DNA of 39,400 bases, taken from contig JANLHN010000002.1 in assembly GCA_024654505.1 (NCBI GenBank), positions 1 to 39,400 on the forward strand, written 5' to 3'. The notes beneath the pieces were generated by a model, which had not been told where the DNA came from, searched no databases, and worked only from the letters and a program-made list of their open reading frames with translations. Shown here in pieces: positions 1 through 39,400 of the stretch. Origin of the DNA: Nanobdellota archaeon (GTDB taxonomy: Archaea; Nanobdellota; Nanobdellia; Pacearchaeales; GW2011-AR1). Position numbers and translations under genes: made by a program. Positions within the stretch are counted from its first letter, which is position 1, and each line of letters opens with the position of its first letter.

Positions 1-390
1 TCTTTCTGCCATTCCTCGTGAAAGTTGGGCTGAATAAGCTTTGCCTGCAGTATTACATCCTGGGCTACCTAGTCCTGCTGCAAGAATTAGGGTTCCGGCG
101 GCTATCTTTCCCGATAGCCCCTTCTCAAAGATTCCTTTTACTGCGTCTCTGATGTTTGCCATATATTTTCTGAAACCACCTTCTTCTTGGGGAATGTAAT
201 TAGGAGTTTCTCTTATTTCTCTTTTTGCTTCGAGTCTTGTCTCAAGGTCAACAATACCTCCATAAGGCTCTTGCATTCGGTGAGTTAGGCCAACTTGTGA
301 TGGTTCTCTTAAATCCTGATGGGAAGAATTTACATACTCTCCACTGGGAATACTCTCCTTACTTGCTCTTGGAGATTGTTTTTCTTTCAT
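1..390 (-). CDS. Partial CDS (C-terminus beyond window): hydrophilic N-terminus, then a hydrophobic segment with a lipobox-like GLGSPGC
   Basis: Manual reverse-strand translation from ATG at 390 stays open to position 1: MKEKQSPRASKESIPSGEYVNSSHQDLREPSQVGLTHRMQEPYGGIVDLETRLEAKREIRETPNYIPQEEGGFRKYMANIRDAVKGIFEKGLSGKIAAGTLILAAGLGSPGCNTAGKAYSAQLSRGMAER... Not in the ORF track (truncated). Confidence 0.6.
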   Translation of the reverse strand, partial: MKEKQSPRASKESIPSGEYVNSSHQDLREPSQVGLTHRMQEPYGGIVDLETRLEAKREIRETPNYIPQEEGGFRKYMANIRDAVKGIFEKGLSGKIAAGTLILAAGLGSPGCNTAGKAYSAQLSRGMAER

Positions 391-539
391 AGGTTCTGGG
401 GTATACTAAATCTAGGATATTAGAGTATTTAAGCATTTTTATTTGTTGTTACTCTATAAGGGCAAGGATGTTGAAAGAAATACCTCTCTATTTAAGTCTT
501 GGGATAATCTTAGGGGGGAGGAAAAAGTTATGAGAGATT

Positions 540-2717
540 TTATAAGAAATTCTGTCCAGGTCTTACAACTATTGAACAGTCTGCGTTTTCGTTTCTGAAT
601 TCATCTCGGCATTTGATATAATAAGTTTCATCATTTTTCCATTCGGCTACATGGGTTGTTGAGTTTGCATAGGGCATTTCTGTTCCTTCTTCGAACGTAA
701 AGTCACAATCATCCATAGTGTAAGAGCATTGGCTGTCTCTAATTGTTACTATCTTCAGCATTGAATTTTCTTCATAAACTCTTGCGATTACTGGTGCGGT
801 TGTATCAATTTCTATGTTGAATGTGATATTATCTTCTGCTACATTTCCTCCAGAGTCTACACATTTGACATAATACTTCTGGTTTCCTGCAACAACATCT
901 TGTCTTTGTGTATGTACTCCATCATCTTTGTTTGTATCAAAGAACATTAAATAATCATTGAGGTTTCCCGTTTTTGAATAAAAACAGATTGATTTTCCTT
1001 CGTCACATCCAAATAATGTTTCTGCATAGAGTTCAACTGGTGCAGGGCTTACTGCTCCAAAGATTGTTCCATTTGGTTGAAGGTTATTCATTTTCAATGC
1101 TGTGCTTCCATGTAGTGAGAACTTGAAACTTTGTTCGTTCTTGTTTCTGTCGTTGTCAGGCATTCCTGGTTGGTCCTTACATCTCACATAAAAGTCGGTG
1201 TTATCTCTTGCAATTCCAGTTAAGTTTGCTTTACAAGTATATAATTGCTCTGCATTCAGTTTGTATAGGTTCATTGAACAATTCATTGTTTCATACATAT
1301 TTTCATAACTTTGGTCTGTGTGACTCCAGCTACAACTTGCAGGCTCGTCAGTATAGAATTCAACTATTGCGCTGTCGGTGTTTTCTGCTACACATCCTCC
1401 ATTTAATATTGAAGTTGCTTTTATCTTTGGAGCTGTGGTATCTGGCGTTGGGTCCATGCAGAATCTTACATTATATTCGGCAGAGTTTTCATTTCCGTTT
1501 TTGTCTTGACATCTTATGAAGAAGTTTAGGTAACCACCATTTTCTAAAATGAATGAGCTGTTCTCAAATGCTTTTGCACCTGGTAAGGAGAATACCTCTG
1601 TGTGGTTGTAAAGATACATATTGGTTCCACCCATGTAAGAACTCATATCATCCATTCCTAATGTGTGATTGTAATCAATCTTACAAAGTGCTGGTTCGTT
1701 TGTATCGACTCCGAATTTTAATGGAGTGAATGCTTTCAAACAACCGTCGCTGCTGTTCATGTTTACAATCTTAAATCCAGGTCCGGGTGGAGAGTTCTTT
1801 ACATCTGCATATCTGTGACCTGAAGTTAATGCTTGTAAATTTGGAGTTATTATTGGTGGGTCTACATCATAGGGATTAACATTTACACATTTTTCTTCTT
1901 CTGTTCCTGAATTGACTAATTCACAATTTTGTCCTAGGGAACGGCAACGATATTCTGAACAAGGAAGGTCTGGGTCATTACATACTTCACAACTGTTTCC
2001 TCCGGTTGGTGCTTGCCAAGGCATACAATCAAATTGAACGATTACTATCTCATAATTTTTATACATTAATAAGAAGACTGCTAATGCAACTACTGCTCCT
2101 ATTCCAAAAGATAATCCTGCAGATGCTCCGAGGGTGCTGGCCATTTGTCCTGCGAAAACTCCCAGACCAAGTGCACTTGAGAGTGCATTAGTGTTATTAT
2201 CATCCAATCCAAATGCTCCTCCGAGCATTTGTCCTATACCATAGGCTAGCGCTGCGTAAGAAAATGCATTGATAAGACCACCGAATATTCCTTCTGCACC
2301 CAATAATCCTGCTAGACCTCCGAGAGATGATGTTCCAGACGAACCTTCACCAGATGCGTCTTTGTAATCGTCTGTTGCAGTTTCTAATTCGTCTTTTGCA
2401 GTACTCGTGGTTTTTTCTGCAGGGGATTTTTTCCCTAAGAGACTTTGTGCAGAAGTTAATACTTGAGTTCCAGTGGTTACGGCTTCTGCTGCTTTTTCTG
2501 TTCCAGAGGCTCCTAATTCATTCCAAGTATTGGTTTCTGCTCTCCACACCCATGCTCTCTCAGGACTTGTTTGTCCGTCTGTTGTTCCTGGAGTTGTTGG
2601 CTTATCCTCGGCACTAACAACATCTGCCCCACCTATAATAAAAGCGAATGCGAATAGCGAAGCTATGAGAATTACTAATTGGATGCTTGCTGCTGCCCTT
2701 TTATTATTTAACTTCAT
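540..2717 (-). CDS. Cys-rich surface protein with pilin-like N-terminus, Gly/Ala-rich hydrophobic middle and C-terminal repeats of the YYxKCxDxxGN type
   Basis: 731-aa ORF; start at the internal MKLNNKRAAASIQLVILIASLF (2717) preferred over 2735 by analogy with the 1343-aa paralog. Homologous to the C-terminal half of that paralog (CSEYRCRSLGQNCELVNSGTEEEKCV vs CSEYRCWSLGAACEFINKGTEQELCV). Confidence 0.85.
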   Translation of the reverse strand: MKLNNKRAAASIQLVILIASLFAFAFIIGGADVVSAEDKPTTPGTTDGQTSPERAWVWRAETNTWNELGASGTEKAAEAVTTGTQVLTSAQSLLGKKSPAEKTTSTAKDELETATDDYKDASGEGSSGTSSLGGLAGLLGAEGIFGGLINAFSYAALAYGIGQMLGGAFGLDDNNTNALSSALGLGVFAGQMASTLGASAGLSFGIGAVVALAVFLLMYKNYEIVIVQFDCMPWQAPTGGNSCEVCNDPDLPCSEYRCRSLGQNCELVNSGTEEEKCVNVNPYDVDPPIITPNLQALTSGHRYADVKNSPPGPGFKIVNMNSSDGCLKAFTPLKFGVDTNEPALCKIDYNHTLGMDDMSSYMGGTNMYLYNHTEVFSLPGAKAFENSSFILENGGYLNFFIRCQDKNGNENSAEYNVRFCMDPTPDTTAPKIKATSILNGGCVAENTDSAIVEFYTDEPASCSWSHTDQSYENMYETMNCSMNLYKLNAEQLYTCKANLTGIARDNTDFYVRCKDQPGMPDNDRNKNEQSFKFSLHGSTALKMNNLQPNGTIFGAVSPAPVELYAETLFGCDEGKSICFYSKTGNLNDYLMFFDTNKDDGVHTQRQDVVAGNQKYYVKCVDSGGNVAEDNITFNIEIDTTAPVIARVYEENSMLKIVTIRDSQCSYTMDDCDFTFEEGTEMPYANSTTHVAEWKNDETYYIKCRDEFRNENADCSIVVRPGQNFL

Positions 2718-4506
2718 TGAAATTATTTTGGTCATTTAGTTCTTGAATTACTCTGGCATTGAAGCCGCTGCTGATTACATTAACATTGCTTGGTGTGAAT
2801 TTCTTTTTTTCTTTGTCTATGGACCATTTGTAACCTTTGTCAGTATAGACTCCATTATAATTTATGTAACCTCCACAATCTCCAAAGCTTGTACAGATTC
2901 TATTTGCTGCGAGTGCCCAAGATTCCTCTAGGCATTCTTCTCCATCAATTATTTTTTTCCCACCAAGAAGTCCCTCTTCATAGATTACTGCACATTTTGC
3001 ATTTGCTTGTCCACAAACTTGTTGAGACCGTGTATCACTCCAAAAGTTTAACCCTGGAGGAGAATTTGGAACACAGATTCCACCACCTCGATTGGTTGTT
3101 GTTTTTGTATCTCCTCCTTCACCTGCTATGGCATTTCCAGTGATTGGAGAGAGGGATGGACTGGCTGTAGGATTGTTAAATGTGTTTGTAGTGGGGTTTG
3201 AAAATCCGGTATTTGATGAGCCTATATTCCCACTAGCAATTCTCTCAGTAACCCACATTCCTTTTACTGATGGAAGCCATTGACAATCTCTTTGGTCTAT
3301 ATTCAGACATTCCTCTTTTTCAGTTTGTAATACACAACTGACATATCTATTAGGTCTACAACCTGCTGTTCCAAATGTTCCTTCACTTGTTTCTATTGAA
3401 CCCATTAAACAAACTTCTTCTCTATAGTCTGCACAAGGTTCTACTCTTACTGTTCCGTCGACGCAAACTTCTTTATAATATCTTGAGCCGACCTTATCCT
3501 TTCCTGCGCCCATTTCCCCATCATAAACACACCAGCTTTCTCCATTCATTCTTGGGTCTCCATTCCTATCAACACATTCTGTTCTTTGACAATAATTATC
3601 ACTTCCTTCTGGTTTTCCTATTCCTAAGAAACCATTCCATGCAGCACATCGGCTTCCTAATAAATAATCACAATTTCCACAATTCTTTTTGCTTGGGTCT
3701 CCATTATTTGGGGCACAAACTTCTTCGGGCTTTGCGACTCTCCCATTATTCCAACTTTTTACCTTATCTGAAGAGTATACATTCTCTTTATTTCCACAAG
3801 AATCTACCCAATAAACTTTTCCTTTATCGCATGTGGTTGAAGTTTGTCTTGCACAGGCAGTATTAAGTTCTTCTGCCGAGCAAAGTAAATCTTTATAGAA
3901 TACTTTTTGATTAGAACCTATTGTTTCATTGACTGAAACAACTCTTTCTTCTGCTCCACAATCTTTCCTAGTGGTAAATTCGCATATTCTCTCAAAATCT
4001 TTTTCAAAAACACAAGCTCCCATATCTTGTGATTGTGCTGCGGCAATACATTGAACTTCAGAAGTTATAGAGGTATCATAATTATTTTCTACTCCAAAGA
4101 GTGTTGAAAGTTTCTTACATCTAACTAAGGGAACAAATGCTGCTTGGTCTGAAATAATACAACAACCTAATTGACATTGTGGAACTTGGTTTAATTCTCG
4201 AGGGTCCCAGGTTCCATTATTTGCATCACAGACTCTTTGAGGTGTGTTCTCCATACAGATTCCTTCATCAGAATCATAACAGGTTCCAAGTCGACAGTAA
4301 GATGTAGTTTCACATGACGTAGAAGAGGTTTTGAAATTTGTGTTACAATTTGAAATGTTGGTGTTTATGCAATAAGCCCCATTAGTTGTTTTTTCACAAC
4401 AGGTACTTGGTTCGGACATTGTTGCTTCTGCAAGAGTAAGTGTAGAGAGATAGATTGTAAATAGGGAAAGCGCAATTGTTAAAAGTAAATATTTTTTGTT
4501 AATCAT
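2704..4506 (-). CDS. Secreted Cys-rich protein (Sec-like signal peptide)
   Basis: 607-aa ORF; probable start MINKKYLLLTIALSLFTIYLSTLTLAEA at 4506, forming an ATGA overlap with the upstream gene. Homologous to the N-terminal half of the 1343-aa protein. Confidence 0.85.
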   Translation of the reverse strand: MINKKYLLLTIALSLFTIYLSTLTLAEATMSEPSTCCEKTTNGAYCINTNISNCNTNFKTSSTSCETTSYCRLGTCYDSDEGICMENTPQRVCDANNGTWDPRELNQVPQCQLGCCIISDQAAFVPLVRCKKLSTLFGVENNYDTSITSEVQCIAAAQSQDMGACVFEKDFERICEFTTRKDCGAEERVVSVNETIGSNQKVFYKDLLCSAEELNTACARQTSTTCDKGKVYWVDSCGNKENVYSSDKVKSWNNGRVAKPEEVCAPNNGDPSKKNCGNCDYLLGSRCAAWNGFLGIGKPEGSDNYCQRTECVDRNGDPRMNGESWCVYDGEMGAGKDKVGSRYYKEVCVDGTVRVEPCADYREEVCLMGSIETSEGTFGTAGCRPNRYVSCVLQTEKEECLNIDQRDCQWLPSVKGMWVTERIASGNIGSSNTGFSNPTTNTFNNPTASPSLSPITGNAIAGEGGDTKTTTNRGGGICVPNSPPGLNFWSDTRSQQVCGQANAKCAVIYEEGLLGGKKIIDGEECLEESWALAANRICTSFGDCGGYINYNGVYTDKGYKWSIDKEKKKFTPSNVNVISSGFNARVIQELNDQNNFNEVK

Positions 4507-5267
4507 AGTATGTTTCCTATAGGCCAAGCAAGACTCCTACTTGCAAATTGGAATTTATTATTAAATATTTTGCTTTGAATAATATAAAGGGTTGTTCCTT
4601 CACTTTGTTTTAATTTATCTATTATATAGTCTGGGTATAATATCATCATTCCAGATGTTTCAAAATCTCCATAATGAGTTTCGCCCTGAATGATAGATGT
4701 TGCAAGCATTACCATTTCATATATTGCAGAAGGTATTTGAACACTGAACTTTTTGAAACTTTGAGAATCTATAACTGTGGGGGCATTAATTTCAACCCGA
4801 ACCGTTCCAGGTTCGAGGTAGATTTTATAATCTAATTTTCCTTCGACTACACCATACCCTTTTGATTTTAATTCATCTAAAGAACTTGAGTAACAAAGAA
4901 GAATCTTTTCTCTTACCATTAGAGAAAGTTGATCTTCAAATTGTTGTTTTAAGAAAGGTTGTTGAGTTATGCAGGGTTTGTAGTATTCATTTGTGTAACA
5001 GAGGTAAACGAATTCTTCTCCCTTATGTGTAAAACTAAATTCTGGTTTTAGTAGTCCTGCAGTATTTCCTAAAGTGCTTATGTCTTGTTCTATGGCATCT
5101 GCTACGCAATTTTCGAATCCTAAGTTTTCTGTGGAACCGGTAATATATGTAGGTCTAACCCATAAAAAGAAGACTAATATTCCTGCAATTATAATAATTC
5201 CAATGATTATAAATAACGTAACCTGTCCTCTTTTACTTTCTATTTCTCTCATTGTCTTTTTAGCCAT
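4503..5267 (-). CDS. Type IV pilin-like protein (class III-type signal KRGQVTLFIII) with a large ectodomain
   Basis: 254-aa ORF; KRGQ followed by a single hydrophobic helix. Paralog of the 249-aa protein at 9311-10060 (shared RGQVT-FII, LCY..(E/D)YY.PC..QP, MMLYPE/D). Confidence 0.8.
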   Translation of the reverse strand: MAKKTMREIESKRGQVTLFIIIGIIIIAGILVFFLWVRPTYITGSTENLGFENCVADAIEQDISTLGNTAGLLKPEFSFTHKGEEFVYLCYTNEYYKPCITQQPFLKQQFEDQLSLMVREKILLCYSSSLDELKSKGYGVVEGKLDYKIYLEPGTVRVEINAPTVIDSQSFKKFSVQIPSAIYEMVMLATSIIQGETHYGDFETSGMMILYPDYIIDKLKQSEGTTLYIIQSKIFNNKFQFASRSLAWPIGNIL

Positions 5268-5303
5268 TGCTTATTTATAAATTCTATTATCCTCGACTAT
5301 TTT

Positions 5304-8300
5304 TTATATTGCTCTTACTTGCATTGAGCAACCGCTTGGAACATTCCCAAATTCATCTCTACATTTAATTGAATATGTTTCTCCATGGGCTGTGCTTATT
5401 GTATGGGCTGTTCCACTTCCCGCAGATTCTCCTTCATTCCAATTGAATCCGCAACCAGTTGTAGAATATTTACATTCAGCTGTTTCGGTAGTTACAAAGT
5501 GAATAGTCCCTCCAACTTGCCAGACTCTCGCTATTTGTGGGGTTGATGTATCTTGGATTATCCTAAATTCTGTTTCTCCTGTGTCAAAATCTCCAGTTTC
5601 ATCCCCACATTTAATATAATAGTGGTGAGTTTCTGCCAAAAGCGTTTGGGATTGTGTATGTGTTCTGGATGCTCCAGTTTCAAAAAACGGAATCATGTTG
5701 TTATACCCTGATTTAGAATAAGAGCAAGTGTGCCATTCTCCTCCTCCAGAAGTTACAATTTCCAAATTAATTTGGTTTAGTCTTGTTCCAGATTCATAAT
5801 CAGTATTTGGTTTGATGGAATCTATAGTTATTATTTTTGTAGGTTTTCTTATTATGTACTCTTCTCCGATTGTATTGGCATTCCTATCTCCTTCTTCATC
5901 AGTATCTTTCAACCATGGTTGGTCCATGCAACGGAAGTAATAATGATTTTCAGCGTTTGGTGTTGGAAGTGTGGTTGAACAAACGTAACCATAAATAGAT
6001 GAGGGATTTAAATATTGGTCATTACAATTCATTTCATTACTCATTAAAGAGTACTCTTTATCTGTTGTGTCCCATCTGCATGTGGAAAGTTCATTTGTCA
6101 TCACTTTGATATCATCTTTTTCTGTTGCGTTAAATTTAACAATGTTTCCACTTAAAGGGGTTATTTTTTCTATATGGGGGGCTCTCCCATCTGGTCCTTG
6201 ATTAACACAATATTCTGCTGTGTAATGTCCTAAACTTACTATTTCGTGACGGTCAATGCATTTAAAATAGAGTTTTGAGTCTGTGCTCCAATTTAGTCCA
6301 TGACTTTGGCCGTGACTTGGGTCTTGAAGATTAATTGTCAAATTATGAGAGTATGCAAAAGAATCAGAGTCAAAAGGTATCGCCATTTCTTCAAAATCTT
6401 TTGGTTCAAAATCTGCCTTACACCAAGAAGGCTCATTAGTTGTTAATCCTATTACTAAATCTGTGTATGGTTCTAAACATCCTCCATCCTCCATATTAAT
6501 TCTAAATCCTGTAGATGTTGGTGTGGTGGTTGTTCCATCGCTGTTTGAAATTGTAGTGTCTTGACCAAGAACAGGAGGATTTACATCAAGGGGGTCATCT
6601 TCAACACAGAGTTCTTGTTCGGTCCCCTTATTTATGAATTCACATGCGGCTCCGAGACTCCAACAACGATATTCAGAACAAACTCTTTGTGGGTCTTCAT
6701 TACATTTTTCACAGTCACTTCCTCCGTAAGGCGGTTTCCACGGATTACATTTAAACTTTACGATTTCATTATCACAATCGCTTTGGAAAAGGAGGGATAC
6801 TAGCATTAAAATTATTCCAATAATAAGAAGAATCCATCCTATAATTGGGATGGATGCAAGTACATATAATGCCACTAAACCGGCTCCAGCCATTGCACCA
6901 CCAATGGTCATGAGTAAAGTACCACCTGGACTTAGCCCCATTTCTTTTGCAAGATATTTTCCAAGAGCAGCGCCTAATAAGGCTCCTACTGCTATTGCTG
7001 CGAAGGCTCCTAAAAGACCAATTCCTGATAATCCAGCTCCTCCTCCCCCTGCCCCTCCTGCAGTTGCTACGATAGTCTCAACAATATGTCCAGTAATTCC
7101 TGGGGAAGTCATTACCCCTTGAGAAGATGTGTAACCAGAAGCGAGAATACCATAATTAGTGCCCGCAAGCCCATAACCTTGTGATAATAATTTGTTTGCG
7201 AGGGTTGATTCTCCACCCATACCTTCATAAATTTTAGTATAGTTCTCTACTTTTGCGAAGTTATCATCTGTGGGGATGGCTAATGCCCTTATTTTGTTTA
7301 TATAGGTCATTCCCACATCAGGGGCATTTACTACATCGTAATTTTTTGTGTATTTACCAATATAATTTGCTTCCCCACCACAATCTCCAAGGCCCCTACA
7401 AAAGTCATTCATTTTCTCTGTAAATCCTACCTTTAAACAATCCTCATTTGCTTCAATTTTACATCCTCCCCAGGTTTTTGGTACATAAACTACTTCACAT
7501 TCTACTGTGGCTGCCTTACAATTACTTTTCATTGAGGCTACGGATGCCTCGTTATTAACATCATACCCTATAGGGTATTTTGGAACACAAACATCAAAGG
7601 CAAAACTATCAGCAATGTCAACTTGGGCCACTCTACAATTTGGTTCTTCGTCACAGAGTCTCATGTTCCCAGTAAATTGGGATTTTCCAATATCAGTGTA
7701 ACAATCTTTCCATTTATCTCTCATAATTGATAATTGATTAGTACACTCTTGTTTTTCACTTGTTACATCCACACCAATTATAACCTTACATTTGGGTTGC
7801 CCATTTATTACTTCCAAAGTTCCTCTGTCGCAACCCCCTTCAGAGTTTGGTGCCACCATGCATTTTGGAGGAGATGAAGTTTTATTATAAACTCCATTAA
7901 GGTTTGTACATCTTTTAACAGGGTTATCTTTTGAACAATCTTCTAAATCAGATATAATCCTCATTGCTTCGTCGCAGTCTGTTATTATGGTTTCTCCAGT
8001 ATCCCCTTCTACTTTCTTGCTGTTAAAGGTTATACAAGTAGCCCAGTTGTTTAAAATACACTTTCCCTGTTTAAAGGGGATTTTTGTTCCATCTCCCATT
8101 TCAATCTCTTCTGATTGAATACATATTTCTCCTCGATAATCTGTACAGGGAGAGATGTCTACAACACCTTGGTTACAAGAATATCTCCAATGTCTTGAGC
8201 CAACGACGTCATCTCCATTTCCTACTTGGCCATCATATTCACACCAACTTTCTCCATTCTCATAATGTTCTCCATCAAAAGTGCATGAGGTATCTCTACA

Positions 8301-9314
8301 GTAAAATTCTCCGTAGTCGGTATTATGGGAACCATCTTTAGGTGCACAGGCTCCACCAAGGGCGGCTTGACAATTCCCACAGCTATTAGAATTTGCATTT
8401 CCATCTAAGTCTCCATAATTGCAACTCTCAGAGCTATTTACTATAAGTCTCCAATAATCTGCGTCATTGATTTTTGAAGAGTCGTATATATTTGCGGTGT
8501 TTCCACAAGAATCTAAAAAATAAACTTCATCCTTACCTTCAACACAGGTTGTTTCTGTTGTTTTCTCACAAACAGTGTTTAATTCTGGAGCGGTGCAGAG
8601 TTTTCCTTCATTAAATGAGCCACCAGCATTTTGACATTGTTCTCCTGTTTGAAATCTACAAAGTCCTCCCTCACCTATACAGGCTCCTTTTCCAGGAAGT
8701 TCTGCAAGCCAATAACATTCTTCCTCATTAAGATTACTTCTCCAATCTGCTCCTCCTTCCCCAAACCCCAATTGAGTTGTTCTCAGAGTACATTGTGCAG
8801 AGTTTTCAAAAAAGGTTTGGGCGTCAATAACACAACACCCTTTTTGTGCTGTGGGAATGTTGCTACATGAACCATCGACCCAATTTTGATTACATGATGT
8901 CTGTAATACTCCATCATCAAAAACAGTTAAAGCATCGTTATAACAACAACCTCTTTTACAAAAAGATGTTTCTCCACACGTTTGAGAATTTATAAATGTA
9001 GATGTTGAAGGACAATTTTCTATAGAGGCTGTTGCACATTGGTCTCCATTAGTTGCTTGTAGACAGCAACCCAAGATCGGTTCATCTATTGCCGAAGCGA
9101 AGGGAATCATAGGTTTCTTGATTTGAGACACGATAGATATAAGGACTGCTCCAAAAACAGATATTTTTTTCTCACGATATTCCTCCACTTTTGTTAAAGT
9201 TTCTTTATCAATTGTTGGAGTATTTGAGTCTAAGATATATGAAAATGCGAAGATAGAAATAATTAAGATAATTAATTCAAAACTAGCGATTGCTTTTTCT
9301 TTATTTAATTTCAT
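5304..9314 (-). CDS. Giant Cys-rich surface protein; fusion of homologs of the neighbouring 607- and 731-aa proteins
   Basis: 1343-aa ORF; probable start MKLNKEKAIASFELIILIISIF at 9314 (ATGA overlap with upstream stop). N-half aligns by eye to the 607-aa protein (GESWCEYDGQVGNGDDVVGSRHW vs GESWCVYDGEMGAGKDKVGSRYY), C-half to the 731-aa protein. Confidence 0.85.
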   Translation of the reverse strand: MKLNKEKAIASFELIILIISIFAFSYILDSNTPTIDKETLTKVEEYREKKISVFGAVLISIVSQIKKPMIPFASAIDEPILGCCLQATNGDQCATASIENCPSTSTFINSQTCGETSFCKRGCCYNDALTVFDDGVLQTSCNQNWVDGSCSNIPTAQKGCCVIDAQTFFENSAQCTLRTTQLGFGEGGADWRSNLNEEECYWLAELPGKGACIGEGGLCRFQTGEQCQNAGGSFNEGKLCTAPELNTVCEKTTETTCVEGKDEVYFLDSCGNTANIYDSSKINDADYWRLIVNSSESCNYGDLDGNANSNSCGNCQAALGGACAPKDGSHNTDYGEFYCRDTSCTFDGEHYENGESWCEYDGQVGNGDDVVGSRHWRYSCNQGVVDISPCTDYRGEICIQSEEIEMGDGTKIPFKQGKCILNNWATCITFNSKKVEGDTGETIITDCDEAMRIISDLEDCSKDNPVKRCTNLNGVYNKTSSPPKCMVAPNSEGGCDRGTLEVINGQPKCKVIIGVDVTSEKQECTNQLSIMRDKWKDCYTDIGKSQFTGNMRLCDEEPNCRVAQVDIADSFAFDVCVPKYPIGYDVNNEASVASMKSNCKAATVECEVVYVPKTWGGCKIEANEDCLKVGFTEKMNDFCRGLGDCGGEANYIGKYTKNYDVVNAPDVGMTYINKIRALAIPTDDNFAKVENYTKIYEGMGGESTLANKLLSQGYGLAGTNYGILASGYTSSQGVMTSPGITGHIVETIVATAGGAGGGGAGLSGIGLLGAFAAIAVGALLGAALGKYLAKEMGLSPGGTLLMTIGGAMAGAGLVALYVLASIPIIGWILLIIGIILMLVSLLFQSDCDNEIVKFKCNPWKPPYGGSDCEKCNEDPQRVCSEYRCWSLGAACEFINKGTEQELCVEDDPLDVNPPVLGQDTTISNSDGTTTTPTSTGFRINMEDGGCLEPYTDLVIGLTTNEPSWCKADFEPKDFEEMAIPFDSDSFAYSHNLTINLQDPSHGQSHGLNWSTDSKLYFKCIDRHEIVSLGHYTAEYCVNQGPDGRAPHIEKITPLSGNIVKFNATEKDDIKVMTNELSTCRWDTTDKEYSLMSNEMNCNDQYLNPSSIYGYVCSTTLPTPNAENHYYFRCMDQPWLKDTDEEGDRNANTIGEEYIIRKPTKIITIDSIKPNTDYESGTRLNQINLEIVTSGGGEWHTCSYSKSGYNNMIPFFETGASRTHTQSQTLLAETHHYYIKCGDETGDFDTGETEFRIIQDTSTPQIARVWQVGGTIHFVTTETAECKYSTTGCGFNWNEGESAGSGTAHTISTAHGETYSIKCRDEFGNVPSGCSMQVRAI

Positions 9315-10060
9315 ATTCCTGGTTTTGGTGAACAACTTCTCACAGCAAATTTAAATTTTTCTTTGGTTTTTCTGTTTTCTACAGAATAAAGTCTACTGCC
9401 TTTATAATTTACTTGTTTTATGTCTAACTCTGGGTATAACATCATGTAACCCCCATATTCAAAATAACAATATTCTGATTCGGCATTTACAATATCTCTT
9501 GTTACTCCAATTAAGTTATATAGTGAAGACAAAATCTTAATATCAAAATTTTCAAACCTTTGTGATGTTCCTTCCTTTGAGATTTCTACGTTTTTTCTTA
9601 ATTGAATATTGATTGAACCCGGAAGTAAATCAATAAAATACTCTGTTTCATTTCCTTCGACAGTAAACCCTCGGTCTTCATAGTCTTCTTTCAACATATT
9701 AAAACAATTTCTTACTTGTTCTTCTGTTGATGCCTTAATTTCTGCTTCAACTGACGATTCTATCATTGGCTGAAGGTTGTAACAAGGAAGATAATAGTCG
9801 GCTTGATAACAAAGATAATTATATTTATCTCCCTCATAAAGGATTGTTTTTTGAGGGTCTAATTTTCCTCCATAGCCTAATATTATATCTACCTTTTCTT
9901 CAATTGCCTCGGTAACACAACTTTTAATAAACTGACCAGGACTGACTTCTTGAGGAGTCTTCACTTCTTTTTCACCACCCAAAAAAACAACCCCTAGTAT
10001 TCCTGCTACGAGGACTACTGCTACAATAATAAATATTGTAACTTGGCCACGATTATTCAT
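9311..10060 (-). CDS. Type IV pilin-like protein (class III-type signal MNNRGQVTIFIIVAVVLVAGI)
   Basis: ORF track start is 10096; MNNRGQVT at 10060 is preferred because it overlaps the upstream RHH stop (ATGAATAA) and puts the signal at the N-terminus. Confidence 0.8.
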   Translation of the reverse strand: MNNRGQVTIFIIVAVVLVAGILGVVFLGGEKEVKTPQEVSPGQFIKSCVTEAIEEKVDIILGYGGKLDPQKTILYEGDKYNYLCYQADYYLPCYNLQPMIESSVEAEIKASTEEQVRNCFNMLKEDYEDRGFTVEGNETEYFIDLLPGSINIQLRKNVEISKEGTSQRFENFDIKILSSLYNLIGVTRDIVNAESEYCYFEYGGYMMLYPELDIKQVNYKGSRLYSVENRKTKEKFKFAVRSCSPKPGI

Positions 10061-10196
10061 TTTCTGCCTCCGCCAATGCTTCAATTGCAGTTTCAATTAC
10101 ATGGGATTTATTTCTGTACTTACTATTTTTTAGAATTTTTTCTATAGTCTTTACTATAGACTCCTCAACTGTTGCAGAGATTCTTGTTTTAACCAT
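10053..10196 (-). CDS. Ribbon-helix-helix (CopG/Arc-like) DNA-binding protein, 47 aa
   Basis: Manual translation: MVKTRISATVEESIVKTIEKILKNSKYRNKSHVIETAIEALAEAENE*. Classic RHH pattern (beta strand TRISATV, helix, RNKSHVIETAIEAL helix). GGAG lies upstream of ATG. Too short for the ORF track. Confidence 0.8.
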   Translation of the reverse strand: MVKTRISATVEESIVKTIEKILKNSKYRNKSHVIETAIEALAEAENE

Positions 10197-10258
10197 TTTG
10201 CACTGCTCCCACTGCATAAATGGTTTCATGGAACATTTTTAATTTTGCTTTTACAATG

Positions 10259-10347
10259 GTAATACTCCGTAATATTTTGTATTACTAAATATATTTTGTA
10301 ATATTTAATAATATTTAGTCATATTAAGTAATACTTTAGATATTTAA
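10259..10347. repeat. ~10-bp-period AT-rich repeat array (GTAATAYTNN consensus)
   Basis: Successive units GTAATACTCC/GTAATATTTT/GTATTACTAA/ATATATTTT/GTAATATTTA/ATAATATTTA/GTCATATTAA/GTAATACTTT/AGATATTTAA at 10259, 10269, 10279, 10289, 10298, 10308, 10318, 10328, 10338. Confidence 0.75.
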
Positions 10348-10370
10348 ATGTTTTTATTCAGTTCTTAGAA

Positions 10371-11093
10371 TTAATCGTTTTCAACTCTTGGGGCTAGAAC
10401 AAATCCTATTCCCATCTTCTCTCCAGGGAAGTCAAGTCTTAGAGGATAATCATCTGAGAAGTTTACAACGACTGTGTCAGAGGTTTTTGCCGCTTTAATG
10501 AATTTCATTAGATATTCTAAGGAGTATTTTGACTTTGCTATCCCCTTTATTTTTGCTTCATCTCCAGAAAATTCGGCTCTTGCAGAATTTAGCTTTCCTA
10601 TTCCCTCAATCATAAAGAAACCCTCTCCAGCGATTAGGGAGCAGGAGTCTGCGACCACTCTTGCGTCTTCAATTGCTTGTGAAAAACTAATTGAATCAAG
10701 CTCTACTCTTGCTCCGAAAATTAATTCGGGTATGTCTTTGTCTTCATGTTCGATGTCAATTAAGGCTAGGGTGAAGACTCTTTTTATTTTATCAAAGATA
10801 GAGATTTTTAATTGATTATCTTCTTGTTCTAGAACAATACTTGAAGACAAAGAAGCTCTTTTTAGAATCCGTTTTAGGTCATCGAGATTTACTCCCCAGA
10901 CCTCTTTGCCTGTTTCATATTGGGAGAAGGATTCTTTTGGCAGTCTGAATATTACTAGGGCTACATTTGCGGGGTCAACAGCCACTATGCTTAATCCATC
11001 TTCTAAAAGTTTGATTCTCACCTCAGTTACAACCTCAGAAATGATAGATATTGCGTCGCTTAGCAATTTTGGTTTGTCCATCTTTAGTATCAT
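10371..11093 (-). CDS. pcn: DNA polymerase sliding clamp (PCNA)
   Basis: ISEVVTEVRIKLLEDGLSIVAVDPANVALVIFRLPKESFSQYE... and C-terminal YPLRLDF..MGIGFVLAPRVEND, PCNA-like. MDKPKLL at 11081 is an alternative start. Confidence 0.93.
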   Translation of the reverse strand: MILKMDKPKLLSDAISIISEVVTEVRIKLLEDGLSIVAVDPANVALVIFRLPKESFSQYETGKEVWGVNLDDLKRILKRASLSSSIVLEQEDNQLKISIFDKIKRVFTLALIDIEHEDKDIPELIFGARVELDSISFSQAIEDARVVADSCSLIAGEGFFMIEGIGKLNSARAEFSGDEAKIKGIAKSKYSLEYLMKFIKAAKTSDTVVVNFSDDYPLRLDFPGEKMGIGFVLAPRVEND

Positions 11094-11124
11094 AATCGAG
11101 AAGGGAGGGGGAAGTTTTTAAAGT

Positions 11125-11146
11125 ATGTTGTAATAGACTACAACAT
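11125..11146. promoter_or_regulatory. Perfect 8-bp inverted repeat ATGTTGTA-N6-TACAACAT between divergent pcn and primase
   Basis: Read directly: atgttgta atagac tacaacat; adjacent to the TATA-like tttttaaag on the pcn side. Confidence 0.6.
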
Positions 11147-11243
11147 TCATTTTAGTACGTTCTCGTTGTGCTCGCTTTCGCACTTAAGGATTGTTGTGAT
11201 AGATATACAAATAGTTTATTAACAAAAAGAGTGTGAAATATGT

Positions 11244-12824
11244 ATGGCTCCATACCAGACAGAACCGCTTTCGAAAGTGCAGGTTGTAGCTCTATCTCAT
11301 TATGCGCGGAAGGACATTCAAGAGGTAATGTTTGAGTTTTGTAAGCATAGGGAAACTGTGGCTAACTTTAACAATAAGTTTTTTGCTAAGAGGCCGGATT
11401 GTCTTGATTACCCTACTGATGTTTTTACTTCTGCAAAGCAGGGAGCGACCTCATTTCATTGTTCTGAGGAACTTTGGGAGAACCCTCTAGACATTAATAC
11501 AGACATGACTCCAGAGCAATATAATAAAATTAAGATTGGTTGGGATTTTTTGATTGATATTGATTCTCCTTTTTTGGATTATGGGAAGATTGCCGCTCGT
11601 TTGCTGATTAAAGAATTGGAGCGCCATGGGGTGAGGAATTATGGGATAAAGTTTTCTGGTTCTAAGGGTTTTCATATTCTTGTTCCATTCAAAGCATTTC
11701 CAAAAGAATTTGATGGAGAACTAACAAAGGATAAATTTCCAGAGTGGCCTAGATTAATCGCAGGATATCTTTTTAGTAGGATTAAAGATGCAATGAATGA
11801 GGAAATATTCAAACTAAGTAGTCGGGAAAAGCTAGAAGAGAAGGGAGAGCTTATATCTGAACACCTTTGTCCATCTTGTGGTAACCCCTCTGGAAAAAAA
11901 GTAATTGGGATTTATGAGTGTAGGGATAAAGTTAGATGTAAGGGGAGAGTAGAGAGCATGGTGTCTAATAGGAAAGAGATGATTTGCCCTTCTTGTAATG
12001 ATAAGATGGACAGGGTTGAAAAAAAGGAAATTTTCTATTGTGATTCTTGTAAAATTAATACTGCGAAAATTGAAGCCAAGGGAAGTGGTATGAGGGGTGG
12101 TGAAAAAAGACTTCTTCATGAAAAAGAAAAATTTAGAACTGAGGAGACTATGAAATCTACGGAAGATTCGGTAGATATAGTTCTTGTTTCTCCCAGACAT
12201 TTGTTTAGGGCCCCCTATTCTCTTCATGAAAAAACTGCATTTGCTTCAATTGTTTTGGGGAAGGAAGACATTCAAAATTTCAAACCTTCTGATGCTGACC
12301 CATTAAAAATAAACAAAACTAAATCTTTTATGCCTAAAAGTATTGAGGGGGAGGCAAGGTCGTTGCTTGTTCAGGCGATAGATTGGGGAAGAGAGAATGC
12401 TCCAAAAGAAAAGACAAAGAAGTACACTGGAGAACCAATTGATTTAGGGGGATTGACAATTACTGAGGACATGTTCCCCCCAGTTATTAAAAAGATTCTT
12501 GAAGGTGTTAAAAGTGATGGGAGGAAAAGGGCTCTTTCTTTTTTACTTTCTTTTTTTACTAGTTTGGAGTTTCCACAAGATTTTATCGAAGAGAAGATTG
12601 ATGCTTGGAATAAGAAGAATTATCATCCTTTAAAGATGGGATATATTAAATCTCAAATTGTATGGTACATCAAGAATAAAAGACTACCTCCAAATTATGG
12701 TAATCCTATCTATAAATTGTTTGGGATAAATTCCCCACCAGAACCTGGGATGAAGAACCCTATTAACTATACTATTAAGATGGCAATGAGGGCGAAGGGG
12801 AAGAAGGGAAAAAGAGAAGATTAG
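11244..12824 (+). CDS. priS: Archaeo-eukaryotic primase, apparently a PriS catalytic domain fused to a PriL-CTD/PriX-like helical C-terminus
   Basis: FLIDIDSPF...IKFSGSKGFHILVPF catalytic motifs; zinc-ribbon-like insert CPSCGNP...CPSC..CDSC; C-terminal FPPVIKKILEGVKSDGRKRALSFLLSFF...LPPNYGNPIYKLFGI. Confidence 0.85.
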   Translation: MAPYQTEPLSKVQVVALSHYARKDIQEVMFEFCKHRETVANFNNKFFAKRPDCLDYPTDVFTSAKQGATSFHCSEELWENPLDINTDMTPEQYNKIKIGWDFLIDIDSPFLDYGKIAARLLIKELERHGVRNYGIKFSGSKGFHILVPFKAFPKEFDGELTKDKFPEWPRLIAGYLFSRIKDAMNEEIFKLSSREKLEEKGELISEHLCPSCGNPSGKKVIGIYECRDKVRCKGRVESMVSNRKEMICPSCNDKMDRVEKKEIFYCDSCKINTAKIEAKGSGMRGGEKRLLHEKEKFRTEETMKSTEDSVDIVLVSPRHLFRAPYSLHEKTAFASIVLGKEDIQNFKPSDADPLKINKTKSFMPKSIEGEARSLLVQAIDWGRENAPKEKTKKYTGEPIDLGGLTITEDMFPPVIKKILEGVKSDGRKRALSFLLSFFTSLEFPQDFIEEKIDAWNKKNYHPLKMGYIKSQIVWYIKNKRLPPNYGNPIYKLFGINSPPEPGMKNPINYTIKMAMRAKGKKGKRED

Positions 12825-12871
12825 TTTCCAAATGTAACAATATTTATAAATGAGGAACCTCTTAACCTAAT

Positions 12872-14695
12872 ATGAGAAAAGTTGGTGTATCAATTATAAT
12901 TCTGTTAGTTATGGCATTTGGTTTTGTTGCTGCAGCAGAATCTCAACAAAATGTAAGTAAAGTTGAGAAAGGGTTTGAATGTTTAGAAGAGAAAGTGGGA
13001 GATTGTTCGGCTTTGACTACTCAAGAAATTGCATTAACAATTTTGGCTACTCCAAATGATAATGTTTTTGATGATTGTGTTGCGGAGTTAAAAGATAGGA
13101 AGGCAAGCGATCATTGGGGAAATGTTCGGGATACTTCTCTTGCTATTTTAGCTTTACATCATGCGGGAGAATCTACTCAGGTTGCTGAAGAATGGCTTCT
13201 TAATCAGACTAGAACCCCTACAGAACTTGAGTGGTATCTTGAACAAGATTCTAATTCTGAGACAGAATGTTCTTTTGGATATGATGCGAATAGTTATAAT
13301 GTAATTATTGGGGAAAACAAAAAACTTGAGAGTAATGCTGGTTCATGTTTAACTAGAGCACAATCTAACTTTTGGTTAAAGATTTCTCCAACATGTTATG
13401 ATAATGAATTTTCAGTCGAGTGTGACAAAGATTTTATTGCAACTCTTTTATATAAAAATACTAATTCTCCTACAATCCATATTTTAGAAGGAACGGATTC
13501 CTCTCCAGCATATGGTTCTATCAAATTAAAAGTAAATTCAAAATGTTTTGGAACCGGCTCATGTGAATATGAGGCTACTGCTTGGGCAACTATTGCTCTC
13601 CTAAAAACAGGACATGATGTTTCTGATTATATTCCTTATATTGTTGCTATTGCAGAGACTAATGAAAGGTTCCTTCCAGCTGCTTTTATTTATATGGCGA
13701 CGAGTTATAATGATTATGCGACAAAATTGGTTTCTGATGTTAAATTAGGGAATTATTGGCTGGCTGCTGGTTCTGCCTATGATAAGTTTTATGATACTGC
13801 TCTAGCTCTTGTTGCATTGGGGAGTTCTTCTTCCGAACAAGTTGTAAAATCTAAGGATTGGTTATTGTTTTCACAAGCAACCACTGGTTGCTGGCAAAAT
13901 TCTATAAGAGATACAGCGATAGTCTTGTGGGGAATTGAAGGTCGTGCCGGTAAGTCTGGTGGTGGAGGGGGTGGAGGAAGCACAACTCTTTGTGGAGAAG
14001 CTAATTATTTTTGTATTCCTACGGGAGATTGTCCCTCTGCTGAAAATGTGGGGAATAATTATTTTTGTAATTCATTGTCAGAGACTTGTTGTATGAATGA
14101 AAACTTGAAGACATGTTCTGGTTATGGTGGAGAAGTTTGTACAGGAGATTCGGTTTGTACAGGTAATGAGAGACGGTCTTCCGATGTTGAAGCATGTTGT
14201 ACTGGAGAATGTGTTGTTAGGCCTCAAGAGACTGAGTGTGAGGCAAACTTCTATTATTGTATGGATTCTTGCTTAGATTCACAAGAATCTGCAGGGAATT
14301 ATGCTTGTGATGGTGCCCAGGTTTGTTGTAGGACAAAGACAACATCTACTTCGACTTCTGGAAGCAGTTTGTGGTGGTTATGGGTTTTGATAATTCTTGT
14401 TGTTATTGCCATTGTAATGTGGATATTTAGAGAGAATATTAGGATGATGTGGTTTAAAATGAAGTCGGGAGTTAAGAAAGAGGATGGAGCAGGCCCAGGC
14501 CCTGGAGGACCAGGTTTTGGACCACGACCAGGAATGCCACCACGAGGGATGCCACCAAGGAGAATGATACCACGACCAGGAATGCCTCCCCAGGGAGCAC
14601 CGGCCGGAGCACAGCGACCACAGGCAAGAGGTTATGATAGAAGAGACAGAGCAATGTCTGACACATTCAAGAAGCTAAGAGATATGTCTGGGTAA
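12872..14695 (+). CDS. Surface protein: prenyltransferase/terpenoid-cyclase-like helical repeats, Gly linker, juxtamembrane Cys modules, TM, Pro/Gly/Arg-rich cytoplasmic tail
   Basis: Signal peptide; DTSLAILALHHAGE..., DTALALVALGSSSSEQVVKSKDWLLFSQATTGCWQNSIRDTAIVLWGI; GGGGGGG; CC-containing modules; WWLWVLIILVVIAIVMWIF; GPGPGGPGFGPRPGMPPRGMPP tail. Confidence 0.8.
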   Translation: MRKVGVSIIILLVMAFGFVAAAESQQNVSKVEKGFECLEEKVGDCSALTTQEIALTILATPNDNVFDDCVAELKDRKASDHWGNVRDTSLAILALHHAGESTQVAEEWLLNQTRTPTELEWYLEQDSNSETECSFGYDANSYNVIIGENKKLESNAGSCLTRAQSNFWLKISPTCYDNEFSVECDKDFIATLLYKNTNSPTIHILEGTDSSPAYGSIKLKVNSKCFGTGSCEYEATAWATIALLKTGHDVSDYIPYIVAIAETNERFLPAAFIYMATSYNDYATKLVSDVKLGNYWLAAGSAYDKFYDTALALVALGSSSSEQVVKSKDWLLFSQATTGCWQNSIRDTAIVLWGIEGRAGKSGGGGGGGSTTLCGEANYFCIPTGDCPSAENVGNNYFCNSLSETCCMNENLKTCSGYGGEVCTGDSVCTGNERRSSDVEACCTGECVVRPQETECEANFYYCMDSCLDSQESAGNYACDGAQVCCRTKTTSTSTSGSSLWWLWVLIILVVIAIVMWIFRENIRMMWFKMKSGVKKEDGAGPGPGGPGFGPRPGMPPRGMPPRRMIPRPGMPPQGAPAGAQRPQARGYDRRDRAMSDTFKKLRDMSG

Positions 14696-14698
14696 GAT

Positions 14699-15337
14699 TT
14701 ATCTTATTAAAATTCCTTGTTTTTCTTTTAATGTTTCAACTGCTTCTCTCGTTCTTATTACAAAGTGATCATGTAAATCTCTTCTAATTCCAATATTTGG
14801 GAAATCTCCTAAAGAAGTTATTTGTTCTAAATTTGGTTGTCTTAATAATTCCATTTCAGGAAGAACCTCTAACATCCAAGAGGTCTGATGGGGAGGATTT
14901 TTTCTTGCTATTTCCTCAATTTCCTTATAATTGTGAGCTCCCCCTTGATAATCTCTGCATTCGAGGAGAGAACAAACCGCGTCTACAGCACCCAAAAGCA
15001 TATCTTCTTCAGAAGCTTCTTGAACTGGCCTTGTTTTATCATTAGGGTCTGGTTCATTCCACATTCTATGGTGATATTGTTGTCTATGTAATTTTAATGC
15101 AGGGAGTATATAGGTTTCAAAATCTGGTCTTGGTTTTCTGTATTGTAATGCTAAGCCTTTTACTATCTCCCAATCATATTTGTTCCATAGACCAACTAAA
15201 TCATGGGGCCTTTCAGGGTCTTTATTCCCTAGACCCAATTTACCTAAAAAATATTCTACATGACAAGAATGTTGAAGGGTTGAAACTAGCCACCTCCTTA
15301 TTTCATCCTTGGTTGGAGTCAATACCTTTCCCATCAT
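14699..15337 (-). CDS. Conserved hypothetical protein with His/Asp-rich helical motifs (possibly HD/DUF5662-like)
   Basis: HSCHVEYFLGKLG...RPHDLVG...LHRQQYHHRMWNEPDPN; no confident family assignment. Confidence 0.55.
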   Translation of the reverse strand: MMGKVLTPTKDEIRRWLVSTLQHSCHVEYFLGKLGLGNKDPERPHDLVGLWNKYDWEIVKGLALQYRKPRPDFETYILPALKLHRQQYHHRMWNEPDPNDKTRPVQEASEEDMLLGAVDAVCSLLECRDYQGGAHNYKEIEEIARKNPPHQTSWMLEVLPEMELLRQPNLEQITSLGDFPNIGIRRDLHDHFVIRTREAVETLKEKQGILIR

Positions 15338-15412
15338 AATTGGCTGGTAAATTTGCAGTTAAAAGGTTTATTATACTGTAATGCCAAAATTTATTAACGT
15401 GTTAAACCGTTC

Positions 15413-16717
15413 TTGATTATGAAAAAGTGTGTGGTATTATTATCTTTTGTTTTGTTTATTTCATTGGCTTCGGCTGTGCCAACATTGATTCTTCAACATA
15501 ACGAAACATTTGCGGGAGAGACTGTTTTTGGACGTATAGAAACTGTAGGGGAATTTGTTAGTGCTGTTTCCCCTTCAGACATCACTTTTTTTGAGGGTAG
15601 AAAAGAGGTCTCTTTTGAGCACGATATTATTTTTTATGATGGTGTTTATTATTTTTATGTTTATACTACAAGGGTTGGGGAATTTAACATGAAGGTCTCA
15701 AAGGTTTTATATAAGGAGGCAGAGATTTTGGGGGAGAAAACTTTTGATGTTCTACTAAATGTAACTGGAGGGAGTCATTTTTCTGAAGAGGCCAACGAGA
15801 CTGTTAGAGATAGTCTCTCAATAAAACCAGGGTTTTTCTTTTCTGTTCAAGATCCCACTATTAAACTTATTAATAAGGGAACCTCTTTTCTGAATGTTAG
15901 TTTTGGAGAGGATATTGTTTCTCTTAAACCTTTAGAGTCTAAAGAAATTAGTTTTATTCCAGAATCTGCATTTTCTTTTGCTAATTTCTCTACATATAAG
16001 GATTTTTCTGTACCTATAATTTATCTTTCCGCAAATGGGAGTGTTTATGTTGCTCCCGATGGTGCATTACTCCTTCGGTCGGACCCAAGAATTATATTTG
16101 CTAATATAATTATTGGAGACTCCACAGAAATAGTTCTACAGTTTTTTAATTTGGGAGATGAGAATATCACCGGAGTTTCGGTTGTTTCTCCTTATGATTT
16201 TATTGGTTTTGAGGATTTTTCAGAACTTCCTGCACGGGGTATTCAAAATCTTACTTTGAAAATTTCTCCAGAAGAGGGAGGCCATATAGGGGGCCATTTA
16301 GAGGTTAATTATTCACAATTCAATAAAAGTCATCAAATAACTATTCCAATTAGCCTTTTTGTTTTGCCAAAGGAAAGTAATGTTAGTGATTTCAATGTAT
16401 CTGGAGAGACTTGTGCCAGTGAGGGTGGACAAATTTGTCCAGAGTCTTGTGATGGTAGGGCAATGTTTACTGATGATGAGAAATATTGTTGTTTAGGGAA
16501 TTGTGTTCCCTATAGTAATGATGGGGGAATAACGCCCAACCCTAGTGGAGGACTTGGATGGCTTTGGGGGATATTAATATTTTTGGTTCTTGGTGTTGTG
16601 GGATATTTTATTTGGAAGAAATATAACCAGACAAAACCTGCAGAAGCTGAGGAAAAGTTAGATGAGTCTGCAAAGAGTTATTCTACGAGGATAAGTGGCG
16701 GAATTCAGAGAAGCTGA
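15413..16717 (+). CDS. Surface/secreted protein with beta-rich ectodomain, juxtamembrane Cys module and C-terminal TM
   Basis: Signal MKKCVVLLSFVLFISLASA; CASEGGQICPESCDGRAMFTDDEKYCCLGNCV then GLGWLWGILIFLVLGVVGYFIW. Confidence 0.75.
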   Translation: MIMKKCVVLLSFVLFISLASAVPTLILQHNETFAGETVFGRIETVGEFVSAVSPSDITFFEGRKEVSFEHDIIFYDGVYYFYVYTTRVGEFNMKVSKVLYKEAEILGEKTFDVLLNVTGGSHFSEEANETVRDSLSIKPGFFFSVQDPTIKLINKGTSFLNVSFGEDIVSLKPLESKEISFIPESAFSFANFSTYKDFSVPIIYLSANGSVYVAPDGALLLRSDPRIIFANIIIGDSTEIVLQFFNLGDENITGVSVVSPYDFIGFEDFSELPARGIQNLTLKISPEEGGHIGGHLEVNYSQFNKSHQITIPISLFVLPKESNVSDFNVSGETCASEGGQICPESCDGRAMFTDDEKYCCLGNCVPYSNDGGITPNPSGGLGWLWGILIFLVLGVVGYFIWKKYNQTKPAEAEEKLDESAKSYSTRISGGIQRS

Positions 16718-16757
16718 TTACAATAATCTTTTTAAACTTCTCTGTGGGGGTGTTTTT

Positions 16758-17384
16758 ATGGCTGATGAAGAAACCAGTGAAAAAAAGCCCCAAAGAGAGA
16801 AAAGACTAATTTTGGATGGTTCTCCTTGTGATACTAATTATTTCGATAGAACATTACTTACTTTAGCACAAGCAAGAGGGAGGGGAAGGGAAATTTGTCC
16901 AAGGTATAATGAATGTAATACCCATCCTGGACCTTATTGTTCATTACAATCTGGATTAGATATTGCAAAATATGTTGTTCAAGGACAAACCTTGGAAAAG
17001 AATGTGAGGGACTTTTCAGTTGCTGGCGATTTTTTGAATGACCCTTTTATTTATTCTGTTAATAGAAGAGATTTTCCTGTTGCACAGGGAAGGGCAAGAT
17101 TTGTCCGAGCTGCCGAGGGTTTTGCAAGGGTTGTATTGTTAATGGATCCTTTTGAATCTACAACTGGAGATTGCGATAAATGTCTTGGCCCGAAAACCAA
17201 AACAAGTGTGATTGATTCAATCCACGATGGACCTTTTCCTCTTTCAGGTAGTGGAAGGACTATTCAGAGAGAAGTCGAATATTGTGCTGATTGTGAGCCT
17301 ACTCCTTGCGGGGGATTTCTCAAAGAAGATCCTCGTGATAAGGCAGAAAGAGAATTTTTAAAGAGACTTCGAGATTCTAGGTAA
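16758..17384 (+). CDS. Hypothetical Cys-containing protein
   Basis: Start at MADEETSEKK (16758) preferred over 16695, which overlaps the previous gene; GDCDKCLG and YCADCEPTPCGG motifs. Confidence 0.65.
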   Translation: MADEETSEKKPQREKRLILDGSPCDTNYFDRTLLTLAQARGRGREICPRYNECNTHPGPYCSLQSGLDIAKYVVQGQTLEKNVRDFSVAGDFLNDPFIYSVNRRDFPVAQGRARFVRAAEGFARVVLLMDPFESTTGDCDKCLGPKTKTSVIDSIHDGPFPLSGSGRTIQREVEYCADCEPTPCGGFLKEDPRDKAEREFLKRLRDSR

Positions 17385-17401
17385 TACTGAATTTTTAGTA
17401 G

Positions 17402-17899
17402 TTATTTCTTCTTTTTCTTGACTACTTTCTTTTTGATTGCAGTTTTCTTTTTTACTTCTTTTTTCTTTGGGATTTTTATTTGCACTTCTGGTTTATGTCC
17501 TGCCTTTTGTAGTTCGGCGGTTAATTGGTTTATTTTAAATTGGGCAATTTTTGCAATTTCATCATAACGATGCATCCTTCCAGAGATGTTGTTTAAAAGG
17601 TTTGTTGCTTCTGGTGCGTCCATTATTACGCTTGATGGTTCAATAACTTCCACCGAAGAAGGCATAAAGTCAAACATTGTTTCACTTAATCTGGCAAAGT
17701 TTTGAGTTTCAAAATCAGCTTCGGCAAAACAAGTGTAAATTCCTTTAGAATCTTTAATCTCTGCAGGTTCACTAACTGTTATTGAATGAACTTCTATATC
17801 ATTAACTTTTCTTAGAATTTCTATATGTTCAGTCAACTTCTCTTTTACATGTTGGGGAGGCATCCCCGCCATTTCAACAATCATTATTGCACGTATCAT
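17402..17899 (-). CDS. Conserved hypothetical protein with Lys-rich C-terminus
   Basis: 165-aa ORF, MIRAIMIVEMAGMPPQHVKEKLTEHIEILRKVNDIEV... with KKKEVKKKTAIKKKVVKKKKK tail. Confidence 0.7.
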   Translation of the reverse strand: MIRAIMIVEMAGMPPQHVKEKLTEHIEILRKVNDIEVHSITVSEPAEIKDSKGIYTCFAEADFETQNFARLSETMFDFMPSSVEVIEPSSVIMDAPEATNLLNNISGRMHRYDEIAKIAQFKINQLTAELQKAGHKPEVQIKIPKKKEVKKKTAIKKKVVKKKKK

Positions 17900-17923
17900 A
17901 TTTTATGGAATGGGAGGGAGTTT

Positions 17924-18580
17924 TTAAAACTTCTCTCTTAACAAAATAATTATTATTAAGATTAAGAATATAGAGAACGCATATGGGAGGAAGCTTATGA
18001 TTTTGCTGTTCTTTGATTTGTAGATTAATTTTTCTGTTTGTTCTGTTTTTGGATTGGAGAGGGTTATGATTTTCTTCTCTTTTGGGGCTTCGTTGATGGT
18101 TACTTCTTTTGATGTTTCTTCTTTTTGTATAACTTTTTTTGTGGGTTCCTCAATAACCTCCTCCTCTTCAATAACTCCTTCTAAGATTGGTTCTTCAATA
18201 ATTTCTTCATTTGGTTCTTCAACCTTTATTGCAAAATTAAAAGATTCTATCTTACTTTTTTGTCTTAATTTTATTAGGTCTTGAAATTCTCCTATAGACT
18301 CTATTTTCAATCTGATTTCTTTTTTTTCCTCGTTTCCAATGAAGGAGGGAAGGTAGTTCCATGTTGACTTCCAAGAAGATTCCTCTTCGTTCCAAATTTT
18401 GGCGATTGTTTTACCATTTTCTTGTAAGTTAAATTTAAAATCGTAAAGATCCGTCGCATTGAAGAGTTCTAGAGAACATGTGAATTCTTCATTTAATGTG
18501 ACTGTCTCTGGGCAATCAAAATCGACTTCAATAGCTGATACAAATGTTGCTAGGAGGATTATTATAATGATGTATTTCAT
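17924..18580 (-). CDS. Membrane-anchored secreted protein (signal peptide, ectodomain, Glu/Lys stalk, C-terminal TM)
   Basis: MKYIIIIILLATFVSA...EEPILEGVIEEEEVIEEPTKK...IISFLPYAFSIFLILIIIILLREKF; ATGA overlap with upstream gene. Confidence 0.7.
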   Translation of the reverse strand: MKYIIIIILLATFVSAIEVDFDCPETVTLNEEFTCSLELFNATDLYDFKFNLQENGKTIAKIWNEEESSWKSTWNYLPSFIGNEEKKEIRLKIESIGEFQDLIKLRQKSKIESFNFAIKVEEPNEEIIEEPILEGVIEEEEVIEEPTKKVIQKEETSKEVTINEAPKEKKIITLSNPKTEQTEKLIYKSKNSKIISFLPYAFSIFLILIIIILLREKF

Positions 18581-19077
18581 CTCATTCTTTTTTCAATGTC
18601 TTTAAAGTCGGTATACTCTACTCGGACCCGATTCTTTTCTTTGACTTTTTTTGCAACGAGAATTTCATTGAAGGTTTTGTTTTCTAAGAGGATGGAACAC
18701 TTTTGTTTTTCTTCTTTACCTAGTAAGCCATTTATCTTGACTTCAACACCAATGATTTTGTATCTTTCTCCATCTATTAATTGAAATGCGATAAAATCTG
18801 GGAATCCTGTTCCAATAGTCATAATTTTTGCGAAGGGATTGAACTTTCTTTTTGCTGGGACGATTCTTTTTTCATCTAAATCCACATTGTTTGACCACTT
18901 ATCTACAATCCATCCCTTTTCTTCTAAATCTTTTCTTACTTTTAGTTCAAATTGCCCGCCGGAAGCTTTGGCTTTCTTTCCACTTTTTATCTTGACTTTC
19001 TTCTTTAGGACAACATGACCTTCATCATCTACAGATGCTTTGTATTCAGACTCTTTTTCTGGAGAGGGTAGTTCCAT
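18577..19077 (-). CDS. PD-(D/E)XK nuclease-like protein
   Basis: GGQFELKVRKDLEEKGWIVDKW ... GFPDFIAF ... IIGVEVKINGLLGKEEKQKCSILLE: E/PD/ExK layout typical of the superfamily. Confidence 0.6.
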   Translation of the reverse strand: MELPSPEKESEYKASVDDEGHVVLKKKVKIKSGKKAKASGGQFELKVRKDLEEKGWIVDKWSNNVDLDEKRIVPAKRKFNPFAKIMTIGTGFPDFIAFQLIDGERYKIIGVEVKINGLLGKEEKQKCSILLENKTFNEILVAKKVKEKNRVRVEYTDFKDIEKRMR

Positions 19078-19186
19078 GTTTAAAGAAGGTAGGAGAAAGT
19101 TATAAATTATGAGGTTTTTATTAATTCTATTAGTTACTCCTTTTAAGTAGAGAAAGATTTATAAATCAATTTATTTTTTTAGAATT

Positions 19187-19909
19187 ATGGCAAATGAGAA
19201 AGAAGGGTGGGTAGTTTTGCCCTTAGTAGATAGAAGTGTTAGCGAACTAGTAATTCCTAGGAGAAACGTTAAACATCTCAGAGAAGTTAGTCGTAACTAT
19301 GTGGAAACTAGTGGTTTGTTATACGGCAATATCTTTGGTGGTTCTGTATATTTTGTAGGGTCTACTTGTCTTGGTGAGGGGTCTAGGACTAGTTGTTCCT
19401 TTGATCCCAAGTTTAGAAATTTTAATAATTTCTATACTCGCAGGCTTAAAGAAGCTTTTCCCAACATGGTAACTATCCAATACCATAATCATCCAACAAT
19501 AACTCCTGATGAATGTGGTCAAGAGTTTATAGAATCTTTAAGAAGAGACGTGGATTCTGGAATATTTGATTATCTTTTAGATCATGGGGTAACTCCTACA
19601 ATTCATGAAGCAATTAGAGAGGGTTCTAGGACTCTTTCACCTCAAGATATTAGGGCCACTTTTGGAAATGTTCATGTTCTTATGACAGATACCGATAGAG
19701 AGGGAGAAGAATTTTCCCATATCAATGCTTATGCTGTTAATCCTAGAGTATGGGGTGGTGAAAGAAGATTTAGAGTGACCCCTCTTAGTCATAAACTTCC
19801 AGCTTTAAGTTCCTTAGTTGGTGGGTGGTGTAATAAGGCATACCAGATTCATGAGAGATGCAAGAGGGAATTTTTAGAGAGGAAAGCTAGAAGGTTGGGA
19901 TTTGAATAA
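19187..19909 (+). CDS. JAB1/MPN (JAMM)-like metalloprotease candidate with an insertion
   Basis: ETSGLLYG ... IQYHNHP ... TLSPQDI ... HVLMTDTD: E, HxHP and SxxD elements in order, HxHP and SxxD separated by ~50 residues. Confidence 0.6.
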   Translation: MANEKEGWVVLPLVDRSVSELVIPRRNVKHLREVSRNYVETSGLLYGNIFGGSVYFVGSTCLGEGSRTSCSFDPKFRNFNNFYTRRLKEAFPNMVTIQYHNHPTITPDECGQEFIESLRRDVDSGIFDYLLDHGVTPTIHEAIREGSRTLSPQDIRATFGNVHVLMTDTDREGEEFSHINAYAVNPRVWGGERRFRVTPLSHKLPALSSLVGGWCNKAYQIHERCKREFLERKARRLGFE

Positions 19910-20076
19910 AATTTTTATTTGCAAATTATCTTTATGTTCTTAATATTCCTAGCAAGAACGGTTTTTATTTAGTTTGTCTTTAAACAAAATTCTCCAGTTA
20001 TATTATTTGTTAAGATAAGCAATCTATATATTAAAGACTAGGAATCCATATAAGGGGATAAATATTTCTTTTCAGT

Positions 20077-20604
20077 ATGAATTTGGGGGTTGATGAATCC
20101 AATCATGGAAAGGTTCCAGAGATCTTTGTTGGATGTTTTTCTGCGAACCCAGAAGATGCTTTAATTGAAGAGGAGGGGACTTATTCCAAAAGAAGAAGTA
20201 ATCAAATCCAACGTCCTTGTTTTCAGATTCCGTTTAAACATCTTCTTTTTTCCGAGGACCATAAAAGAATTGTTGGGGCCCCTAATTTACCTTTAATTGC
20301 TGTGGGCACTCTTGCGAGTTTTGTTTATGGGGCTTATAGTAAATTGGGAGGGGTGTATCTTGATGGAGAGTTAAATGAGGCACAAACAAGAGCCCTTGAA
20401 AAAATTCTTCATTCTATTTGTCCTGGTATGGGTCTTTTTACTGGGGCGGCTCTTGATACAAGGGTTAGATTAGTTAATGAGGCAGATAATAGGGCGAACA
20501 TGCTTCATAGGTATTATTCACAAGGAAGTGGGGGTAGAAGGGATAAATATCTTGATAGTTTGTTAGACCCTCAAATTAGGCGTTTTCGTGGGTATTTAAT
20601 TTAG
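20077..20604 (+). CDS. Hypothetical protein starting GVDESNHGKVPEIFVG
   Basis: 175-aa ORF. N-terminal GVDESNHG...FVGCFS could be an RNase H-like first strand, but this is not established. Confidence 0.6.
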   Translation: MNLGVDESNHGKVPEIFVGCFSANPEDALIEEEGTYSKRRSNQIQRPCFQIPFKHLLFSEDHKRIVGAPNLPLIAVGTLASFVYGAYSKLGGVYLDGELNEAQTRALEKILHSICPGMGLFTGAALDTRVRLVNEADNRANMLHRYYSQGSGGRRDKYLDSLLDPQIRRFRGYLI

Positions 20605-20762
20605 AGGTCCCTAGCAAAAATAGTTTTTCTTTGATTTGCTTTTGCTCGTTCTTCAGCCTTTTTTATCATGTCTTCGACCTTCTTTTCTAATTCAACTTCT
20701 ACTTCGTCGGAGACTGAGAGCTCTACATATTTCCGGATATTACTCTTTATTATTAGTGCCAT
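20601..20762 (-). CDS. Short histone-fold-like protein (53 aa)
   Basis: Manual translation: MALIIKSNIRKYVELSVSDEVEVELEKKVEDMIKKAEERAKANQRKTIFARDL*. The RKTIFARDL end matches the histone L2 region. Start lies inside the lysS 3' end. Too short for the ORF track. Confidence 0.75.
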   Translation of the reverse strand: MALIIKSNIRKYVELSVSDEVEVELEKKVEDMIKKAEERAKANQRKTIFARDL

Positions 20763-22248
20763 CTTGTTCTGGTTTCATGAAAGGAAAGAAGATAACATCA
20801 CGAATTGAATCTTTCCCTGTAAAAAGCATTGTTAATCTATCTATCCCCATTCCAAACCCTGCGGTTGGAGGCATTCCATGCATTAAAGCATTAACAAAAT
20901 CTTCATCCATAGGCATTGCATCTTCATCTCCTTTCTCCAAAAGTTTCTGTTGTTCTTTGAATCTTTCATCTTGGTCGATTGGGTCGTTTAGTTCATCGTA
21001 GGCCTTTATTATTTCTGCACCATCTATAATCAATTGTACAGAATTAATCTTTGATGGGTCCTCTTCATTTCTTTTTGCTAGAGCAATCATTTCAACAGGA
21101 TAATGTGTCAGAATTGTTGGTTGAATAATTCCCGGTCTTACTATTCTTTTATACATTTCATCAAGAAGAGACCCATAATGTTTACATTCAGAAATATCTA
21201 AATTAATTTTTGATTCCTTTATTGCTTTTTTTAATTTTTCAAAATTATCAACCTTATTTATATCTATTTTAGTTGAATTTAAAATAAGGTCTCTGAAGGT
21301 GATTTTTTTAAAAGGAGTCTTTAGAGATATCTTTTTGCCACGATAGTCTATAGAATCTCCTAGTTTTAATTCTTTTCTTAATTTATCAAAGAACCTTTGA
21401 ATGAAGTCTATATGGTACTCATAATTTTTGTAAGCTGCGTAATATTCCATCATAGTAAATTCTGGATTATGGGTAAAGTCAATACCCTCATTTCTAAAGT
21501 TCTTACAAATAGTGTAAACTCTTTCGTAACCCCCGACGATTAGTCTCTTTAAATAAAGTTCTGGAGAGATTGCAAGGTAGGCATTCATGTCTAATGCATT
21601 AATATGGGTAGTAAATGGTTTAGCTGATGCTCCTCCATAAACTGCTTGTATTAAAGGTGTTTCAACTTCCATAAAATTTTCTTCTTCTAGAAATTTTCTT
21701 AGTGTAAATATTATCTTTGCTCGGGTTTCAAAAACTTTCCTAACGTCTTCATTCATAATCAAATCAAGGTATCTTTTTCTGTATCTTTCTTCTTTATCTT
21801 TTAGTCCATGCCATTTCTCTGGAAGGGGTTTTATTGATTTAGATAAAAGGATTAGTTCCTTAACTAGTATAGAAAGTTCTCCTCTTTTTGTTCTTATGGG
21901 GTTTCCCATAATTCCTACAAAGTCTCCTGCATCAGTTGTTTTAAAAATATCCACGGCTTTTTCTGGTGTTTCTCCACTCTGGAGGAGAATTTGTATTTGA
22001 CCTTCATTGTCTTGGATAGTACCAAAAGATATCTTCCCCATAGACCTTCTAGTCATTAGCCTTCCAGCAGTTACTATTTCATCTTTGGAGGTTCCCTCAT
22101 TTTTCAATGTAGAATATTTTTTCTGGAGTTCTCCCGTCCAATGTTTCTTTTCAAATATTTGTGGATAAGGATTGATACCTTCTTTTCTAAGTGCTTCAAT
22201 CTTTTTTATTCTCTCATCAATGATTTGTTTTTCTCTTCCTGTTGCCAT
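20740..22248 (-). CDS. lysS: Lysyl-tRNA synthetase, class II
   Basis: RYRKRYLDLIMNEDVRKVFETRAKIIFTLRKFLEEENFMEVETPLIQ; FRNEGIDFTHNPEFTMMEYYAAY; GFGMGIDRLTMLFTGKDSIRDVIFFPFMKP. Confidence 0.96.
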   Translation of the reverse strand: MATGREKQIIDERIKKIEALRKEGINPYPQIFEKKHWTGELQKKYSTLKNEGTSKDEIVTAGRLMTRRSMGKISFGTIQDNEGQIQILLQSGETPEKAVDIFKTTDAGDFVGIMGNPIRTKRGELSILVKELILLSKSIKPLPEKWHGLKDKEERYRKRYLDLIMNEDVRKVFETRAKIIFTLRKFLEEENFMEVETPLIQAVYGGASAKPFTTHINALDMNAYLAISPELYLKRLIVGGYERVYTICKNFRNEGIDFTHNPEFTMMEYYAAYKNYEYHIDFIQRFFDKLRKELKLGDSIDYRGKKISLKTPFKKITFRDLILNSTKIDINKVDNFEKLKKAIKESKINLDISECKHYGSLLDEMYKRIVRPGIIQPTILTHYPVEMIALAKRNEEDPSKINSVQLIIDGAEIIKAYDELNDPIDQDERFKEQQKLLEKGDEDAMPMDEDFVNALMHGMPPTAGFGMGIDRLTMLFTGKDSIRDVIFFPFMKPEQDGTNNKE

Positions 22249-22249
22249 C

Positions 22250-22531
22250 TTAGAATCTTAAAACCTTAAAGTCCTTAAATTCTCCCGACCATTTCTTTTC
22301 TTCAAAACTAACATTTCTTATTTGGGCGTGTTTTGGTCCTTCTTTTACAATTCCTGCGAAGCTTTCTATTTTTTCTTTTTCTCCCTCTATAACAATCTCT
22401 ACTTCTCCACTATCTAAATTTCTTGCATAGCCTGTTAGGGATAATTTTTCTGCATTTTCTTTTACAAACTGTCTAAAGAATACTCCTTGGACGGTTCCGT
22501 TTACAATGAGTTTTGCCGCTTTTTTTGCCAT
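22250..22531 (-). CDS. acyP: Acylphosphatase
   Basis: VNGTVQGVFFRQFVKENAEKLSLTGYARNLDSGEVEIVIEGE. Confidence 0.93.
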   Translation of the reverse strand: MAKKAAKLIVNGTVQGVFFRQFVKENAEKLSLTGYARNLDSGEVEIVIEGEKEKIESFAGIVKEGPKHAQIRNVSFEEKKWSGEFKDFKVLRF

Positions 22532-22555
22532 GTCTAGGAGAATAACTCTTTATTT

Positions 22556-23134
22556 TTATAGCTTCCTATCTAACTCGTTATGAAGAATAGTGATAACTTG
22601 GCTGGCAAAAAGGACTCTTGGACCAACAGAGATTTTATCAATCTTTTTTAGGAATTTGTCTTTATCTTTTGGAAAGCCGTCTTGGTCGCCGATTATGAAG
22701 ACTTCATTCCCTTTTAATTTGAATTCTCTAATATCCTTTCCTTTTCCGTCGAGAAGGAGAACATCTTTTCCTTCTGTATCTAGTTCTTTTATGACTTTTT
22801 CAAAGCTCTTTTTTTCAATACTTGCACCAGGGAATATTTCTCTTAGACCTTCTTCGTTTGGAGATTTGTAGAGCATTTTTTTAATTAGCCCTGCAACATC
22901 TTTTTTAGAGATTGGAAGGTCTTTATTAGACTCTAGGACTAGGTGTCTTGGGGCGTTTGGGGGTCCATCAAAGATAAGGTGGAGTTTTACATCATCCCTC
23001 ATATGGTTTGATGTGAAGAATACGGAGATGATAACATTACAGACAATGTCCATTCGGCCGGCTTGCATTAGGTTGTCTTTAATCATGTTGCCGGCAGTGA
23101 CTGCCGATTTTGAATAATATAGGAATGTTTTCAT
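22556..23134 (-). CDS. trmY: tRNA (pseudouridine(54)-N1)-methyltransferase TrmY
   Basis: LIFDGPPNAPRHLVLESNKDLPISKKDVAGLIKKMLY; FIIGDQDGFPKD; SVGPRVLFASQVITILHNELD (SPOUT/DUF358). Confidence 0.88.
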   Translation of the reverse strand: MKTFLYYSKSAVTAGNMIKDNLMQAGRMDIVCNVIISVFFTSNHMRDDVKLHLIFDGPPNAPRHLVLESNKDLPISKKDVAGLIKKMLYKSPNEEGLREIFPGASIEKKSFEKVIKELDTEGKDVLLLDGKGKDIREFKLKGNEVFIIGDQDGFPKDKDKFLKKIDKISVGPRVLFASQVITILHNELDRKL

Positions 23135-23240
23135 GCCTATTTGATGAGGAGGGGCTTTTTATATTTTTTATTGTGGATGGAGTGGTATAATAGTCGTTTT
23201 TTAAGATATAAAAATTTAATAATAGGTTTAATCTATTGTT

Positions 23241-24332
23241 TTGATGATTGACCTTCCGAAGTTCAAAATTGGTAATCTTGAAATGAATCTTATTCAAGGT
23301 GGGATGGGTGTGGGTGTTTCTGGAAAGAATCTTGCGAGTGCTGTTGCTAATTGTGGGGGTGCGGGGATTATTGCAAGTGTTGGTCTTGGGAAGTTGAAGG
23401 GCTATTCTGGAAGATATGCAGATGCTAATCAAGAGGCTCTTCGTGCAGAAATAAGAGGTGCTAGGGAGATGTCTGATGGGGTTATTGGAGCGAATATATT
23501 ACATGCGGTAACTGATTATGAGAAACTAGTTAGAGCTTCTATTGAGGAAGGTGTTGATTTAATAATCTGTGGAGCAGGTATACCTTCTGACCTTCCCCTC
23601 TTAGCAGGAGATTCTTCTGCAAGACTAGTTCCAATAGTCTCTGATGTTAGGGTTGCAAGAATAATCACTAGGGCTTGGAAGAGGTATGGGAGAGTTCCGG
23701 ATGCCTTTATTGTTGAAGGTCCTCGGGCTGGAGGGCATTTAGGATTTAGCTATGATTCTTTAGTTAATGGTACTGCTCCCTCTTTAGAAGATATCTCAAA
23801 AGAAGTAATTGATTTTGCAAATGACCCAAAAAACTTTGGAGAACCTGTTCCGGTAGTTGTGGCTGGAGGAATTTATACGGGGAAGGATATTGCTCATTAT
23901 CAGGGATTGGGGGCGGCAGGGGTTCAAATGGCGACGAGATTTGTGACAACTCGTGAATGTGATGCCGCAGATGCGTTCAAAAGAATGTATCTTAATGCAA
24001 CTCCTGAGGATATTGTGATTATTAAGAGTCCTGTGGGGATGCCTGGGAGGGCTATTAGAAATCCTTTTTTAGACCGTGTGATGGCTGGAGAAAGAACTAA
24101 TTTTAAATGCGGGTTTAATTGTCTTAAGACTTGTGAACCTAAAGAATCACCCTATTGTATTGCAGTAGCCTTGGCGGGGGCTCAGCAAGGTAATTTTAAT
24201 GAGGGTTTTGCATTTGCTGGAGCGAATGCCTATAGGGCTACACCTGAAAGTTGTTTAGATGAGAATGGAGAATTTATTTCTGTTAGAACATTAATGGAAA
24301 GACTTTCTGATGAGTATCCTTCTGTTGCATAA
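23241..24332 (+). CDS. Nitronate monooxygenase / FabK-like flavoprotein
   Basis: NLIQGGMGVGVSGKNLASAVANCGGAGIIASVGLG; VEGPRAGGHLGF; VPVVVAGGIYTGKDIAHYQGLGAAGVQMATRF. Confidence 0.92.
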   Translation: MMIDLPKFKIGNLEMNLIQGGMGVGVSGKNLASAVANCGGAGIIASVGLGKLKGYSGRYADANQEALRAEIRGAREMSDGVIGANILHAVTDYEKLVRASIEEGVDLIICGAGIPSDLPLLAGDSSARLVPIVSDVRVARIITRAWKRYGRVPDAFIVEGPRAGGHLGFSYDSLVNGTAPSLEDISKEVIDFANDPKNFGEPVPVVVAGGIYTGKDIAHYQGLGAAGVQMATRFVTTRECDAADAFKRMYLNATPEDIVIIKSPVGMPGRAIRNPFLDRVMAGERTNFKCGFNCLKTCEPKESPYCIAVALAGAQQGNFNEGFAFAGANAYRATPESCLDENGEFISVRTLMERLSDEYPSVA

Positions 24333-24451
24333 AAGGTTTATTTAAATTTGTCAGGGGTTGTGCCTTTGTTCAGAACTTTTTTTAATCGTGACGTTAAATG
24401 AAATAATCTTTTTAGATAAACTATTTAAACAAATTTAATTATTTAGTTTAT

Positions 24452-24919
24452 ATGGGTGATTTGAATATTTTAGCTGTTTGCACAAAATGCGGTGCTAAAT
24501 GTTGTAAACTGGGTGGCTCTAATTTTTCTACAAAAGAAAGAAACGCAATTATTCATGCAGGATATCCAGACTATACTAAGGAAATATCTACAAATCATTG
24601 GGAATTTATAAGCAAAAAAGGAATTTGTCCATATCTTAATAAAAATAATAGTTGTGGTATCTATGAGGTAAGACCTCTTGCCTGTAAATGTTTTCCCGTT
24701 CACCCAGAGATTAAAAACGGAAAAAAAGAATATTATCTCTCACAATGTCCTTTGGGGAAAATATTACCTAAAGAAATGATTTCTCAAATGAAAAAAGATA
24801 TCTCAAAATATCCCGATAAAATAATAAAAGAAAGATTAGAAAAATCAAATATTTCTAAGGAAGACTTTGTTTTAATAAAAAAGAGATTAAAAGATTTAAA
24901 AAGTATTAAAATTAAATAA
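24452..24919 (+). CDS. YkgJ-family Cys-cluster protein (CxxCxxxCC type)
   Basis: CTKCGAKCCKLGG...GICPYLNKNNSCGIYEVRPLACKCFP. Confidence 0.85.
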   Translation: MGDLNILAVCTKCGAKCCKLGGSNFSTKERNAIIHAGYPDYTKEISTNHWEFISKKGICPYLNKNNSCGIYEVRPLACKCFPVHPEIKNGKKEYYLSQCPLGKILPKEMISQMKKDISKYPDKIIKERLEKSNISKEDFVLIKKRLKDLKSIKIK

Positions 24920-24970
24920 TCTCTAAAAAGATTACTCTAAACTTATTTCTTCACCCCATTAGTTAGTGCC

Positions 24971-25693
24971 TTACAGATTGTTTGGTCTTAGATTAAATTC
25001 TCCCTTTAGGAAGCCTCTTCTTTTATCTTCAGGCATTCTCTCAATAGCATATCTTAAAGTTGTTCTTGGGAGGCTCTTATAATTTCCGATTATGAAGTCT
25101 TCGACTTTCTTTGGTTTCTTTTTCCAAGCTTCTCGGAGCATCCAACCTATCGCCTTGTGGATTAGGTCGTGTTTGTCTTCTAGATGAAGTTTTGATATCT
25201 TTAGGCATTCATCGACATAACCTTCCCTGATAAAAGGGAATGTTCCTAGGATAGAAATTCTTTTCTCCCAGAGGTTTTTTGATTTAGATAGTTTGTATAA
25301 AACATTTATTTGGTCTTGATTTTCTAAGATGTAATTGCCTATGATGTTTGGAGCGGATAGGTCTACTAAGTCCCAGTTGTTTACTCTTTTTGCGTTTTTG
25401 AGATACAGATTAAATATTTGTTTCTTGTTTTTGGCTTTTTTGTATTTTTCAACTAAGATTAAAAGAGAAATTAATCTTTCTTCATGGATTGGGGATTGTA
25501 ATAGTTTTATTGTTTGGTCTAAAGAAAATCTTTTTTCTGTTTCTTTTGCAATCATTCTTTGGACTGGAACAGAAATTCCAAGAAAAATATCTCCTTCACC
25601 ATATTGACCTTTTCCCGTCTTGAAAAATCTTTGATAATCCGGAATCTTCTTTAGATTAGTATGTTTTTTGAGGGCTGCTTTTAATTGTTTCAT
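24971..25693 (-). CDS. DNA alkylation repair protein (AlkD-like HEAT repeat)
   Basis: FFKTGKGQYGEGDIFLGISVPVQRMIAKE; NNWDLVDLSAPNIIGNY; KAIGWMLREAWKKKP. Confidence 0.9.
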   Translation of the reverse strand: MKQLKAALKKHTNLKKIPDYQRFFKTGKGQYGEGDIFLGISVPVQRMIAKETEKRFSLDQTIKLLQSPIHEERLISLLILVEKYKKAKNKKQIFNLYLKNAKRVNNWDLVDLSAPNIIGNYILENQDQINVLYKLSKSKNLWEKRISILGTFPFIREGYVDECLKISKLHLEDKHDLIHKAIGWMLREAWKKKPKKVEDFIIGNYKSLPRTTLRYAIERMPEDKRRGFLKGEFNLRPNNL

Positions 25694-25723
25694 AAAATAA
25701 TCTAAGAATTGATTTTTATAAAC

Positions 25724-26398
25724 TTATTTCTTCAAACTCATTCTTACAGGGCTTGTCTTAGCTTTATGGGAGCCTTGGGAAGTGTGCTTTTGTGTTTTTG
25801 CTGCAGCTTCCTGCCTTTTGAATCCCGCTTCAACACTTGATTTTTCCTTTTCCTTTTCATCAGTCTTTTCTTCTTCTGTTTTTGTTTCCTCTTCTGACTT
25901 TGGTTCTTCTCCTTTCTTTTCTTTCTTCTTAGGCATTGCTGCAAGTTTTCTTTCTTCTTCTCTTGCTTTTTCGAACTTTATTCTATCTGGAATATCTACT
26001 AGTTCAACATAAACAATTCCATCCCTCTTTATTGCTTTGACTTTTATTTTATTCGCAGGTTTCTTAATTCCTCTAAACCATATTTCTTGATTTAGGTAAG
26101 TATCAATTTTAATCTTCTTTTCATCTCTTCCTTCAACCCTCATATGTTTTACCAAGAATTTTCTAATAACACTAATTGCTTTCTTTGCCCTTCTATAGTG
26201 TGGGACATTTAGAACCCCTCTCTTCAAAGGGATAATATATTCTCTTTCTAACTCCACAATCCCTGTTTTTTCCTCTTTCTTCTTTGAAGATTTTTCTACT
26301 GCGGGCTTGCTTGTTTCTTTTTTCATTTCTGGTTTTTTTTGGGATTCTTCTTTCTTCTCTTCAACTTTCTTTTCGGGGGTTGTTTTTTCTTCTGCCAT
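25724..26398 (-). CDS. rpl31e: Ribosomal protein L31e with long charged N- and C-terminal extensions
   Basis: Core ELEREYIIPLKRGVLNVPHYRRAKKAISVIRKFLVKHMRVEGRDEKKIKIDTYLNQEIWFRGIKKPANKIKVKAIKRDGIVYVEL. Confidence 0.88.
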   Translation of the reverse strand: MAEEKTTPEKKVEEKKEESQKKPEMKKETSKPAVEKSSKKKEEKTGIVELEREYIIPLKRGVLNVPHYRRAKKAISVIRKFLVKHMRVEGRDEKKIKIDTYLNQEIWFRGIKKPANKIKVKAIKRDGIVYVELVDIPDRIKFEKAREEERKLAAMPKKKEKKGEEPKSEEETKTEEEKTDEKEKEKSSVEAGFKRQEAAAKTQKHTSQGSHKAKTSPVRMSLKK

Positions 26399-26399
26399 T

Positions 26400-26594
26400 T
26401 TATCCTAAATATTGTTTAGTATTCTTTCTTGGTTTAATTTTTAATTTCTTTCTAAACCAAGATCTCTTTACATGAGTAATTTGAGATGGATGAATTTTCT
26501 TTCCCTTACCAAATTTTTTTACAACTGTCCAGAAGGGTGCCCATTTTGTTTGACGCTTTGCCCTGTCTAAATGTCTTTTCTTACTACTCTTCAT
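26400..26594 (-). CDS. rpl39e: Ribosomal protein L39e (internal start preferred over ORF start 26648)
   Basis: MKSSKKRHLDRAKRQTKWAPFWTVVKKFGKGKKIHPSQITHVKRSWFRKKLKI; MVESSRKAK at 26621 is an alternative start. Confidence 0.8.
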   Translation of the reverse strand: MKSSKKRHLDRAKRQTKWAPFWTVVKKFGKGKKIHPSQITHVKRSWFRKKLKIKPRKNTKQYLG

Positions 26595-26607
26595 TTTTGC
26601 CTTTCTA

Positions 26608-27150
26608 CTACTCTCTACCATCTTCTTCCTCCACAGATTCTTCATCATAATTTTCTTCTATTTCTCCATTATCTTCGGTTCCAATAGAGGGCAATTGATT
26701 AATTTTTAAATTTTCAATTTTCAATCCAACTTTCTCTTCAACATCTATTGAATCCAAGAAATCTCTACCTTTTTGTGTTAATTTTCTTCCGTGTTGTTTC
26801 TTAGCCACTTTTTCAACAAGTCCTGCGGCTTCTGCCTGTTGTAAAATTGATCTAATTATTTTTCCTCCAGCTTTTCTAAAGCTATCTGGTCTTCCTCCTC
26901 GGTCTTTTCTAGAACCATATCTTGTTCTTAGTCTTCCAACACCAACAACACCTTGGATATATAATTGTCTTAAAATTGAAGCTGCTCTTGTGAACCAAAA
27001 ATCATCATTTGCTGGGGGTCTTTCTTTAGAGGTTCCACTTTTTACATATTTTGCCCATTCGGGAGTTCCAAACTCTGGAATCTTCTTTAGGGCCTCTGCT
27101 ATTGCCGGGATATATTTTACCGGGTCCTTTGCAAATATTAGTCTTGCCAT
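26608..27150 (-). CDS. rps19e: Ribosomal protein S19e with acidic C-terminal extension
   Basis: PEFGTPEWAKYVKSGTSKERPPANDDFWFTRAASILRQLYIQGVVGVGRLRTRYGSRKDRG. Confidence 0.95.
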   Translation of the reverse strand: MARLIFAKDPVKYIPAIAEALKKIPEFGTPEWAKYVKSGTSKERPPANDDFWFTRAASILRQLYIQGVVGVGRLRTRYGSRKDRGGRPDSFRKAGGKIIRSILQQAEAAGLVEKVAKKQHGRKLTQKGRDFLDSIDVEEKVGLKIENLKINQLPSIGTEDNGEIEENYDEESVEEEDGRE

Positions 27151-27174
27151 TTTGGTTTTGTTTATTATTTCGGC

Positions 27175-27207
27175 TCTCCTTTCGGAGATAGATCGACCGG
27201 AGTCGAT
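27175..27207 (-). promoter_or_regulatory. Structured 5' leader of the S19e-L39e-L31e operon: two tetraloop hairpins
   Basis: Minus strand: AUCGAC-UCCG-GUCGAU (27192-27207) and UCUCC-GAAA-GGAGA (27175-27188), between TATA-like CTTTAAATAC (27234-27243) and the S19e ATG. Confidence 0.6.
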
Positions 27208-27251
27208 TAACCTGAAATTAGTTGAGGATTTGGGTATTTAAAGGTTTTGGG

Positions 27252-27288
27252 AATCGCTCGCACCTGACTTTGTCTAGGTGCTCGCTTT
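27252..27288. repeat. Intergenic element AATCGCTCGcACCTG...CTCGCTTT (copy 1)
   Basis: aatcgctcgcacctgactttgtctaggtgctcgcttt, with internal inverted repeat gcacct/aggtgc; resembles 31243-31280. Confidence 0.5.
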
Positions 27289-27396
27289 TTGAAGACATTA
27301 AGTAATTCCTATAACTCTTAGATGAACTGTTCTGTCAAATTTATAAATCGTTGAAGATAACATGGAGAGGAACATTTGTGATGAAGTCTCTTAACA

Positions 27397-27642
27397 TTAC
27401 CTCTGGTCTTTTCTAAATCTAATTATTGTTAGAACATATCCTACAAGCTTATAATCAAACCTTTTTCCGAGAGCATTTACAATCTCTTTAGCTATCCCCT
27501 CTGCTTCTTTTTTGTCTCTGCATGCTGATTTAAGAATAGATATTTTGATTACCTTTTCATGTTTAAACATAGTATTGACTTGTTCGATGAACTCTTGTGT
27601 TAAGCCTTTTTTTCCTATTTGGAGTCTTTTAATTTGTTTCAT
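27397..27642 (-). CDS. CRS1/YhbY-domain RNA-binding protein
   Basis: LQIGKKGLTQEFIEQVNTMFKHEKVIKISILKSACRDKKEAEGIAKEIVNALGKRFDYKLVGYVLTIIR. Confidence 0.85.
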   Translation of the reverse strand: MKQIKRLQIGKKGLTQEFIEQVNTMFKHEKVIKISILKSACRDKKEAEGIAKEIVNALGKRFDYKLVGYVLTIIRFRKDQR

Positions 27643-28003
27643 TTGTTAATTTTTGTATATCTGCCTTTTTAACCTTAAGTTTACTTTGTTTCTTTACGGA
27701 CCATGTTCCTTTTTTCATTAAAAGTCCTTTTTTCATATCTGCTCTGAGGAAGATATTTACATTTATATCTCGTTTATTATCTCGCCAGTCTTGCGAATGT
27801 CTTGCACAAAAGATTGCAGCTTCTTGGATTTCTTTTTTTGTAGGGGACTCTCCGGCGTTTACGAAGGGACTTCCAGGGGCTTCTGTATGGAGGAGGGTTT
27901 CATTTCTTTTTGCTGATTTTACTAATTCATCATTATTTTCTGCGTCTCTTCCTCCAAAAATAATCTTTCCAGTGGATAGGGTGTATTTTCTATAATTTGT
28001 CAT
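27629..28003 (-). CDS. Standalone NFACT-R (DUF814) RNA-binding domain protein
   Basis: YRKYTLSTGKIIFGGRDAENNDELVKSAKRNETLLHTEAPGSPFVNAGE...RHSQDWRDNKRDINVNIFLRADMKKG. Confidence 0.85.
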   Translation of the reverse strand: MTNYRKYTLSTGKIIFGGRDAENNDELVKSAKRNETLLHTEAPGSPFVNAGESPTKKEIQEAAIFCARHSQDWRDNKRDINVNIFLRADMKKGLLMKKGTWSVKKQSKLKVKKADIQKLTNETN

Positions 28004-28079
28004 AAGGAGTCTAGGTGTGGGTGGTTTAAATTGTTTGTTAATAAGATAGGTTTAAATAAATAAAAAGACATTGCCTGAT

Positions 28080-28457
28080 ATGATGGATTTATTTGCTATT
28101 CTTAACTCTTTGATGGTCTATTTTCTAATTGTGGAATGCATTCGAGTGATTATATTTACTCCAGATTGGAAGCTTAGAACTAGACCTGAAGGAGAATCAT
28201 TAAAACATTGGCAGAAAGTTTTAGTGTTGATGTTTTTCTTTTTAGTGATTTTTCCAGTTCTTAATTGGTTTTTCTTGAACTACCTTACTATCTTTTTTGT
28301 GTGGATTGGGATGTATCAAATAAGTTTTTTCTTTATATTAATGCCTTTAGTGTATCTTTGGGTCGAGAAAAGGATTCTTTCTTATCCTTGGAGATGGTCA
28401 GATTTAATTCCTGGAGGAATTATTCTTTTAGATGTAATCATAACTATTTGGATTTAG
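28080..28457 (+). CDS. Hypothetical multi-pass membrane protein
   Basis: ORF track start is a TTG at 28071; ATG at 28080 fits a leaderless transcript from the TATA-like ggtttaaataaa. Several hydrophobic helices. Confidence 0.65.
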   Translation: MMDLFAILNSLMVYFLIVECIRVIIFTPDWKLRTRPEGESLKHWQKVLVLMFFFLVIFPVLNWFFLNYLTIFFVWIGMYQISFFFILMPLVYLWVEKRILSYPWRWSDLIPGGIILLDVIITIWI

Positions 28458-28470
28458 TTAATTAAAATTT

Positions 28471-29067
28471 TTAGAAATCGTCGTCTTTCTTGTTCTTTTG
28501 AATCTCTTTTATTCTTCTTAGAGCTGCTCGAACGTTTTTATTAAGCTGAATCATAGAATCGTCAAGTTGGGCCTTGTTTTTTGTTCCTGTGCAGACAAGC
28601 TTTCCATTACTAAACAATAGAAACGTTGCTGTTGGGTCTTCTAGCTTGTATACTAATCCGGGAAATTGTTCTGGTTCGTATTCTGTGTTTTCTAGTTCTA
28701 GAGCAAGAGTGTTTAGGTTTAAGTCTAAGTTTATTGCTCCAGAGGCTACGATATTTTGGACCTTTATTTTTGGTACAGTGGTTACATTAACTGAGATTTT
28801 TCTTAATTGTTTTATAACTTGCTGGACAACTTCTTTTACTTGGGCAATAGATTTTGTTCCAGTGCAAACAAGGTTTCCAGAGCTAAAAACTAGGACTGCA
28901 GACTTTGGTTTTTTTATTCTTAAAACTAATCCGGGGAATGTGTCGGGGTTATACTCTGTGTTTGGCTGTGTTCTTGCAAGTTTTGTTAACGAAACGTCCT
29001 TGCCAAGAGAGGTAGTTGCTACAATATTCTGAACCTTTAAAGAAGTGTTCTTATTTTCAGGAGTCAT
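28471..29067 (-). CDS. tbp: TATA-box binding protein (TBP)
   Basis: Two TBP repeats: VQNIVATTSLG...FPGLVLRIKKPKSAVLVFSSGNLVCTGTKS and VQNIVASGAINLDLNLNTLALELENTEYEPEQFPGLVYKLEDPTATFLLFSNGKLVCTGTKN. Confidence 0.97.
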   Translation of the reverse strand: MTPENKNTSLKVQNIVATTSLGKDVSLTKLARTQPNTEYNPDTFPGLVLRIKKPKSAVLVFSSGNLVCTGTKSIAQVKEVVQQVIKQLRKISVNVTTVPKIKVQNIVASGAINLDLNLNTLALELENTEYEPEQFPGLVYKLEDPTATFLLFSNGKLVCTGTKNKAQLDDSMIQLNKNVRAALRRIKEIQKNKKDDDF

Positions 29068-29106
29068 ATCATTTATTGAAAAAATTCATTTATAAAGGTA
29101 TCGTCG

Positions 29107-30813
29107 CTATGAATTTTCCACTTCTTTCTCAATTTCTTCAATTGTTGCGATGTCGTCGAGGCCACGGTCGGGTCTTAGAGCTTTTATTCTAGGAAATCTG
29201 AGGGCGTAACCAGAGGAATATGTAGGGGATTTTTGTATATTCTGGTATTGGACTGTAACAATTATTTCTGGACGGACCTTCATTTTCCTCCCATGTTCTT
29301 CAATTATTATATCTTGAAGTTTTTCAGTTATTTCCTCAAAACTTAATCCCTGTTCTTTTAGTTCTTTTAATCCTGTAGAAACTTTTCCTATTTCAAGTAA
29401 GTCTCCATTGTTTCTACATGAGACATCAAAACTAGTTAGCCATCCGGCCCTTTTTCCTGTTCCCCATTCTGCCCCGGTTATTACTAAATCAAAATCTTTG
29501 TCTTCTGGTTTCAGTTTAACTGCATAACCAACTCTTGCTCCCGGCTTGTATGGGGCGGAGAGGTTTTTCCCCATTAGGCCTTCTTGATTATCTTCCAAGG
29601 CCTTTGTGTAAAATTTTTCAACCTCTTCTTCGTCATCAGTAATTATTTGTTTTGCAAGGATTATTTTGTAGGGAATTTCTTTTGTTATTTTTTCAATAAG
29701 TTTCCTTCTTTCTTTGAATTCTGTTTCAATTAAACTCTTTCCTTCATAGTATATTATATCAAATATGGCTAATTCTATTGGGAATTTCTTGGCCATTTCT
29801 TCAATTTGATGTTTTCTTTTTATTCTTTGGCTGATTGACTGAAAGTCTGTGTACTCTTTTGTTTTTGCATCGAAACCAACTGCTTCAGCGTCGATGATAA
29901 AAGAGCTTCCTTTAACATTCTTTTTAACATATTCTAAAATTTCTGGGAATTGTTTTGTGACTTCCTCTAATCTTCTTGTAAATATTTTAATCCAGCCTTT
30001 TTCATCCTTATTTATCATAACTCTAAAACCGTCATATTTATATTCAAATGCCGCAGGTTTTCCAACTATCCTGAATGCATCTTCTACATCTTTTGCTTTT
30101 GGGAAGAGCATGACTTTTACTGGTTTTCCTGGTTCAAGTTTTATTTTGTTTAATTGATTTTTACAAGCCTTTTCAAAAACTTCTGCGAAATCGGTTGCTT
30201 TATCATAGGCTTCTTGAACTTTTGTTGAAAATTCTTTTTTCTCTTCTAGGTTTTTTGGTTTGAAACAGTATGTTGTTATGGCATCTCTTAAGATTCCAGA
30301 GCCAACACCGATTTTTAGGTCTCCAAGAATTGTTCTAATCAGATATTTTGCTTCCTGGGGTGTTGCAGAGTGTAGGAGCTCTATGATTAATCCAATCTTT
30401 TGTTCAACTGTTCCTTTCCCTTCTAATGTTGGGATTTTTGTTAGGTTGTCTACTACCTTTTTTGTGCTGAGTTGTTTAGAGAAAAGGGCTGTTTGTTTCT
30501 TTTTCTTTTCTAGGATTGATTCTGCAACCTTCCCTAAATCTCCAAGTTTTTTAAATTCCTTAACTACATCAGAATCAAGTATCCCTGCTGTCTTGGATAT
30601 TGATCTTATTGCTAATTGGTGTGAGATACCGAGTTCCCTCTGGTCATAATCTGCAAAAACGTTTCCTTGGAGCAAATAGACTAATTCTGGTTCATCTTCT
30701 ATCTTTTTGAGAAAATTGGCTAAGATTTCTGTTTTCTCTAGACCTTTTGTAGTTGATTCAAGGGCTTGGTAAACATCACAGAGTTTTGAGTATTCCATAA
30801 GTATTTGTTCCAA
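29107..30813 (-). CDS. lig: ATP-dependent DNA ligase
   Basis: FEYKYDGFRVMINKDEKG (KxDG motif), GLMGKNLSAPYKPGARVGYAVKLKPE, RFPRIKALRPDRGLDDIAT. Confidence 0.97.
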   Translation of the reverse strand: MEQILMEYSKLCDVYQALESTTKGLEKTEILANFLKKIEDEPELVYLLQGNVFADYDQRELGISHQLAIRSISKTAGILDSDVVKEFKKLGDLGKVAESILEKKKKQTALFSKQLSTKKVVDNLTKIPTLEGKGTVEQKIGLIIELLHSATPQEAKYLIRTILGDLKIGVGSGILRDAITTYCFKPKNLEEKKEFSTKVQEAYDKATDFAEVFEKACKNQLNKIKLEPGKPVKVMLFPKAKDVEDAFRIVGKPAAFEYKYDGFRVMINKDEKGWIKIFTRRLEEVTKQFPEILEYVKKNVKGSSFIIDAEAVGFDAKTKEYTDFQSISQRIKRKHQIEEMAKKFPIELAIFDIIYYEGKSLIETEFKERRKLIEKITKEIPYKIILAKQIITDDEEEVEKFYTKALEDNQEGLMGKNLSAPYKPGARVGYAVKLKPEDKDFDLVITGAEWGTGKRAGWLTSFDVSCRNNGDLLEIGKVSTGLKELKEQGLSFEEITEKLQDIIIEEHGRKMKVRPEIIVTVQYQNIQKSPTYSSGYALRFPRIKALRPDRGLDDIATIEEIEKEVENS

Positions 30814-30913
30814 GAGTAGTTTATATTTTTAATGATATTTGTTTCTTAAGAGGATAATCCTTTGGTTTGCGCTGATTACAAACATTTATAACTAAAAAGT
30901 TTTATCTTGATTT

Positions 30914-31237
30914 ATGGGAATTGATGTAACAGATATGACGTTTGAAAAAGAAGTTATTAAGAGGTCAGCGGAGATTCCTGTTCTTGTTGATTTTTGGGCT
31001 TCTTGGTGTGGTCCTTGTGTGATGCTTAAGCCAATCTTGGAAAGAATTGCTAAAGAATATAAAGGGAAGTTTGTTTTAGCAAAGATGTCTGTTGAAGAAA
31101 ATCAAGAGACTCCCGGAAAATTTAGTGTGATGTCTATTCCCGCCGTTAAACTTTTTAAAGATGGATTGGTTGTTGATGAGTTTGTTGGGGCAAAGCCAGA
31201 GGCTGCAGTTAGGGATTGGTTAGATGAGAGGCTGTGA
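30914..31237 (+). CDS. Thioredoxin
   Basis: VLVDFWASWCGPCVMLKPILERIAKEYKGKFVLAKM...FSVMSIPAVKLFKDG. Confidence 0.95.
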   Translation: MGIDVTDMTFEKEVIKRSAEIPVLVDFWASWCGPCVMLKPILERIAKEYKGKFVLAKMSVEENQETPGKFSVMSIPAVKLFKDGLVVDEFVGAKPEAAVRDWLDERL

Positions 31238-31242
31238 TATCT

Positions 31243-31280
31243 AATCGCTCGAACCTGGACAAGTCCAAAGTTCTCGCTTT
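31243..31280. repeat. Intergenic element AATCGCTCGaACCTG...CTCGCTTT (copy 2)
   Basis: aatcgctcgaacctggacaagtccaaagttctcgcttt, starting just after the thioredoxin stop. Confidence 0.5.
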
Positions 31281-31367
31281 ATAAGAGAAAATTAATAAAT
31301 GCCAAGAACTTTCACACTTTTATCAAACTTGACTTGACTAGATTACCTAATAGTCATTTTGTGTATT

Positions 31368-31383
31368 AGCGACCCTGGTCGCT
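31368..31383. other. Perfect palindromic hairpin AGCGACC-CT-GGTCGCT between convergent genes
   Basis: Read directly: agcgaccctggtcgct followed by tattttat. Confidence 0.55.
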
Positions 31384-31387
31384 TATT

Positions 31388-31597
31388 TTATCTTCTAGGA
31401 ACTACCAACCAAAGGATTAGGTAGGCTAATACTCCACTCCCCATTGCTAGGGCAATAAGAACTGTTAAGAGCCTTATCAATGTTGGGTCCACATTAAGGT
31501 GATTAGCAATTCCAGCACAAACACCTCCAATCATAGAGTCCTTTGGTTCTGCACGATACAGTCTTTGGTATTTCTCTTTTTTCTTTTCCATCATCAA
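31388..31597 (-). CDS. PspC-domain protein
   Basis: RLYRAEPKDSMIGGVCAGIANHLNVDPTLIRLLTVLIALAMGSGVLAYLILWLVVPRR. Confidence 0.9.
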   Translation of the reverse strand: MMMEKKKEKYQRLYRAEPKDSMIGGVCAGIANHLNVDPTLIRLLTVLIALAMGSGVLAYLILWLVVPRR

Positions 31598-32160
31598 TTT
31601 CCCCTTCTTTTGTTTGCTCTTAGGCTTGGTCGGACCTTAGGAGATTTAACTGCAGAGTTCATTAATCCTCTTGCTTTTCTTGAAGTTGATGTTAATGCTC
31701 GAAGGCTCCTTTGTTTTGGAGCTTTAACGAATTGTCCTAGTTGTTTATCACTTAGAATTGTTGGGGCTGTTCTGTCTACGAGAATTACTTCATAAAAATA
31801 ATTCATTCCATCTTTTCCGATTTGGTAGGAGTTTAGAACTTCCATATTTGTAAATTCTCTTGCAACTCTTTGTTCTGCAATTTCTTTATAGTTCATTCGA
31901 AGATTCTTTCTGATGTGAAGTCTCTTCGTTCTTCTTGCCTTGTAGGGTCTTGTTCTTTTATGTCCACCCCTTTTAACTCTAATTCTGACTACAACAACAC
32001 CTTTTTTTGCTTTGTATCCCAGTGCTCTTGCTCTGTCTAGTCTTAATGGTTTTTCTACCCTAACTATTGCGTCACTCTTTCTCCATTCTATCATTCTAGC
32101 TCTAAGAGTCAGAACATCTGGCTTTCTCCAAGCCATTCTAAGATATTTTGCTAATCCCAT
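31594..32160 (-). CDS. rpl15e: Ribosomal protein L15e
   Basis: RARALGYKAKKGVVVVRIRVKRGGHKRTRPYKARRTKRL...EVLNSYQIGKDGMNYFYEVILVD. Confidence 0.96.
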   Translation of the reverse strand: MGLAKYLRMAWRKPDVLTLRARMIEWRKSDAIVRVEKPLRLDRARALGYKAKKGVVVVRIRVKRGGHKRTRPYKARRTKRLHIRKNLRMNYKEIAEQRVAREFTNMEVLNSYQIGKDGMNYFYEVILVDRTAPTILSDKQLGQFVKAPKQRSLRALTSTSRKARGLMNSAVKSPKVRPSLRANKRRGN

Positions 32161-32184
32161 GATTGTTAGATTGAAAATTGGTTT

Positions 32185-32454
32185 TTAAATCTTCACCTTT
32201 AGAAAATTTTGGAGATATCTTTCATTGACTTTTACAATTCCATAAATTGTGGAGATTATGAAGGCTGCTTGGAGGATTATAAATATTGTATCTCCAATAT
32301 AAATGCTGTAAATTTCTAGGCAAATTCCTCCAAGAAGGAGTAGGGGGTAGGTGTATCTTCTTCGAATTTTTCTTTTCATTGAAACCATTAGTGTTCCAGT
32401 AATAATGCTAAGAAGTCCAATTATTGCAAGTATTGTATATGTAGTTATCACCAT
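32185..32454 (-). CDS. Small multi-pass membrane protein
   Basis: 89-aa ORF with ~3 hydrophobic helices immediately upstream of L15e on the same strand. Confidence 0.6.
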   Translation of the reverse strand: MVITTYTILAIIGLLSIITGTLMVSMKRKIRRRYTYPLLLLGGICLEIYSIYIGDTIFIILQAAFIISTIYGIVKVNERYLQNFLKVKI

Positions 32455-32551
32455 TTTTTTAAGAAAGCGGGGAGGTATTTAAGTTCTTTTATCTTTTGAT
32501 AAATTAATAAAAATAAAATAAATTTGGGATTAGACACTATATGGGCTAATC

Positions 32552-32620
32552 TTATTCTTCATCATCTGAGTCATCTTCTTCCTTGACATCTTCTTCGAAG
32601 TCTTCTTCATCATAGCTCAT
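32552..32620 (-). CDS. Possible 22-aa hyperacidic microprotein
   Basis: Manual translation MSYDEEDFEEDVKEEDDSDDEE*; GGAG 10 nt upstream of ATG. Speculative. Confidence 0.35.
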   Translation of the reverse strand: MSYDEEDFEEDVKEEDDSDDEE

Positions 32621-32735
32621 TTTATATTTTCTCCAAATTTAGTTTGGGAACTATTTTATTATCTCATTTACGGGTAGTTTTTAAAGTTATGCTATTCCTA
32701 AAAAGGGGTTGGGAAAATGAGAGATTAAAGAATTT

Positions 32736-33695
32736 TTATCTTTTAAAATTGGTCTCGAATGTTGAGAGTACGGCTCGGTGATCTGATAGGTATTTGAATT
32801 CGTCTTCAGTTCTCATTGGCAAATGTTGGGTTTCTACACGTAAGAGTCTTGTTTCTCCAGTTTTTAAGAATATATAATCAAGCCGTTCAGTTATGGTTGG
32901 TTCTTCACAATAAAGGCTGTCCTCTAATTCGCAGTTAATAGTTAGTTCGTCTTCAGTGTGGTAGTCTTCAAAGTTTAGAGTTTCTAAAAGTTTTTCATAC
33001 TCTCCAGTTCCGTCAAGAGAATTTATATTGAAGTCTCCAGTTATTATGAGGGGTCCTTTATTGTCAATTTCGTCAATAAATGTTTTTAGCTGTTTTATTT
33101 GTGAATCTCTTGACTCATGATTTTCTTTGGAATTTCCAGAATTAAGGTGTGTGGTGATTACATTTATAGATTCTTTTCTTGTCATTTGGATGACTAGATG
33201 AACTGCACCTTTTGTTGCGAGGCAATCAGAATCGCTACACTCGTTATATGCTACAACCCTCTGACTTTCGATTGGCCAACGGGAGAGAACTAGAAGACCT
33301 CCAGAGGTAGCTTTGCCGGATTCTTTTTTTGGTTGGTCTGTTAAATAATAAGGGAATCTCTTTTTAGAGTTATTTATAATCAACGAAACTGCTTCAGAAG
33401 TCCATGCTTCTTGAAGAGTCACAATATCAAAATCAGATTCTCCTATCCATTCTCCGATGAGTTGGGCTCTTTCTTCAGGGTAGTCAGAAATACTAATAAT
33501 TGATGGCCTGAGAAAAACATTGTAGGAAAGAATTTTTAATTCATTAGGAGATTTTTTTTCATAGAGGTTCTTTTTAATCTTATCAAATAAAGTTAAACCG
33601 CTTTCGTCTGAGTAAAAGAAGATTATTCCGAGGAAGGCAAGAATTATTATTGTGGTAATAATTAACCCAAGAGGTATTTTTATGATTTTTTTCAT
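32736..33695 (-). CDS. Endonuclease/exonuclease/phosphatase-family protein with N-terminal membrane anchor
   Basis: ILSYNVFLRP...DIVTLQEAWTSEAV...IITGDFNINSLDG...YLSDHRAVLSTFE; N-terminal IPLGLIITTIIILAFLGIIFFY. Confidence 0.9.
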   Translation of the reverse strand: MKKIIKIPLGLIITTIIILAFLGIIFFYSDESGLTLFDKIKKNLYEKKSPNELKILSYNVFLRPSIISISDYPEERAQLIGEWIGESDFDIVTLQEAWTSEAVSLIINNSKKRFPYYLTDQPKKESGKATSGGLLVLSRWPIESQRVVAYNECSDSDCLATKGAVHLVIQMTRKESINVITTHLNSGNSKENHESRDSQIKQLKTFIDEIDNKGPLIITGDFNINSLDGTGEYEKLLETLNFEDYHTEDELTINCELEDSLYCEEPTITERLDYIFLKTGETRLLRVETQHLPMRTEDEFKYLSDHRAVLSTFETNFKR

Positions 33696-33701
33696 GTTAA
33701 A

Positions 33702-33926
33702 TATGAGTTCGCTGGGATTTTACTCAAGATTTGCATCTCATGAATTATCTAAATAAGCTATTTATTCATTCGAAGCGAATCTTTCGCCCAGGACCTGTCC
33801 TGTCTTCAAATCCTATGAGCTCGCTGGGATTTTTGAACTATTCGCAATTTGCATTTCGTAGCGTTGTTTTATTCTTGCGCTACTCAAAGCGAATTGCTCA
33901 CCAGGACCTGTCCTGTCTTTAAATCC
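33702..33926 (-). pseudogene. Two decayed tandem copies of the adjacent tRNA-Ile unit (112 and 113 bp)
   Basis: Copy A 33702-33813 and copy B 33814-33926 both begin TATGAG(C/T)TCGCTGGGATTT, as does the intact unit at 33927. Both contain CCAGGACCTGTCCTGTCTTNAAATCC. Copy B keeps TGCGCTAC 112 bp from its counterpart in the intact tRNA. Confidence 0.65.
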
Positions 33927-33928
33927 TA

Positions 33929-34002
33929 TGAGCTCGCTGGGATTTGAACCCAGGACCCCCGCCTTATCAGAGCGGTGCGCTACCGGGCTGCGCTACGAGC
34001 TC
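33929..34002 (-). tRNA. tRNA-Ile (GAT)
   Basis: GAGCTCG TA GCGC-AGCCCGGTA-GCGC A CCGCT-CTGATAA-GGCGG GGGTC CTGGG-TTCAAAT-CCCAG CGAGCTC A: full cloverleaf by eye. Confidence 0.95.
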
Positions 34003-34065
34003 ACTGTGAAAGTTTAGGGGAATATTGATTTATAAAATTAAGTGTTAGAAGGTCTTAGAGTGTGG

Positions 34066-34359
34066 TCAATCAATATCTAGAGTGAATTCTTTGCCTGCCT
34101 CATTTTGGATAATTATTTTATTATTCTTAATTTTTATTGAAGTGATGTATACTTCTTGAATATCAGATTCTAATCCAAGAACATATTTTTGTTTGTAAAT
34201 CTCTTTGAGCCATATTCGTTCATTGGTTTTAACATTAATGGCTTCTACATATCCTCCGACATGTTTCATATTCTCTGTATCTCCAACAAAATGGGGCACA
34301 GAGTACCTCACTCCCTTATGAATTATAGGTTCAATATTTTTTGGTTTTATTCTTGACAT
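34066..34359 (-). CDS. Conserved hypothetical protein
   Basis: 97-aa ORF, GGYVEAINVKTNERIWLKEIYKQKYVLGLESDIQEVYITSIKI. Confidence 0.7.
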   Translation of the reverse strand: MSRIKPKNIEPIIHKGVRYSVPHFVGDTENMKHVGGYVEAINVKTNERIWLKEIYKQKYVLGLESDIQEVYITSIKIKNNKIIIQNEAGKEFTLDID

Positions 34360-34380
34360 AGGATATTTTGAGTAATTTTA

Positions 34381-35016
34381 TTATGCCTTTATCTCGAGAA
34401 AGAGTTTCTCGTTTCTGAGGTTGTATTCAATTACTTCGACAGTCATTGGGATATACTTAACATAGCAATAGTCTTTACTATAGGCTTTGATTTCTATTCC
34501 TGATGCGAGGGTGGTTATTATGACATCCTTCTTTTGTTTGACTCCGGGGGTGTCTATGATATAAATTATCCTGTTATCCAAACGTTTTATAGATGATTCT
34601 GCTTCGACTTTTGGAAGTGTTATTCTTCTTTTCATTTCTTCTTCAGAAATTGGAATTATTATCTCCTTTCTTACTTCTGCCAATTCTGATTGTGGGTGTT
34701 GTTGTATCATTGGTGGTTTCCCCCTAATTACTTTTATCTGGATTTTCCTATTTGGGTTCTGGTTCATTGTCATATCATTCATTATCTTATTCAAATCTTC
34801 ATTTTTCATTAATTCTTCTATTAATGGTCCGGCTATTTTTTCAAGTCCAAAGGGAAGCTTTAATTCTCGAGGTATTTGGTTTGTGTTGTCTTCTCTTCCA
34901 AGCATCCCATAATTTTCCTTCTCTTCTCTTTCTTTAAATGATTTTCCACAATGAGGGCAGAAGTTAAACCTTCTTTCAATTTTTATAGCACATGCCGGAC
35001 ATTTTTTCTTTAACAT
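34381..35016 (-). CDS. Zinc-ribbon protein with C-terminal Hsp20/alpha-crystallin-like domain
   Basis: CPACAIKIERRFNFCPHCGKSF; beta-rich C-terminus NRIIYIIDTPGVKQKKDVIITTLASGIEIKAYSKDYCYVKYIPM. Confidence 0.6.
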   Translation of the reverse strand: MLKKKCPACAIKIERRFNFCPHCGKSFKEREEKENYGMLGREDNTNQIPRELKLPFGLEKIAGPLIEELMKNEDLNKIMNDMTMNQNPNRKIQIKVIRGKPPMIQQHPQSELAEVRKEIIIPISEEEMKRRITLPKVEAESSIKRLDNRIIYIIDTPGVKQKKDVIITTLASGIEIKAYSKDYCYVKYIPMTVEVIEYNLRNEKLFLEIKA

Positions 35017-35070
35017 TTTAATAGAAGAGGTTCTCCCTATTTAAAATTTGTCTATAGGTTGTTTAGGGTG

Positions 35071-36507
35071 TTATCTTTGAGTATTATGTTCTACTTTTTG
35101 GACTAGGTGTTCTAGATGATGAACTTCTCGGACGATACCTTGCATTGGAACAAATTCCCTTATCATATAATGTGAAGAGAATTTCTTTACATGCCTAACT
35201 TCTGTTAAATATCTTAGTCCTACTAGGGCAACGAGTAATCTCAAAATTGCTGAGACTAAGAATACAAAGAGTATTGAGCTCATGAAAGATATGTTTAAGG
35301 AAACCAATAAGGAACCAATTAGGGACCCTAAAAACATTCCAACTCCTACAAATAAATTTAGGTAAGAAAGCCCATAACTTCTTTTTCTTTGACTTACTGA
35401 ATCATAAATATAATTATTCGCAGAGAGATTGTAGCCGGCCCACGCAAAACCACCCGTAATTCCGGGTACGATGAGGAGATAGATTTTAACTGCTGTTGGG
35501 TTTGTGATTAATGCAGATAATAACCAGGCTATTGGTGTCGTGAACATTATCCAAGAACAAATTTTCATTATCTTTATATTGCCAAATTTATCAGATGCTT
35601 TTCCAAGAAGGGGGAGGAAAAGAAGCTGAAATGCAGTTCCGGAGACAACAATTGCTGTAAACCAGACATATGAAAATCCTAAATTTCTAAGCATGTAAAC
35701 AGTCCAAAATGGTGTTGCGATTCCAATTGCTAGGCTGAAAACACCTCTAAAAATAGTAAATCTCCCAAATGGAGTAGAGGTACAAGTAGAAAGAAATTGT
35801 TTCAGGCTGAAATAGTCTTTTTTTCTTACAATTATTTTTGGTTCATATTGTTTAGAGATTAAACTTCGACCCCATATTTTTAGGATAGAGGACATTACAA
35901 AAAGTAGCCCAAAACCTAAAAGTGTGTATCCTAATAAATCTCCTTGGCTTTCTCCAAGCTTTTTGAAGCCATCAAGGATAATGGCCCCAATGACTATTGT
36001 TAAAAGACCAAAGAATCCAGCCATGCCATTTCTCTTTGAAAAATATTTTCCTCTTCTTTCTTCTTGGACTAAAGAACCCATCCAAGAGAACCAGGCCATT
36101 TGTGAAACTGAAAATAAAGAATAATAAATTCCCACTAATGCAATTAATATCCAGACCATGTGGGGGATACCTATGTAGAATAAATAGCCAGTTAGTATCA
36201 TAGGAATCCATAAGAGTATTCTACATAACTCCATTACTCTTACAATTTTTTTTCTTGAAAAGTATCTTAGTAGGTTCGCTGCTTTTAGTTGAACTAAACT
36301 TGGTAAAAGATTAATTATTGCGCCAAGTATTCCTACTTGGCTAGCCGTTGCATTCATTGCTATTGCAAATGGAGAGAAATAGGAGAGTCCCACTGCTGTA
36401 GCACTTGAGTTAATAGAGCCTTCCTTTAAACTTAGATTCAGACTTTTATCAATTTTCTTCGCAACTATAGGGTGTTCAGCCGTTATCACTTTTTTCATCC
36501 CCTTCAT
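35071..36507 (-). CDS. MFS-type transporter
   Basis: ~12 hydrophobic helices; loop GSLVQEERRGKYFSKRNGMAGFFGLLTIVIGAIILD and LLPLLGKASDKFGNIKIMK. Confidence 0.85.
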   Translation of the reverse strand: MKGMKKVITAEHPIVAKKIDKSLNLSLKEGSINSSATAVGLSYFSPFAIAMNATASQVGILGAIINLLPSLVQLKAANLLRYFSRKKIVRVMELCRILLWIPMILTGYLFYIGIPHMVWILIALVGIYYSLFSVSQMAWFSWMGSLVQEERRGKYFSKRNGMAGFFGLLTIVIGAIILDGFKKLGESQGDLLGYTLLGFGLLFVMSSILKIWGRSLISKQYEPKIIVRKKDYFSLKQFLSTCTSTPFGRFTIFRGVFSLAIGIATPFWTVYMLRNLGFSYVWFTAIVVSGTAFQLLFLPLLGKASDKFGNIKIMKICSWIMFTTPIAWLLSALITNPTAVKIYLLIVPGITGGFAWAGYNLSANNYIYDSVSQRKRSYGLSYLNLFVGVGMFLGSLIGSLLVSLNISFMSSILFVFLVSAILRLLVALVGLRYLTEVRHVKKFSSHYMIREFVPMQGIVREVHHLEHLVQKVEHNTQR

Positions 36508-36564
36508 AGAATTATCTGTTAGTTGAATATAAAAAACTAACTAAAATAAAAATATTTTATTGGA

Positions 36565-37041
36565 TTAGCCTATTAGGACGCTTCTTTCTGTTTCGTCTCT
36601 GCTTCTGGCTAGTTTGTAACTGATGTCCATTAATTCCCCATATAGCCTTTCTGCTACTGCCGGTGTAAATCCTAGGTCTGTCATGACACCCATATAATCA
36701 TCGCCAGTTAGTCTTCGGCCTTCATGCATTCCAAAGTAAAGGTGGGTTTCTGATTCTAGTCTTTTTTCAGCTATCATTCCTTCGAGGATTGTCCCGTGAG
36801 TGGGATATTCTTGTTTAAACATCTCTACTCCATCTCTCATTCCTCGGGCTTTCATCGTGTCTTCGCTTTCTATTCTGCCATAGGCCCTGTCGCCAACAAA
36901 ACTTCCACCAAATTCTGAAAGGTCTATTGCCTTAGCTAGTTTTGGTTTTGCTCTTTTGAGCTTTCCGGACATACTTGAGATTGGTTTGTCAATTCTATCT
37001 GTTGCTATCAGTTGGATTAGTTGTCTTTCTGTGTTTCCCAT
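36565..37041 (-). CDS. Hypothetical protein
   Basis: 158-aa ORF divergent from the TrmB-like gene; no family recognised. Confidence 0.6.
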   Translation of the reverse strand: MGNTERQLIQLIATDRIDKPISSMSGKLKRAKPKLAKAIDLSEFGGSFVGDRAYGRIESEDTMKARGMRDGVEMFKQEYPTHGTILEGMIAEKRLESETHLYFGMHEGRRLTGDDYMGVMTDLGFTPAVAERLYGELMDISYKLARSRDETERSVLIG

Positions 37042-37098
37042 GTTTTGCCTCCATGTTATTTAGTTAATCATTGAAGTCAAAAATTACTTTTAGTTTTA

Positions 37099-37120
37099 TG
37101 AGGTGAGTCGATTCACCTCA
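37099..37120. promoter_or_regulatory. 22-bp near-palindrome TGAGGTGA-GTCGAT-TCACCTCA, candidate operator
   Basis: Perfect 8-bp arms immediately upstream of TATA-like atatttataaatc (37121-37133) of the TrmB-like gene. Confidence 0.65.
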
Positions 37121-37151
37121 ATATTTATAAATCAAAAACCCATAGAATTGT

Positions 37152-37847
37152 ATGATTGATTTGACAAGGGCGGGTTTAACTGAGAGTGAATCTAAAGTTT
37201 ACTTGGCTTTGCTTGATTTGGGCCCTAGTCTTGCAGGACAAATTGCAAGAAAGGCTGGACTTCACCGTCGGACTGTTTATGATACGACTGAAATGTTGAT
37301 TAATAAGGGGCTGATTGGATATATTTTACAAAATAATCGCCGACTTTTTCAGGCAGAGAATCCAAATAGGATTTTAAAAATTCTTCAAGAAAAACAAGAT
37401 ATTTTAACCCCTATGATTTCTGAACTTCAGATAAAGTATTCTAAGACTAATGAAAAAAAGGAGACTAATTTTTATAAGGGGAAAGAGGGGTTGAAGACAG
37501 TATTTGAGGACCAACTGAACGAAAAAGAGATTTTGATTCTAGGTGCAAATGAAAATGCTTCTGATGTTTTGCAGTATTATTTTAAATGGTATAATGAAAA
37601 GAGGGTTGCAAGGAAGATTAAGACAAGGATTATTGCCAGGTCTCGAAAGTTTTCAAAAATGAAGAATGCGGAGATAAGATATCTGCCAGGGAAGTACGCT
37701 AGTCCTTTGGCAATTAATATTTATGGAGATAAAACAGCAATTATTCTTTGGGCCTCACAGCCCCTAGCAATAGTAATTAAAAATAGAGAAATTTCAGAGG
37801 AATATAAAAATTATTTTGAATTGATTTGGAAAATGGCGAAAGAATAA
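37152..37847 (+). CDS. TrmB-family transcriptional regulator
   Basis: LTRAGLTESESKVYLALLDLGPSLAGQIARKAGLHRRTVYDTTEMLINKGLIGYILQNNRRLFQAENPNRIL. Confidence 0.92.
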   Translation: MIDLTRAGLTESESKVYLALLDLGPSLAGQIARKAGLHRRTVYDTTEMLINKGLIGYILQNNRRLFQAENPNRILKILQEKQDILTPMISELQIKYSKTNEKKETNFYKGKEGLKTVFEDQLNEKEILILGANENASDVLQYYFKWYNEKRVARKIKTRIIARSRKFSKMKNAEIRYLPGKYASPLAINIYGDKTAIILWASQPLAIVIKNREISEEYKNYFELIWKMAKE

Positions 37848-37947
37848 ATGCGCGAGCCTGGGCAATAAGTTGCAGACCTCTCCGAGGCCAATTTCACACA
37901 GGGTTCACCCAGTAGTGACCTCTGGTGAGGTCATTCCCTAATACAAA

Positions 37948-38018
37948 TGCGCGAGCCGGGAATTGAACCCGGGTCCCGAGCTTGGGAAGCTCATATGCTA
38001 CCACTATACCACTCACGC
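37948..38018 (-). tRNA. tRNA-Gly (CCC)
   Basis: GCGTGAG TG GTATAGTGGTAGCAT A TGAGC-TTCCCAA-GCTCG GGA CCCGG-GTTCAAT-T/CCCGG CTCGCGC A: acceptor, anticodon and T arms form. Confidence 0.92.
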
Positions 38019-38040
38019 GAGGTTTTTTCGTGAGTTGTAT

Positions 38041-38077
38041 TCTCGAGCCCAGGAAGGGCACTTTATACCACTCACGC
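38041..38077 (-). pseudogene. tRNA-Gly-derived remnant (5' end fused to 3'-end-like sequence)
   Basis: TATACCACTCACGC at 38064-38077 is identical to the tRNA-Gly 5' end (38005-38018); tctcgagcccaggaa resembles the 3' end tgcgcgagccgggaa. Confidence 0.5.
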
Positions 38078-38138
38078 AATGTTCATATGAAATTTCTTGG
38101 ATGGCTAACTTTAAATATCTTATAGATTTGTGTGGGTT

Positions 38139-39400
38139 ATGGCAAAGAATAAATTTTATGTAACTACAGCAATTGACTATGTGAATGCTGAACCACACAT
38201 TGGTCATGCTTATCAGAAAGTTGTAGCTGATGCTCTGGCCCGATGGAACCGATTGATTGGTCGAGATGTTCTGTTTGTGACTGGTACTGATGAACATGGG
38301 AAGAAAGTTGCTGAATCGGCGGCTAAAATTGGAATTCCGGTGAGAGAGTTTGTTGATGAAACGGTTAAAAAGTTTAAAGAAAGTTGGAAAATTTTGAATG
38401 TTGTTCCCGACAGATTTATTAGAACTACAGATAAAGACCATGAAAAAGTAGTTATCAATTTTATTAAAAAGTGTGACAAGGCGGAGGATATCTACAAGGG
38501 AGAGTATACTGGACTTTATTGCACTGGTTGTGAAGCGTATTATACTGAAAAAGATGTTGTGGAGGGAGTATGTCCCTTCCATAATCGTCCACTAGAACAG
38601 ATAAATGAGGAAACTTATTTTTTTAAGCTTTCAAAATACTCTAAGTTTCTCCTAGATTTTTATAAAAATAATCCAAATTTTATTACACCAAAGTCAAAGA
38701 GAAAAGAAATTGAAAATAAGATAAATGAAGGTCTTCGAGACCTTTCAATAACAAGGACAAACTTTGATTGGGGGATTCCCTTTCCATTAGACAAGAAACA
38801 TGTAGTCTATGTTTGGTTTGATGCTTTGATAAATTATTATACAGCGACGAGAAAAAAAGGTCTTGAGGAGTTTTGGGATGGAGAGGTTGTACATATTCTA
38901 GGAAAAGATAATACTTGGTTTCATACTGTTTATTGGCCAGCAATGTTGAAATCTGCAGGGATTAAAGAACCAACAATAACAATTAATCATGGATTTTTAA
39001 CATTTAATGGGCAGAAGATTTCTAAATCTCTTGGGAATTCAATTTCTCCAAAAGTTTTGGTTGAGAAATACGGTTCCGATACTGTTCGTTATTTTTTATT
39101 AAGACATTTTTCTTTTATTAGTGGAAGTGATGGAGATTTTTCTGAGAATGCTTTAGTTGAAAGACATAATAATGAGCTTGCGAATAAGTTGGGAAATCTT
39201 GTTTCGAGAGTTTCTGCTCTTGTGGAAAAATATGGAATCGTTAAAACTGAGAATAAATTAATTAAAAAGTTTAATCTAAAAGCTGTTGAGAAATATTTTT
39301 CAGAGTATAAGGTTGACCAGGCCCTCAATGAGATTTTTGCTTTTATTGATGTTTGTAATGAATATGTGCAGAGTAAAAAGCCTTGGGAGACGGGAGATAA
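38139..39400 (+). CDS. metG: Methionyl-tRNA synthetase (truncated by window end)
   Basis: MAKNKFYVTTAIDYVNAEPHIGHAYQKVVADALARWNRLIGRDVLFVTGTDEHG (HIGH); GLYCTGCEAYYTEKDVVEGVCPFHNRPLEQINEETYFFKLSKY; GQKISKSLGNSISP. Not in the ORF track. Confidence 0.95.
   Translation, partial: MAKNKFYVTTAIDYVNAEPHIGHAYQKVVADALARWNRLIGRDVLFVTGTDEHGKKVAESAAKIGIPVREFVDETVKKFKESWKILNVVPDRFIRTTDKDHEKVVINFIKKCDKAEDIYKGEYTGLYCTGCEAYYTEKDVVEGVCPFHNRPLEQINEETYFFKLSKYSKFLLDFYKNNPNFITPKSKRKEIENKINEGLRDLSITRTNFDWGIPFPLDKKHVVYVWFDALINYYTATRKKGLEEFWDGEVVHILGKDNTWFHTVYWPAMLKSAGIKEPTITINHGFLTFNGQKISKSLGNSISPKVLVEKYGSDTVRYFLLRHFSFISGSDGDFSENALVERHNNELANKLGNLVSRVSALVEKYGIVKTENKLIKKFNLKAVEKYFSEYKVDQALNEIFAFIDVCNEYVQSKKPWETGD

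Follow-up and report, generated by a model that had tools for sequence, protein, structure and literature searches.

The window, a stretch of 39,400 nucleotides starting at base 1 of contig JANLHN010000002.1, derives from the genome of a Nanobdellota archaeon (assembly GCA_024654505.1; 621 kb in 13 contigs, about 82% complete). A compact block of minus-strand genes resides at positions 540-10196 (Table 1), and all the ORFs listed by a sequence-only reading of the region are present, in the order given. Junctions were exact on re-check, and include ATGA overlaps at 9311-9314 and 4503-4506, an overlap of 8 nt between the RHH and PIL1 genes, and a 36-nt gap at 5268-5303. The 607- and 731-aa ORFs overlap out of frame by 32 nt (2704-2735). 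In relatives the block runs on past the contig end, and the window stops short of the last genes of the locus, base 1 being the end of the contig. The gene upstream of the block is one which we take to be PCNA-like from knowledge of the family, rather than from a profile scan.

Table 1. Coordinates of the genes and sites of the block and of its upstream flank
Feature	Coordinates	Strand	Remarks
RHH (CopG-type) DNA-binding protein, 47 aa	10053..10196	minus	ATG 10196, TAA 10053
Pilin-like protein 1 (PIL1)	9311..10060	minus	ATG 10060; N-terminus NNRG/QVTIF, TM helix, alpha/beta head
Giant 1, 1343 aa	5304..9314	minus	N-terminal pilin-like helix (E5-type), Cys-rich region, Gly-rich membrane helices, Cys module, tandem Ig-like
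Pilin-like protein 2 (PIL2)	4503..5267	minus	ESKRG/QVTLF
Split giant 2, Cys-rich half (607-aa ORF)	2704..4506	minus	ordinary signal peptide
Split giant 2, membrane and Ig-like half (731 aa)	540..2735	minus	own pilin-like (Q5) N-terminus
PCNA-like gene	10371..11093	minus	constantly found upstream of the block across the class, by synteny
Probable RHH operator	10259..10333		TATTAC/GTAATA half-site cluster upstream of the RHH start

The block had been interpreted as two copies of one cassette, made of a pilin-like gene and a gene for a Cys-rich surface protein, and both paralogy and synteny bear this out. PIL1 and PIL2 are paralogs (30% identity over 252 aa, E 8e-37). The correspondence of giant 1 to the 607- and 731-aa proteins taken together is sustained as well. 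Giant 1 aligns to the 731-aa protein at 31% over 587 aa (E 3e-77; giant residues 773-1341), with an additional N-terminal alignment (residues 2-35, 34 aa at 53%), and to the 607-aa protein at 32% over 408 aa (E 2e-46; giant residues 57-441), with a second block at 582-663. Many relatives encode the second giant as a single ORF, which is also what is usually seen elsewhere in the class, so that the 607/731 pair represents a split version of it. The idea that the pair results from a sequencing frameshift was rejected, since the split is common to many relatives, some of which carry genes between the halves. In a FastTree phylogeny of the C-terminal part of the giants, cassettes 1 and 2 separate (support 0.945) with 3/121 sequences misplaced, and the cassette-2 clade also takes in the class-level giants of cassette 2. 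In the PIL tree, the cassette-1 copies of the order form a clade of 43 (support 0.977), and class-level copies fall outside it. Neither a lack of homology between the cassettes nor a lack of synteny in relatives, the outcomes which might have spoken against duplication, was found.

The proteins are rich in cysteine, as had been claimed (5.4% in giant 1, 6.8% in the 607-aa and 3.1% in the 731-aa protein, versus 0.4-2.1% in most of the neighbours counted), and dozens of cysteines are invariant among 27 aligned giants. An E or Q residue close to where the N-terminal hydrophobic run begins is found in 46/93 giants and 48/76 proteins of the 731 type, but in 1/55 proteins of the 607 type and 1/41 S-layer proteins, a pattern which assigns the pilin-like N-terminus to the 731 half after the split. 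The model predicted for giant residues 1-1200 is of moderate quality (pLDDT 66, pTM 0.47). About three hydrophobic helices (773-799, 803-825, 830-850) lie beyond the N-terminal one, which is odd for a pilin subunit and speaks against a filament module. For the C-terminal half, tandem Ig and cadherin structures and the SraP adhesin are the best matches (E between about 1e-4 and 1e-3); it is read as a set of predicted Ig-like domains, nothing more specific being drawn from the matches. Pfam matches to coronavirus NSP4 and Kelch were below cut-off and are attributed to chance. Profiles of the 731-type proteins and of the giants retrieved nothing meaningful among PDB sequences.

A [KR]x[GA]/Q motif precedes a hydrophobic helix in 108 of 115 pilin-like proteins, in agreement with the class III signal proposed earlier, and Q at +1 is invariant across the 46 proteins aligned. 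PIL proteins matched no Pfam or NCBIfam pilin family in a profile scan, and the pilin-like profile found nothing meaningful among PDB sequences. The PIL1 model, a single prediction, is confident (mean pLDDT 91, pTM 0.78), and consists of a helix of about 24 residues (16-39), a low-confidence linker (43-48) and an alpha/beta head. Foldseek returned no PDB fold match for it at E<=0.001, and the best match (E 0.013, TM about 0.13) was treated as no match. Profile and structure searches, indicated earlier as a check, hence recognized Ig-like domains in the C-terminal half of the giant, but neither a pilin family nor a PDB fold for the pilin-like head. Filament-forming pilins have a long, continuous alpha-1 helix that packs the filament core, unlike the short first helix predicted for PIL1. 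The latter feature, along with the linker and with a head devoid of a solved pilin match, speaks against a filament module. The missing family and fold matches would also suit the notion that the pilin resemblance is superficial, and that the block encodes an adhesin/receptor pair that is exported by Sec, anchored at the N-terminus and without any relation to type IV systems. We consider this very improbable, given the invariance of the Q residue, the near-invariance of the motif in five families of one operon, and the presence of a prepilin peptidase in 190 of 194 genomes of a phylum sample.

The giant was matched in 124 of 132 genomes of the order, the best named relatives being Ca. Pacearchaeota and Nanoarchaeota metagenome genomes, and a scan of genome contigs with an alignment retrieved 223 relatives. 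The usual gene order, drawn from 20 order-level loci and 80 named loci, is PCNA, sometimes RHH, PIL, giant, PIL, followed by either 607-type and 731-type genes or a single gene that fuses the two and encodes some 1360-1440 aa. Four small ORFs (p165, p310, p170 and p167) come after the second giant. Beyond them lie an HTH gene on the opposite strand (PF25212) and a gene for an S-layer protein (PF05124, S_layer_C); in most of the loci that extend far enough, the latter is the last gene of the operon. By a loose rule, the class III motif is present in 50/56 p165, 55/56 p310, 50/54 p170 and 50/51 p167 proteins. The residue after the cut varies in p310, which was not found in the incomplete G000 assembly. 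PCNA, the four further pilin-like genes, the HTH gene and the S-layer gene are constant neighbours of the block. The same gene set occurs in other orders of the class, where the second giant is one ORF, and the first giant often lies right after PCNA, without a PIL of its own. The block makes up the greater part of an envelope locus conserved in one DPANN class, and no sequence relative of its surface proteins was found in Pfam, NCBIfam or PDB.

Synteny is tight within the cassettes, with PIL placed directly before 38/39 giant genes and 48/48 genes of the 607 type. In five genomes (G215, G209, which has two such genes, G251, G281 and G258; loci L256, L257 (two), L258, L259 and L260) PIL and the Cys and C-terminal regions of the giant reside in one ORF of 1088-1306 aa. 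G220 (L263) carries a re-split form, in which PIL plus the Cys region and the C-terminal part are two ORFs. A third cassette, in which a 610-aa PIL-like protein is followed by a 2217-aa giant (L266), occurs in the genome of the window, on the same contig as the second pilus machine described below, and is common to relatives. The pair formed by PIL and giant is a recurring design in the class. Because of gene fusion and near-invariant adjacency, the two proteins very probably act together, as judged from sequence comparisons, and this is the best-supported functional statement on the block.

The operon had been placed under the control of the RHH protein, and this claim stands in part. The RHH ORF scores just under the cut-off of Pfam RHH_1 (E 7e-4, 19.9 versus 20.5 bits). 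Six relaxed half-sites are found in the 174 nt upstream of it versus 0.76 expected (dinucleotide shuffle mean), a number reached in 0/5000 dinucleotide shuffles; a fixed-spacing operator pattern gave no match in the window, and the half-site cluster alone stands. The strict motif, GTAATAC/GTATTAC, was seen in 12/15 regions upstream of pilin-like genes that contain an RHH ORF and in 1/137 that lack one, some regions representing the same genome in two collections. Because of this association, RHH likely controls the block where the gene exists, via a predicted GTAATAC operator. The RHH gene is patchy, occurring in a minority of loci, and is no constant neighbour. As in RHH (CopG-type) autoregulators, RHH is the first gene of the unit, and short operator-like sites are clustered upstream; the restriction to a minority of loci, and the putative nature of the GTAATAC operator, set the present case apart.

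Neither a pilus ATPase nor a platform gene is present in the window, as had been observed. Yet, elsewhere the genome encodes two machines and a prepilin peptidase (L092:10975-11991, Peptidase_A24 above cut-off). A canonical type IV pilus locus (L085) includes a 511-aa ATPase, two TadC parts and its own pilins. The second machine (L092, L105) includes a 756-aa ATPase related to TadA/FlaI and a 742-aa protein with moderate TadC similarity, and its locus hosts about nine small class-III-like ORFs and the prepilin peptidase. The TadC-like platform protein of the second machine was found in 190/194 genomes of the phylum sample, canonical TadC in 158/194, some by weak matches only. Profiles of the second machine had no match in the 80 named loci of the block, and profiles of both machines had none in 20 class-level loci.

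The block could work with the canonical machine, as a set of minor pilins plus adhesin. This machine is present in the genome of the window and in all but a few of the genomes sampled from the order, and Makarova et al. 2016 (PMC4858521) have proposed that clade 1 archaeal pili carry a pair of large adhesins at the tip and at least five minor pilins. Yet, the pilins of the canonical locus are of a different N-terminal type (KGISAIVATVLI), and giants are kept in five genomes (G142, G244, G246, G309 and G004, one of which is only 77% complete) which lack both canonical TadC and an ATPase of about 500 aa in the canonical score range. Because these genomes keep the block, the canonical machine appears not to be needed by it, and a partnership of the two is quite unlikely. 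The block would rather use the second, class-universal machine, a link resting on the absence of the first machine in the five genomes. Orthology between the small pilins of the block and those of the second machine was considered and rejected: their similarity is confined to the N-terminal helix, a limit which speaks against the link.

The main rival to a filament-related role is a static envelope complex, in which PIL and giants would be partners of the S-layer, as anchors, spacers or stalks, held by a class-III-like anchor and never forming a filament. Such an arrangement is possible rather than probable. The S-layer gene closes the operon in most sufficiently long loci, and the short first helix plus linker of PIL1, the extra membrane helices of the giants and the lack of ATPase or TadC genes in the locus point in the same direction; the last feature also speaks against a filament module. 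In contrast, plain anchors account less well than a set of type IV filament subunits for an operon with six proteins that carry a class III signal, and for the E5/Q5-type N-termini seen on giants but not on S-layer and 607-type proteins.

The reading that we prefer, believed and doubted in about equal measure, sees the block as a detached module of minor pilins and adhesins, belonging to a type IV filament-like system and set in a conserved envelope locus. The spread and synteny of the block, its class III motifs, the adhesin-like matches of the giant model, the S-layer gene behind the operon, the widespread peptidase and the second machine with its own class-III-like small genes all speak for it. 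In broader terms, the surface operon probably belongs to a type IV pilus-like machine which touches other cells or supports the outer coat, and its proteins may form an appendage or a filament. According to the preferred reading, the prepilin peptidase of the genome would cut the pilin-like and small proteins, which would be anchored by the N-terminal helix. Each pilin-like protein would then bind its own giant, a pairing strongly supported by fusion and synteny, and giants would display, on the outside of the cell, Cys-rich and Ig-like domains stabilised by disulfides. The set would supply the minor pilins and adhesins of a type IV filament-like machine, with the motor ATPase and the TadC-like platform encoded elsewhere, most likely by the second machine, and would extend across the S-layer to make contact with a host or a neighbour. 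A bolder version is rather doubtful: locus and second machine would make up a distinct type IV filament-like contact apparatus, in which paired giants with their many invariant cysteines and Gly-rich membrane helices, each loaded by its own pilin-like partner, bridge the S-layer to the host.

Microscopy has revealed pili-like connections and nanotubes in DPANN archaea (PMC11329633), and the operon bears on the open question of how these organisms attach to hosts and exchange material. A near-universal operon with paired proteins, and candidate motor and peptidase genes, offers concrete targets for experiments, and annotation pipelines could name at least 8 protein families now hypothetical in these genomes. 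Nothing on this locus was found in the open-access papers searched. Judged by its sequences, the block is a candidate member of the type IV filament-related surface modules, and among published systems the clade 1 archaeal pilus (PMC4858521) comes closest to it. The two share several minor pilins with a class III signal, two large secreted proteins, and S-layer-like genes in the locus model. In clade 1, however, ATPase, TadC and EppA are in or near the locus, where none were found here, and the large proteins carry DUF2341, which a Pfam scan did not detect in the three giant-type proteins; giants have instead their own pilin-like N-terminus and membrane helices. Bacterial PilY1-type and modular pilin tip adhesins similarly present a large adhesive ectodomain on a pilin-type N-terminus or a minor-pilin complex. 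No sequence relation to them was found, and the domains of the giants are Cys-rich and Ig-like; unlike these adhesins, the giants are each matched with a pilin-like partner gene of their own.

The second type IV-like machine is class-universal. It comprises an ATPase of 756 aa, a 742-aa TadC-like protein (48-74% identity among the eight order members aligned) and a prepilin peptidase, along with about nine class-III-like small ORFs. The same contig hosts a third cassette of PIL-like (pilin-like) protein and giant. Neither protein of this cassette has a Pfam match, and the pair is kept in G032, G015, G022, G004 and G213.

Location of surface-protein, cassette, machine and fusion features
Feature	Length	Position	Contig
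Cys-rich surface protein	607 aa	window 12872-14695	
PIL-like protein, third cassette	610 aa	L266:2429-4261	G000:C8
Giant, third cassette	2217 aa	L266:4261-10914	G000:C8
Second type IV-like machine		L092:2108-11991 / L105:8162-19829	G000:C8
Single PIL + giant ORF		L256:4251-7949	
Two single PIL + giant ORFs		L257:4867-8133 and 14902-18708	
Single PIL + giant ORF		L258:6739-10557	
Single PIL + giant ORF		L259:7661-11581	
Single PIL + giant ORF		L260:254-4171	

At five loci PIL and giant are fused into single ORFs; the fusions are solitary, the remaining operon genes being absent nearby. Neither PIL nor giant was matched in G230 and G255 (family f59) and in genus g83 (family f16), all within the class, with genomes of 600-900 kb, which constitute a natural negative set for comparing lifestyle.

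Membrane helices are predicted in odd number at residues 773-850 of giant 1 (window 5304-9335). If all of them span, the Cys-rich, Ig-like C-terminus would be intracellular; one predicted helix is probably not a full span.

An ORF open at the contig edge (window 1-390), lipoprotein-like by its hydrophobic stretch and GC motif, occupies the place held in relatives by p165, the first of four small class-III-signal proteins. The 607-aa Cys-rich surface protein at window 12872-14695, whose place beside the primase is conserved in the order, carries a C-terminal membrane helix and a weak squalene-cyclase-C match.

The canonical pilus ATPase ORFs of G042, G048, G050, G052 and G054 are ~1000 aa long, and within each single ORF PF00437 matches in two pieces, as if the enzyme were interrupted by an in-frame, intein-like insertion.
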